Shown: positions 1 through 64,000 of the stretch, one piece after another | How the letters are laid out: each line of letters begins with the position of its first letter | Numbering within the stretch: position 1 is the stretch's first letter | From: Prochlorococcus sp. AG-321-E21 | GTDB lineage: Bacteria > Cyanobacteriota > Cyanobacteriia > PCC-6307 > Cyanobiaceae | Assembly (NCBI GenBank): GCA_003283415.1 | Contig: QBXH01000001.1 | Location: forward strand, 1 to 64,000 | Direction of reading: 5' to 3' | Length of the DNA: 64,000 bases | Translations under genes and position numbers: made by a program | The notes under the pieces: model-generated | Told to the model about the DNA's origin: nothing | The model's input: only the letters and a program-made list of their open reading frames with translations | The model's database searches: none

Positions 1-2
1 TT

Positions 3-1700
3 AAGGTTACTTATCTATTTTGTTTGTTTTTAATTTTGGGACTATTTGGAAGGCTAGTGAATTTACAAGTTTTTAGTGCCTCTGAATTACAAAAAAAAGC
101 GAGACTAATACAATTTACCAAGATTAGTTCTTTAAAAAAGAGAAGATCGATTGTAGATAGAAATAATAGATTGATTGCTTATGATAAACCTCTCTACAAA
201 CTATGGGCTCATCCCAAATACTTTAACTTTCCTGGAGATTCAACTAATAGATTAAGAACTGTTGGTGAAGTAGTTAATAAATTGGTGCCAATTTTAAATT
301 TAAAAGACGAATTTCTTCTATCAAAGTTTGAAAATAAAATGTTAGGAATCGAATTGCTTGATGGAATAACAGAGAATCAAGCAAAAAAGATCAAAAACCT
401 CCATATTAGTGGTCTGGATCTTGTTAAATATTCTCAAAGATATTATCCTCAACGTAATTTGTATTCAAATCTTATTGGTTTTGTTAATTATGAAAATAAA
501 GGTTCAGCTGGTTTAGAACTGCATTTGGAAAATCAAATCAAAGTACTTAACAAAAGTAATTTGATAAAAAAAGGAGGAGATGGCACACCTCTCCCAGATA
601 ATTCGGGCCCAAGAGATTTTATTAATGACTACAAGAGTCTAGGTTTAACAATAGACTCAAGATTACAGAAAGCTACTTTTAAAGCTTTAAGTAAACAGGT
701 AATGAAGTGGAATGCAAAAAAAGGTTTTGCGATAGTAATGAATGTAAATACTGGAGAGATCTTATCACTAGCATCAATCCCATCTTACGATCCAAATAAA
801 TATTGGGATTATGATTCCGAAGTCTTTAGAGGTTGGTATTCGCAAGATTTATACGAGCCTGGTTCGACTTTTAAACCAATTAATCTAGCCCTAGCATTAG
901 AAGAAAAAGTAATCCAAAAAGATGGCTTAGTTGAAGATAGTGGGAAGGTTAATGTTGGAGGATGGAGCCTTTCAAATTGGGATAAAAAAGGAAATGGCTA
1001 TATTGATTATCCAAAGGTTTTACAAGTTTCAAGTAATGTAGGGATGGTAAAAATAATGCAAAATCTGCCGCCTAAAACTTATTGGAAATGGCTTAATAAA
1101 TTAGGGATTAATAAACGTTTGGAGACGGATTTATTTGAATCTACAGCTGGTCAATTAAAGTCAAAAGATATATTTGTTAGTCAGCCAATTGAGCCAGCAG
1201 TAGCCTCTTTTGGAAAGGGATTTTCTATTTCTCCTTTAAAACTTGCTCAACTCCATGCTGTCCTAGCTAATGGGGGGAATGAAGTAATTCCTCATGTTAC
1301 TTTAAATTTTAAAGCTCACCTTAAAAAAAATTCTCCAAAAGAAATCTTTTCTGTTGAGGTATCAAGAACTGTTCTTGAATGGATGGAAAGTGTTGTTGAT
1401 AATGGCAGTGGAAATGGAGCAAGAATTGATGGATACAGAATAGGAGGGAAAACTGGAACTTCTCAAAAGGCAGTAAATGGGAGATATACTAATAAAAAAG
1501 TCTGTAGTTTTGTAGCTTCTTTTCCTATTAATAACCCAAAGTATGTAGTTCTCGTTGTTATTGACGAACCCTCGAAAGCATACGCTTATGGTTCAACGGT
1601 TGCGGTGCCAATTGCAAAAGAAATTATCGAGAGTCTAATTGTTATTGAAAAAATACCGCCACAAATTGAAGAAAATAAAAAAATTGTTAAAAAACCCTGA
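3..1700 (+). CDS. ftsI: Peptidoglycan transpeptidase FtsI/PBP2-type, 5'-truncated by window edge
   Basis: SxxK-like 'EPGSTFKPI', 'SSN', 'KTGTSQK' motifs; frame is open to the left of the listed TTG start. Confidence 0.93.
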   Translation, partial: KVTYLFCLFLILGLFGRLVNLQVFSASELQKKARLIQFTKISSLKKRRSIVDRNNRLIAYDKPLYKLWAHPKYFNFPGDSTNRLRTVGEVVNKLVPILNLKDEFLLSKFENKMLGIELLDGITENQAKKIKNLHISGLDLVKYSQRYYPQRNLYSNLIGFVNYENKGSAGLELHLENQIKVLNKSNLIKKGGDGTPLPDNSGPRDFINDYKSLGLTIDSRLQKATFKALSKQVMKWNAKKGFAIVMNVNTGEILSLASIPSYDPNKYWDYDSEVFRGWYSQDLYEPGSTFKPINLALALEEKVIQKDGLVEDSGKVNVGGWSLSNWDKKGNGYIDYPKVLQVSSNVGMVKIMQNLPPKTYWKWLNKLGINKRLETDLFESTAGQLKSKDIFVSQPIEPAVASFGKGFSISPLKLAQLHAVLANGGNEVIPHVTLNFKAHLKKNSPKEIFSVEVSRTVLEWMESVVDNGSGNGARIDGYRIGGKTGTSQKAVNGRYTNKKVCSFVASFPINNPKYVVLVVIDEPSKAYAYGSTVAVPIAKEIIESLIVIEKIPPQIEENKKIVKKP

Positions 1701-1789
1701 AATTATTATGGTTTTTAGTTAATTAGTTCATTATTTAATGATTTCATTTGAAATTGAAGCTAACGTAGAAAATATATGATTATCTAAAC

Positions 1790-2791
1790 ATGAAATCAAT
1801 TTTAGAACAATTATCTTCTATTACTGTTGTTGTTGCTGATACTGGAGATCTAGATGCTATTAAAAAGTTTCAACCTAGAGATGCCACAACTAATCCATCA
1901 TTAATATTAGCTGCGGCTAAAAATCCTGATTATATAAAATTAATAGATCAAGCTTTGGAAAGTTCAAGAAAATCGTTGCCTGATGACATTTCTGAAAGTG
2001 AATTAATTAAAGAGACTATTGATCAGGTCTCAGTATTTTTTGGTAAGGAGATTCTTAATCTTATTTCAGGAAGAGTATCTACAGAAGTTGATGCAAGATT
2101 AAGTTTTGACACTGAAGCAACAGTTAGAAAAGCTAGAAAGTTAATAAATCACTATAAAAGTTTTGGAATAGACAAAGAAAGAATTTTGATTAAGATAGCA
2201 TCAACTTGGGAAGGAATTAAGGCAGCTGAAATTTTGGAAAAAGAAGGGATTAAATGCAATTTAACTTTACTTTTTAACTTCTGCCAAGCTGTAGCCTGTG
2301 CGAATGCAAAAATAACCTTAATCTCCCCTTTCGTAGGGCGAATATTGGACTGGCACAAAGCTAAAACTGGCAAAGATAGTTTCTCAGGGGATGAGGATCC
2401 AGGTGTTATATCAGTAACTAAAATCTACAATTACTTTAAAGAAAAAGGATTTAAAACTGAAGTAATGGGTGCAAGCTTTAGAAATGTAGATGAAATTAAA
2501 GAATTAGCAGGATGTGACCTTCTAACTATTGCTCCAAAATTTTTAGATGAACTCAGTATAGAGGAAGGGGAATTAATTAAAAAATTAGATGAAAATACTC
2601 AATCCAAGACCTCTATTGACTATAAATTTGATGAGAAAGACTTCAGACTAAGTATGCTAGAGGATCAAATGGCAAGTGAGAAGCTTAGTGAAGGGATCAC
2701 AGGCTTTAGCAATGCAATAGAAGAATTAGAAGAGTTGTTATCTAAAAGACTCTCAGAAATTAATAATCAAAAATTAATTTCAGCGACATAG
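1790..2791 (+). CDS. tal: Transaldolase
   Basis: '[12 protein letters not shown]', '[12 protein letters not shown]', '[12 protein letters not shown]' motifs. Confidence 0.97.
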
Positions 2792-2815
2792 TCTTCAGCT
2801 TATAAAACATAAAAA

Positions 2816-3949
2816 TTAATCTTTCTTTTTGGTCAAAAGTCTCTTTATAACTCTCATCGCGATATCTTCATAATTCATTTGACCAGATAATATTTGAGCA
2901 ATTCTTTTAGGAGCTGTTTTTCGTTTTACACCTAATTGATAGCCGGTTCTAGGGAATCTATAAAAGATTTGTGCAATTCTATTCCCCCATGCCATTGATT
3001 TTCCCCATTCATTATTAATGTTTGTTGAATAATTATTTAAATCATTATTATTATTACTCAAACAGTGGTCAATACTTTCTGCAGCAAAATAACTACTAAT
3101 TAGAGAAGGTCTGATACCTTCTGCCAAAAACGGATCGCAAAGTGAGGCTGCATCCCCCACCGCGATTACCCTGTCACCATTAAGCTTGTTTATACCATTC
3201 CAAATTCTTAGCTTTTTATGAACCACCTTAAAAGACAAATCTTCAAATCCGAAACTTTTTATTACTTTATTATTTAGGTCTTTATCTTCTAAAAACTTAT
3301 TGTTTATGAAAGTGCCTAAGCCTATATTGACACTATCTTTTAAGGGGAATGCCCAAGCAAATCCATATTTAACAAATCCAAACTCAAATCTAACTGAATC
3401 TTTAGGAATATTTCCTAATCCTCTCAACCTTATGGCGATAGTGTTGGCAAATTTAGGCTTTCTTGGACCTAAATTGAAATATCCAGCCCATTTAGATTGT
3501 GAACCGTCGGCAATAACCAGAAATCTTGATTTATAAATGATTTTATTACTGCATTTTATTATCCAAGTCTTATTTTGAGGTGTTACTTTTTCGACCTGCG
3601 CGGGTCTCAGTATCTCACTACCATATTTTAGAGCTTCATCAAGTAATAATTTATCTAATTTTTCTCTTCTTATTATCCAAAAAGGTGATTCGCCTGAAAG
3701 ATCGGCAACAACATTATCAGACGACTTCCATCTGAATTCAACATTCCTAATTTTAGATTCTATTGCTTGATCAATATTTAATGGGAGAAATTTTTTCATT
3801 GAGGATGCCATCCCTCCTGCGCAAGGCTTAATATTTCCTAATGCTTCCTTCTCTATAATTAAAACAGAATAACCTTTTTTTGATAAGTTTAGAGCTGTAG
3901 AGGATCCTGATAGACCTCCTCCAATAACTATGATGTCAAACTCAGTCAA
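2816..3949 (-). CDS. FAD-dependent oxidoreductase, geranylgeranyl reductase (ChlP-like) family
   Basis: N-terminal '[21 protein letters not shown]' dinucleotide fold; '[21 protein letters not shown]' motif. Confidence 0.85.
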
Positions 3950-4494
3950 ACTTTGAGAATTTCTTTCTCCTTTTCGGATAATTTAGTTTCTATTAATGAG
4001 ATATATTTGTCAGTGAATTTTTGTATTTCTAATTGATTATCTCTTGATTCATCTTTTGATATTAGACCCTCCTTTTCAACTTTTTTCTCTTTATCAACAG
4101 CATCTCTTCTAATATTTCTTAGTGCTACTTTACCCTCTTCCGCATATTTAGAAGCTAATTTGCAAAACTCTTTTCTTCTTTCCTCAGTTAATGGAGGGAC
4201 ATTTATTCTTATCACTTTCCCATCATTATTGGGGGTGATACCTAAATCACTTACTGAGATTGCTTTTTCAATAGTTTGTAAGGAAGAAATATCAAATGGC
4301 TGTATTGAAATTGTTTGTGAATCGATAGTTGATATTGATGCAAGTGATTTTATAGGGGTTTCTGCTCCATAATACTCAACACTAATTCTGTCTAGTAATG
4401 AAGCGTTAGCCCTTCCAGTCCTGATAGTATTAAAGTTTCTTTGAGTGGCTTCAACACTCTTGTTCATACTCGATTGAATTTCTTGTTCTTTCAT
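3946..4494 (-). CDS. frr: Ribosome recycling factor
   Basis: '[22 protein letters not shown]' and '[11 protein letters not shown]' motifs. Confidence 0.97.
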
Positions 4495-4522
4495 AATTAG
4501 AAATAATTAACTTAAATAAGCT

Positions 4523-5227
4523 TTAACTTATTAAAGAGCCTATAGACTCTCCAGCAACAGCCTTGGAGATATTCCCTTTTTTGAAAATATCAAAAACCAT
4601 TATAGGAATATTATTATCTTTGCATAGAGCAATGGCGGTACTGTCCATTACAGCGATTTCATCACTAAGAACTTGCTGATAAGTGAGAGAGGAGTACTTT
4701 TTTGCTTCTTTAAATTTATTTGGATCACGATCATAAACTCCATCAACTTTTGTTGCCTTCATAACGACTTCAGCATTTATTTCGGCTGCTCTTAAAGCAG
4801 CAGTAGTATCTGTAGTGAAAAATGGATTACCACAACCACCTCCAAAAACCACTACCCTTCCTTTCTCTAAATGCCTCATTGCTCTTCTTCTAATATACGG
4901 TTCGGCAATTTCTTGCATCTCGATTGCAGTTTGCACTCTGGTTTCAACCCCAACTCTTTCTAATCCATCTTGTAAGGAAATAGCATTCATCACTGTTGCT
5001 AACATTCCGACATAATCAGCGGTAGCTCTATCCATGCCATCAGCGGAGCCTTTAAGTCCTCTAAATATGTTGCCACCACCAACAACTATTGCAAGTTGAA
5101 CCTTATTTGAGATTACCTTCTCAACATCTTCAGCAATCGATTGAACTATCGCGGGATCTATTCCATAAGGTTTATCTCCCATTAGTGCTTCTCCACTAAG
5201 CTTTAAAAGTACTCTTTTGTAAGTCAT
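4523..5227 (-). CDS. pyrH: Uridylate kinase
   Basis: '[13 protein letters not shown]', '[10 protein letters not shown]', '[13 protein letters not shown]' motifs; adjacent to frr. Confidence 0.97.
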
Positions 5228-5353
5228 TCAATACTCATACTTTAATGACCTTAGCAAGTAAATATACAGAATTTCTTTTTTATGATGATATTGCTTGCTT
5301 CTTTAAACATTTCTCAATCGAATAACATGAAACAAAAAAGATTTTCTAAAATT

Positions 5354-6049
5354 CTAAAACTCAACACATTCTTGAGCTTTTATGCCTTGATCTTTAAAAG
5401 GATGCTTAATTAATTTCATCTCTGTAACTAGATCAGCTTGATTAATGATTGATTCGGAAGCTCCTCTACCAGTAAAAACTATGTGATTTTTTCTATTATT
5501 TAGTTTTTTAATATACGTAATTATTTCTTCTGATGAAAGATATCCAAGCTTAGTTGCGATATTAATTTCATCAAGGATTATAAGTTTGTATGATTCATCT
5601 TCGATGAATGTTTTAGCTTTTTGCCAAGCTTCTTTAACTAATTCTTCATCCCTAACTCTATCTTGCGTTTCCCAAGTAAAGCCTTCTCCTAATGCATGCC
5701 ATGAAATATTTGAAGATAAATTTTTAAGAGCTTTTTCTTCGCCTGTAGTCCAACCACCTTTAATAAATTGAATAATTGCGACTTTATGCCCATGACCAAT
5801 AGTTCTTAACGCCATTCCTAAAGAAGCAGTTGTTTTACCTTTACCATTTCCAGTAAAAACAATTAATAACCCTTTTTTTGTTTTCCTTATTTTTAATCTC
5901 TTTGATTGAACATCTTTTCTTTTTTGCATTCTTTTTTTATATAAACTCTCATCTGTTTCAGGAGATAACTTGCCTCCTATCCCAAGTTCTTTAGCTTGAG
6001 TATCAAGACTAGTAATTTTTTTTAAGGAGGGTTGTTTCTCATCATGCAT
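5354..6049 (-). CDS. cobO: Cob(I)yrinic acid a,c-diamide adenosyltransferase
   Basis: 'VFTGNGKGKTTASLGMALR' P-loop and 'LIILDEIN' typical of CobO/BtuR. Confidence 0.92.
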   Translation of the reverse strand: MHDEKQPSLKKITSLDTQAKELGIGGKLSPETDESLYKKRMQKRKDVQSKRLKIRKTKKGLLIVFTGNGKGKTTASLGMALRTIGHGHKVAIIQFIKGGWTTGEEKALKNLSSNISWHALGEGFTWETQDRVRDEELVKEAWQKAKTFIEDESYKLIILDEINIATKLGYLSSEEIITYIKKLNNRKNHIVFTGRGASESIINQADLVTEMKLIKHPFKDQGIKAQECVEF

Positions 6050-6088
6050 AAAATAGTTTTTTATTTCTAATTATAGTAATTAACAAAA

Positions 6089-7249
6089 TTAACGTTTTTT
6101 ATATTTTGAAAGTGCATTATTAACAGCTTGTTGTTGATCTCGTTTTGTTATCCAGTGATGGTACGTTTGAGTGTGCAGACTAACTGAATGTCCCATCATT
6201 CTTGCTGCAACTGTATCAGGTAGATCATAGAAAATAGTCCTAACTGCCCAGGCATGTCTTAGATCGTAAGGTCTGATCTTAAGAGAATAACGTTTAAATT
6301 GATCAGTTATTTTTTTCCCAATATTTTGCAAAGTTGTAAGTCTTAGATCTCTATTAATATCTGGAAGTAATTCGGGATCTTTTCCTAATTTACAAAGTTC
6401 AAACTTATCTATCCATTTAGGATGAAAGGGCCAAACCTGATGTTCTCCTGTTTTAGTAGTAGGTAAAACTCTAATAATTTTGTCTCCATAATTAGTTAAT
6501 GAGCTTAAGTCGCAAAAAAATACTTCATGATTTCGTAAACCATATGTAGCCATAAGTCCGAAAACATATTTCCAAGATTTGTTTGGTATACTATCCCATA
6601 AATTTTCAATTACCTCGTCAGTCGGAAGATCTCTAAAGCTTGCTTTATTGAGACCATATCCTTTAGCCATTAATTTCCAATCTTCAGGAAGTTTATGCTC
6701 TAAATATTTTGCCAAAACACTCAAAGACGTCGCGCATTGTTTTCTGCTTCTGCTCCCTTCTTTATAAGTTTTTAATGTTGTTGTGAAAATATTGTCTAAA
6801 TTTTCAGTATTAGTTTGATTTTGAATGGATATCATTCTCTTGATGTAAGGTTTATAAGAGCTTCTCCAAGTTGTTTTTCTAGTACTTGTCAAATATTCGT
6901 TTTTATTTTCTCTAAAAAAATATTTTTCAAAATCATTAAGCCTAGTTAAAATTTGAAATTCATCTTTTATTTCATTCTTATCAGAATTTTTTACCCAATT
7001 GGTCCAATCAAATTGATTTAACTCTAATTGCAAAGTTATTAATTGCAATTTCTTCTTAGCTTCTTCTAATCCATTAAAGTCTGCTTTAAGTCCTAGAGAT
7101 ATGCGTTGAACTGCAAAGTTCTTTTTATTATTTTTTGAAGGTAGTGGACCTCTAATATTTAATTTCTCGCCTCTTTTTTCAATTCTAAGTTTGCTTCCAT
7201 CAGTAGCAAATTTATCATTGACATTATTAATTTCCTGAATTACGTTCAT
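6089..7249 (-). CDS. Tyrosine recombinase / phage-type integrase family protein
   Basis: C-terminal 'RPYDLRHAWAVRT...MMGHSVSLHTQTYHHW' matches R..H..R/H...GH...Y catalytic layout. Confidence 0.85.
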   Translation of the reverse strand: MNVIQEINNVNDKFATDGSKLRIEKRGEKLNIRGPLPSKNNKKNFAVQRISLGLKADFNGLEEAKKKLQLITLQLELNQFDWTNWVKNSDKNEIKDEFQILTRLNDFEKYFFRENKNEYLTSTRKTTWRSSYKPYIKRMISIQNQTNTENLDNIFTTTLKTYKEGSRSRKQCATSLSVLAKYLEHKLPEDWKLMAKGYGLNKASFRDLPTDEVIENLWDSIPNKSWKYVFGLMATYGLRNHEVFFCDLSSLTNYGDKIIRVLPTTKTGEHQVWPFHPKWIDKFELCKLGKDPELLPDINRDLRLTTLQNIGKKITDQFKRYSLKIRPYDLRHAWAVRTIFYDLPDTVAARMMGHSVSLHTQTYHHWITKRDQQQAVNNALSKYKKR

Positions 7250-7314
7250 TAACTTATATAATTAGTTTCATAATGACGTTTTTAATGTTTATTTTCAATC
7301 TCCATAAAATTTAA

Positions 7315-8490
7315 ATGGAAAAAATAGGCGTCTTATTAATGAATCTTGGGGGCCCTGAAAGGATTACAGATGTGGGGCCATTTCTATATAATTTATTTTC
7401 TGATCCTGAAATAATTAGACTTCCAGTTCCGTTATTACAAAAACCTTTAGCATGGTTAATAAGTACACTTAGAAGTACTACTTCTCAGCAGGCATATCTA
7501 TCGATAGGAGGTGGATCTCCCATTAGAAGGATTACGGAACAACAAGCCAGAGAATTGCAAAGTAAATTAAGAGATAAAGGATTAGATGTTACAACTTATA
7601 TTGCGATGAGATATTGGCATCCTTTCACAGAATCGGCAATTGCTGATATGAAAGCAGATGGGGTAGATCAAATTGTTGTATTGCCTCTGTATCCTCACTT
7701 TTCTATAAGCACAAGTGGCTCGAGTTTTAGAGAATTAAAAAAATTAAGAGACTCTGATTCTGAGTTCAAAAAAATACCTATGAGATGTGTAAGAAGTTGG
7801 TTTAGTCAAGCAGGTTACTTAAAATCTATGGTTGAATTAATTTCGGAACAAATATCACTTTGTGAATCGCCGGATAATGCACATATTTTTTTTACAGCCC
7901 ATGGAGTTCCAAAAAGTTATGTTGAGGAAGCAGGAGATCCATATAAACAACAAATTGAAGACTGTTCATTATTAATTATTGATGAACTTGAAAAATATTT
8001 AGGCCATACTAACTCTTACACTCTTTCTTATCAAAGTAGAGTTGGTCCAGTTGAATGGTTAAAACCTTATACAGAAGAAGTTTTGATAGATCTTGGTAAG
8101 GCTAAGGTAAATGATTTAATCGTAGTTCCAATAAGTTTCGTGGGAGAACATATTGAAACTTTACAGGAAATTGATATTGAATATAAAGAAATTGCTGAGA
8201 AAGCAGGGGTTGTTAATTTTAGAAGGGTAAAAGCCTTAAATACACATCCTACTTTTATTGAGGGTCTCAGTGATCTAGTTATTTCTAGCCTAGAAGAACC
8301 AATAGTTAATATAGAGAAAGCTTCAGAATTGCCTGAGAAGGTTAAACTTTACCCTCAAGAAAAATGGCAATGGGGTTGGAATAATAGTTCAGAAGTTTGG
8401 AACGGAAGGGTAGCTATGATAGTTTTCCTTGTACTCTTTATTGAACTTATATCAGGTTCTGGACCTCTTCATAAATTAGGTATTTTATAA
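7315..8490 (+). CDS. hemH: Ferrochelatase with C-terminal LHC/HLIP-like helix
   Basis: '[11 protein letters not shown]', '[18 protein letters not shown]'; C-terminal '[22 protein letters not shown]' chlorophyll-binding-like motif. Confidence 0.97.
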
Positions 8491-8623
8491 ATAACATTAC
8501 TTATTAAAAAATTAAAACAACATGAAGGGTTATTTAATTTCCAAATATTTTTTGACATTACGTTTATAAAATGGGCAAAATTATTTAATTAAGTTTAATA
8601 TTTAATTAGATTTATTTTCTTTA

Positions 8624-10387
8624 GTGACCCTTACTTCGACACCTTTATCAAAAGGTGATTCAGAAAAAAATTACCCTATATGGATTACAGGTGCTGAAGC
8701 ACTAATGGATTCACTAAAAGTTCATGGTGTAAAAGTTATATTTGGATATCCAGGCGGTGCAATACTCCCTATATATGATGCGGTACATAAAGCAGAAAAT
8801 GATGGGTGGTTAAAACATTACATGGTTAGACATGAGCAAGGAGGGTCTCATGCTGCAGATGGATATGCTAGGTCTACAGGTGAGGTAGGGGTTTGTTTTG
8901 GGACTTCAGGTCCAGGGGCTACGAATTTAGTAACTGGTATTGCAACCGCTCAAATGGATTCAGTTCCGTTGGTAGTAGTTACTGGCCAAGTTCCAAGACC
9001 TGCCATAGGAACAGATGCTTTTCAAGAGACTGACATTTTTGGAATTACACTCCCTATCGTTAAACATTCATGGGTAGTTAGAGATCCTTCTGATATAGCA
9101 AAAGTTGTTTCAGAGGCTTTTTTTATCGCCACCTCTGGAAGACCTGGTCCAGTTTTAATTGATATACCTAAAGATGTGGGTCAAGAATTCTTTAATTATG
9201 AAAGAGTTTTACCTGGTGAGATTATTCCTAAGGGTTTTAAAAGGAATGGAGAAATTAATGACTCTGATGTCAGCAAGGCTATTGAATTGATTCAAGAATC
9301 TTCAAGACCTTTGTTATATGTCGGAGGTGGGGCAATATCTTCAGGGGCTCATAAAGAATTAGAAACCTTAGCTAATAATTATCAAATTCCAGTAACCACT
9401 ACGTTAATGGGCAAAGGGGTCTTTGACGAAAGTGCTGACTTATCAGTAGGAATGTTGGGAATGCATGGAACCGCATATGCAAACTTTGCAGTCACGGAAT
9501 GCGATCTTTTGATTGCAGTAGGAGCGAGATTTGATGATAGGGTTACAGGGAAATTAGATACCTTTGCTCCATCTGCAAAGGTTATTCATATTGATATCGA
9601 TCCAGCAGAAGTTAATAAAAATAGGCGTGTTAATGTTGCTATTGTTTCGGATGTAGCTAAAGCTCTTTCAAAAATCAATGAAAAATCTTTTATAAATAAA
9701 TCCTCTTGTAATACAAAAAATTGGCTAGAAAAAATTAATTTTTGGAAAAATAAACATCCCTTATTTGTTCCTCCACAAGAAGGGGAAATTTATCCTCAAG
9801 AAGTTCTATTGAAAGTAAGGGATTTTTCTCCCGCAGCCTTCATCACAACTGATGTAGGTCAACATCAAATGTGGGCTGCTCAGTATCTAAGAAATGGTCC
9901 GAGAAAATGGATAAGTAGTGCTGGTTTAGGAACTATGGGCTTTGGATTACCTGCAGCAATGGGAGTGAAGGCTGCTCTGCCTAATGAGGAAGTTATCTGC
10001 ATAGCTGGAGATGCAAGCATTTTGATGAATATACAAGAATTGGGTACATTATCTCAATACGGTTTAAATATTAAATTAGTGATTATAAATAACCGCTGGC
10101 AGGGGATGGTAAGACAGTGGCAAGAAAGCTTTTATGATGAGAGGTACTCTTCTTCTGATATGAGTTGCGGAGAACCCGATTTCGTTAAACTAGCCGAATC
10201 CTTCGGAGTAAAAGGGTTCTTGATTTCAGAGAGGAAACAATTATTAAATGATTTTAAATCTGCTTTAAATTTTGATGGACCAGCCTTAATTAATGTACGA
10301 GTGAGAAGAGGTGAAAATTGCTATCCAATGGTTCCTCCAGGTAAAAGTAATGCTCAAATGGTGGGTTACGTCAACAGTAAAAGCTGA
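8624..10387 (+). CDS. ilvB: Acetolactate synthase large subunit
   Basis: '[13 protein letters not shown]', '[15 protein letters not shown]', ThDP motif '[14 protein letters not shown]...NN'. Confidence 0.97.
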
Positions 10388-10444
10388 TTTTTGTACAAAT
10401 ATACAAACCTAAGATTATCAACCAAATTAAATTAAATACCTAAA

Positions 10445-10798
10445 TTGAAAAAAATTACTTCTTTTTTAATTATTTTTTTTCTAGTTGCTATTTATCCAAT
10501 TAGAACTTATTCAGCCGAAATTCTTCAGATAAAAAATTCAAGTAGCATTTTAGTAGGAGATCAAAATAGAGATCTTCCCATTAAATTATTCTGTGTAGAA
10601 ATTAATAATGATGATGATGAACAATTAGCTATAAATCTTCTTAAAAAAGAATTCCCTAGAGGAAGTAAAGTTAAAATAAAACCTATTAGTTTTAAAGAAA
10701 ATATTTTAGTAGCTAAGGTTTTTGATATTAATGAAACAAAAGAAATGTCAGAGTTATTAATTTCAAAAGATTTATCAAATAAGACCTGTCCTAATTAA
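10445..10798 (+). CDS. Secreted small protein, weakly nuclease (SNase)-like fold, function unknown
   Basis: Signal peptide-like N-terminus; pattern resembles a shortened SNase domain but lacks clear catalytic residues. Confidence 0.5.
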   Translation: MKKITSFLIIFFLVAIYPIRTYSAEILQIKNSSSILVGDQNRDLPIKLFCVEINNDDDEQLAINLLKKEFPRGSKVKIKPISFKENILVAKVFDINETKEMSELLISKDLSNKTCPN

Positions 10799-10804
10799 AA
10801 ATTA

Positions 10805-11584
10805 CTAAGAGCTTATAAAATTCCATTGACGTGAAAATGTTTTAGATCTTCTCCATGAATAAAAGTTATGATTTGATTCATACGTGCACAAGTTAGAAAT
10901 ATCAATATTTGTGATAGGTATATGTTCTTTCAAAAGTTGAATATTGGCGTACTTCCTTAGATTTAAAGGAATCAAATCGTATTTTTTTTTAACTAACTCT
11001 TTTAGATTAAATAAAATCGCTTTATTATCTGATGATAATATTGTTTCTTTAGAAACGAATTTTTTATAAAAATTTTCTAAGGTTTTATTATCTACTAAAT
11101 AGTGCTTTTCTGATATTGATGGACCTATCGCGACAAGGATATCTTCCTTTAAGCAACCTTTACTACAAAAGATTTTGATAATGTTTTTAATTATGTTATT
11201 TTCTAAACCCTTTCTTCCGCAATGTATCGCAGCAACAACCCTTTTTGTTTTTTCAGCAAATAAAATTGGCATACAATCTGCTGTGTATATCCATAAATTT
11301 TGATTATGTTTATCACAAACTATTCCATCAGCCTTTACTTTTACATTCTCTTGAGTCTTTGATCCGAAAACTATTTGGTTACTGTGTATTTGATTTAAAA
11401 AACAATTATTATTATTTAAATTAAGACGATTTGATAAAAGTGATAGATTGATTTCGGAACTTGTTTTAGTAAAAAAACCATGTTTAAAATTATTCTTGAG
11501 AAGAGTGGGAGATAAATAGTATTTTAATTTTTTGTCTTTTATCACAAACTCATTTTCGTGAAAATATTTTTGACTTGAAGACAT
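10805..11584 (-). CDS. Multicopper oxidase/laccase-domain (YfiH/DUF152) family protein
   Basis: 'FLNQIHSNQIV', 'ADGIVC', 'YTADCMPILFA', 'AAIHCGRKG' motifs. Confidence 0.9.
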   Translation of the reverse strand: MSSSQKYFHENEFVIKDKKLKYYLSPTLLKNNFKHGFFTKTSSEINLSLLSNRLNLNNNNCFLNQIHSNQIVFGSKTQENVKVKADGIVCDKHNQNLWIYTADCMPILFAEKTKRVVAAIHCGRKGLENNIIKNIIKIFCSKGCLKEDILVAIGPSISEKHYLVDNKTLENFYKKFVSKETILSSDNKAILFNLKELVKKKYDLIPLNLRKYANIQLLKEHIPITNIDISNLCTYESNHNFYSWRRSKTFSRQWNFISS

Positions 11585-11594
11585 GATATTTGCT

Positions 11595-12500
11595 TTAAGG
11601 AATTAATTGAATATCTTTTAAAATCCAAAAACCTGCGAATTTCTCAACAAATGGAGTTGATTGTATCGATATAAACTGATAACCATAAGAATCTTTCTTA
11701 GTTTGCATGAATTTATCATTTATTTCCTTGGCATCTTTCTCTTGTAAATCTGTTACTAACCATTTGTTATCTTCAGAGGCCTCAAGTATGAGTTGGTTCT
11801 TTTCTATCAGCAGCTTGACAGGTTCTAAACTACTAAACCAAGCCGCAAGAGCAAGTGATCTGTCTTTACTGAATAGTCTAAGGCCAGGTACTAAGTTCTC
11901 ATTTTTTATTGAATTCTGGATTGGAAAAATATCTCCAAATTCAATAGGCCAATTTTGAGCTAATCTTAATTCCTCTATAGATATTTCCGAAATTGTCAAT
12001 GCATCACCTCTTACTGCCTCAGGTAAAGGTTTCGGATCATTAGCAATACTGGAGGTAAAGGTTGGAGCTAATACTCCTTTTACATATCCATTCTCTAGAG
12101 GGTAAACCTCTTGTTCGAGGAATTCGATTCTGTCAAATAATTCATAAGTCCTTCGGCTAACAAGAGCCTCAATCTCAAAATTCTCAATAGATTTTGTAAT
12201 TATTGATTTCATTGAGGCTCTCCAAAATCTTATTTTTGATGGCTTTGCCCAACCTTTTCTTTCTGCATCATTCAGAGCTTCTTTTAAAGCTTTTGTAAGC
12301 CATATTGAATTTACCTCGTTTGCTGGACATATTTTATTCCATAAAAATATATCCTCTGTGTTGAAGTTTTTTGAAGATGAAATAATTAATTCCCATCTTT
12401 TCTTACCATTTTTTTCAATAATTGGCCTCGAATAGAAGTCCAACTCCCAATCTGATATTTTTAAATCTGAATTCGATTTTTTTTTTTCATTAATGGTCAT
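11595..12500 (-). CDS. Tab2/Atab2-like (DUF1092) protein
   Basis: Signature 'WELDFYSRPIIEKNGKKRWELII'. Confidence 0.85.
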   Translation of the reverse strand: MTINEKKKSNSDLKISDWELDFYSRPIIEKNGKKRWELIISSSKNFNTEDIFLWNKICPANEVNSIWLTKALKEALNDAERKGWAKPSKIRFWRASMKSIITKSIENFEIEALVSRRTYELFDRIEFLEQEVYPLENGYVKGVLAPTFTSSIANDPKPLPEAVRGDALTISEISIEELRLAQNWPIEFGDIFPIQNSIKNENLVPGLRLFSKDRSLALAAWFSSLEPVKLLIEKNQLILEASEDNKWLVTDLQEKDAKEINDKFMQTKKDSYGYQFISIQSTPFVEKFAGFWILKDIQLIP

Positions 12501-13714
12501 TTTTCTAGATCTTTTTTATCGAAAAGTGCCTTAGTTTTTAAAGATCTTTCAGAGGCTTCAATCATGATTTTTTCTTTATCAATGATTAATTCTCCAGGGG
12601 AATTTTCTAATAATGCTGTGTTTAGACTAATTCTTCCTCTCTCTAAGTCGATTTCTGTTATTAGGGCCTTTATAACTTCACCCTCCACGAAAATTTCTCT
12701 TAAATTTCGAATCGATCCATTTGTTAAAGAAGATTGATGAAGTAGCCCGCTTGCCCCTCCTAGATCAACAAAGAAGCCATATGGCTTTATTGCTAAAACT
12801 TCACCCTCAATTAATTGTCCTAATCTTAGATCTGCAAATTTAGAAACTAGGAGCGCTTTTTTTTCTGACAAAACAAGCTTTCGTGTCTCTGGATTTACTT
12901 CTAAAAATGCTACTTTTAAATTTTTGCTTACAAAAGATTGATAATCTTGACCATCTTCTAGTTGTGATCTGGGAATAAAGCCTCTTAATCCATCAACATC
13001 ACAAGTAAGTCCTCCTCTATTAAAACCATTAATTGTAACTTTAATTAATTCTCCATTTTTCGCAGAACGTGCAACTTTTTCCCAACTTTGTCTAAGAATT
13101 AATGCTCGAGCACTCACAGTGACCATCCCATCTGCATTTTGTTCTTTGATTACTAAAACTTCCATTTCTAAACCGATGGGAAATTTTTCTTTGAAATTAG
13201 TAATCACTCCCAATCCACATTCTTTTTTTGGCATGAAACCTGGTGCCTTCCCACTAATGTCTATATACAAACCATCACTTTCAATTGCTATTACTTTCCC
13301 TTTAATTGTTTCTCCTGTATCACCTATAGGCTCATTTTCATTTAAAGCTTCTAAAAAGGCATTTTCGTCAAAATCAAATTCATCAACTTTTCTTTCTATT
13401 ATGAAATCTTGATCTTCAGTTTGTAAATTCAAAGGTTTTGATAACGCTTCATAACTTACGTTTTCAAAGTTAATATTTTTGGAATAACTTTCTTTGTCTT
13501 TATTTAAAGGAGGATCAATAATTTGAGGTTTTATCTCTTGAAGTTCTGTTTTGATTTCTTTTGAAGGATTCTGATTGTCATTAAGAACTTCTTCCTTCTT
13601 GCTATAAGTATTTTTTTTACTTATGTGCAGAACTTGAGGAGGCTTCTTAACATCATTTTTGTTACCCTTGATTTTTTTATAATTTTGGGCATCCTTATCA
13701 CTAACTCCCTTCAT
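12497..13714 (-). CDS. S1-domain RNA-binding protein (30S ribosomal protein S1 homolog B type)
   Basis: Three S1-like repeats ('GKVIAIESDGLYIDISGKAPGF', 'VTINGFNRGGLTCDVDGLRGFIP', 'GEVLAIKPYGFFVDLGGASGLLHQS'); ATGA overlap with downstream Tab2. Confidence 0.9.
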   Translation of the reverse strand: MKGVSDKDAQNYKKIKGNKNDVKKPPQVLHISKKNTYSKKEEVLNDNQNPSKEIKTELQEIKPQIIDPPLNKDKESYSKNINFENVSYEALSKPLNLQTEDQDFIIERKVDEFDFDENAFLEALNENEPIGDTGETIKGKVIAIESDGLYIDISGKAPGFMPKKECGLGVITNFKEKFPIGLEMEVLVIKEQNADGMVTVSARALILRQSWEKVARSAKNGELIKVTINGFNRGGLTCDVDGLRGFIPRSQLEDGQDYQSFVSKNLKVAFLEVNPETRKLVLSEKKALLVSKFADLRLGQLIEGEVLAIKPYGFFVDLGGASGLLHQSSLTNGSIRNLREIFVEGEVIKALITEIDLERGRISLNTALLENSPGELIIDKEKIMIEASERSLKTKALFDKKDLEK

Positions 13715-13777
13715 AGGTAAAATAAGAGTAATTTATTATTAGCATATTCTAAATGTTAGTACTCACAATTAAAAATA

Positions 13778-14566
13778 ATGAACTTTAAATCAATACCAAG
13801 CGAGTTTGAATATTTATCATGGCCAGAAGTAAAAAATATTTCAAAAGATAAAAGATCAACAATTATTTGGCCATTTGGAGCTGTAGAACAGCATGGTCCT
13901 CATTTACCTTTAGCTACAGATAGTATTTTTGTTGACGAGATAATTTCGGAAGTTCTAAAATTGATTCCCTCCGAAACACCTATAAAAAAACTTCCAACTC
14001 AATATATTGGGTTTTCTCCAGAACATAAGGGATTTGATGGGACTATATCCCTATCTTCAAATCTATTAACTTTGATGATTAAAGAAGTTGGAGTCCAATT
14101 AGCTGAAATGGGATTTAAAAGATTGATATTAATTAATGCACATGGAGGTCAAATTTCTTTACTTAATACCGCAGCAAGAGAATTAAGAAGTATTGCTCCA
14201 GAACTTTCAGTTTTCCCTTGTTTTTTATGGAGTGGAGTTGATGGTTTAAGTGATTTATTAACGATAAAAGAGATTGAGAACGGATTACATGCATCCTTAG
14301 CTGAAACGAGCTTAATGATGGCTTTGAAATCTGAACTTGTTGGAGAGGAGAGACCTTGTGAAGGGATTGAAGATCTAATCCCTGAGGGCTGGAGTTTGGA
14401 AGGGAATGCTCCAACGGCTTGGTTTACAGATGATTTAAGTAAATCTGGAGTTATTGGAGATAGCAGAGGTTCAAACAAAAAATTGGGTATTAATTTAAAG
14501 ACTCTCTTGACAAATCATTGGTATAAAATGATCACAAATCTCATGCAATCCGACTGGCCAAAGTAA
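13778..14566 (+). CDS. Creatininase family protein
   Basis: 'PFGAVEQHGPHLPLATD' and 'INAHGGQ' metal-binding motifs. Confidence 0.92.
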   Translation: MNFKSIPSEFEYLSWPEVKNISKDKRSTIIWPFGAVEQHGPHLPLATDSIFVDEIISEVLKLIPSETPIKKLPTQYIGFSPEHKGFDGTISLSSNLLTLMIKEVGVQLAEMGFKRLILINAHGGQISLLNTAARELRSIAPELSVFPCFLWSGVDGLSDLLTIKEIENGLHASLAETSLMMALKSELVGEERPCEGIEDLIPEGWSLEGNAPTAWFTDDLSKSGVIGDSRGSNKKLGINLKTLLTNHWYKMITNLMQSDWPK

Positions 14567-14684
14567 TTTACATAAATAACTAATGAATGAATTAGTTTTA
14601 AATTGAAACTATTTCCCTCATATATTTATATTTTCATTATAATTGTGTAAACTCATTGCATAATGAACAAAAGCTTTAACCTAA

Positions 14685-15416
14685 ATGCAAACTCTAGAAT
14701 CTAATAAAAACCTTAAATTAGGAACATCGACTGACAATGTATCAGTTAATCTCCCCGATTTTACAACAGATGCTTATAAAGATGCATATAGCAGAATAAA
14801 TGCAATTGTTATTGAAGGGGAACAAGAAGCTTACGATAACTATATTTCAATAGCAACCCTTTTACCCAACGATGCGGAAGAATTAACTAAGCTTGCAAAA
14901 ATGGAGCTTAAGCATAAAAGAGGTTTTACAGCATGTGGCAAGAATTTGGGAGTTCAAGCAGATATGCCTTTTGCTAAGGAATTCTTTTCAAAATTACATG
15001 GTAATTTCCAGTTAGCATTAAAAGATGGCAATCTAACTACCTGTCTTCTCATACAAGCTATCCTAATTGAAGCTTTTGCAATTTCTGCTTATCACGTTTA
15101 CATAAGAGTTGCTGATCCATTTGCAAAAAAAATTACGCAGGGTGTGGTAAATGATGAATATTTACATTTGAATTATGGTGAGAAATGGCTGAGAGAAAAT
15201 CTTCATTCATGCAAAGATGAATTAATTGCAGCTAACAAAATAAATCTCCCAATTATAAAGAAAATGCTTGATCAAGTTGCAGATGATGCTGCTACTCTGT
15301 CTATGGATAAAGAGGAATTGATGGAAGAATTTATGATTGCTTATCAAGATGCACTTCTTGAAATGGGCTTAGATAATAGAGAAATAGCAAGAATGGCAAT
15401 GGCAGCAATTGTTTAA
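14685..15416 (+). CDS. ado: Aldehyde deformylating oxygenase (alkane biosynthesis)
   Basis: Ferritin-like di-iron sequence 'NAIVIEGEQEAYDNYISIATLLP', 'KMELKHKRGFTACG', paired with AAR. Confidence 0.96.
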   Translation: MQTLESNKNLKLGTSTDNVSVNLPDFTTDAYKDAYSRINAIVIEGEQEAYDNYISIATLLPNDAEELTKLAKMELKHKRGFTACGKNLGVQADMPFAKEFFSKLHGNFQLALKDGNLTTCLLIQAILIEAFAISAYHVYIRVADPFAKKITQGVVNDEYLHLNYGEKWLRENLHSCKDELIAANKINLPIIKKMLDQVADDAATLSMDKEELMEEFMIAYQDALLEMGLDNREIARMAMAAIV

Positions 15417-15523
15417 ATCATAAGAAATTAATATATACTTCATAGTTTTTTTTATTTGTATTAAGTAAATAGCTCTGTGCTATTGTTCATAAGAATATAA
15501 AGATTCTATAAATAAATTAATCA

Positions 15524-16564
15524 ATGTTTGGGCTTATTGGTCATTCAACTAGTTTTGAAGATGCAAAAAGAAAGGCTTCATTATTGGGCTTTGACCATAT
15601 TGCTGACGGAGATTTGGATGTATGGTGCACAGCCCCTCCACAATTAGTTGAAAATGTAGAAGTAAAAAGTGCTACTGGAATATCAATTGAAGGTACTTAT
15701 ATTGATTCATGTTTTGTTCCTGAAATGCTATCAAGGTTTAAAACAGCAAGAAGAAAAGTATTAAATGCTATGGAATTAGCTCAAAAAAAAGGCATTAACA
15801 TAACAGCTTTGGGTGGATTTACTTCTATAATTTTTGAAAATTTTAATCTTTTACAACACAAACAGATTAGAAATACATCTTTAGAGTGGGAAAGATTTAC
15901 AACTGGGAATACTCACACTGCATGGGTTATTTGTAGACAATTAGAGATAAATGCTCCTCGAGTAGGAATAGATCTTAAAAGTGCGACTGTTGCAGTAGTC
16001 GGAGCTACAGGCGATATAGGCAGTGCGGTTTGTCGATGGTTGATTAATAAAACGGGTATTAGGGAACTTCTTTTAGTAGCTAGGCAAAAGGAACCTTTAG
16101 TTTCTTTACAAAAGGAATTAGATGGTGGAATCATCAGAAATTTAGATGAGGCATTACCTGAAGCAGATATTGTTGTATGGGTAGCAAGTATGCCAAAGAC
16201 GATGGAAATCGATTCAAATAATCTCAAAAAACCATGCTTAATGATTGATGGAGGATATCCAAAGAATCTTGATGAGAAATTTCAAGGTAATAATATACAT
16301 GTTGTGAAGGGAGGTATTGTAAAGTTCTTTAATGATATAGGTTGGAATATGATGGAACTAGCGGAAATGCAAAATCCTCAAAGAGAAATGTTTGCATGTT
16401 TTGCAGAAGCCATGATTTTAGAATTTGAAAAATGTCACACTAACTTTAGCTGGGGAAGAAACAATATATCTCTTGAGAAAATGGAATTTATTGGAGCTGC
16501 CTCTGTTAAGCATGGATTCTCTGCTATTGGGCTTGACAATCATCCAAAAGTTCTAGCACTTTGA
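15524..16564 (+). CDS. aar: Long-chain acyl-ACP reductase
   Basis: '[18 protein letters not shown]', '[18 protein letters not shown]'. Confidence 0.96.
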
Positions 16565-16567
16565 ATC

Positions 16568-17575
16568 ATGCCAAGACGATATCTTCTAGATTTTGAGAAA
16601 CCTCTTGTAGAGCTTGAGAAGCAAATAGAGCAAATTAGAGAATTAGCCAGAGATTCAGAAGTAGATGTTAGTCAACAGTTATTACAACTAGAAACACTCG
16701 CTACAAGAAGAAGAGAGGAAATTTTTAGATCTCTTACACCTGCTCAAAAAATACAAGTAGCTAGACATCCACAAAGACCAAGTACTTTGGATTTTATTCA
16801 AATGTTTTGTGATGATTGGATCGAATTACACGGAGATAGAAATGGAGGAGATGATATGGCTCTAATTGGAGGCTTAGGTACGATAAATAATCATCCTGTA
16901 CTTTTATTAGGTCATCAGAAAGGAAGAGATACAAAGGAAAATGTAGTTAGAAACTTTGGGATGGCAAAACCGGGAGGTTATAGAAAAGCTTTAAGGTTAA
17001 TGCAACATGCTGATAGGTTTTCATTGCCTATTCTTACTTTTATTGATACTCCTGGTGCATATGCTGGTCTCTCTGCCGAAGAACAGGGTCAAGGAGAAGC
17101 TATAGCTCGAAATCTTAGAGAAATGTTTGGATTTAAAGTTCCAATAATTGCAACTATTATTGGTGAAGGGGGTTCTGGAGGTGCTCTTGGAATTGGAGTG
17201 GCTGATAGATTATTGATGTTCGAACACAGTGTTTATACTGTCGCCAGCCCTGAAGCTTGTGCCTCAATTCTTTGGAGAGATGCTGCAAAAGCTTCTGAAG
17301 CTGCAACAGCTTTAAAGATAACTGGTAAAGATCTTCTTGATTTAGGTGTAATAGATGAAGTTTTAGAAGAGCCTGCTGGAGGTAATAACTGGGCACCTCT
17401 AGAGGCTGGGAATTCTCTAAAAAATTCAATTGAGAAGCATCTTAATGAATTATTAGAATTAGGTAAAGAGGAACTTTTGGAGCAAAGATATGCAAAATTT
17501 AGGGTACTAGGGAAATTTATTGAATCAAATAATATTGAAGAAATTCAGGAAGAATTAACTCAAAAAATAGAATAA
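16568..17575 (+). CDS. accA: Acetyl-CoA carboxylase carboxyltransferase alpha subunit
   Basis: '[27 protein letters not shown]', '[15 protein letters not shown]'. Confidence 0.97.
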
Positions 17576-17576
17576 A

Positions 17577-18284
17577 TTGAAATTAGCATTCATAACAGGG
17601 GCATCTAAAGGTATTGGTAGATCTACAGCAATTGCTTTCGCAAATGCTGGTTGGGATTTGATTTTACTTTCAAGAGATTTAGAAATGATGGAAACACTCA
17701 GAGATGAGCTATCAGATACGCAGTCAACAATTAATCTTGTAAAATGTGATTTATCTAATGCATATGAAATAGATAATTCTGTAAAAGAATCAATAAAGAT
17801 ATATGGCTGCCCTTCGGTTTTAATAAATAATGCAGGATGCGCTTTTAATGGAAACCTTGTAGAAATGCCTCTAAAAAAATGGCAAGAAATAATTCAAATA
17901 AATCTCACAAGTGTTTTTCAGGTATGTAGTTCAATTGTCCCCTCAATGAGAAAAGATGGTGGCTTGATTATCAATGTTAGTAGTCACGCCTCTTATAAGG
18001 CCTTCCCTCAGTGGGGAGCTTACTGTATATCAAAATCTGCTCTGGCAATGTTTACTAAGTGTCTAAGAGAGGAAGAGAGATCTAACTCGATTAGAGCTTG
18101 TACAATTACTTTAGGCTCAGTTAATACCCCTCTTTGGGATACAGAAACAATTAAATCAGATTTCGATAGAACTTCTATGCTTTCTTCAATTAAAGTCTCA
18201 AATACTATTTTATATATCGCGGAACAACCAGAATCACAATTAATTGAAGACTTAACTCTTATGCCTGCAGGAGGAGCTTTTTAA
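17577..18284 (+). CDS. Short-chain dehydrogenase/reductase
   Basis: 'FITGASKGIGRSTA', 'NNAG', 'YCISKSAL' SDR motifs; TTG start. Confidence 0.92.
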   Translation: MKLAFITGASKGIGRSTAIAFANAGWDLILLSRDLEMMETLRDELSDTQSTINLVKCDLSNAYEIDNSVKESIKIYGCPSVLINNAGCAFNGNLVEMPLKKWQEIIQINLTSVFQVCSSIVPSMRKDGGLIINVSSHASYKAFPQWGAYCISKSALAMFTKCLREEERSNSIRACTITLGSVNTPLWDTETIKSDFDRTSMLSSIKVSNTILYIAEQPESQLIEDLTLMPAGGAF

Positions 18285-18349
18285 AGAAAATAACTAGAAC
18301 CTAAATGTTTATAAAGGGATCTTTTTTTATCGTTTATATCCCCTCATGA

Positions 18350-18369
18350 ACATTTAAATGTGATATAAT
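18350..18369 (+). promoter_or_regulatory. Palindrome ACATTTAAATGT 2 nt upstream of a TATAAT -10-like box (folE leader)
   Basis: Perfect 12-nt palindrome 18350-18361, TATAAT 18364-18369. Confidence 0.4.
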
Positions 18370-18442
18370 GTATAAGCAATATACGCCTCAAGTGGATATA
18401 GTGACAAGGTTTGCAGACTATTTTCTGATAACAATTCTATGA
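18368..18442 (+). CDS. Candidate 24-aa micro-ORF (MYKQYTPQVDIVTRFADYFLITIL)
   Basis: ATG to TGA in frame; stop overlaps the folE ATG (ATGA). Not in the supplied ORF track. Confidence 0.35.
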   Translation: MYKQYTPQVDIVTRFADYFLITIL

Positions 18443-19185
18443 CCTCTACATTACCTAACGATAATCTTAAAAAGAATCTTGACGAACAAATTAATAATAA
18501 ATTAGTTTCTGAAATAATTAAGGATCGAATTAAACTTCAAAAAAAAAGATTCCATGCTAATGATAATATTTCCGAGTTCATAAATCCTGGAGAATTAGAA
18601 ATTCTTCAGAAGGAAGTTGCTTCTAAAGTTAGGGATTTATTAAAATCTTTAGTCATAGATATTGAGAATGACCATAACTCTCAAGAGACTGCCGAAAGAG
18701 TTGCAAAAATGTATTTGAAAGAAGTTTTCAAAGGTAGATACCATAAAAGGCCAAATGTTACAGACTTTCCCAATGCCAAAAAATTAGATGAAATATATAC
18801 TCTTGGACCAATAAGCGTTCGTTCTGCTTGCTCTCATCACATGGTTCCTATTATTGGCGATTGCTGGATTGGTATTAAGCCTGGAGATAAAGTTATAGGA
18901 ATCTCAAAGTTTTCTAGAGTAGCTGATTGGGTCTTTTCTAGACCACATATCCAAGAGGAAGCAGTGATGATTCTGGCAGATGAGATTGAACGTTTATGTG
19001 AACCAAAAGGTTTAGCAATTCTCGTTAAGGCTAAACACTATTGCATGTGTTGGAGGGGGGTAAAGGAACCTAATACAAGCATGATTAATTCAATTGTAAG
19101 GGGAGATTTTAGACATGATATAAGCCTAAAACAGGAATTCTTTGAGTTAGTCAAACAACAACCTAATGGGTTATCTTGCTATTAA
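18439..19185 (+). CDS. folE: GTP cyclohydrolase I
   Basis: 'SACSHHMVPIIGDCWIGIKP', 'KHYCMCWRGVK'. Confidence 0.97.
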   Translation: MTSTLPNDNLKKNLDEQINNKLVSEIIKDRIKLQKKRFHANDNISEFINPGELEILQKEVASKVRDLLKSLVIDIENDHNSQETAERVAKMYLKEVFKGRYHKRPNVTDFPNAKKLDEIYTLGPISVRSACSHHMVPIIGDCWIGIKPGDKVIGISKFSRVADWVFSRPHIQEEAVMILADEIERLCEPKGLAILVKAKHYCMCWRGVKEPNTSMINSIVRGDFRHDISLKQEFFELVKQQPNGLSCY

Positions 19186-19233
19186 ACTAACTTAAAAATA
19201 ATTGATAATTGTCTTTAGAATTTGAAAAATATA

Positions 19234-19887
19234 TTATTTCCTAATTTCTCTAATTATCTGTTTTGTTTTTTCTAAATCTTTTATCCCTGGAGAAATTTCA
19301 ACACTACTCGAAATATCAATACCATTTGGTTTTATCTTTTCTAAAATGACATCTATCCAATCTGAAGAAACGCCTCCAGCAATCCACCAAGGTTTACTAA
19401 AACTTATATCCTCTAAATAATTTTGTTCTATTCTTATCCCGGAACCTCCATATGTTTCTTTATTCCATGAATCCAAAAGTATTGCATCTATAAAGTTTTC
19501 ATAAGGTTTAATTTTTTCAAGATCTTCTTTATTTTTTATTCTGAAAGCTTTCCATAAACCAACATTTGGAATCCGTTGTTTTAATTTTTGACAATAATCA
19601 ATATCTTCATCTCCATGAAGTTGAATTATAGTTTCGCTTGTTTCTCCTAAAAAACTTTTAATAATTGAATCAAGAGGACTATTTTTTACTACTGAAACCC
19701 TATCAATTTTTGGATATAAATTTTTTAAAGTTTTGAAGATTTCTTTTTTCTTTTCTGGGGAAACATATCTTGGAGATTCATCAACCGAAATGATACCTAT
19801 CGCATTAGTTCCTAATTCGGCTACTTTAACAGCTTGTTCAATGGTTGTTATTCCACAAATTTTAACTAAAGTGTTGGTCTCAAGCAT
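19234..19887 (-). CDS. trpF: Phosphoribosylanthranilate isomerase
   Basis: 'VKICGITTIEQA', 'IQLHGDED', 'GGSGI', 'WIAGGV'. Confidence 0.95.
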   Translation of the reverse strand: MLETNTLVKICGITTIEQAVKVAELGTNAIGIISVDESPRYVSPEKKKEIFKTLKNLYPKIDRVSVVKNSPLDSIIKSFLGETSETIIQLHGDEDIDYCQKLKQRIPNVGLWKAFRIKNKEDLEKIKPYENFIDAILLDSWNKETYGGSGIRIEQNYLEDISFSKPWWIAGGVSSDWIDVILEKIKPNGIDISSSVEISPGIKDLEKTKQIIREIRK

Positions 19888-19941
19888 ATCTTTATCTTAT
19901 AGGTAGAATTATATTATTTGATAATTTAACGGAGATTATTT

Positions 19942-21168
19942 TTGAGGAGTTTGCAAATTTTTAAATTATGGGGAATTCCCTTCATAATACATCCTTACTG
20001 GTTTGCAATCCTGTTTTTATTCTCATGGAGCATTTCTAATCAAGTTAATTTAACTTCTGGTGAAATTTACAATATCAAGGAATCTTGGTTAATTGGTTTC
20101 TTAACTTCTTTTTCTTTATTAAGCACGATTATATTTCATGAGGTTTTCCATACTTTTGTTTCGTTAAATCAAGGAGTAAAAATAAAAAAAATTACCTTTT
20201 ACTTCCTAGGGGCAATTTTACAAATAGAAAAGGGATGTCAAACAGCTTTGGGTAATATTAAGATTTCTATGGTTAGACCTTTATTATGTTTTTCGACGGC
20301 ATTAATTCTTATTTTTATAAGTAATCCAAGTGAATCCAATGAACAAATATTCATAAATATAGTTAATAGAGTGGCCATATTAAATCTTTTTCTGGGCTTT
20401 TTAAACTTAATTCCTATAGGCTCTTTAGATGGAGGTAATTTATTGAAGAGTATTATTTGGTATTTTTCAGGAAGTAAAAATAAAGGAAGAAATTTTTTAA
20501 AAAAATTAACGTTATTGTTATCAATTTTAGTTTTTTTATTTGGGATAGTATTTATATTTACCTTTAATATTTACTATGGCTTATTACTAACTTTTTTAGG
20601 TTTATTTGGGATTAATTCATCAAAGTCTGAAAATCAATTTTTTAAAATTGAGAATATTTTAAAATTAAGTAAAGTATCTGATCTTAAATTAAAGGCATTA
20701 AGAAAAATAGAATTCGATTCAAATTTAGTGGCATTAAACAATATTGTTAAAAATAAAAGAAGTAACCAAGATAAATATTTATTTTTGACTAAAAGTGGAA
20801 GATGGGACGGATTTATAGAGGAAAAAATTTTAAAATCTGTTTCAGTAAATAAATGGGACAGAACTTTTGTTGGAGATTTTAAGAAGCCAATTACGAAATT
20901 TGCAAATGTAAATTCTAGTACTGAATTATGGAGAGCTATAGAAAAAATAGAGAAATCTAATAAAGGTCTATTACTTGTCCTCAATTCTGCTGATATACCT
21001 GTAGGTATTATTGATAGAAATAAAATTGGTTTTTTTGTGTTTGATAAATTAGGCTTGAATTTACCATCTAATCTAATCAGTAAATTTAATAATAAGAATC
21101 AGTATCCTCTGGGTATTCAATTACCTAGAATTATAAAATTAATGAGAAAAGAAGGAGAAATCGAATAA
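19942..21168 (+). CDS. Site-2 protease-like M50 metallopeptidase with C-terminal CBS-like region
   Basis: 'IFHEVFHTFVSL' HExxH and 'NLIPIGSLDGGNLL'; multiple hydrophobic segments. Confidence 0.9.
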   Translation: MRSLQIFKLWGIPFIIHPYWFAILFLFSWSISNQVNLTSGEIYNIKESWLIGFLTSFSLLSTIIFHEVFHTFVSLNQGVKIKKITFYFLGAILQIEKGCQTALGNIKISMVRPLLCFSTALILIFISNPSESNEQIFINIVNRVAILNLFLGFLNLIPIGSLDGGNLLKSIIWYFSGSKNKGRNFLKKLTLLLSILVFLFGIVFIFTFNIYYGLLLTFLGLFGINSSKSENQFFKIENILKLSKVSDLKLKALRKIEFDSNLVALNNIVKNKRSNQDKYLFLTKSGRWDGFIEEKILKSVSVNKWDRTFVGDFKKPITKFANVNSSTELWRAIEKIEKSNKGLLLVLNSADIPVGIIDRNKIGFFVFDKLGLNLPSNLISKFNNKNQYPLGIQLPRIIKLMRKEGEIE

Positions 21169-21175
21169 ATTTAAA

Positions 21176-21883
21176 TCAAAATAATTCTTTTATTTCATCT
21201 TTTTTATAGTTGATATTTTCAATCTTTAGATTAGATTTGGATTCTAAGAATGAATTCATTAAATATTGAATTATTTCCTCATTAGTAAGATTTAAATTAA
21301 CTTTAGTAGGAGGCTCTTCTCCAAATAATCTTAACCACAACTCTCTTGGTGGGTTAAGTTGAATTTCACCATGCTGAAGGAATGCTCCTTTCTTTCTGTA
21401 TTGGGCACTTCCTATACGTTTAAATCCATATTGATCAATTAAATCAGAAACAAAGGATGATCCAAAGCAGTTTTCATTTATGATTGATTTTCTTAGATGC
21501 CCTTTTTTTAAACCTAAACCTAATTCATTAAAACTTTTAATTAGCCAATTATTCACAAGCTCATAACTGAAGCTCTTATAAGAGGGTTTTTTAAATGTTA
21601 AAGCGTATGTTATTCCTCCAGAATGAAGAACTGCCCCACCTCCTGATGGCCTTCTCACTATTTTAATAATGCCATCATCTAATAGCTTTTCCCAATGAGG
21701 AGGGATCACTTTTTGATGATAGCCAAGAGAAATCCAATCTCCCTCCCAATGATAAAACCTTAATGTAAAAAGAATTTCGACTTTGGAAATTGTTTTTTCT
21801 AAAAAATGCAAATCTAGAGCCATTTGTTCAACTCCAGTTAATTTCATAGTTGAAATAATTAGAGCTTGCTTATCTTTTCTCAA
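21176..21883 (-). CDS. Lipoate-protein ligase A family protein
   Basis: 'LGYHQKVIPPHW', 'VRRPSGGGAVLHSGGITYAL', 'GSAQYRKKGAFLQHGEIQL'. Confidence 0.88.
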   Translation of the reverse strand: MRKDKQALIISTMKLTGVEQMALDLHFLEKTISKVEILFTLRFYHWEGDWISLGYHQKVIPPHWEKLLDDGIIKIVRRPSGGGAVLHSGGITYALTFKKPSYKSFSYELVNNWLIKSFNELGLGLKKGHLRKSIINENCFGSSFVSDLIDQYGFKRIGSAQYRKKGAFLQHGEIQLNPPRELWLRLFGEEPPTKVNLNLTNEEIIQYLMNSFLESKSNLKIENINYKKDEIKELF

Positions 21884-21982
21884 AATTATTCTTTTTGATT
21901 TAATTACGTAACAGCTTTTTGTATTAGTCTATCAATTTTTTACTTTTGGGTAGAGAATATAGATACTAAATATGTATTTATT

Positions 21983-22087
21983 ATGGAGCCATCTCAATCA
22001 ATAAACTTAATAATACTTGGTCTTATTGTAGTAATGCATGCAGGAGTATTAGCTTTAAGGTTAGGCATAAGTTTAGCTAGAACTTAA
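21983..22087 (+). CDS. psaM: Photosystem I reaction centre subunit XII (34 aa)
   Basis: Manual translation [34 protein letters not shown]; below ORF-track size cutoff. Confidence 0.85.
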
Positions 22088-22173
22088 AAAACTAATTTTG
22101 ATTACCAAAAACTTTATGTTATTAATTAAAAAAGACTTTTATTCTTAAGCCTTTCATAAAATTCTTAAATAAT

Positions 22174-22521
22174 TTGCCTAAACGTCACAGTAAAAATATT
22201 CGTATAGAAAAAAGATCTTTAGCATCTGCTATAGAATTAAACTATAAAGAACAAGAAGATTTTGTAAGCTCTGTTTTTCTAGGGTTGAAGGTTTGCTTTA
22301 CTCTTTTAGCAATGGTGAGTTTAATAAAAATTGGGCATAGCTCAAAAGTTAGACTAACGAGATTGAAGGAGATTAAAGATTCTTATCTATATGATAAATC
22401 AAGGTTTGATGGTTTAAGTCGCAGATTTGATGATTTAATCTCTTTAGAAGGCGAGCAAAGATTTATGAAGGATCAGGATCAAATGATTTCTAGAGACATA
22501 ATCAGAGTAATATGGCGTTGA
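22174..22521 (+). CDS. Small single-TM protein with charged/coiled C-terminal region, unknown
   Basis: TTG start; basic N-terminus, one hydrophobic segment, charged region. Confidence 0.65.
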   Translation: MPKRHSKNIRIEKRSLASAIELNYKEQEDFVSSVFLGLKVCFTLLAMVSLIKIGHSSKVRLTRLKEIKDSYLYDKSRFDGLSRRFDDLISLEGEQRFMKDQDQMISRDIIRVIWR

Positions 22522-22577
22522 TAAGGATGATTATAAAGTCATTTAATTATCAAGTTTTTAATTAATTTTTATAGCTA

Positions 22578-23582
22578 GTGGGAAATAGTATTAAAGGTTT
22601 AGTTTTAATAACAGGAACAACATCAGGAGTAGGATTAAACACCTTAAAACCTTTGTTGAGATTTGGTTGGGATGTCATAGCAGTAAATCGCTCAAATAAA
22701 AGGGCAATAGAAATAGCCCAGCAATTCTTGACCGATTCTGAAATGAAAAATATGAATTTTATAGAAATTGATTTATCTGATTTAGATCATGTAAGAAATG
22801 GTTGTAGCGAAATATTGAAAAAATTTAAAAAACCTATAAATTCTATAATTTGTAATGCTGCAGTTTATAAACCAAGATTAAGGAAACCTGAGAGGTCTCC
22901 CCAAGGATTTGAAAATTCAATGGCAGTTAATCATTTTGGCCATTTTCTATTGATAAATCTTCTTCTAGATAATATCTTGTCCTCTGAGAAAGAAATTAAT
23001 GTAAATGGTAAAACTACTAAATTCAAGCCAAGAATAACAATACTAGGAACTGTTACGGCAAATTATTCTGAACTAGGCGGAAGAATTCCGATACCTGCCC
23101 CAGCTGATCTTGGTAATTTATCAGGCTTCAAAAATGGATTTTTATCTCCAATCAGCATGGCTAATGGGAAAAGATTTAAACCTGGGAAAGCTTATAAAGA
23201 TAGCAAACTTTGCAATATGGTTACCGTACAAGAATTATCAAAAAAATATTCTAATGAAAAAATAATTATTAATTCTCTATATCCTGGATGTGTAGCCGAT
23301 ACAAAACTTTTTAGAGATACCCCTTGGGTTTTTAGATTTTTATTCCCAATCTTTCAAAAATTTATCACAAAAGGATATGTATCTCAAAGATTAGCGGGAG
23401 AAAGAGTCGCAAAAATAGCTACTTTTAAAAAATATGCTAAACCCGCAGTACATTGGAGTTGGGGAAATCGCCAAAAATTTGGAAGAAAAGCTTTCTCACA
23501 AAAATTGTCTAAGAGAATTATAGATTCCGATATCTCAAAACAAACTATTGAATTAACTAGAAAATTGGTTGGATTAGATTAG
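22578..23582 (+). CDS. por: Light-dependent NADPH:protochlorophyllide oxidoreductase
   Basis: SDR fold 'TGTTSGVGLNTLKPL', 'YKDSKLCNMVTVQEL', 'SLYPGCVADTKLFR'. Confidence 0.96.
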   Translation: MGNSIKGLVLITGTTSGVGLNTLKPLLRFGWDVIAVNRSNKRAIEIAQQFLTDSEMKNMNFIEIDLSDLDHVRNGCSEILKKFKKPINSIICNAAVYKPRLRKPERSPQGFENSMAVNHFGHFLLINLLLDNILSSEKEINVNGKTTKFKPRITILGTVTANYSELGGRIPIPAPADLGNLSGFKNGFLSPISMANGKRFKPGKAYKDSKLCNMVTVQELSKKYSNEKIIINSLYPGCVADTKLFRDTPWVFRFLFPIFQKFITKGYVSQRLAGERVAKIATFKKYAKPAVHWSWGNRQKFGRKAFSQKLSKRIIDSDISKQTIELTRKLVGLD

Positions 23583-23587
23583 GGAAT

Positions 23588-24475
<888 letters not shown>

Positions 24476-24621
24476 TTAGAACTGTAATTAACACGTTAAT
24501 AAATATATTCTCGCAGGGATATGGTTCAATAAATATATTTCTCAACAAATAGTTATTTATTAAGATTAAAGATACAAGATATATGTTTATAACTACATAT
24601 TCTGAGATCGATACTTGCATT

Positions 24622-24639
24622 ATGAGTTAAAATACTCAT
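24622..24639. repeat. Inverted repeat ATGAGT-taaaat-ACTCAT between chlB and chlL
   Basis: Perfect 6-bp arms, 6-nt spacer. Confidence 0.5.
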
Positions 24640-24666
24640 GCTTAGATAATAATTAATTTGTAAGAA

Positions 24667-26247
24667 CTAGCTGAAATATGCTTTTGCATCGTAAAGTGTC
24701 TCGTCGCTAATTTCAGGAAGACCTTTTGAAAGAGCATATTTCTCAGTATTTGATTTAACTTTACCTCTTACAAAAAATGGAACTTTTGTAAGTTCTGCTT
24801 TTCCAGAATCTGTCCAAAGAACGCTTCCTTTCTTTTGAATACTTACATTACTTGGTTCATGTTCATCTTCTTTATTCTCAGGTCCTTTTGTCGCAGTATG
24901 ACCAAGATGACTTTGATGACCATCAACGAATTCAAAGTCATGTTTGAACATATCAATAAGATGTTCTTCAAGTCCCATCATTAGAGGATGAACCCAGTCG
25001 TCAAAAATTACGTTTGCACCTTCCCACCCCATTTGGGGACTATATCTAGCGGGTACATCTTGTACATGCATTGGAGTACTTATTACTGAGCATGGAATAC
25101 CAAGTCTTTTTGCGCTATGCCTTTCCATTTGAGTCCCTAAAACTAATTCAGGGGATGCTTTTTTCATAGCATCTTCTACTTCTAGGTAGCTGTTAGTAAT
25201 TAGGGCTTCAATATTTAAATCCTTAGCTGCAGCTCTTACTTGCCTTGCCATTTCTCTACTGTAGGTTCCCAAGCCCACCACCTCAAATCCTAGTTCATCC
25301 TTGGCAATTTTGGCAGCTGAAATAACATGCGTACCGTCACCAAATATAAAAACCCTTTTACCCGTCAAGTAATTTGAATCAATTGACTTTGAATACCATG
25401 GAAGTTTTGACTTGTGCTCTAATTCCTTTTTATTTGTTAGAGGAAGATCAAGTTTTTCATGAACTTCATTAATAAAATTAATTGTATTTTTTATACCAAT
25501 AGGAATAGTAGTGGTATACTCCATTCCGTAATTACGCTTAAGCCATTCACAAGAAGTTTCAGCAATCTCGTGATATAGACAAATATTAATATCAGCATCA
25601 GTTAATCTTGTAATATCATCAGGACTTGAACTAAGAGGTGCAACAACATTAGTATCAATACCTTGTTCTGAAAGTATACGTTGAATCTCAATAACATCAT
25701 CTCTGCATCTAAAGCCTAATAATGTAGGACCTAATATATTTACTTTAGGTCTTCGTCCTAAAGACTTCCATCTTTGAGGATTAATCTTTTCAATTTCATT
25801 TGGCTTGTATTTTAAGAGAGTTCTAATTATTTGATAAAAGGTTTCTGAAGCCCCCCAGTTTTCTTTTTTGCTGTAAGCAGGAAGTTCAAGGTTAACTATT
25901 GGAATATCAAAACCCATACCTTTTGCAAGAGCTCCAGGTTGATCTTGTATTAATTCAGCAGTACAGCTTTCACCTACTAAAAGAGTTTTTGGCTTAAATC
26001 TTTCAACAGCCTCAGTAATATTTCTTTTAACTAATTCCGCTGTATCTCCTCCTAAATCTCTCGCTTGAAATGTTGTATAAGTTACAGGTGGTCTTTGGCC
26101 TCTTCTCTCAATCATTGTGAAAAGAAGATCTGCATAAGTATCTCCTTGAGGAGCATGGAGAACATAATGAATATCTTTCATTGATGAAGCCACTCTCATT
26201 GCACCTACATGAGGAGGTCCTTCATATGTCCAAAGAGTTAATTCCAT
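24667..26247 (-). CDS. chlB: Light-independent protochlorophyllide reductase subunit B
   Basis: '[20 protein letters not shown]', nitrogenase-like fold. Confidence 0.98.
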
Positions 26248-26250
26248 AAT

Positions 26251-27528
<1,278 letters not shown>

Positions 27529-27663
27529 CTAAAGCTTGCATAAACTTTCGGATTTAAGCATTAATTAATAAGTTCTCTTACAAAATAGATACATTTAAAA
27601 AACTTATATGAATGTTTAAAAAACTTTAATAAGAATAATTAAAGTAATTTTTTTATTGAAAAA

Positions 27664-28044
27664 TTAATTTCTGTAGTAAGAACTTCCTTGACTTAGTTTA
27701 GATAATTTCCAAACATTCCTAGCAATTTTTGTGGCTAATAATCCACCTCTTTCTATCTTAGATTTACCGGGCTTTGCTCCCATTAAAATTGAAACTTCAG
27801 AAGTTGTTAAAGGTGCTCCTGTATTAATTGCTAATTCGATTAACTCTAATCTGTCTCTGAGCTTTTTAAGGTCTATTTGATCTGGTTTCGTATCAACCAA
27901 CCAACTAAATGAAGGATCTTTCTGAGATAACTTTTGCATTAAACTTAAGCTTACTAATCCGAGGGTTTGATCCGTACTTAATTCATTCTCGGAAGTAGTA
28001 GAATCAAGTGCTTTTTTTTGAGAAGTTACCATAAAATTACGCAT
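27664..28044 (-). CDS. Conserved-looking hypothetical protein
   Basis: 126-aa ORF with coherent composition between chlN and csoS1D. Confidence 0.65.
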   Translation of the reverse strand: MRNFMVTSQKKALDSTTSENELSTDQTLGLVSLSLMQKLSQKDPSFSWLVDTKPDQIDLKKLRDRLELIELAINTGAPLTTSEVSILMGAKPGKSKIERGGLLATKIARNVWKLSKLSQGSSYYRN

Positions 28045-28129
28045 CTTTACTTTGAAGTTATCGGTTTGTGAGAAGCATGCAAGTTTATTTAATAGAAAAA
28101 AAGAACCTCAATCCGTTATAGTCTCCTGA

Positions 28130-28912
28130 ATGGAACCCACTTCTAGCTTAAATAGAGGAGAACGAAGAAAAGGAAGTTCTCTTGTCACGGGATCTGAAGT
28201 CCAATCTCAGGCCAATGGAGCTGACTGTTTTATAACAACTGACTCTGAAAAGGCTTTGGTGTCAAGACAAGCAAGTCAAGTTGAGCAAATAGAATTAAGG
28301 GCATATGTTTTTTTAGACTCTTTACAACCTCAGCTAGCTGCATATATGGGAACTGTTAGTAGAGGTTTTTTGCCAATACCAGGTGATTCTTGCTTATGGA
28401 TGGAAGTATCTCCTGGAATGGCAGTTCATAGAGTTACTGATATTGCTTTAAAAGCAAGTAATGTTCGGCTAGGTCAGATGATTGTGGAGAGAGCCTTTGG
28501 TTCTTTAGCCCTTTACCATAAGGATCAAAGCACAGTTTTGCATTCAGGAAATGTAGTTTTAGATGCTATCGGGAGCGAGGTAAGAAAAAGAACAAAACCA
28601 TCGACAAGCTGGACAGAAGTTATTCGTGCAATTACTCCAGATCATGCAGTTTTAATAAATAGGCAAAATAGAAGTGGATCTATGATTCAATCTGGAATGA
28701 GCATGTTTATTTTGGAAACTGAACCAGCCGGATATGTACTAAAGGCAGCTAATGAAGCTGAAAAATCCTCAAATATAACAATCGTTGATGTAAAGGCTGT
28801 TGGAGCATTTGGAAGGCTAACTCTTGCAGGGAAAGAGGGAGATGTTGAAGAGGCTGCAGCAGCTGCAATAAGAGCAATCGAACAAATTTCTAATAATTCT
28901 AATAATAATTAG
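28130..28912 (+). CDS. csoS1D: Tandem-BMC carboxysome shell protein
   Basis: Two BMC-like halves ('[19 protein letters not shown]', '[33 protein letters not shown]'); next to carboxysome operon. Confidence 0.93.
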
Positions 28913-28915
28913 GGT

Positions 28916-29500
28916 TTAATCGATTCCAAATTCTTTTTTTAAAAAAGGAGCTATGTTTTTTGCAGCTTTGCCTCTGCTCCCAAGTTTGCTTAATTGAGAA
29001 TAACTTAATTCTCCGTATACACAATTAGCCTCCTTAACCCAAAAAATAGATTCAAATTCTCCGTTAGGGTATCTCGGTTCTTTAAGGATTTCTCCCCAGC
29101 AAATACCAGTTGTATCTTTTACTAAATTTCCCTCTGGATCACATAGAACCATACAACTAACAAATTTTGCGCTCCTATAAGGGATATCACTTAGTTCTCT
29201 AAGTAATTTGCTAAGTTTCTCACTATTGTTATTGGCATATCTTGCAGAATATATACCAGGTCTTCCATCTAAATAATCAACTTCAAGCCCTGAGTCATCT
29301 GCTAAAGCCCAGGTATTAGTTTCTAAAGAAGCTGCTTTTGCTTTTAAAAAAGCATTGTCCAAATAAGATTTACCTGTCTCTTCTACATTTAAATATTCTG
29401 GTTGCTTTTTTACTTTTAAAGATAGAACATCCAACATTTCCAATATTTCATATACCTTCTTTGGATTTCCGCTTGCAATAGTAAGAACAGGAAAGTTCAA
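28916..29500 (-). CDS. rdgB: RdgB/HAM1 non-canonical purine NTP pyrophosphatase
   Basis: 'IASGNPKKVYEI', 'ALADDSGLEVDYLDGRPGIYSARYA'. Confidence 0.95.
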   Translation of the reverse strand: MNFPVLTIASGNPKKVYEILEMLDVLSLKVKKQPEYLNVEETGKSYLDNAFLKAKAASLETNTWALADDSGLEVDYLDGRPGIYSARYANNNSEKLSKLLRELSDIPYRSAKFVSCMVLCDPEGNLVKDTTGICWGEILKEPRYPNGEFESIFWVKEANCVYGELSYSQLSKLGSRGKAAKNIAPFLKKEFGID

Positions 29501-29551
29501 AATAAATTAATAAAATATCTGAATTATTATCTTACTTTAAAAGTTGATACT

Positions 29552-29607
29552 GAGACAGGAGAGGTTGAACATTCCACACCTGCGTAGACAGGGCCTGTCT
29601 CGTACGC
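29552..29607. promoter_or_regulatory. GC-rich element with two mutually exclusive hairpins
   Basis: GAGACAGG 29552-29559 / CCTGTCTC 29594-29601; alternative GCGTA..GACAGG / CCTGTC..TACGC at 29582-29607. Confidence 0.5.
29565..29578 (+). repeat. 14-nt direct repeat TTGAACATTCCACA, copy 1
   Basis: Exact match to 29797-29810. Confidence 0.8.
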
Positions 29608-29660
29608 GCACAACTTAATGTAAATTTTTTCTTAACACAACCGTATGTTTTGATGCTCTA

Positions 29661-29720
29661 ACTAATTTCCATTAGTATTGACATATCAATAGTACCAAGG
29701 GTGATAAGTTTAACTTATCA
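29661..29720. promoter_or_regulatory. Cluster of three inverted repeats upstream of csoS1
   Basis: ACTAATttccATTAGT 29661-29676; TATTGAcataTCAATA 29676-29691; TGATAAGTTtAACTTATCA 29702-29720. Confidence 0.55.
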
Positions 29721-29796
29721 ATGATAGAAAAAACATTAATAGGGTTTTTAGGGAAAAACGCTTGACTTATAAGTACTTTATGGACCATTCTTCCAA

Positions 29797-29810
29797 TTGA
29801 ACATTCCACA
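29797..29810 (+). repeat. 14-nt direct repeat TTGAACATTCCACA, copy 2, just upstream of csoS1 start
   Basis: Exact match to 29565-29578. Confidence 0.8.
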
Positions 29811-29828
29811 TTTAGTAATTAGTAGGCA

Positions 29829-30140
29829 ATGGCTACAGAAACAATGGGTATCGCTCTCGGCATGATCGAGACACGCGGACTTGTACCTGCAATCGAAGCA
29901 GCAGACGCAATGACCAAGGCAGCAGAAGTTCGTCTTATTGGTCGTGAATTCGTAGGTGGCGGTTATGTCACAGTTTTAGTTAGAGGAGAAACAGGTGCTG
30001 TTAACGCAGCAGTAAGAGCTGGCGCTGATGCTTGTGAAAGAGTTGGCGACGGTCTTGTTGCAGCTCACATCATTGCTCGTCCTCACAGAGAAGTTGAGCC
30101 AGCACTTGGTAATGGAGATTTTCTTGGTCAAAAGGACTAA
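29829..30140 (+). CDS. csoS1: Carboxysome shell hexamer protein CsoS1
   Basis: BMC domain 'GIALGMIETRGLVPAIEAADAMTKAAEV'. Confidence 0.98.
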   Translation: MATETMGIALGMIETRGLVPAIEAADAMTKAAEVRLIGREFVGGGYVTVLVRGETGAVNAAVRAGADACERVGDGLVAAHIIARPHREVEPALGNGDFLGQKD

Positions 30141-30149
30141 TTAAATAAA

Positions 30150-30166
30150 GCAAAATCTAATTTTGC
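30150..30166. promoter_or_regulatory. Hairpin in csoS1-cbbL spacer
   Basis: GCAAAAT-cta-ATTTTGC, perfect 7-bp stem. Confidence 0.6.
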
Positions 30167-30205
30167 ATAAAAATAATTTCCCTTAATAGACCTAAATTTA
30201 TCGTT

Positions 30206-31621
30206 ATGAGTAAGAAGTATGACGCTGGGGTAAAGGAGTACAGAGACACCTACTGGACTCCTGAATACGTCCCCCTTGACACTGACTTGTTAGCCTGTTT
30301 TAAATGCACAGGTCAAGAAGGTGTCCCAAGAGAAGAAGTTGCAGCAGCCGTAGCGGCTGAATCTTCAACTGGTACTTGGTCAACTGTTTGGTCCGAGTTA
30401 CTTACAGATCTTGAATTTTATAAAGGTCGTTGTTATCGAATAGAAGACGTCCCTGGAGATCCAGAAGCATTTTATGCATTTATTGCATATCCTCTAGATC
30501 TTTTTGAAGAAGGTTCAATTACAAACGTTCTAACATCACTTGTAGGAAACGTTTTTGGATTTAAAGCTCTAAGACATTTACGTCTTGAAGATATTAGATT
30601 TCCAATCGCTTTTATTAAGACATGTGGCGGACCTCCTAATGGGATCGTTGTTGAAAGAGATCGACTTAATAAATATGGAAGACCTCTTCTCGGCTGTACC
30701 ATTAAACCTAAATTAGGATTATCTGGTAAGAATTACGGTCGGGTTGTTTATGAATGTCTAAGAGGTGGTCTTGATTTAACTAAAGATGATGAGAATATTA
30801 ATTCTCAGCCATTCCAACGTTGGAGAGAAAGATTTGAGTTCGTTGCGGAGGCAGTTAAACTCGCTCAGCAAGAAACTGGAGAAGTTAAAGGTCATTATTT
30901 AAATTGCACCGCGAACACTCCTGAAGAATTATACGAACGCGCAGAATTTGCAAAGGAACTTGATATGCCAATCATCATGCATGATTACATAACAGGTGGA
31001 TTTACTGCAAATACTGGATTAGCCAACTGGTGTCGTAAAAATGGCATGCTTCTGCATATACACAGAGCTATGCATGCTGTTATTGATAGACATCCAAAGC
31101 ATGGTATCCATTTCAGGGTTTTAGCAAAATGTTTGAGACTCTCTGGTGGAGATCAATTACATACTGGAACCGTTGTTGGAAAACTAGAAGGAGATCGTCA
31201 AACTACTCTCGGTTACATTGATAACTTAAGAGAATCATTTGTTCCTGAAGACAGATCAAGAGGTAATTTCTTTGATCAGGATTGGGGATCAATGCCTGGA
31301 GTATTTGCTGTCGCATCAGGTGGAATTCATGTTTGGCATATGCCAGCACTGCTTGCAATATTTGGAGATGATTCTTGTCTTCAATTCGGAGGAGGAACTC
31401 ATGGTCACCCATGGGGCTCAGCTGCCGGAGCTGCTGCAAACCGTGTTGCATTAGAAGCTTGTGTGAAAGCACGTAATGCAGGTCGCGAAATCGAAAAAGA
31501 AAGTAGAGACATTCTAATGGAAGCTGCTAAGCATAGTCCTGAATTAGCTATTGCACTCGAAACTTGGAAAGAAATCAAGTTTGAGTTTGATACCGTTGAT
31601 AAGCTCGACGTTCAAGGTTAA
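30206..31621 (+). CDS. cbbL: RuBisCO large subunit, form IA
   Basis: '[22 protein letters not shown]', '[24 protein letters not shown]'; alpha-carboxysome context. Confidence 0.99.
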
Positions 31622-31637
31622 TTCAAATTTCAATCTA

Positions 31638-31665
31638 GAGGAGAAAATTATTTCTCCTCAATTTT
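31638..31665 (+). terminator. Terminator-like hairpin in cbbL-cbbS spacer
   Basis: GAGGAGAAA-atta-TTTCTCCTC (9 bp perfect) followed by AATTTTT; second hairpin CTCGT-tttt-ACGAG at 31672-31685. Confidence 0.6.
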
Positions 31666-31710
31666 TCAAACCTCGTTTTTACGAGAATATCATTCACAAA
31701 TCATTTAATT

Positions 31711-32052
31711 ATGCCTTTCCAGAGCACAGTTGGTGACTATCAAACAGTTGCTACCCTGGAAACCTTCGGTTTTTTACCACCGATGACCCAGGAAGAAATA
31801 TACGACCAAATTGCTTACATTATTGCTCAAGGATGGAGTCCTGTTATTGAGCATGTTCATCCAAGTGGAAGTATGCAAACTTATTGGTCTTATTGGAAGC
31901 TCCCTTTCTTTGGAGAAAAAGATCTTAACTTGGTTGTAAGTGAGTTAGAGGCATGCCATAGAGCATACCCTGATCATCACGTAAGAATCATTGGTTATGA
32001 CGCTTATACACAAAGTCAAGGTACGGCTTTTGCAGTTTTCCAAGGACGCTAA
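31711..32052 (+). CDS. cbbS: RuBisCO small subunit
   Basis: 'FGFLPPMTQEEIYDQIAYIIAQGWSPVIEH', 'YWKLPFFG'. Confidence 0.98.
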   Translation: MPFQSTVGDYQTVATLETFGFLPPMTQEEIYDQIAYIIAQGWSPVIEHVHPSGSMQTYWSYWKLPFFGEKDLNLVVSELEACHRAYPDHHVRIIGYDAYTQSQGTAFAVFQGR

Positions 32053-32074
32053 ATTTTTATTTATCAGTCAATAT

Positions 32075-32119
32075 CTTTCTCCTTTTAAAACTAAAAATTT
32101 TATTGGAGAAAGCTTTTTT
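32075..32119 (+). terminator. Terminator-like hairpin in cbbS-csoS2 spacer
   Basis: CTTTCTCC 32075-32082 / GGAGAAAG 32105-32112 followed by CTTTTTT. Confidence 0.55.
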
Positions 32120-32133
32120 AAAGAGTTACTAAT

Positions 32134-34440
32134 TTGAAGATTATGTCAACAAAAACCAGTAGAGAGATTGCACTAGAAAGAAGAAAGGCTATGAGTGATG
32201 GCGGGAAAAAAGCTGCCTTATATTCTACTTCTACTAAAGATAGGGTTAGATCATCTCAAGATATACATTCAACTGGAACAACTACTTCGAATAAAAAAGT
32301 TTCAACACAACCAAGTAAAATTAATATACCTGCCAATAAAATTGCTAGAAAATCTACTTCATCAAAATTATCAAGTAAAGAACTGGGTATAGAAAGAAGA
32401 AAAGCAATGTCTACTCATGGTAAATCAGCTATTAATTCTTCAGATAGAACACGTACTGATATTAAAAGTGATATTCAAGTTAATAAAGCTATTTCAATCG
32501 AAAAACCTCAGATCATAAATGATCACAATACCAGTATTCAAGATCGTCAAGTAGTTAAACAAAATATTAAAAGAAGAATTAACCAAAAGAGAAAACCCAT
32601 AACCAATACAAGCAGAGATATTGTTTTAGCAAGAAGAGAAGCTCAATCTAAACATGGAAAATCAGCATCAAAACAAAACACAAGTGCTGCCTCTTTAGCG
32701 AGAAGAGGGGACCCGGATTTGTCTAGTAGGGAAATTTCTCAAAGGGTAAGAGAACTTAGAAGTAAAACAGGATCTACATCAAAACAAGGTAATGGTAAAT
32801 GTAGGCCATGTGGTCCAAACAAAAATGGTTCTAAATTAAATATCGCTGATGCAAGTTGGAAAGTTGGCAAAAGTGAAACAGATTCTGGACAAACTGTTAC
32901 AGGAACACAATCAAACAGATCTTTGAAAACAACAGGTAATGAAGCTAGTACCTGTAGAACAGTAACTGGGACACAATATATGGGAGCTGAGGTGACTGAT
33001 CAATTCTGTCAAGATAAACCAAAATATAAACAACCTCTAAGAGCTTCTGTTACATCAACAACATCTGGGAATAAGGTTACTGGTAATGAAGTCGGCAGAT
33101 CTGAAAAAGTTACTGGGGATGAACCTGGGACTTGTAAAAACTTGACTGGAACGGAATATATTTCCGCTAATCAGTCACAAAAATATTGTGGGGAAGTAAT
33201 AAAAAAACCATCAAAGGTAAAACAAAGCATAACAACTGATGGATTAAAAGTATCTGGATCCCTGCCAGGAAGATCATCCTTAGTAACTGGAGATGAATCA
33301 GGTACAGGGCACCAGTTAACTGGCGATCAATATTTAGGTTCAGAACCAATGCCTAAAGGTAAATCTTATGAAAAAGTTGGAAAATACGACACATTAAATG
33401 GCAATCAAGTTACAGGAACTGGGGTAGGTAGATCTGAATCAGTTACTGGGAATGAACATGGGAGTTGTAAAAACGTTACTGGTGATGAGTATATAGGTTC
33501 TCAGCAATATGAAAAATTTTGTGGATCTAAACCAAATGCTGAAGCTAAAAAAGTTGGAGTAAGTCTCTCTGCAAAATCTAATTTAATCAGTGGAACAATG
33601 ACTGGTAGATCAAAATTAGTTACTGGAGATGAGCCAGGTTCTTGTAAGGTCCTTACTGGAACTCCTTATGCAGGTTTAGATCAATTAAACGAAAACTGCA
33701 ACTCGAAAAATGTTGAAGATATGAAATCTAGAGCGACTATAAATTCTGGTAATAATTCAAATGCAAGACTAACTGGACAACAGCCCGGAATAGGAGGAGT
33801 TATGACTGGAGCCAAAAAAGGTGCTTGTAAAAATTTAACTGGAACTCCTTATATTGGAGGAGATCAGTTTTTATCCAATTGTGAAACACAACCCAACGAT
33901 TCTTCTTACGCTAATCAAGATAAATCAGCGTCTAATTCTTGGAAGGAATTTTCTGTTAACTCACCATCAAGAGAAAGGTATTCATCTAAAAATACAGAAG
34001 GGGTAACCGGTAATAGGTATGAAGATAGTTCAAAGATTACAGGCCCTTTTGATATGGCAGAAGATAAAGTTACTGGAACCGAGCAATTTAGATTTGAACC
34101 TAATAAAAATATGACTTATAAACAAAAAATGAAACTCGAAGAAAGTCAAAATATTGTGACACCTACGGATAAAAAAGAACCTTCCAGAATAACAGGAGAA
34201 GGTCAGTCAGCAGGAAATATAACTGGTGATGACTGGGATAGAGGTGATAAAGTGACAGGAACAGAAGGGGTGTCTGCTAGGAAGAGGAATCCTTCAAGAG
34301 CTGGATTTATGGGAGCAATGCCTCCAATTGATATCAAAAGAAATGATGAAAAGGAAAAACCTGATTTTCTCATAACCGGATCTAGTGGAAATACACGTGA
34401 AGGCCAACTCGTGACTTTTTCGGGTGGTGCAAGAGGTTAA
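32134..34440 (+). CDS. csoS2: Carboxysome assembly scaffold CsoS2
   Basis: N-terminal 'ERRKAMSxxGKxA' repeats, middle 'VTGxExGxCxxVTGTxYxGxxQ' repeats, conserved C-terminus. Confidence 0.97.
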   Translation: MKIMSTKTSREIALERRKAMSDGGKKAALYSTSTKDRVRSSQDIHSTGTTTSNKKVSTQPSKINIPANKIARKSTSSKLSSKELGIERRKAMSTHGKSAINSSDRTRTDIKSDIQVNKAISIEKPQIINDHNTSIQDRQVVKQNIKRRINQKRKPITNTSRDIVLARREAQSKHGKSASKQNTSAASLARRGDPDLSSREISQRVRELRSKTGSTSKQGNGKCRPCGPNKNGSKLNIADASWKVGKSETDSGQTVTGTQSNRSLKTTGNEASTCRTVTGTQYMGAEVTDQFCQDKPKYKQPLRASVTSTTSGNKVTGNEVGRSEKVTGDEPGTCKNLTGTEYISANQSQKYCGEVIKKPSKVKQSITTDGLKVSGSLPGRSSLVTGDESGTGHQLTGDQYLGSEPMPKGKSYEKVGKYDTLNGNQVTGTGVGRSESVTGNEHGSCKNVTGDEYIGSQQYEKFCGSKPNAEAKKVGVSLSAKSNLISGTMTGRSKLVTGDEPGSCKVLTGTPYAGLDQLNENCNSKNVEDMKSRATINSGNNSNARLTGQQPGIGGVMTGAKKGACKNLTGTPYIGGDQFLSNCETQPNDSSYANQDKSASNSWKEFSVNSPSRERYSSKNTEGVTGNRYEDSSKITGPFDMAEDKVTGTEQFRFEPNKNMTYKQKMKLEESQNIVTPTDKKEPSRITGEGQSAGNITGDDWDRGDKVTGTEGVSARKRNPSRAGFMGAMPPIDIKRNDEKEKPDFLITGSSGNTREGQLVTFSGGARG
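32850..33900 (+). repeat. CsoS2 middle-region protein repeats (approximate bounds)
   Basis: Recurrent VTGT/TGxExGxCK.LTGTxYxGxxQ units in translation. Confidence 0.8.
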
Positions 34441-34447
34441 TTAAATA

Positions 34448-35977
34448 ATGCCTTTGAGAGGACTGGCCAAAGCCAAGAACTTCACATTGGGGCCTACGGC
34501 TCCAATGAAAACTTTTACAGAAAATATTCATTTACAGAATAATGATGTGAATACTTTAAGAAGTACTGATAAGACTCATAACTTAACTAATAATTCTCAG
34601 AACGAAAAACTTTACAAATATGAAAATCAAATTAAAAATAGTTTTGATAAAATTGTTCCTACTTTAAAAGAAATTGCCCGTATACAACATCATGAGGATT
34701 TTATAAATACAGCTCAATCTATATCTTTAAAGAATTTGGGAATAGATTTGCCAACTCACGTTTTAGATAAATCTTGGGTTAAACCGTTAGATATGAGGGC
34801 CTTATATGCATGGTGTGCTTTTAAGCAGCATGAAAAATTAAGCGATAATTTTTTTGAAAATGATCCTTTAGATGGTTCTTCTGGGAGTGGTAATGCAAAT
34901 GATTTTGAAGCATTCCTTCTTGATTGTGGAATTCATTTACTAGATATAACTCCTTGTTCTGATGGAAGATTAGCTCATTCTGTAGCATATGTTATGAGGA
35001 TTCCATTTAGTGCAGTAAGAAGAAGATCACATGCAGGGGCACTTTTTGATATTGAAAATACCGTGAATAGATGGGTTAAAACTGAACATAAAAGGTATAG
35101 AGAAGAAAAACCAAATGCAGCTCTCAAAGATACAAGGTACCTAAAAATTGTCACATATCATTTTAGTTCAGTTGATCCCTTACATCAAGGATGCGCTGCT
35201 CATGGCAGTGATGATAAATTAGCGGCCAAAGAAGGGCTCAAAAAATTACTTGCTTTTAGGGAGGCTGTAGAAAATAGTTTCTGTTGCGGTGCTTCAGTAG
35301 ATCTTATGTTAATTGGTTTAGATACTGATACTGACTCCATAAAGATTCACTTATCTTCAAATGATGGCAAGATAGATTTAGAAAAAACTATTTCTAGTTT
35401 AGATATCTACAATTCAACAATAAATTTTTCCAAAGACGAAGCAGAAAAAGAAATTTGTCAAATTATTTCAGGAAATTCTACTAAGGCTCAACTAAAGGGA
35501 TTGGATAAGTTTGTTTTTAAATTAATAGTCAATAATATTTCTCAGATTGATTACGTTAAGAAATTTCATAAAGGTTCTTATGAAGATATTGGACATGCTG
35601 AAAGGTTTATTGGAGTGGGGATTGGTTTTAAAGAGGTTCATCTAAGGAATTTAACTTATTTTGCTCATCTTGATACAGTCGAAGAAGGTGCTCCTGATTT
35701 GGATGTAGGAGTAAAGATTTTTACAGGATTAAATGTTTCACAAGATCTTCCTATTCCCGTAGTAATAAGATTTGATTATTCTGGTAAAGTTCCTGGGGCG
35801 AAAGAAAGAGCTGCAAAAGATTGTAATAGAGTAAATAATGCGATATCAATTAGATATAAAAGTTTAGTTGATAAAGGGTTGTTGCACACTTGTCTTACTA
35901 TTAGAGATAGGGACAACACTCATTCCGCCCAAATTATTGGAATGTCTTTAGATCAAAAAACAAAGGAGGCCCATTAA
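34448..35977 (+). CDS. csoSCA: Carboxysomal carbonic anhydrase
   Basis: 'CGIHLLDITPCSDGRLAHSVAYVMRIP', 'HQGCAAHGSDDKLAA' ; operon position. Confidence 0.97.
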   Translation: MPLRGLAKAKNFTLGPTAPMKTFTENIHLQNNDVNTLRSTDKTHNLTNNSQNEKLYKYENQIKNSFDKIVPTLKEIARIQHHEDFINTAQSISLKNLGIDLPTHVLDKSWVKPLDMRALYAWCAFKQHEKLSDNFFENDPLDGSSGSGNANDFEAFLLDCGIHLLDITPCSDGRLAHSVAYVMRIPFSAVRRRSHAGALFDIENTVNRWVKTEHKRYREEKPNAALKDTRYLKIVTYHFSSVDPLHQGCAAHGSDDKLAAKEGLKKLLAFREAVENSFCCGASVDLMLIGLDTDTDSIKIHLSSNDGKIDLEKTISSLDIYNSTINFSKDEAEKEICQIISGNSTKAQLKGLDKFVFKLIVNNISQIDYVKKFHKGSYEDIGHAERFIGVGIGFKEVHLRNLTYFAHLDTVEEGAPDLDVGVKIFTGLNVSQDLPIPVVIRFDYSGKVPGAKERAAKDCNRVNNAISIRYKSLVDKGLLHTCLTIRDRDNTHSAQIIGMSLDQKTKEAH

Positions 35978-35980
35978 ATC

Positions 35981-36247
35981 ATGCTTATTTGTAAGGTATT
36001 GAAACCACTTGTTTCCACAAATAGAATACCAGGATTCGAGCATAAGCATCTTCAAGTAGTTTTAGATGGCTCTTCTAATAAGGTTGCTGTTGATGCTGTG
36101 GGATGTAAGCCCGGTGATTGGGTTATTTGTGTTGGTAGTTCTGCTGCTAGAGAAGCTGCAGGGAGTAAATCATATCCAAGTGATTTAACGATTGTTGGAA
36201 TTATTGATCATTGGGATCCCGATAGTCCAAAACAAATTGAGGTGTAG
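35981..36247 (+). CDS. csoS4A: Carboxysome vertex pentamer CsoS4A
   Basis: EutN/CcmL-type sequence, operon position. Confidence 0.96.
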   Translation: MLICKVLKPLVSTNRIPGFEHKHLQVVLDGSSNKVAVDAVGCKPGDWVICVGSSAAREAAGSKSYPSDLTIVGIIDHWDPDSPKQIEV

Positions 36248-36252
36248 AAATT

Positions 36253-36501
36253 TTGGAAATAATGAAGGTATGTGGAAGAATGGTATGCACCCAGAGAGTC
36301 GCTGGACTTGGACACATGAATTTGAGAATTTTAGAAAATAATAAAGGTAAAAAAGTTGTTGCAGTTGATCCTGTTGGAGCTAGAGAGGGTAATTGGGTTT
36401 TTACTGCTAGTGGAACAGCCGCAAGATTCTCATGCCCAGATCCAGAAGTTACAACTGACTTAACCATCGGCGGAATTATTGATTATTGGGAATCTAATTA
36501 G
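36253..36501 (+). CDS. csoS4B: Carboxysome vertex pentamer CsoS4B
   Basis: EutN/CcmL-type sequence. Confidence 0.96.
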   Translation: MEIMKVCGRMVCTQRVAGLGHMNLRILENNKGKKVVAVDPVGAREGNWVFTASGTAARFSCPDPEVTTDLTIGGIIDYWESN

Positions 36502-36601
36502 ACTTCTATAATAATTGTTTGTCCTGATTTATTTTTCAAAATAATTAGTAAAAATATCAAATAAATGTATAGTATTAAGTGCTGTTATAAGTTACGTCTT
36601 A

Positions 36602-36841
36602 ATGTGGAAACAAAGGGAGTCGCCTCCAATACTTGAAAAAAGATTTGAGTTTGAAGAGTATCAAAAAATAAGTATATTTTTGAAAAAAATAGATGAATTA
36701 TGTAAAGAAAAAAATATCTATCCCAATATTAGTTTTGGTAAGAACTTTGTTAGTGTATCCATTTTTTTAGATTCTGAGGAAATACAAAGTAATGAAAAAG
36801 AATTTTCTATAAGATTAGATAATTACTTTTTAGAAAAATAA
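36602..36841 (+). CDS. PCD-like alpha-carboxysome RuBisCO assembly factor (acRAF) candidate
   Basis: 79 aa, pterin carbinolamine dehydratase-like length/pattern at the conserved position after csoS4B. Confidence 0.7.
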   Translation: MWKQRESPPILEKRFEFEEYQKISIFLKKIDELCKEKNIYPNISFGKNFVSVSIFLDSEEIQSNEKEFSIRLDNYFLEK

Positions 36842-36846
36842 TGTGC

Positions 36847-37074
36847 CTAATAATGATTAGGTTTATCTATATCTCTTTTAATTAGAGCCATTAAATAAGT
36901 AGGGGCTTTATATCTTCCAGGAAGACATCTGTTTAATGTTTCAAGATGACCCCAACAAACTGTCCTTTCGATCTCTTTAAGTGAATTTCCTTTTAAAATT
37001 AATAACCTTAGCGCTTTACAAAATAAAGGGTAACCTGCTTCTAGTTCGTCTATATTGAGCTTTGCTGCTGTCAT
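36847..37074 (-). CDS. Small conserved-looking hypothetical protein
   Basis: 75 aa, convergent with acRAF candidate, 5-nt gap. Confidence 0.6.
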   Translation of the reverse strand: MTAAKLNIDELEAGYPLFCKALRLLILKGNSLKEIERTVCWGHLETLNRCLPGRYKAPTYLMALIKRDIDKPNHY

Positions 37075-37159
37075 AGATCAAAGAAGTTTTGTTATTTAAT
37101 AATCTATACAAATATGGCGCACAATTGGCTCTTATTTAAAATTTCTAAATAATAATAAA

Positions 37160-37552
37160 TTAATCTAGAAAAGCGACGCAATCTATTTCAATTAAAACGC
37201 CTTTTGGCAAAGAAGAAACTTCTACACAGGCTCTTGCCGGTGGTTTATCTCCCTTAAAAAAATCACTATATATATCGTTAACAGTTTTAAAATTTTTTAA
37301 ATCAGTTAAATAAATAGTCGTTTTAATTACATCTTCTGCTCTTGCTCCTCCGGCATTAAGAACAGCTAAAAGATTTTTTAAAACTTGAGTAGTTTCTTTC
37401 TCAATATTACCAAGGCATTTAATTTTATTTGAAATTGGATCAATGGCAATTTGACCCGAACAATAAATAAAATTCCCTGCTTTGATTGCTTGGTTATAAG
37501 GACCAACAGGGTCGGGGGCCTTAGAAGTCTTAATTACTTTTGTTGAAGACAT
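37160..37552 (-). CDS. ridA: RidA family reactive intermediate deaminase
   Basis: 'PDPVGPYNQAIKAGNFIYCSGQIAIDP', 'PARACVEVSSLPKGVLIEIDCVA'. Confidence 0.95.
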   Translation of the reverse strand: MSSTKVIKTSKAPDPVGPYNQAIKAGNFIYCSGQIAIDPISNKIKCLGNIEKETTQVLKNLLAVLNAGGARAEDVIKTTIYLTDLKNFKTVNDIYSDFFKGDKPPARACVEVSSLPKGVLIEIDCVAFLD

Positions 37553-37576
37553 TTGATCAAGTGTATTTATATAAAT

Positions 37577-38317
37577 TTAAACCCATGAATCTTTATTTGC
37601 TCTTAAAAAAGAAAATCCTTCTAAATTATCTGCTCTTAAAAACAGATTAATTTTCATCTCTTCTTCAAGTAGGCATGGAATTGTAAGTTCTTTAAAAGCA
37701 ATTTTTTTTTCAACTTCAATGAGTTTATTTTTAATATTTTGATTCTCTGGTTCAAGATCTAATGCCCACAAAAGGTTAGACTTCGTATATTCATGAGCAC
37801 AGTAAATAAGAGTATTTTTGGGTAATGACTTAATTCTTTTAAGAGAATTATACATTTGTTTATAAGTACCTTCAAAGATTCTTCCACATCCAGCTGAAAA
37901 TAAAGTATCACCAATAAAAAGAATAGGAACGTTTTTATTTATGTAGAAAGCTATATGAGATCTTGTGTGCCCTATTACTTCGATTACTTTAACTTCTTCA
38001 TCTAATAACTCTAATGTGTCCCCATCCTTAACTGATATATTCTGAAATGGTATACGATCTTTTTCTTTAAAGGAGGCTATAACCTTAACATTTGGCCATT
38101 CTTTTATAAGCTCTCTAGTTCCTCCAATATGATCTGAGTGATGATGAGTTTGTAATATAGCTTCTAAATTAAGATTATTGGTTTTTAGGTATTGTATTAC
38201 AGGTTGAGAGAGAGCAGGATCAATAACTACTGCTGATTTATTTTTTTCCCAGAGCCAAATAACATTATCACTTAGAACTCGAATTCCAATTATTTTTTGC
38301 TCTTTATTAAATTCCAT
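37577..38317 (-). CDS. gloB: Hydroxyacylglutathione hydrolase (glyoxalase II)
   Basis: '[11 protein letters not shown]'-type metal site ([15 protein letters not shown]), '[15 protein letters not shown]'; start trimmed to internal ATG to avoid overlap with hisG. Confidence 0.93.
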
Positions 38318-38360
38318 TATTGCCTTAGAATTATAAAATTGTTTGAAAATAAATTGATCT

Positions 38361-39008
38361 ATGATTACTATAGCTTTACCTAAAGGAGCTCTGTTAAAAG
38401 ATTCAATTTCAATTTTAGAAAAAGCAGGATTGAATTTCTCTGATGCACTGCTAGAGAATAATAGATCATTAACTATTGAGTCGAAATGTAGGCGAGCCAA
38501 AGCCTTACTAGTAAGAAATGGAGATGTCCCCGTTTATGTAAGTTACGGGCAAGCAGATTTGGGAATTGTAGGATATGACGTATTACAGGAATCTGAATTG
38601 AAAGTTGCTAAGTTGCTTGATTTAGAGTTTGGTGGATGTCACATGTCGCTTGCAGTAAAAAATAATAGTAAGTATTCAAAACCTACGGATCTTCCTGCTA
38701 ATTGTAAAGTGGCAAGTAAATTCACAAAAACTGCAAGAGCCTATTTTGATGATTTAAATATACCTGTTGAGATTGTTCATTTAATGGGTTCAGTAGAACT
38801 TGGCCCTATTACTGGAATGGCAGAAGCCATAGTAGATTTGGTAGCAACAGGTAAGACTCTTAAAGAAAACGGTTTAAATAAAATTGACGATCTTTTTTAT
38901 TCAACTGCTCGGTTAATAGCTAATCCTCTCTCTCTTAGATTAGATAGTAATCCTCTCCGAGATGTGATTTTATCAATAGAATCTTCTAAAGGTATATTGA
39001 ATATTTAA
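38361..39008 (+). CDS. hisG: ATP phosphoribosyltransferase
   Basis: '[15 protein letters not shown]', '[10 protein letters not shown]', '[21 protein letters not shown]'. Confidence 0.97.
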
Positions 39009-39012
39009 AGTA

Positions 39013-40809
39013 ATGTTTTTGAATGATTTTGATAGAATCAAAAAATTAGGTAGATATTTAACTAAAGATAAAAAAACTATTTATCTTATTCTAATAGTCT
39101 TATTACCTGTTTCTTTTGCGGGGGCTATTCAACCCTTATTAGTAGGTCAAGCGATAACAATCTTAAAAAATGAAAGTACAGATGTCTGGTTAAGTAAAAC
39201 TTTTTTTGGGCAATCTATAAATATAATTATTATCACTTTGTTTATAACTGTTCTATTTAGATTAGTTTTGCAAGGATATCAATCATATAATATTCAATCC
39301 GTTGGACAAAGGTTAACCGCAAGGATTAGAAGAGAACTTTTCGAACATTCTATTTCTCTTTCTCTTAAGTATCACGATAAAATGCCTGTCGGTAAATTGC
39401 TAACAAGACTTACAAATGATGTGGATGCATTGGCTGAGGTTTTTGGTAGTGGAGCCGTTGGAGTTATTGCTGATTTTGTTAGTCTTATAGTCATTTCATT
39501 AACAATGCTTTCTATAGATAAAGGGCTAGCAACTCTGCTTCTTTTAACTCAAATTCCGGTCTCTTATTTTATTATTTGGCTTCAAAAACGGTATAGAAAA
39601 GCAAATTATCAAGTAAGAGAAGAATTGTCTCAACTTAACTCTGACTTCCAAGAGAATCTTCAAGGTTTAGAAGTCGTTCAAATGTTTAGGAGAGAATTTT
39701 TCAATAGTAGGAAATTTTCTAATACAGGTATTGCATACCAGAAAGCAGTTAATGGTACCATTTTTTACGATAGTAGTATATCTGCTTTTATAGAATGGAT
39801 ATCTTTAGCAGCAGTATCATTAGTATTGGCTGTGGGAGGGTATCTAGTAACTTCCGGTAACATTGGTTTAGGAACATTAACAACTTTTATTCTTTACTCC
39901 CAAAGACTATTTGAGCCTTTAAGACAGTTAGCCGAGAGATTTACACAGATTCAAGGAGGACTAACTGCTGTAGAAAGAATTAATGAATTGTTAGATGAAG
40001 AAATTGAGATTAAAGACTCTATTTCTACTCAACAACTTTCAGGAGGTATTTTAAGTAAGGATTATAAATTTAAAGGAAAAATCGAATTCCGTAATGTCAA
40101 CTTCTTCTATAACGAGGGTGAACATGTAATAAAAGATCTATCATTTTTAGTTAATCCAGGAGAAAATGTAGCTTTTGTTGGCCCAACCGGTTCTGGTAAA
40201 ACAACCATAATAAGGTTGTTATGTAGACTATATGAGCCTCAAGAAGGTCAGATTTTGATAGATGATGTAGATATTAAAAATATTCCAATAGCAAGACTTA
40301 GAAATATGCTTGGTGTCGTGCTACAAGATACTTTTATTTTCAGTGGTGATGTTGCAGAAAACTTAAAATTAAGTACTGATATTAATAAACGAGACTTGGA
40401 AAATATTTGTAGAGAGCTTGGCTTAGATACTTTATTGAAAAAGTTGCCTGATGGTTTGAATACTTATCTTAGAGAGAGAGGAGGTAATCTTTCATCCGGA
40501 GAAAGACAACTTCTTTCAGTAGCTAGGGTCGCTATAAGAAATCCAATTATCTTGATAATGGATGAAGCTACTGCATTTATGGATCCATCTACAGAAGCGA
40601 CCTTGCAAAAAGATCTTGATAGGATATTGAATAAAAGAACGGCATTAGTGATTGCACATAGATTAGCTACTATTGAGAAATCTGATAAGATATTAGTCTT
40701 AAAAGGGGGAGCTTTAATTGAAGAAGGAAATCATAGAGAACTTAGACTAAAAAAAGGATTATATTTCCAACTTTCCGAGCTTCAAGAAAAAGGATTTGCT
40801 AGCTTTTAA
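39013..40809 (+). CDS. ABC transporter, fused permease/ATPase (multidrug type)
   Basis: Walker A 'GPTGSGKTT', signature 'LSSGERQL', Walker B 'ILIMDEATA'. Confidence 0.95.
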   Translation: MFLNDFDRIKKLGRYLTKDKKTIYLILIVLLPVSFAGAIQPLLVGQAITILKNESTDVWLSKTFFGQSINIIIITLFITVLFRLVLQGYQSYNIQSVGQRLTARIRRELFEHSISLSLKYHDKMPVGKLLTRLTNDVDALAEVFGSGAVGVIADFVSLIVISLTMLSIDKGLATLLLLTQIPVSYFIIWLQKRYRKANYQVREELSQLNSDFQENLQGLEVVQMFRREFFNSRKFSNTGIAYQKAVNGTIFYDSSISAFIEWISLAAVSLVLAVGGYLVTSGNIGLGTLTTFILYSQRLFEPLRQLAERFTQIQGGLTAVERINELLDEEIEIKDSISTQQLSGGILSKDYKFKGKIEFRNVNFFYNEGEHVIKDLSFLVNPGENVAFVGPTGSGKTTIIRLLCRLYEPQEGQILIDDVDIKNIPIARLRNMLGVVLQDTFIFSGDVAENLKLSTDINKRDLENICRELGLDTLLKKLPDGLNTYLRERGGNLSSGERQLLSVARVAIRNPIILIMDEATAFMDPSTEATLQKDLDRILNKRTALVIAHRLATIEKSDKILVLKGGALIEEGNHRELRLKKGLYFQLSELQEKGFASF

Positions 40810-41339
40810 TGATTTTCAGGAACAAAGGGTCATCAATTAAGAAAACAAATACTCTTTCTCAAGATGAGTTGATAAAATATTATGGTTTAAATTCTTATGA
40901 ATTCAGCCATCAAGAGAAAAATGAGACGTTTGTTTGTAGTAAGGTCAAGGAATTTGATCTTATCGAGTTAGATCAACTTTTGCAGACTGTAGGATGGAGT
41001 AGGAGGCCAATAAGGAGAGTTAAAAGAGCTTTAGAATTTAGTATTTTAGTAGTTGGGTTATGGAGTCATGATGAAAAATTCCCTAGACTTGTAGGTTTCG
41101 CTAGATGTACTGGGGATGGGATTATTGAGGCAACTATTTGGGATGTTGCTGTGAATCCTGTTTATCAAGGACTTGGTTTAGGTAAAGAATTGATGAAATA
41201 TATATTGCAAGAATTAAAAAAAATTGGAATATCTAGGGTTACTTTATTTGCTGATGCCGAGGTGGTTTCATTTTATAAAAGGCAGGGTTGGGTTTTGGAA
41301 CCAAAAGGTTCAAAATGTGCTTTTTGGTATGCAAATTAA
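40809..41339 (+). CDS. GNAT acetyltransferase
   Basis: 'VAVNPVYQGLGLGKELMKYIL' and C-terminal 'FYKRQGW'. Confidence 0.92.
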   Translation: MIFRNKGSSIKKTNTLSQDELIKYYGLNSYEFSHQEKNETFVCSKVKEFDLIELDQLLQTVGWSRRPIRRVKRALEFSILVVGLWSHDEKFPRLVGFARCTGDGIIEATIWDVAVNPVYQGLGLGKELMKYILQELKKIGISRVTLFADAEVVSFYKRQGWVLEPKGSKCAFWYAN

Positions 41340-41340
41340 T

Positions 41341-42024
41341 TTAATTTTTATAATAGTCATTATGTAATGATTTTATTGACTCCCCTCTTAACCATCTTTT
41401 CCTATAACTCCAATTCTTGAATGTCTGAAAAATAATATTAGTTTTTTCCCACTTCCTACTACTTGTATAAATTGGAATATTTAACATTTTTAAAGGTATT
41501 TTATTCTTTAGTCTTTTTATAAAATCTAAATCCTCCATCAAAGGTATTTTTCGATAACCATTATTTTTAAAATATGTTTCCCTGTGAATTAAGAGCCCTT
41601 GATCACCATACGGATCTTTGAATATGTAGCTTCTAAGATTTACAAGTATCTCTAGAAATCTGTAAAAAATCATTTTATTATTAATCTTGAATTTAAAAAA
41701 ATAAACAAAATTCTCATTGTATTTTATTAGTGACTTAACTTTTTTTAACCAACCTTTTCTGAGCCTAGAATCGGCGTGTATGAAAATAAACCACATTCCC
41801 GTAGCATTTTTGGCGCCAATATTTAATTGTAACCCTCTGTTCTTTTCTTTTGATTTATATATCTTTGATCCATATAAATTTCCGATTTCTCTAGTTTTAT
41901 CTTCACTATTACAATCAACAATTATAATTTCAGCCTCCTCGTAAGAAATTGATAAATCCGAGAGAAGTAACGGTAAATGTTGAGATTCGTTATGTGTTGG
42001 AATAATAATTGAGATTTTAGTCAA
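41341..42024 (-). CDS. Glycosyltransferase family 2 (TIGR04283-like)
   Basis: 'ISIIIPTHNESQHLPLLL', 'IHADSRL', 'DPYGDQGLLIHRETY'. Confidence 0.88.
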   Translation of the reverse strand: MTKISIIIPTHNESQHLPLLLSDLSISYEEAEIIIVDCNSEDKTREIGNLYGSKIYKSKEKNRGLQLNIGAKNATGMWFIFIHADSRLRKGWLKKVKSLIKYNENFVYFFKFKINNKMIFYRFLEILVNLRSYIFKDPYGDQGLLIHRETYFKNNGYRKIPLMEDLDFIKRLKNKIPLKMLNIPIYTSSRKWEKTNIIFQTFKNWSYRKRWLRGESIKSLHNDYYKN

Positions 42025-42029
42025 CTTAA

Positions 42030-42665
42030 TTATTCTCTTTTTTCAATATCATTAATTGTATCAATATCTATTTTTTTATGAAGGAATTCATGTTTTAAGT
42101 CCATGGAAGAAAAGTTTTTAATAGTTTGTTTAAGTACGTTTTCTCCACCCCACTTTATGTTTATAAAAGGAAGATATAAATAATTAGATAATAACCTTTC
42201 TGAAAAAGCAATTAGCCAATAGCCTCCGTCATTTGAGGGACCTAAAATTAGATCATTATTTTTAAGTTTTGTTATCGTATTTAATAAATCCATATGACAA
42301 ATATCTGGCAGATCAGTCCCTATAAAAATAATATTTCTTTTTTTTGCAAAACTAATTTTTTTATTAATGAGTATTTGCCTTCTCATCTTTTCTCCTAAAC
42401 ATCCTCTCCCTTGTAAATTAAAGTTTTTAATCCCTAATTCATTAGACCACCTTTTACTCTTTTTAAATCCTAGACCAGATATGGCTAAGGAAATATCAAT
42501 CAAACCTTTCTTCTCAAGAAATTTAGCAACTGAAACAGTATGATCTGTCATTTTTCTCTGCACATTTGCAGAACTGATTTTCCCTATATCTTTTGATAAT
42601 CTATTTTTACAACGACCATAGGCATGCCATTTTGCCATCACTATGAGTAGTGCTTTATTCAACAA
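42030..42665 (-). CDS. DUF2064/TIGR04282-like nucleotidyl/glycosyl transferase
   Basis: 'IFIGTDLPDI', 'LGPSNDGGYWLIA'. Confidence 0.88.
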   Translation of the reverse strand: MLNKALLIVMAKWHAYGRCKNRLSKDIGKISSANVQRKMTDHTVSVAKFLEKKGLIDISLAISGLGFKKSKRWSNELGIKNFNLQGRGCLGEKMRRQILINKKISFAKKRNIIFIGTDLPDICHMDLLNTITKLKNNDLILGPSNDGGYWLIAFSERLLSNYLYLPFINIKWGGENVLKQTIKNFSSMDLKHEFLHKKIDIDTINDIEKRE

Positions 42666-42834
42666 AACATAAATAAGTTGTAATCATTATAAGGTTTAGA
42701 CAATTAAAAGATTTTATTTTTTTAAAATTTATAATCTGCATTGTTAATAATTTTTAAATTTATCATGATCTTATGATTTGAGAATGACCAATTAATAAAT
42801 TCCCACTAGATTAGATATCTATTAAATAAATTTA

Positions 42835-44226
42835 GTGCAAGCAGCCAATCCTATTTGGGCAGAAGTTCAACAATTACTTCAAAAGAATTTAAGCAAGCCT
42901 TCCTTCGAAACTTGGATAAGGCCAGCTAAGTTTAATTGCTTTGAGAATGGATTATTAACATTAATTACTCCAAATAACTTTACAAGCGATTGGCTAAGAA
43001 AAAATTATAGTGAAACTATTGAAAAAGCTGCAGAAGAAATTTGTGGACATAATGTAAAAGTCGTTTTTAAGTCTGAAACTAATATCAATGATAATTCAAT
43101 GACTCCTGATTTTGTTAGCCAACAAAATATTAATTCGAACTCAAAATCATTATCTAAAAGTCAGGTTAATAATTTAGTTAATAGATCAAAAAAATCTCAT
43201 TCTTTAAATATACGTTATGTCTTTAAAAGATTTGTTGTAGGTCCAAATAGTCGAATGGCACATGCCGCAGCTTTAGCAGTAGCAGAATCTCCAGGAAGAG
43301 AATTTAATCCCTTATTTATTTGTGGTGGTGTTGGCCTTGGTAAGACTCACTTAATGCAAGCTATTGGTCATTATCGAGTAGAAATTGATCCAGATGCGAA
43401 AGTTTTGTATGTTTCAACTGAAACTTTCAGTAGTGATTTAATTCAATCTATAAGAAAAGATGGAATGCATGCCTTTAAAAATAAATATAGATCGGTTGAT
43501 CTATTATTAATCGATGATATTCAATTCTTAGAGGGCAAGGAATATACACAGGAAGAATTTTTTAATACTTTCAATGCTTTATATGAAGCAGGTAAACAAA
43601 TCGTTATCGCAAGTGATAGGCCTCCTAGTCAAATACCTAAATTACAAGAAAGGTTAATCTCTAGATTTTCAATGGGATTAATAGCGGATATTCAACCTCC
43701 TGATATAGAGACAAGAATGGCGATTCTGCAGAAAAAAGCTGAACAAGAAAGAATGAATCTCCCTAGAGATTTGATTCAATTTATCGCAGGAAGATTTTCT
43801 TCTAATATTCGAGAATTAGAGGGAGCTTTTACAAGGGCGGTGGCCTTTGCCTCAATAACTGGATTACCTATGACAGTTCAATCAATTGCTCCAATGCTTG
43901 ATCCAAATAGTGTTGGAGTAGTCGTGACTCCTAAGCAGGTAATTAAACAAGTCTCAGATTTCTTTGAAGTTTCAGCTGAAGAATTAGTTAGTTCAAGCAG
44001 AAGAAAGCCAGTAAGTCAGGCAAGGCAAATAGGTATGTATCTCATGAGGCAAGGAACTGATCTAAGCCTTCCAAAAATTGGTGATGAATTTGGAGGTAAA
44101 GATCATACAACAGTTATGTATGCTATTGATCAAGTCGAAAAAAAATTGTCAAGTGATCCTAATGTTGCCAGTCAAGTTCAAAAAATAAAAGATTTACTTC
44201 AAATCGATTCAAGAAAAAATTTATAA
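42835..44226 (+). CDS. dnaA: Chromosomal replication initiator DnaA
   Basis: '[22 protein letters not shown]', Walker A '[10 protein letters not shown]', '[11 protein letters not shown]'; GTG start. Confidence 0.98.
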
Positions 44227-45459
44227 CCTTTGGTTTAATATAAATTTGGCAGGATCCTGATCATATCGATGATTTTCTGGAATCGTATCAATTTGTGAAT
44301 TAACATTAGTATACTCAATTTTATTTAAAGATTGTCTTAATATCCTTGCAGAAATTAGAGGCATATCTCTTGGCACAGAAATTCTATTTTTTAAGTAGTT
44401 GATAGATATGACTGCATTGTTTGGAACTTCATTGATTTCAGAAGTTATCATATAGGTAAGAGCAGATCTTAATGATTCCTCTAATAAGTCTTTTTCATAA
44501 GGATTAGCATTAATAATATTGTCTTTATGTTTTAGAACCCTTTTAAGCGCAAATTTAGTGTAATAATCAATGTCTAGATTTTGATTGAATTCCAATTTAC
44601 CTAGTCCTTCCCCAGTATCTATTAGATTAGAAAAGGAAATTTGTTGATCGTTAGACTCTCTAAAGCAGCCACCCATTTGAGGAGGTAGATCATGGGCATG
44701 TGTATGAAAATCACCTTGGGTACCTCTATAGGTACTCAAACTTTCAAAAAGTGTTAGCCATCTATCAATAAAAGGGTACTTGTTTCTTAAATCGAACCCC
44801 TTGTAATAGCCTAAAGAAGCGTTCATTCTTTCCATATAGGGAATAAAAATTATGTCTCCAGTACCTGGCTCTAATTTTTCATAATCATATGTTGGTGAAT
44901 CAATAAATCCTGTTTTGGATAAACTTAATATTTTTTCTAATTTGGAAATAGATTCTCTAAATTTTTTTTTTCGAAAGGATTCATCTAGATAACTAAAGCT
45001 TTTTCTGCAAAGCCAATTACACCATGATCTGAAAATTTCTCTTTCTAAATTTCTAACTTCTCGAATGTCATTTGATAATAAAGAGGAACCAAGTGCTCCA
45101 AATTCATTTTCTAAAAAAGTAATGATATTATCACTTTCAGTTATTATCTTGCCATTCAATTCTATTGCAGGTAATTTACCTGAACTAACTTTGTTAAGAT
45201 ACCAATTTTCTTTTTGGCCATAACAATACATATTTATTTTCTTCACTTTGTAAGGAATCCTTTTAAATTCAAGCCACAACCATATTTTTTGACAATAAGG
45301 GCACCAAGAATGTCGATCTCTATATAAAATCAGGTCGGCTTCTTTTTCACTATGACCGAATAATCTTATGTTTGAATAAGAATTATTTATCCCATTGACT
45401 CTATCAATATCATCAATTTTGAATTTTCTTAAATCGGCCCAACTCAAGATGTTATTCAT
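44221..45459 (-). CDS. Glutathione S-transferase-like protein
   Basis: '[30 protein letters not shown]' thioredoxin-like GST N-terminal domain. Confidence 0.88.
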
Positions 45460-45510
45460 TTATTGAAATTAAGCTTTATATTTACGATATAATAAATGAT
45501 TTAAAAGGTT

Positions 45511-46875
45511 TTGGAATTTGAATTTGACTTAATTGTTGTAGGTGCCGGTTCGGGAGGATTGGCTGCTGCAAAACGAGCTGCGAGTTATGGCGCAAAAGTT
45601 GCAATAATAGAAGTAAACAAAATTGGCGGGACCTGTGTTATTCGAGGTTGCGTGCCAAAAAAACTGATGGTTTATGCTGCTAATAATAGAAGAAATATGG
45701 TTTCTTCTGAAGGGTATGGATTAATAAGCAAAGAATTAACTTTTAAATCAAATATCTTACTAAGTAATGTTAGAGAAGAAGTTTCTAGATTAAGTGTCTT
45801 ACATTCAAATTCATTGAAAAATTTAAACGTTAAAGTTTTTGAGGGCCTTGGAAGATTTTTAAATCAAAATACAATAGAAGTAGTTTGTCCAGAAACAAGA
45901 AATATTTTAAGAAAAGTAAGTGCTAAAAATATTCTTATTTCAGTTGGTGGCAAACCAAAAAAATTAAATATTCCCGGAACAGATTTAGCATGGACTAGCG
46001 ATGATATTTTTGAATTAAAAGATTTTCCTAAGAAATTATTAATAGTTGGTGGAGGTTATATTGCCTGTGAATTTGCTTCCATTTTTAAAAACTTAGGCAC
46101 TGAAGTTACTCAATTAATTAGAGGTAATAACTTGTTAAATGGCTTCGACAAAGACTTGTCAGAATGTCTAGAAAAATCAATGACTTCCTTGGGTATAAAT
46201 TTAAAATTTAAAAATCAGTTAAAGTCCATAAAAAAAATAAATGATGATCTTGAATCGACTTTGGACTCTGGAGGTAAATTGTTAACTAATAATATACTTG
46301 TTGCAACTGGACGAGAGCCTGATCTTAAAAGATTAAATTTAGATACTTTAAACCTAAAAATGGATGGAATATATTTAGAAGTTAATGAACTTAATCAGAC
46401 AAGCAAATCTAATATTTTTGCTATTGGAGATATTATAAAAAAACCAAATTTAACACCTGTAGCAATAGAACAAGGGAGAGTTTTTGCCGATAATTATTTC
46501 GCTGATCATAAAAGAAAAGTTAATTATGAAAATATTCCCAAGGCAGTCTTTACTATTCCTGAAATTTCAACAGTTGGGCTTAGTGAGGAAGAGGCAAAAG
46601 AAATTTATTTGGAAGAAAATGTAGAAGTTTTTAAATGTAGTTTTACTCCTATGTCTAATACCTTTAAAAAAAATAAATCTAAATGTATGCTAAAACTTGT
46701 AGTCAACAAAAATAATGATAAAGTTTTAGGATGTCATATGTTTGGGGAAACAGCCTCTGAGATTATACAAATGATCTCAGTCTCTTTAAATGCAGGGATT
46801 ACTAAAAGGGATTTTGATACTACGATGGCTTTGCATCCAACTATTTCAGAGGAATTTGTAACTATGTATAGGTAA
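45511..46875 (+). CDS. gor: Glutathione reductase
   Basis: 'GGTCVIRGCVPKKLMVYAA', 'FAIGDI', C-terminal 'TMALHPTISEEFVTM'. Confidence 0.95.
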   Translation: MEFEFDLIVVGAGSGGLAAAKRAASYGAKVAIIEVNKIGGTCVIRGCVPKKLMVYAANNRRNMVSSEGYGLISKELTFKSNILLSNVREEVSRLSVLHSNSLKNLNVKVFEGLGRFLNQNTIEVVCPETRNILRKVSAKNILISVGGKPKKLNIPGTDLAWTSDDIFELKDFPKKLLIVGGGYIACEFASIFKNLGTEVTQLIRGNNLLNGFDKDLSECLEKSMTSLGINLKFKNQLKSIKKINDDLESTLDSGGKLLTNNILVATGREPDLKRLNLDTLNLKMDGIYLEVNELNQTSKSNIFAIGDIIKKPNLTPVAIEQGRVFADNYFADHKRKVNYENIPKAVFTIPEISTVGLSEEEAKEIYLEENVEVFKCSFTPMSNTFKKNKSKCMLKLVVNKNNDKVLGCHMFGETASEIIQMISVSLNAGITKRDFDTTMALHPTISEEFVTMYR

Positions 46876-46880
46876 TTAAA

Positions 46881-47960
46881 TTATCTTCTAGATATTTTGA
46901 GCCTTTCTTGAGCAAAAAGAAATATTGTAAAAAATGCAAAGTAAACAAAAATACAAACTCTTAATTCATAGAGATTGTTAAATCCGTTTAAGAATAATAT
47001 CTTATCAAGGATGTAGAAAGTATAAAGATTTAAAAGTATAAAGCCTTCAATTCTGGTGATTTTACCTTGGGTCCAGAAAATAGGTAGACAAGCAAAAGTC
47101 GTTAAAACCATAAATGGTAAGTCAACTTTTATTAAGCCTTGATCTATTGTAAAACCTTTTAATCCAGAAAAAATACTGCAACTTCCAAGAATAAGAAGCT
47201 GATTGAGTAAATTGCTTCCAATTACATTACCAATCGCTAGATCCGTTTTACCTTTAAATGCTGCAATTATTGAGGTAACTAATTCTGGCAGGGAGGTTCC
47301 TGTGGCAACTATAGTTAAACCAATAATAATTTCATTTACCCCTAATAGAGTAGCTAAAGATTGAGAACCATTAACTAAAATATTTGAACCAAAGCTTAGA
47401 AGAAAAATTCCAGTAATTAATTTCAATATAATTTTGAATTTACCTCTCTCAATACCTTGAGGTTCTTTTATCTCGGGCTCAGCTTTTCTAGTATCCTCCT
47501 CACTTTCCTTAATAGTATTTATTTCCCAAATTGTGTTTAAAGTTAAACAAAATATTAGAAATATTCCTGCTTGCCAAGTTAACAAACCAGTTGAAGACAT
47601 TGCCCAGACTGCACATGAAATAGCTATTAAAAGAGGAACATCTCTTCGGACAATTCTACTTTTTACTTTTAAAGGGGTTATTAACGAGCTTATCCCTAAA
47701 ACAACAAGAACATTAAAAATATTACTCCCTATTACATTACTTGCTGCAAGTGAGTCACTTCCCTTGAAAATTGAATTTAAACTTACTAATAATTCAGGAG
47801 AACTTGTACCTAAGGAAACAACGGTTAATCCTATTACTATTTGAGGTATTCCAAAGAATAAAGATAAAGAAATTGCCCCTTGAATAAATAATTCTCCGCC
47901 TGCAAAAAGTAATACTATTCCAATTATTATTTCTATTATTGGTAATATAAACTCGCTCAT
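46881..47960 (-). CDS. CaCA family Na+/Ca2+ antiporter
   Basis: Two alpha repeats 'VSLGTSSPELLVSL...SNVIGSNIFN' and 'VATGTSLPELVTSI...GNVIGSNLLN'. Confidence 0.95.
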   Translation of the reverse strand: MSEFILPIIEIIIGIVLLFAGGELFIQGAISLSLFFGIPQIVIGLTVVSLGTSSPELLVSLNSIFKGSDSLAASNVIGSNIFNVLVVLGISSLITPLKVKSRIVRRDVPLLIAISCAVWAMSSTGLLTWQAGIFLIFCLTLNTIWEINTIKESEEDTRKAEPEIKEPQGIERGKFKIILKLITGIFLLSFGSNILVNGSQSLATLLGVNEIIIGLTIVATGTSLPELVTSIIAAFKGKTDLAIGNVIGSNLLNQLLILGSCSIFSGLKGFTIDQGLIKVDLPFMVLTTFACLPIFWTQGKITRIEGFILLNLYTFYILDKILFLNGFNNLYELRVCIFVYFAFFTIFLFAQERLKISRR

Positions 47961-48067
47961 ATTTAAAAATCTTATTTAAACAATTATATCTTTAATTTAT
48001 TCAATAACTATCTAAAAACTATTGTCAATTTTTATTTCCTGTTAAAATTAATTAAATAATTAAAACT

Positions 48068-49117
48068 TTGAAAGAATTAACTATATTAAAACCCGATGAT
48101 TGGCATTTACATTTAAGGGAAGGCATTGTTTTAAAAAATATTATTAGGTTTACCTCGGAATTTTTTGGTAGGGCCATAGTGATGCCAAACACCAAAAAAC
48201 CAATAACAACTATAAAAGAATGTATTTCTTATAAGAAATCCATATCTGAAGCATTGTCTATCAACTCCACGTTTGAGCCGTTAATGACGATATATCTGAC
48301 AGATGAAACAGTCAAAAATGAAATAATAGAGGGCTTTAATAATAAAGTTTTCTTTGCGGCTAAATTGTATCCTGCTAATGTGACAACAAACTCCAGTCAG
48401 GGAGTTAAAAAAATAGAAAATCTTCATGAAATATTTGAAGTCATGCAAGAACTTGGAATGCCACTTTTGATTCATGGAGAAGTGACTGATCCTGAAGTAG
48501 ATATTTTTGATAGGGAAGAAGTTTTTATAGATAAGGAACTATCACCTTTAATACAAAAATTTCCGAAATTAAAGATTGTTTTAGAGCACATAACTACCTC
48601 TCATGCTGTTGACTTTGTTCAAGAGAATAATTTAGGAGCTACTATTACTCCGCATCATTTACACATAAATAGGAATGCAATGTTCTTTGGAGGTTTAAAT
48701 AGTGATTTTTACTGCTTACCAGTTGCTAAGAGAGAAAATAACAGAATTGCTTTAAGGAAAGCTGCTACTAGCGGAAAAGAATGTTTTTTCTTAGGCACAG
48801 ATTCTGCCCCTCACTTAAGGCAATGGAAAGCTTTTTGCGGATGTGCAGGCATTTTTAATTCACCAGTAGCAATTGAAAGCTATATAAAAGTTTTTGAGGA
48901 GGAAAATGCACTAAATCAATTTGAAAAATTTGCCAGTTTAAATGGGCCAAATTTTTATAACTTACCTTTTAATACTGAAAAAATAAGATTAGTTCCTAAG
49001 TTAAATGAAATTCCAGAATTTATTCAAGTAATTGAGAAAAATAAGGTTGTTGGACAAATAAAACCATTTCATGGAGGTGAAACTTTAACTTGGAGAGTAG
49101 AGGGAGTAATTAAATAA
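48068..49117 (+). CDS. pyrC: Dihydroorotase
   Basis: 'KPDDWHLHLREG', 'LLIHGEVTD', 'GTDSAPH'. Confidence 0.97.
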   Translation: MKELTILKPDDWHLHLREGIVLKNIIRFTSEFFGRAIVMPNTKKPITTIKECISYKKSISEALSINSTFEPLMTIYLTDETVKNEIIEGFNNKVFFAAKLYPANVTTNSSQGVKKIENLHEIFEVMQELGMPLLIHGEVTDPEVDIFDREEVFIDKELSPLIQKFPKLKIVLEHITTSHAVDFVQENNLGATITPHHLHINRNAMFFGGLNSDFYCLPVAKRENNRIALRKAATSGKECFFLGTDSAPHLRQWKAFCGCAGIFNSPVAIESYIKVFEEENALNQFEKFASLNGPNFYNLPFNTEKIRLVPKLNEIPEFIQVIEKNKVVGQIKPFHGGETLTWRVEGVIK

Positions 49118-49263
49118 AAAATAAGAAAATGCAATTCACATGAAAATATAATATGAATTTTCTTCTAAATGATTAATTAACTGATTGAAAGATGTGCTCC
49201 CATTCCAATATTCCGAGAAAATGTAAATATTCGCATTTTTCTTGGTTAAAAGTGATACTTTCG

Positions 49264-49333
49264 GCTACGATAAAAAAGCGCAAATTCCATTTGGGAGTGT
49301 GGCGGAATTGGTAGACGCGCCGGACTTAAAATC
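49264..49333 (+). repeat. Duplicated tRNA-Leu(UAA) promoter region plus 5' half of tRNA (att-like remnant)
   Basis: 49293-49333 is identical over 41 nt to 50732-50772; upstream gctac(g/a)ataaaaaagcgc also shared. Confidence 0.92.
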
Positions 49334-49529
49334 TTCAGTAGATTCTAGTACTTAGTGGACAGGGTTTAGTTTAAAAGCTAGACCCTTACTTAATTATCTA
49401 ACTGTACGAACATGTACAGAAATCCACTAAATTATCTGCCGAGCAAGCTAACCTAAAAACAGATTGAAAATCATCGAGGGTTAGAGCCTAAATGTATATG
49501 TAGTTCACTAGGTCGATATCTCGAACCTG
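49328..49529 (+). ncRNA. Candidate structured RNA fused to the tRNA-Leu 5' half
   Basis: Nested stems: TTAGTGGA/TCCACTAA, AGGGTTTAG/CTAGACCCT, CTGTAC/GTACAG, CTAACC/GGTTAG, AGGTCGA/TCG(A)ACCT. Confidence 0.5.
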
Positions 49530-49667
49530 AAAATGACTTAATTAAAACCTCTTAATATTTCTTTCAAAATTTATTCAATTAATATTTTTTATTTATAGAA
49601 ATGAAAAGGAAAATGTCGCGAAACTAAAATTAATGTATCGTAGAATACATAATTTCTTAAATAGTTC

Positions 49668-50474
49668 ATGAAAAGAAAATTTCTTATTAACCTCTTTTTA
49701 TTCCCAATATCACTTCTATCAGTTGTTTTTTTACAATTAAATATAGCTAACTTAATTTCACCGTCTGCTGTCCATGCAACTAACTGGAATGGATACGATG
49801 TTTCAAAGAAAAGTGGTCTGCAAAATCTAAAAAATGGAAATTATCAAAAAGCAGTAGAATTTTTTACCAAGGCTATCAATATTTATAATCGTGATTCTGA
49901 TAGTTATTACTTTAGAGGCGAAGCTAACCAAGGATTAGGGAATCATAACGAAGCCATAGCTGATTTTAAAAAGTCGATGACTATGGACGGGATAGGGTAT
50001 AAGGCAAACACGAACTATATGATTGGTTATTCCTACATTCAGTTAGAAGATTTTGATAATGCATTAATACATTTGAATAAAGCAATAAGCATTAAATCTG
50101 ATAAAGGAGGCTATTACTACAGCAGAGGTTATGTCTATTTAAATCAAGAAAAATGGGATGAAGCGCTTAAAGACTATGAAGTGGCAAAGGTTAAATATTT
50201 AAAGAAGAAAGAAAAGTTAGATGAATATTTTTATAGTGAGATTGGATATGTTCACTATAATCTTGGATCATTAAAACTAGCTATTGATTATTATGACAAG
50301 GCTATTGAAATTAATCCAAAGGAAGGCTTCTTCTATTCAGACAAAGGTGACGCTCTTTATGACCTTGGAAAGGAAGATGATGCATGTGCAAACTATATTA
50401 AGTCTTCCGAATTGGGTTATGAGGAAATTAAAGACTACCTAAATTCAACAGATGGTGATTGGTGTAAAAAATAA
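49668..50474 (+). CDS. Secreted/periplasmic TPR-repeat protein
   Basis: N-terminal signal-like segment; repeated TPR units ('YQKAVEFFTKAINIYNRDSDSYYFRGEANQGLGNHNEAIADF'). Confidence 0.88.
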   Translation: MKRKFLINLFLFPISLLSVVFLQLNIANLISPSAVHATNWNGYDVSKKSGLQNLKNGNYQKAVEFFTKAINIYNRDSDSYYFRGEANQGLGNHNEAIADFKKSMTMDGIGYKANTNYMIGYSYIQLEDFDNALIHLNKAISIKSDKGGYYYSRGYVYLNQEKWDEALKDYEVAKVKYLKKKEKLDEYFYSEIGYVHYNLGSLKLAIDYYDKAIEINPKEGFFYSDKGDALYDLGKEDDACANYIKSSELGYEEIKDYLNSTDGDWCKK

Positions 50475-50501
50475 ATCAAGCTACTCCGCTGTCATAATTT
50501 A

Positions 50502-50636
50502 CCCTTTGGGGTAAATCTCTCATCATATGGGACACTCTCAACACAGGTAACAGAAAAGTACCTACACGCAGCAGACAAAAAACTTGCTGCTCAAGTGAAC
50601 TCTACAGAATGGTCTGCGGATATTGCTATTGCATGA
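50502..50636 (+). pseudogene. C-terminal remnant of a tyrosine recombinase/integrase, frameshifted
   Basis: 50538-50636 reads STQVTEKYLHAADKKLAAQVNSTEWSADIAIA*; the shifted frame just upstream reads 'HHMGHS', i.e. broken MGHSSTQVTEKYLH. Confidence 0.75.
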
Positions 50637-50731
50637 TCCAAATGATCCGTAGATTTCAATATCAACACTTTTTACAAGAATTTTGAAGAGATTAAGTCGA
50701 CCAGCTACAATAAAAAAGCGCGAGATCCCTT

Positions 50732-50817
50732 GGGAGTGTGGCGGAATTGGTAGACGCGCCGGACTTAAAATCCGTCGAGCGCTTTAGCTCGTGGGGGTTC
50801 AAGTCCCCCCACTCCCA
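50732..50817 (+). tRNA. tRNA-Leu(UAA), intronless
   Basis: GGGAGTG/CACTCCC acceptor stem, TTAA anticodon loop, variable arm, T-arm GGGGGTTCAAGTCCCCC; CCA not encoded. Confidence 0.96.
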
Positions 50818-50895
50818 TTCTTAAACTATTTATTTTTAGTTCTTACGATAGCTTTTAATAGTTGTTATCTTAAAACTAAGAAATCAGAAATTTAG

Positions 50896-51129
50896 ATGGA
50901 AAGTATTTTAAATAATTCACTTGTTACTCTAGTTGTGTATATTGCAATTATTTCTACTTATTTATTGGTTATTCCATTAATACTTTTTTATTGGATGAAT
51001 AATAGATGGAATGTTATGGGTAAATTTGAGAGATTAGGAGTTTATGGACTAGTGTTTCTTTTTTTTCCAGGTTTAATTTTATTTTCTCCATTTTTAAATC
51101 TCAGATTAAGAGGAGATATCAAAGGTTAA
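50896..51129 (+). CDS. ndhL: NDH-1 subunit L
   Basis: 77 aa, two TM segments, '(I/L)[31 protein letters not shown]'. Confidence 0.88.
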
Positions 51130-51133
51130 ATTA

Positions 51134-51454
51134 TTGACTAAAGGTAAAGTTGTACAAATTGGTTTATTAATCACTTTATTAGGTACATTAATTTATCAAT
51201 TAGGGCCACAATTCGGTATTGATAACTTTACTGCTAGCACTATCTCAAACTTTGTTTTGATTGTCATTGTAATAACTTGGGTCTCCACTTATATCATTAG
51301 AGTTTTTAATGGAAAAATGACTTTTATGGAACAAAGGAAGCGTTATAGGAAAGAGTATGAAAAAATTGTGAATGATAAACTGGAAAGCAAATTCAACCTA
51401 TTATCAAGAGAAGAACAGGAAAGACTAATGGAAGATTTAGAAAAAAATCCATAA
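51134..51454 (+). CDS. DUF3007-like membrane protein
   Basis: Two TM segments and charged C-terminus, downstream of ndhL and upstream of trpA as in other cyanobacteria. Confidence 0.75.
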   Translation: MTKGKVVQIGLLITLLGTLIYQLGPQFGIDNFTASTISNFVLIVIVITWVSTYIIRVFNGKMTFMEQRKRYRKEYEKIVNDKLESKFNLLSREEQERLMEDLEKNP

Positions 51455-51490
51455 ACTCCTTAATATTTTTAAATTAAAATCTCAAAAATC

Positions 51491-52330
51491 ATGAAAGAAA
51501 ACAAGAAAACGCAAATTCTTAAAAATCAAAGTTTATCAAAAATAAATGAGAAGTTTTTGGAATTAAAAAAAAGGAATAAATTAGCATTAATGCCTTTCAT
51601 AATGGCAGGCGATCCTAATATTGAAATTACATCAGAGATTTTATTAAAGTTGCAAGAAAAAGGTGCTGATCTTATTGAATTGGGAATACCTTATAGTGAC
51701 CCTCTTGCTGATGGCCCAATAATTCAATTGTCTGCATCTAGAGCATTAAGGTCAGGAACTACTTTAAAAAAGGTTATTGAGTTATTAGAGTCTCTCAAAG
51801 AAAAGTTGCATATTCCAATAATACTTTTCACTTATTTCAATCCTATATTGAATTTTGGGCTTGAGAATTTTTGCGAATTAGCATCTAAAGTAGGGGTTGC
51901 AGGACTAATAATTCCTGATCTTCCATTGGAAGAAGCATATAAATTTTCAGAAATTATTAGTTCTTATTCTATAGATTTAATATTATTAGTTGCTCCTACT
52001 ACTCCCTCTGAAAGAATGAAAATGATATCTAATAATTCAAAAGGCTTTACTTATTTAGTTAGCGTAACAGGAGTAACAGGCGAGAGAAACAAAATGGAAA
52101 ATAGAGTAGAGAATCTTATTACTAAATTAAAAGAAATAAGCATTAATCCCATCGCAGTTGGTTTTGGAATATCTTCCCCTAAACATGTTAATAAAGTTCG
52201 TAAATGGGGTGCAGATGGAGTAATTATTGGAAGTGCATTTGTTAAAAGAATTTCTAATAGTAATGAATTAGAAGTTGTAAATCAAATTGGAAAATTTTGC
52301 GAAGAAATGCGTAAAGCTGCTGATCAATAA
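51491..52330 (+). CDS. trpA: Tryptophan synthase alpha subunit
   Basis: 'LIELGIPYSDPLADGPIIQ', 'GFGISSPKHV'. Confidence 0.97.
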   Translation: MKENKKTQILKNQSLSKINEKFLELKKRNKLALMPFIMAGDPNIEITSEILLKLQEKGADLIELGIPYSDPLADGPIIQLSASRALRSGTTLKKVIELLESLKEKLHIPIILFTYFNPILNFGLENFCELASKVGVAGLIIPDLPLEEAYKFSEIISSYSIDLILLVAPTTPSERMKMISNNSKGFTYLVSVTGVTGERNKMENRVENLITKLKEISINPIAVGFGISSPKHVNKVRKWGADGVIIGSAFVKRISNSNELEVVNQIGKFCEEMRKAADQ

Positions 52331-52422
52331 ATTTAATCAAAAAGCTAAAATTTTTAAATTTATTCTATTAAATAACATCAAGATAAAAAAGATTTTTAAA
52401 TTCTTTGTTTAAAAATAATTTT

Positions 52423-52782
52423 TTATGATTGATCTTCCGTTGGTAATAATTTTATTTGTTTTCTTCCAAGTTTTATTTCAAACTCAGCACCTGGTTTTAA
52501 GTCTAAAAGTGCTGTATATGCTTTTCCAATCAAAAGATTTCCATTACCTTGGACTGTTGCTATGTAACTTAGTTTTCTGCCACCCTTCCCAATTCCTGCT
52601 ACTCCAGCATCTCCGAGGTTAACGCCTTTAGCTTCGAGAAGTGCTTCATAAAAAGCAGTGAAATTTAATCGTTCGCTTCCGTTTTTTTTCGTGGAGACAT
52701 ATCCACATGCACGAACAAGATCTGACTTACTAACTTCACCAAGTTCTTTAACTTTAGCAAGAAGATCATTACCACTTAGCAT
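52423..52782 (-). CDS. AbrB-like (cyAbrB) DNA-binding regulator
   Basis: 'LSGNDLLAKVKELGEVSKSDLVRACGYVSTKKNG'. Confidence 0.88.
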   Translation of the reverse strand: MLSGNDLLAKVKELGEVSKSDLVRACGYVSTKKNGSERLNFTAFYEALLEAKGVNLGDAGVAGIGKGGRKLSYIATVQGNGNLLIGKAYTALLDLKPGAEFEIKLGRKQIKLLPTEDQS

Positions 52783-52881
52783 AATAAATTAATAAAAAGT
52801 TATTCTTAATTAACATAGCAATTAGTTTGTAATTTGTGCAATCATTAATTATGTATTTATTCAATTAGTTATCTTTTAATA

Positions 52882-53151
52882 ATGGAAAAATTTATAGTAT
52901 TTGGTATGTACTGTGATGATGCAATTAATAAAAGGGAACCATTTCGTAAAAAACATCTTGATAGACTTAGAGACTTAAAAGATAGAAATATTTTAATTAC
53001 TTTAGGCCCTACTAAATGTACAAAATATTTATTTGCTATTTTTAATGCTAATAATGAAAATGAATTAAGAGAATTAATTGAGAAAGATATTTATTGGCAA
53101 GAAGGTATATGGATTTCTTTTGATATTTATCCATGGATTCAAGCATTTTAA
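52882..53151 (+). CDS. YciI-like protein
   Basis: YCII-like pattern, 89 aa. Confidence 0.75.
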   Translation: MEKFIVFGMYCDDAINKREPFRKKHLDRLRDLKDRNILITLGPTKCTKYLFAIFNANNENELRELIEKDIYWQEGIWISFDIYPWIQAF

Positions 53152-53364
53152 AAGGTTTAAATTATTAAAAAAAATTGTAATCTTTAAACTTATTTTATTC
53201 ACAATTAAAATATTATTTCTTTTTTAATTATAAAAATCAGTTTTGTTAGTTATGGAAATAAAATGATCAAGAATTAATTTATCATGAAGAAAAATGATTC
53301 TAAAAAATCTTTTATTTGTAAGTAAGTATGTTTTAAATAAAAAACTTGCCTAGTTTAAATATTT

Positions 53365-53685
53365 TTATTTACTACTATCTTTTTTTATTTGATTAACTAA
53401 TGAGTCTATATCTAATTGATTATATGGGTGGGTTTCGTTTGTTTCTTGAGATTTGGTTAGAATATTCTTCAGCCAATTTTGTTCTATTTTTATGAGATTT
53501 TTCACAATATTGAAAACACCTCCTTTTTTATAAAATTCTTTAACTTTTTTGGCAATTTCGGAGGTTCGGCTTGATTTAATATTTAATTCATTAGCTAGAT
53601 CTTTTTGGGTATATCCATGAGATTTTAACCAATCTTTAATAAAAGAAATAAGTTCTTGTTCTTCTTTCTGAGATATTTTATTCAT
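53365..53685 (-). CDS. Helix-turn-helix protein, hypothetical
   Basis: 'GYTQKDLANELNIKSSRTSEIAKKVKEF' HTH-like; ATGA overlap with upstream YkvA gene. Confidence 0.65.
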   Translation of the reverse strand: MNKISQKEEQELISFIKDWLKSHGYTQKDLANELNIKSSRTSEIAKKVKEFYKKGGVFNIVKNLIKIEQNWLKNILTKSQETNETHPYNQLDIDSLVNQIKKDSSK

Positions 53686-54056
53686 TTAATAAAAGGGAAT
53701 AATTTATTAAGTTTTCTTTCTGCTCTTGCTCTTATTGAAGGAGTCATATACCTACTCCATATACTTAAAACTGCAGTGAGAGCAACAAAGTCATCGCTAT
53801 AACCTACTACAGGCATAAAGTCAGGGAATAGATCAAATGGCATTATTAAATAAGCTAATGCGGCCATTAGGGAAACTCTTACTTGTGCTGGAGTAAAAGG
53901 ATCGATAGCCATTTCTAAAACTTCTAAAGCTGGTTTTGCAATTGTTCTACCAGCCCTTATTAATATTTTTATAATGATATTTTCATCTAATGATGAACTT
54001 TCTAAAACCTCTGCATCGTAAATTTTTTCTTTGTGTTTGTAATAGCTCTCATTCAT
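53682..54056 (-). CDS. YkvA/DUF1232 family protein
   Basis: 'LAYLIMPFDLFPDFMPVVGYSDDFVALTAVL'. Confidence 0.88.
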   Translation of the reverse strand: MNESYYKHKEKIYDAEVLESSSLDENIIIKILIRAGRTIAKPALEVLEMAIDPFTPAQVRVSLMAALAYLIMPFDLFPDFMPVVGYSDDFVALTAVLSIWSRYMTPSIRARAERKLNKLFPFIK

Positions 54057-54079
54057 ACTTTTAATTTAATTAATGACTT

Positions 54080-55003
54080 TTAGGTAACACTATCAACAAG
54101 TCCATTTTGGATTCCTGCTTTCCTAAGCTTTCTCAGGGCTCTTTGTACAACTTGTCTACAATATTCTCTACTACAACTCATATGCCTTGCGACTTCAGCT
54201 AATGTTCTCCATTCATTTGACCCATCCAAACCAAATCTTAGGCTTACAATCTTTCTCTCTTTTTCAGTTAGATTAGCCTTATCTAATAATGTCCAGGCTG
54301 AAGCAGTCCTTTCAGCTAGTTCTGCTAATTCCATTGGCGGAGTTTGATCACTTGGGAGAATATCAACAAGTTCAGAGGGATCCGACTTGGATTTTACGGT
54401 GCCTTGAAGACTAACTGTTATACTTCTCAACTCGCAAGAGAGTAATTCATCAATCTCCTCTTTAGTAATTTTCATCTCACCTGCTAAATCAACACTAGTG
54501 GGAGGAAAACCTTTGAGTTGCATTAGTTTTGATTTTGCGGCCCTTAGTTTAGTAAGCTTTTCATTTATGTTTACTGGAATTCTTATTGTTCTACTTTGCG
54601 TTGAGAGTGCTCTATTTAATCCCTGCCTTATCCACCAGTAAGCATAAGTAGAAAATCTATGTCCTCTTGAAGGATCGTATTTCTCTACAGCTCGCGTAAG
54701 ACCAAGAGTACCTTCTTGAATTAAATCTAACAACTCTAATCCTTTCCCCTGATATCTTTTAGAAAGATTAACCACTAATCTTAAATTTGCTGTAATCATT
54801 TCATTCTTAGCTTTTTCACCTATTTTTATTTTCTTTTTTTCCTCTGTGGAATATTCACAATCAGGTCCTTTCCCACCTGCTGTTTGGCACCTATTAATAA
54901 GTGAAACCATCTCTTGGACTTTTCTTCCCATAGTGAGTTCCTTCTCTGGTGTCAAAAGTTGATGACGACCTATTTCTCCAAGAAAATCGCTTAATGAACT
55001 CAC
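54080..55003 (-). CDS. Sigma-70 family RNA polymerase sigma factor (cyanobacterial group 2 type)
   Basis: 'DLIQEGTLGLTRAVEKYDPSRGHRFSTYAYWWIRQGLNRAL', 'TLAEVARHMSCSREYCRQVVQRALRKLR'. Confidence 0.95.
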   Translation of the reverse strand: MSSLSDFLGEIGRHQLLTPEKELTMGRKVQEMVSLINRCQTAGGKGPDCEYSTEEKKKIKIGEKAKNEMITANLRLVVNLSKRYQGKGLELLDLIQEGTLGLTRAVEKYDPSRGHRFSTYAYWWIRQGLNRALSTQSRTIRIPVNINEKLTKLRAAKSKLMQLKGFPPTSVDLAGEMKITKEEIDELLSCELRSITVSLQGTVKSKSDPSELVDILPSDQTPPMELAELAERTASAWTLLDKANLTEKERKIVSLRFGLDGSNEWRTLAEVARHMSCSREYCRQVVQRALRKLRKAGIQNGLVDSVT

Positions 55004-55064
55004 GATTTATACCTTCTAGTTAATATATTTAACTTATAGTTAATTTCTTAATAAGCTATATATG

Positions 55065-55095
55065 TAATAATTAATTAATATTTAATTAATTATTA
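55065..55095. repeat. Perfect 14-bp inverted repeat upstream of sigma factor gene
   Basis: TAATAATTAATTAA-tat-TTAATTAATTATTA. Confidence 0.6.
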
Positions 55096-55152
55096 TTATT
55101 TATAACTTTTATTTAATTTATTATTTTATAGTTTTTAAATATATAAATTTAT

Positions 55153-55815
55153 TTATTTGTTTTTTCTTCTTGATTCAAGAACAGTTAGTACATCTCTCCA
55201 CTGAACTCCCTTGTGCAGCAAAGCAACTTGAAGATGATAAATTATATCAGCAGCTTCATTTGAAATTGAACTTTTGTCATCATCTTTGCATGCCATAATA
55301 AATTCAGCAGTTTCTTCTCCCATTTTTTTTAAGATAGTATTACTACCTTTTGTTAACAAATGATTGGTATAACTTTTTTCAAGAGGATTAATTGATCTCT
55401 GATTAAGAGTATTAAATAATTCTGAGCAAATATTAGAAAAAGGTTCTGTTTTCTTTTCTTTTTTATTAATTGAACTATTATTTATTTCATTGAAAAAGCA
55501 ACTTTTTTCGCCGGTATGGCATGCACCTGGTCCATTTTGTTCTATTGAGAGAACAAGTGCATCATTGTCGCAATCAAATCTAATTTCTTTAAGAAATTGG
55601 GTACTTCCACTCGTTGCACCTTTTCTCCATATCTCTGATCTAGATCGACTCCAGTAATGGACATTTTTTGTTTTTAGTGTTTTGTTTAAAGATTCTTTAT
55701 TCATCCACGCCAACATAAGAATGGATCCATCCAGGTAATCTTGTGCTACCGCGGGGATTAATCCATTATTATCAAAACGTAGTTCTTCTATCGAAAAATT
55801 TGTTGTATAAGCCAT
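55153..55815 (-). CDS. hisI: Bifunctional phosphoribosyl-AMP cyclohydrolase/phosphoribosyl-ATP pyrophosphatase
   Basis: 'MLAWMNKESL', 'HYWSRSRSEIWRKGATSG', 'GEETAEFIMACKD'. Confidence 0.95.
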   Translation of the reverse strand: MAYTTNFSIEELRFDNNGLIPAVAQDYLDGSILMLAWMNKESLNKTLKTKNVHYWSRSRSEIWRKGATSGSTQFLKEIRFDCDNDALVLSIEQNGPGACHTGEKSCFFNEINNSSINKKEKKTEPFSNICSELFNTLNQRSINPLEKSYTNHLLTKGSNTILKKMGEETAEFIMACKDDDKSSISNEAADIIYHLQVALLHKGVQWRDVLTVLESRRKNK

Positions 55816-55878
55816 TATATTTAATGTGTTAAACCTCTTACTCTTTGTTTTACTAAAAATTATATTAACAGTTTATTA

Positions 55879-56343
55879 ATGGATATTCATTCTTCACAAT
55901 TTTCTTGCAGCAAAAGTTATGAGGATTTTCCCTGTTCTCATAGGCAATGGCGCCATGATGGACATTGTCGATTTGTTCATGGTTATTCAAGAACTTTTAC
56001 CTTTTGGTTCGCTGCTAAGGAATTGGACAAAAATGGTTTTGTCGTTGATTTTTCTGGATTAAAACCTCTTGAAAAAAGGCTTAAAAAACATTTTGATCAT
56101 ACATTTCTTGTAAATAGTGATGACCCTTTATTAAGTTACTGGAGGAAATTACATGACTTAGAAGCTTTAAATTTGAAGATTATGGATAATGTTGGAATGG
56201 AATTTTCTTCTAAAATGATTTGGCAATGGGCTAATGAATACTTAAAGGATAAGGATAAAGGAAGAACATGCTGCTGGAAGGCTGAATCAAAAGAAAATAA
56301 ATCAAATTCTGCGAGTTATGAAAGATTCCCAGAGTGGTTTTAA
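55879..56343 (+). CDS. 6-pyruvoyl tetrahydropterin synthase/QueD family protein
   Basis: 'CRFVHGYSRTFTFWFAAKELDKNGFVVDFSGLKPL', 'LDHTFL'-like. Confidence 0.85.
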   Translation: MDIHSSQFSCSKSYEDFPCSHRQWRHDGHCRFVHGYSRTFTFWFAAKELDKNGFVVDFSGLKPLEKRLKKHFDHTFLVNSDDPLLSYWRKLHDLEALNLKIMDNVGMEFSSKMIWQWANEYLKDKDKGRTCCWKAESKENKSNSASYERFPEWF

Positions 56344-56397
56344 ATTTTATTTTAAAGTTATTATAAAAATTTTTAAAATAATATTTTAATCAAAATA

Positions 56398-58980
56398 TCA
56401 ATCTACAAATAGGTATCCATCCTTAATAAAGATATCAACCTCTTTTTTATTTAAATAATTATTATTGAGAATATTATTTGCAATTTTTGTCTCAATTTCT
56501 TTTTGAATAATCCTTTTTAATGGCCTTGCTCCATAACTATTATCGAAACTATTTTTGACTAAATGATCAATAGCCTCTTCTGTAATTTGTAAGTTTAAGT
56601 CTTTTTTGATCAGCCTATTTTCTAGGTCTTTTAATTGAATTTTAGCAATTTCCTTCAACTCATTTAACTCTAAATTTTGAAAAATTATTATTTCATCTAG
56701 GCGGTTTAAGAATTCTGGTTTTAAGAATTTCTTCAATTCAATATCTACAACATTTTTAATTTCATTTTTATCTTCGTTCCTGATAGATAAATCATTTATT
56801 GATTGACTTCCTAAATTGCTTGTAAGAACAATTATTGAATTTTTAAAACTAATCGTTCTGCCTTGCCCATCAGTAATAATCCCATCATCAAGGACTTGTA
56901 ATAAAATATCCAAAACATCTTTGTGGGCTTTTTCTATTTCATCTAAGAGAATAAGAGAATATGGGTTTTTCCTCACGGCTTCTGTTAATTGCCCTCCGGA
57001 TTCAAAGCCTAGATATCCTGGAGGGGCACCAATAATTTTGCTGACAGAATGCTTCTCCATATATTCAGACATGTCTAGTCTCGTAATCGATGAATTCGAG
57101 TCAAATATTGTTTTAGCTATTACTTTACTTAATTCTGTCTTGCCTACTCCTGTTGGTCCTAAAAATAAGAAACTAGCTATTGGTCTATTTGGGTCATTTA
57201 GTCCTGTCCTTGACCTCTTGATTGAATCTGAGACAGCGGAGATAGCATTACCTTGACCAATAATTTTTTCTTTAAGAATTTGTTCAAGTCTTAAAAGTTT
57301 TTCTTTGTCAGACTGGTTTAAATTATTTACTGGAATAGAAGTCCACTTCGAGACAACTTCAGCTATGTCATCAAAAGTTACCTCTTGCCTTAAAAGATTC
57401 TTTTCTCCATTTTTAAATGAATCAACTAGAAGATCACTTTTAAAATTTAATTTTTTTTGTAAAGAAATTAAGGTTCCAAATTCTAATTCTGCTGCTTTAT
57501 TGAGATCAAAGCTTCTTTTTGCTTGTTCGATTTTTAATTGAGTAGATTCAATTTCTTCTTTTAAATTGCTAATCTCATCAATTTCTTCTTTCTCTTTTTT
57601 CCATTGATTGTTTAATTCAGATTGTCTAATCTTAAGATCTTGAAGCTCATTATTAATTCTTTTAAGCCTTTCTAATGAAAAATTATCTGATTCTCTTTTT
57701 AAAGATAAATTCTCCATTTCTAGTTGTAAAACTTTTCTATCAATTTCATCAATTTCTTCTGGCTTGGAGGTTATTACCATATTTAATCTTGAAGCCGCTT
57801 CATCAATTAGATCGATTGCTTTGTCTGGAAGAAATCTATCATTAATATATCTCTCACTTAAGCTGGCAGCAGCAACCAGAGCATTATCAGAAATTCTTAC
57901 ACTGTGATGAACTTCATATTTTTCTCTGAGTCCTCTAAGTATTGAAATAGTATCATCTACTGAAGGAGCGTTAATTTTTATTTTCTGAAATCTCCTTTCA
58001 AGTGCAGGATCTTTTTCAATATTTTGTTTATGCTCATTAGTTGTCGTAGCACCTATACATCTTAATTCTCCCCTTGCGAGCATTGGTTTCAAAAGATTAC
58101 TGGCATCTAAAGATCCCCCACTTGCCCCTGCTCCAACAACTGTATGGATTTCATCTATAAAAAGAATTATTTTACCTTCAGAACTTTTAACTTTTTTTAA
58201 AACATTTTTAATTCTTTCTTCAAATTCACCTCGGTATTTCGCTCCAGCTATTAATGAACCCATATCAAGTGAGATTAATTGCCTATTATTTAATGAAGAG
58301 GGCACATCTCCATTAACGATTCTCTGAGCTAAACCTTCTACTATTGCAGTTTTCCCTACTCCCGGTTCTCCTATTAGCACTGGATTATTTTTTGTTCTTC
58401 TGCTTAATATTTGGATCGTTCTTCTAATTTCTTCATCCCTACCAATAACAGGGTCAAGGATGCCATCCCTAGCTGATTTTGTGAGGTCAATTCCGAATTT
58501 ATCTAAAGATTCATTTGAGCTTTCAAAATTATTATTGTTTATGGATTCAGATTTCATCTTATTTATAAGTTCTAAAAATTCTGGGATTTCTTTTTTATTT
58601 AAAATTAAATCACTACAGATTTCATCATAAGATAAACCATAAAGTATTTGTTCAGTTGATATAACTAAATCATTAAGCGAAACTCTTAATTCATTTGCTT
58701 TTAAAAAAATTTTTTGTGTGGTTTCACCTATAAATAAAGTTTTTTGCTTTTTCTTCATCTTAGCTTTCGCATTCAATAAAGAGGTTAATTTTATTTTTAT
58801 CTTTTTAATGTCTACATGATTTTCTTTTAATATTTTGGAGGTAAGAATATCTTGTTTTATTAATGAAAGCAATAAATTTTCAGAATCTACATTCTGCTGA
58901 AAGTTATTATACGCAATTTCTTTTGACAAAATAAAAATATTCCAAGCTGAATTAGAGAATTCACTTGGAATATTTTTCAT
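56398..58980 (-). CDS. clpB: Clp ATPase chaperone, ClpB type
   Basis: Two AAA+ modules ('[18 protein letters not shown]', '[15 protein letters not shown]') plus middle coiled coil. Confidence 0.92.
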
Positions 58981-59044
58981 TTAGGCAAATTTTATTAAAT
59001 TAATCGCAATGTTTGATCAATAATTTTTAATTAATCAAGGATTT

Positions 59045-59395
59045 TTATTCAACAATTACCTTACCTACCATTCCTGCACCTCTGTGAGGCTCACAGTAGT
59101 AGTCATAAGTTCCAGCTGTGTCAAATGTTTCTTCCCAAGACTCACCAGGAGCGAAGGCTAGATCAGCATGACTCAACTCTTCATGGCCATCAAAAACAGC
59201 ATTGTGAGGAGCTAATTTATTATTGATGAATTTAACGGTATCACCTGCACTGATAGTTACAGAACTCGGTTCGAAAGCTAACATTCCAGCGTCCGTACCA
59301 AGTTTAACTTCGACAGTTTGAGCTGAAACAGAAGAAATTCCAAGGCCCAGAGTTAAAACTATTGCAAAAAAACTTGCAAAAATTGAACGTAACAT
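59045..59395 (-). CDS. petE: Plastocyanin
   Basis: Signal peptide; copper site 'PHNAVFD' and '[20 protein letters not shown]'. Confidence 0.97.
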
Positions 59396-59453
59396 AATTT
59401 AAATTTACTATATATTTATATTACAAGGTTTTTGGAACTAAATCGCGAGAATT

Positions 59454-60437
59454 TTAATTGATATTACAACCTGGTAACTTTGCTAACCTTAAAACATCTT
59501 GGAGTGATTTAGCATGACTTTTTAAATTGAATGTCTCTGGATTCGTTATGGGCACATGATTAAAGTCATATTTTTTAATACTGAAACTATCCCAGGGAGT
59601 TGTTTGTATAGGAAGCACTCTTAATAATATTTTCATTATTTTTTTTGTTAAGGGGATAGAAAAATATCTATTCATTCGGTTTCTCTTCAAAAGAATATTT
59701 ATCGCATCATCAATAGAAATATAATTTTGACCTAATACAAATTTCTTGAACCCTTTGTAATTATCTTTTTTATGATTTTTTATTAGAAATCCACAAATCT
59801 TTGCAATATCATTGGCATGTATAAAGTGAAATTTTGAGTTAAGTTTTAGAAATCTTGCCAACCAAAGCCATTTATTTATTTCTTTCAATCCGCTTGTTAA
59901 ATAGCTTACAGGATACTTACTTCTTTTTTTGAGAGTCCCTCCAAAAACTAATGTAGGGAAAACTGCGAATGTTTTTTCTGCAAATGTACTCTTTTTGAGT
60001 CTCTCAAAGCATTTGTATTTTGTTTGAATATATTCTGTTCCATAAGTTAAAGATTCTCTCATTAGTTCAGTTTTTTCATTAAGTATGCTAGCTGTTGAAA
60101 AATAAATTATTTTCTCTAATTTATTTTTTTCAAACATTGCTAATAACTCTTCAAACGCTTTTATGTTAACTTCATAGGCTCTTTTGGGATCACCCCAAGC
60201 CGTTGCAGTGTGGATAAGAAAATTTATTTGACTAATTTCTTTACTAAATCTATTACATTCTCTGATATCACAGATAAGTAATTTAATCCTTTTATTTTTT
60301 TGTATGGAAAGGGGAAGTTTATTTTTATCTCGTACCATGAGATAAAGCCTAAATCGAGTATTTTTTAAAAACCAATCAATTAAATATTGACCAACACATC
60401 CGTTAGAACCTGTTATTAATAAGTTTTTAATTGCCAA
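59454..60437 (-). CDS. NAD-dependent epimerase/dehydratase family protein
   Basis: 'LLITGSNGCVGQYLIDWFL', extended SDR pattern. Confidence 0.9.
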   Translation of the reverse strand: MAIKNLLITGSNGCVGQYLIDWFLKNTRFRLYLMVRDKNKLPLSIQKNKRIKLLICDIRECNRFSKEISQINFLIHTATAWGDPKRAYEVNIKAFEELLAMFEKNKLEKIIYFSTASILNEKTELMRESLTYGTEYIQTKYKCFERLKKSTFAEKTFAVFPTLVFGGTLKKRSKYPVSYLTSGLKEINKWLWLARFLKLNSKFHFIHANDIAKICGFLIKNHKKDNYKGFKKFVLGQNYISIDDAINILLKRNRMNRYFSIPLTKKIMKILLRVLPIQTTPWDSFSIKKYDFNHVPITNPETFNLKSHAKSLQDVLRLAKLPGCNIN

Positions 60438-60445
60438 AATATAAA

Positions 60446-61486
60446 TTAATAAGTGAGTTTTTTTCCATACTCAAAAAATGTTTGAGCATTTTCTTCTGGT
60501 GTGCCTGGTAAAATTCCATGACCTAAATTAAGAATATATTTTCTCTCTTTTACTTTATTAAAAGTATTATCGATTCTCTCTTTTATTAATTCTTTATTTC
60601 CAAATAATATACCAGGATCTACATTTCCCTGTATTCCAATTCCTTCAGGGATTCTTTTGCATGCTTCCTCAATATCTACAGTCCAGTCTAATGAAATTAT
60701 GTCTACACCAGTTTTAGCCATTCTTTCTAATACTCCAGCACTTCCTGATATGTATAAAATTATCGGAGTATCTGGGAATTCTTCCTTAACGATATCAACA
60801 ACTTTTTTTTGATACGGGCCTGCAAAAATATCGTAGTCTTGAGGACTTAATTGTCCTGCCCACGAGTCGAAAATTTGTACAACTTGAGCACCAGATTTTA
60901 TTTGAAATTTTAAATACTCACCTATCGATTTTGCAAAGTGATCAAGAAGTTTGTGAAGTAAATCAGGCTCTTTAAAAGCCATTGACTTTATTAAAGAATA
61001 ATTTTTACTACTTTTACCTTCAACTACATATGCAGCTAGAGTCCAAGGTGCGCCAACAAAACCAAGAATTGTTGCTTCATTTCTCACATCTTTTTTTAAT
61101 GATGAAAGGACTTCTCCTACAAAACTTAAACTTTCATTAGGAATTAATTCTTTTAAATTTTCTATTTGATGAATATTTCTTATTGGATCCTCTATGATTG
61201 GCCCCTTACTTTCAATTATTTCAAAATTGATCCCCATTCCAGGAAGAGGGGTGAGAATATCTGAAAAAAGAATTACTCCATCTGGCTTAAAAGCCTTAAA
61301 AGGTTGCATTGAAATTTCATAAGAAAGCTCTGGATTCTCAGACCTTTCCCTAAAGCTTGGATAGCGCTCTCTTAAATCTCTATAAATTTTCATATATCTG
61401 CCCGCTTGTCTCATCATCCATACTGGAGGCCTTTCAACTTTTTTACCTAAGGCAGCAGATAGTAAAAGTGGTAAATTCTCACCCAT
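60446..61486 (-). CDS. hemE: Uroporphyrinogen decarboxylase
   Basis: '[13 protein letters not shown]', '[14 protein letters not shown]'. Confidence 0.98.
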
Positions 61487-61609
61487 TTTTGGAGCTTAAA
61501 ATGTTTTAAAAAAAATTTGAAAAATCTTTAACTTAAAAATTTTACAACGTAGAGCAGATTAAAATCATTATGTGAAGAATTAAATGAAATTAACTAATTA
61601 AAAATATTA

Positions 61610-63874
61610 TTATTTCTTGGCTTGGTGTTTAAAGATGCTTACACTTAATGGAGGTAAAACAATTTCAAGAGCATTTTCATAATTATGAATATTAAATTTT
61701 GAAGTATCTTTACCTCCCATGTTTCCTTTATTACTTCCTCCATATCTAGATCCATCTGAATTAAAAATTTCTTTATAAAATCCTTCAATAGGAACTCCGA
61801 TTTTATATGATCCATGAAAATTCGGCGTAAAGTTTGCAACAACTACAAGCCATTCATTACTATCATTTTCCCTTCTCATGAAACTTATAACTGAATTAGA
61901 TGTGTCATCGCAATCTATCCATTGGAATCCATAAGGATCAAAGTCATTCTTCCATAAAGAGGGCTCATTTTTATAAAGTTTATTTAAGTCATCAATCAAG
62001 TTCCTAATACCTTTATGAGGTTCAAATTCTAGGAGTTCCCATTGAAGATCGTCCCAAACATTCCATTCTTGTCTCTGACCAAATTCCATTCCCATAAAAA
62101 TTGTTTTTTTACCAGGATGTGTCCACATATAAGTTAATAGAGCTCTTGTATTAGCAAATTTTTTCCAATCATCTCCGGGCATTTTATGTAAAAGATGACT
62201 TTTTCCATGAACAACTTCATCATGGCTAAGGGCAAGCATGAAATTTTCGGTGTAATTATAAGTTATTGAAAAGGTCACACTATTTTGATGGAATTGTCTA
62301 AACCAAGGATCTATTTCAAAGTAATCGAGCATATCATGCATCCACCCCATGTTCCATTTTAAATTGAAACCTAGTCCTCCTACATTTGTGGGCTCGGTAA
62401 CCATTGGCCAAGTTGTGGATTCTTCAGCTATAGATAAAGCTCCAGGGAAATGTTGAAAAAGGACATGGTTTGCTTGCTGGAGAAATTTCACAGCTTCTAA
62501 ATTTTCGTTACCACCATTTTCATTTGGAATCCACTCTCCATTTGGACGTAAATAGTCTCTGTATAACATAGAAGCTACAGCATCTACTCTTATCCCATCA
62601 ATATGGAATTCCTCAAACCAATAAACAAGATTTGCTACTAGAAAATTCCTTACTTCATTTCTACTGTAATTGAATATTAAAGTACCCCATTCTTTGTGCT
62701 CTCCAATGCGAGGATCACCATGCTCATAAAGATGACAGCCATCAAAGAAAGCTAAACCGTGTTTATCTTTTGGGAAATGACCAGGAACCCAGTCGAGAAT
62801 AACACCTATACCTTCTTCATGACATCTATTTATAAATTCTTTGAATTCATTGGGAGTGCCATATCTACTTGTTGGAGCGTACCAACCTGTAACTTGATAT
62901 CCCCAGGAACCATCGAAAGGATGTTCTGAAATAGGCATTAATTCGATATGAGTAAAACCTCTCTCTTTTACATAAGGGATAAGCTTTTCTGTTAACTCTG
63001 GATAAGTTAAAAATCTTGAACCAGGTTTTAAATCTGCCGCAGGAACAGGAGCTCTTTGTAGCCCATTTCTTTCTACATATTTATTTTCTATTGAATCATG
63101 AATCCAACTCCCTAAATGCATTTCATAAACAGAAATGGGTTTATTAATTTGACTAGATGCATCTCTATCTTTTATCCAAGAACTATCTTCCCAATTGAAA
63201 TTATTTAGTTTTGATATTATTGAGCCATTTTGTGGTCTGATTTCATGAAGGAACCCATATGGATCCGCTTTTTCATAAATATGCCCTTCTTGTGTTCTTA
63301 TTTCATATTTATAAGCATCCCCTTCTTTCATCATTGGCATAAACAATTCCCAAATACCACCAAGCCTTTTTTGCATAGGATGATGCCTACCGTCCCAAGA
63401 ATTTATATCTCCAATTATTGAGATTGATTTTGCATTTGGTGCCCAAATACAGAAAATTACACCTTTTTGATCTATATCTTCCAGGATATGTGCCCCCATT
63501 TTCTTCCAAATATGATGGTGATTACCCTCAGCAAAAAGGTGTCTATCGACCTCACCCATCCATTCTTCCTTAAAAGCCCATGGATCTTGCTGTGAATGAG
63601 AAACTCCTCCTCTTGATACGTTTACTTGATAATTATTTTTCGGATCTTCAGGAAGTGTTACTTCAAATAGCCATTTATGATTTGAGGTAGTTGTTTTATA
63701 AGTTTTATCTTTAAAAGTTATGTATACTTCATCTGCCTCTGGCATCCATACTCTTACAATCCATTGCCAATTTAAGAAATGGGGGCCTAAAATATTTAAT
63801 GGATTATCATTGCAACAATTTTCGAGGTTGAAAGCTTCTGATTTAATCCAGTCTGCTTGAATAGTTTCTTTCAT
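61610..63874 (-). CDS. glgB: 1,4-alpha-glucan branching enzyme
   Basis: '[17 protein letters not shown]', '[12 protein letters not shown]', 'SHDEVVHGK'. Confidence 0.98.
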
Positions 63875-64000
63875 GACTGGTAGCTGTTAAGAAATTAGTT
63901 TATCAAATCATCAACCAATAAAAAATAAATTCAATTAAAAAATGGATTCATTTTCATAAATGTTTTATCAAGTTCAAAACTCAAAGTTATGATCTTGTGA

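Follow-up and report, generated by a model that had tools for sequence, protein, structure and literature searches.

The segment 49291-50772 of the 64,000-nt window (the whole stretch of Prochlorococcus sp. AG-321-E21 DNA that was analysed, the first 64,000 positions of contig QBXH01000001.1) is very probably an integrated cassette derived from the attP region of a T7-like cyanophage of the P-SSP7 type. It would belong to a family of non-autonomous cassettes that are integrated and excised by an integrase supplied by phages. The left end of this segment had drawn attention in the original prediction as a chimeric multi-stem RNA, and to judge from its sequence it is the attL junction of the phage-derived insert. 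The chimeric junction itself was correctly recognised, as was the native tRNA promoter region retained upstream of it: the 5' half of a tRNA-Leu gene runs into other sequence, and 49293-49333 agrees at every position with the 5' half in the intact tRNA-Leu(UAA) gene at 50731-50818. The identity is longer than originally described, covering 43 bp (49291-49333). The window contains the genes in the order dnaA ... pyrC, tRNA-Leu, a small membrane-protein gene, which we take to be ndhL, and trpA. The features of the insert and its borders are the following.

49218-49290, + strand: native host tRNA-Leu promoter region, now 5' of the half copy, aligned with the tRNA-Leu(UAA) promoter of insert-free relatives
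49291-49333, + strand: attL core, 43 bp identical to 50730-50772, 5' half of tRNA-Leu(UAA); T7-like cyanophages have this half as their attP/attB motif (PMC8776855)
49334-49444, + strand: left (attP-side) phage arm, non-coding, differing from phage contig L094 at 5 of 111 nt; the same region lies 3' of attP in phage contigs of class A, the class of the window
49361-49386, + strand: hairpin 1, conserved and terminator-like, 3' of attP; its P-SSP2/P-SSP3-type counterpart is followed by T5-T6
49402-49419, + strand: hairpin 2, conserved, located within the RNA polymerase leader of the phage
49445-49511, + strand: phage RNA polymerase gene, decayed 5' end only, with the start ATG changed to AAG at 49445 and codon 4 from GAA to TAA at 49454
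49668-50474, + strand: cargo gene for a 268-aa TPR protein (Pfam TPR), probably secreted
50519-50729, + strand: right phage arm, matching L094, with the phage-borne tRNA promoter TTGAAG-17-TACAAT (50683-50711, a promoter-like match)
50520-50636, + strand: what is left of the phage tyrosine integrase gene, its 3' end with one frameshift, TQVTEKYLHAADKKLAAQVNSTEWSADIAIA* against the L094 integrase (Pfam Phage_integrase)
50730-50772, + strand: attR core, which now supplies the 5' half of a functional tRNA, with 43-bp identity to the attL core
50731-50818, + strand: intact tRNA-Leu(UAA) (Rfam), in which the element-borne promoter and 5' half are joined to the original host 3' half

The IMG/VR phage contig L094 matches the insert at either end, in the correct order and orientation. 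On the left the match extends over 49261-49511 at 89%, including about 110 nt after the half tRNA, and on the right 50521-50740 matches the sequence before attP at 95% over 216 nt. The 5' half is therefore repeated at both ends and the arms correspond to both sides of the phage attP. The integrase remnant was missed by tblastn with the distant P-SSP3 integrase and was revealed by the close phage L094. The exact tRNA-Leu 5' half was found in 50 viral stretches, 38 of which lack the remainder of the tRNA; adding P-SSP2 and P-SSP3 brings the attP-type arms to 40. Where the phage layout was checked it consisted of the integrase gene, a promoter-like sequence, the 5' half, one or more hairpins and the RNA polymerase gene. 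Moreover, T7-like cyanophages have been described whose 39-bp attP motifs correspond to the first half of tRNA-Leu and which integrate at this site (PMC8776855). The match to L094 on both sides, the gene remnants and the reported site together lead to the identification of the feature as an attL junction. An intact T7-like prophage was considered and rejected; only the integrase tail and the broken polymerase start remain, and as the insert contains no functional integrase or other phage genes it is a phage-derived scar or cassette.

Such an arrangement very probably arose by recombination between attP and the tRNA-Leu(UAA) gene, carried out by the tyrosine integrase of a phage. At the left the host promoter and 5' half stayed in place, followed by the post-attP phage sequence with its two hairpins and polymerase start, and at the right the promoter and 5' half of the element rebuilt a working tRNA. 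Once integrated, the phage-borne promoter would maintain expression of the tRNA; beforehand it would read towards the RNA polymerase gene. A promoter-like TATAAT/TACAAT is also seen just upstream of the half tRNA in the phage contigs L051-L102.

The original prediction saw in this region a functional hybrid RNA of 200-240 nt, composed of the tRNA-Leu 5' half and a multi-stem domain and transcribed from the tRNA promoter. The five stems on which it was based are all present, the promoter region is retained, and the region as a whole folds better than chance, since 49334-49540 gave z = -2.85 against dinucleotide shuffles (1 of 200 as good) and 49293-49545 gave z = -2.39 (4 of 200). Hairpin 1 also shows covariation. 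We nevertheless consider such an RNA very improbable, as the sequence is accounted for by the phage arms at an integration scar, the 3' stems are missing from the phage source, and the 5'-half copies decay in relatives. The Rfam scan that had been suggested as a check returned, at gathering score, only the intact tRNA, so that membership of the region in a known Rfam family was rejected. That no open reading frame explains the region is true of the window, but not of its phage source, in which 49445-49511 corresponds to the start, broken in the window, of the RNA polymerase gene. Compensatory changes in homologs were found for the hairpin at 49361-49386. The stem CTAACCT/GGGTTAG (49448-49454/49478-49484) relies on window-specific substitutions at 49454, 49479, 49480 and 49483. 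The stem at 49510-49528 is located at or past the end of the phage homology, and that formed by 49352-49359 and 49423-49430 is partially conserved. The 3' stems are chance pairings within a polymerase start that has decayed. A phage att scar can evidently mimic a chimeric non-coding RNA.

Over 35 nt, copies of the 5' half from 33 genomes differ at 0 to 9 positions or are further broken by indels, whereas the intact tRNA copies are unchanged over the same 35 nt in 35 of 35 cases. This difference points to neutral decay and not to a conserved hybrid gene. In addition, some left copies have a disrupted promoter.

Hairpin 1 is present after attP in each of the three phage classes examined. In a gap-free alignment of 24 distinct versions of it 96.8% of the cells pair, every slid register scores worse, and swapping the hairpin arms between sequences (chimera test) lowers stability. 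Two-sided changes numbered 27 against 9.4 in shuffles, with 0 of 500 reaching 27, a result that is supportive and not unbiased because the versions were chosen by us for equal length and hairpin position. The gap-free alignment and the chimera and permutation tests replaced RNAalifold on MAFFT alignments (the 5' and 3' arms of classes A and B shift by one base). The hairpin is followed by T5-T6 in P-SSP2-type phages, as in a textbook terminator, and only by TTACTTAATT in the window; the T-tract there is weak, and a terminator scan of the window did not call the hairpin. Most likely hairpin 1 would end transcripts of the tRNA-type promoter ahead of the RNA polymerase gene, both in the free phage and after integration. 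A truncated RNA of about 95-100 nt ending at hairpin 1 would be the more likely transcript of the retained promoter.

Inserts at the tRNA-Leu site were found in at least 34 of 267 Prochlorococcus genomes, a frequency that is a lower bound because most of these genomes are incomplete and many are single-cell assemblies. The count comprises 33 inspected loci with the layout described here and the tandem insert of genome G266. The integrated phage of genome G164 is kept separate, and G021 and G070 (no recognisable left copy) and G157 (another tRNA-Leu) were left out. Searches of the 267 genomes by arm type gave a class B arm in 22 and a class A arm in 13, with no overlap, and G000, G026 and G033 were added to the arm matches from the first search. 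The insert segments range from 0.25 to 2.6 kb and 31 of 35 fall within 0.5-1.6 kb. The layout consists of phage attP arms around typically one or two small genes, with no integrase, and its occurrence with different cargo in many genomes suggests that these inserts are non-autonomous cassettes. The cargo includes TPR, outer-membrane beta-barrel, PspC, DUF805, YadA-anchor-like, MORN, rhomboid and unknown proteins, with PspC found in classes A and B alike. A YadA-like anchor motif (Pfam below cut-off) was noted in the cargo of loci L042, L143, L150 and L151, possibly a surface protein family at this hotspot. Homologs of the TPR protein at E <= 1e-20 were found in 4 other genomes of 120, of which G073, G086 and G100 have the gene in a tRNA-Leu insert; with the window included, this is the location of the gene in 4 of 5 genomes. 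The named strain MIT 9302 also carries a cassette of this kind. Inserts turn over between strains: they differ or are absent between genomes whose flanks are 97% identical.

The two classes differ in their ends. In class A about 220 nt of right-side phage sequence is kept in several loci, starting at nearly the same phage position. The class B left arm ends at CTAGCG and its right arm consists of a CTAGCG site and a host-type promoter, the two ends sharing a repeat of about 115 bp with nearly the same limits in every locus first examined. This right arm is derived and absent from phages, and the kinds of cargo differ among loci. As a conserved arm site, CTAGCG with at most one mismatch was found at about -104, +20 and +112 in 16, 15 and 19 of 20 class B cassettes, respectively (control windows 1.3%), and class B phages have it near these offsets, at -101, +20 and +112. 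The putative integrase arm sites of class A showed an inverted similarity of 7.7 nt, barely above the 6.3 nt of the control, and such sites are therefore not claimed for this class. Tandem inserts occur in G073, G023 and G266, and in G177 the class B arms are joined directly, with no cargo between them. The locus L039 of genome G041 (4878-5965) is a hybrid with a class A left arm and a right end of class B type. At about 3918 in L157 (G157 contig 1) the 5' part of a different tRNA-Leu is followed by a similar hairpin (AGGGATTGGGGTAAAACTCCAGTCCCT); the use of this second gene by related elements is thus possible.

One locus, which serves as a positive control for the attL junction, extends the left arm into phage genes. 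In contig 40 of the single-cell genome G164 (L178, 4098-12759), pyrC is followed by the 5' half, a left arm of the same type, an intact RNA polymerase gene (Pfam RNA_pol, E = 1.5e-65) and, to the contig end, downstream ORFs resembling phage replication genes. This genome holds a T7-like cyanophage integrated at tRNA-Leu(UAA). Intact prophages have been stated to be absent from hundreds of single-cell genomes (PMC8776855).

It might be argued that these inserts are simply decayed prophages, that is, separate old integrations of T7-like phages whose genes were deleted, with host genes in the gap and the cassettes immobile. The broken polymerase start and integrase tail of the window, the decayed left copies and the integrated phage of G164 would all fit, and no cassettes were found in viral contigs either by the class B junction pattern or by the TPR protein. 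This explanation is rather unlikely in our opinion, since independent decay would not readily account for class A right arms with nearly the same phage start in several loci, nor for class B left arms that end alike and are paired with a hybrid right arm absent from phages while the cargo differs. The short inserts with usually one or two small cargo genes and the arm-to-arm cassette of G177 also argue against it. A family of attP cassettes is preferred.

The single conserved locus could also suggest one ancient insertion in which the cargo was swapped in place by homologous recombination and from which the insert was lost through direct repeats. Deletion between the 115-bp repeats could indeed remove the insert and restore the tRNA, and the window and its sister cassette in G100 have different arms while their interiors match. 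It is, on the other hand, unlikely, as at least two arm classes are tied to different phage groups, tandem cassettes exist and, of 21 right repeats, 16 have their nearest match among the other right repeats and not among host copies. The repeats of G040, 100% identical over 114 bp, point the same way, although gene conversion could yield such near-identity.

The comparison of arms suggests a continuing contact of the cassettes with phages. Relative to L094 the non-coding arm of the window has 5 mismatches in 111 nt (95% alike) and the polymerase remnant 15 in 67 (78%; p = 4e-4), whereas two phages compared with each other show the reverse, with 8 mismatches in the arm and 1 in the polymerase part. 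In the sister cassette (L031 of G100) the TPR cargo is 97% identical and the interior 82-100% identical to the window, but its left arm is only 60-68% identical to 49334-49453. An arm closer to the phage than the remnant is, and different from that of G100, implies a recent arm exchange, in which a phage seems to have provided the window cassette with a new arm, and this favours live phage interaction.

During infection the phage integrase may then act in trans on the cassettes; no close relative of it was found in the 267 genomes, where matches were 24-32% identical. Transfer between cells could take place by packaging, by vesicles or by ordinary recombination at the locus. We tentatively suggest, at somewhat short of even chances, that Prochlorococcus shares a pool of cassettes which phage integrase inserts and removes at the tRNA-Leu(UAA) 5' half during infection, making this half gene an acquisition site comparable to that of an integron. 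Many copies are probably fixed, as many left arms have decayed. If such a pool exists, it would give a role to the integrase of non-lysogenic T7-like cyanophages, and the cassette family may explain why lytic T7-like cyanophages without stable lysogens keep an integrase and attP (PMC8776855). It would also offer small envelope-type genes, which may benefit their carriers, a route among very abundant photosynthetic cells of the ocean.

Among known systems, integron gene cassettes are likewise small, mostly single-gene units, which a tyrosine recombinase inserts at a single site and which sometimes form arrays. The present inserts are not integron cassettes, since their recombination core is half a tRNA gene between phage arms; a non-systematic inspection also revealed neither an integron integrase gene nor an attC site. 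The tycheposons of Prochlorococcus resemble them in tRNA-gene integration by tyrosine recombinases and in their variable cargo, but tycheposons are 4-200 kbp long and carry a tyrosine recombinase (PMC10872708), whereas the insert of the window is about 1.4 kb and has no integrase. A further likeness is with cis-mobilizable elements (CIMEs) and the ssrA islands without integration modules of Dehalococcoides (PMC3146451), which are flanked by att sites, lack their own recombinase and are often found in tandem at one RNA gene; the insert studied here similarly keeps both att sites without a recombinase of its own. It differs from them in its T7-like phage arms, in the family's size of about 0.5-1.6 kb with usually one or two genes, and in that the integrase would come from a phage and not from a neighbouring island. 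The T7-like cyanophages P-SSP7 and S-TIP37 (PMC8776855) share with the cassettes the site, the phage type, the order of integrase, attP and RNA polymerase, and the arm sequences. Integration by those phages was described as transient and without stable lysogens, while in the genomes analysed here short stable inserts are common and are accompanied by the phage of G164.
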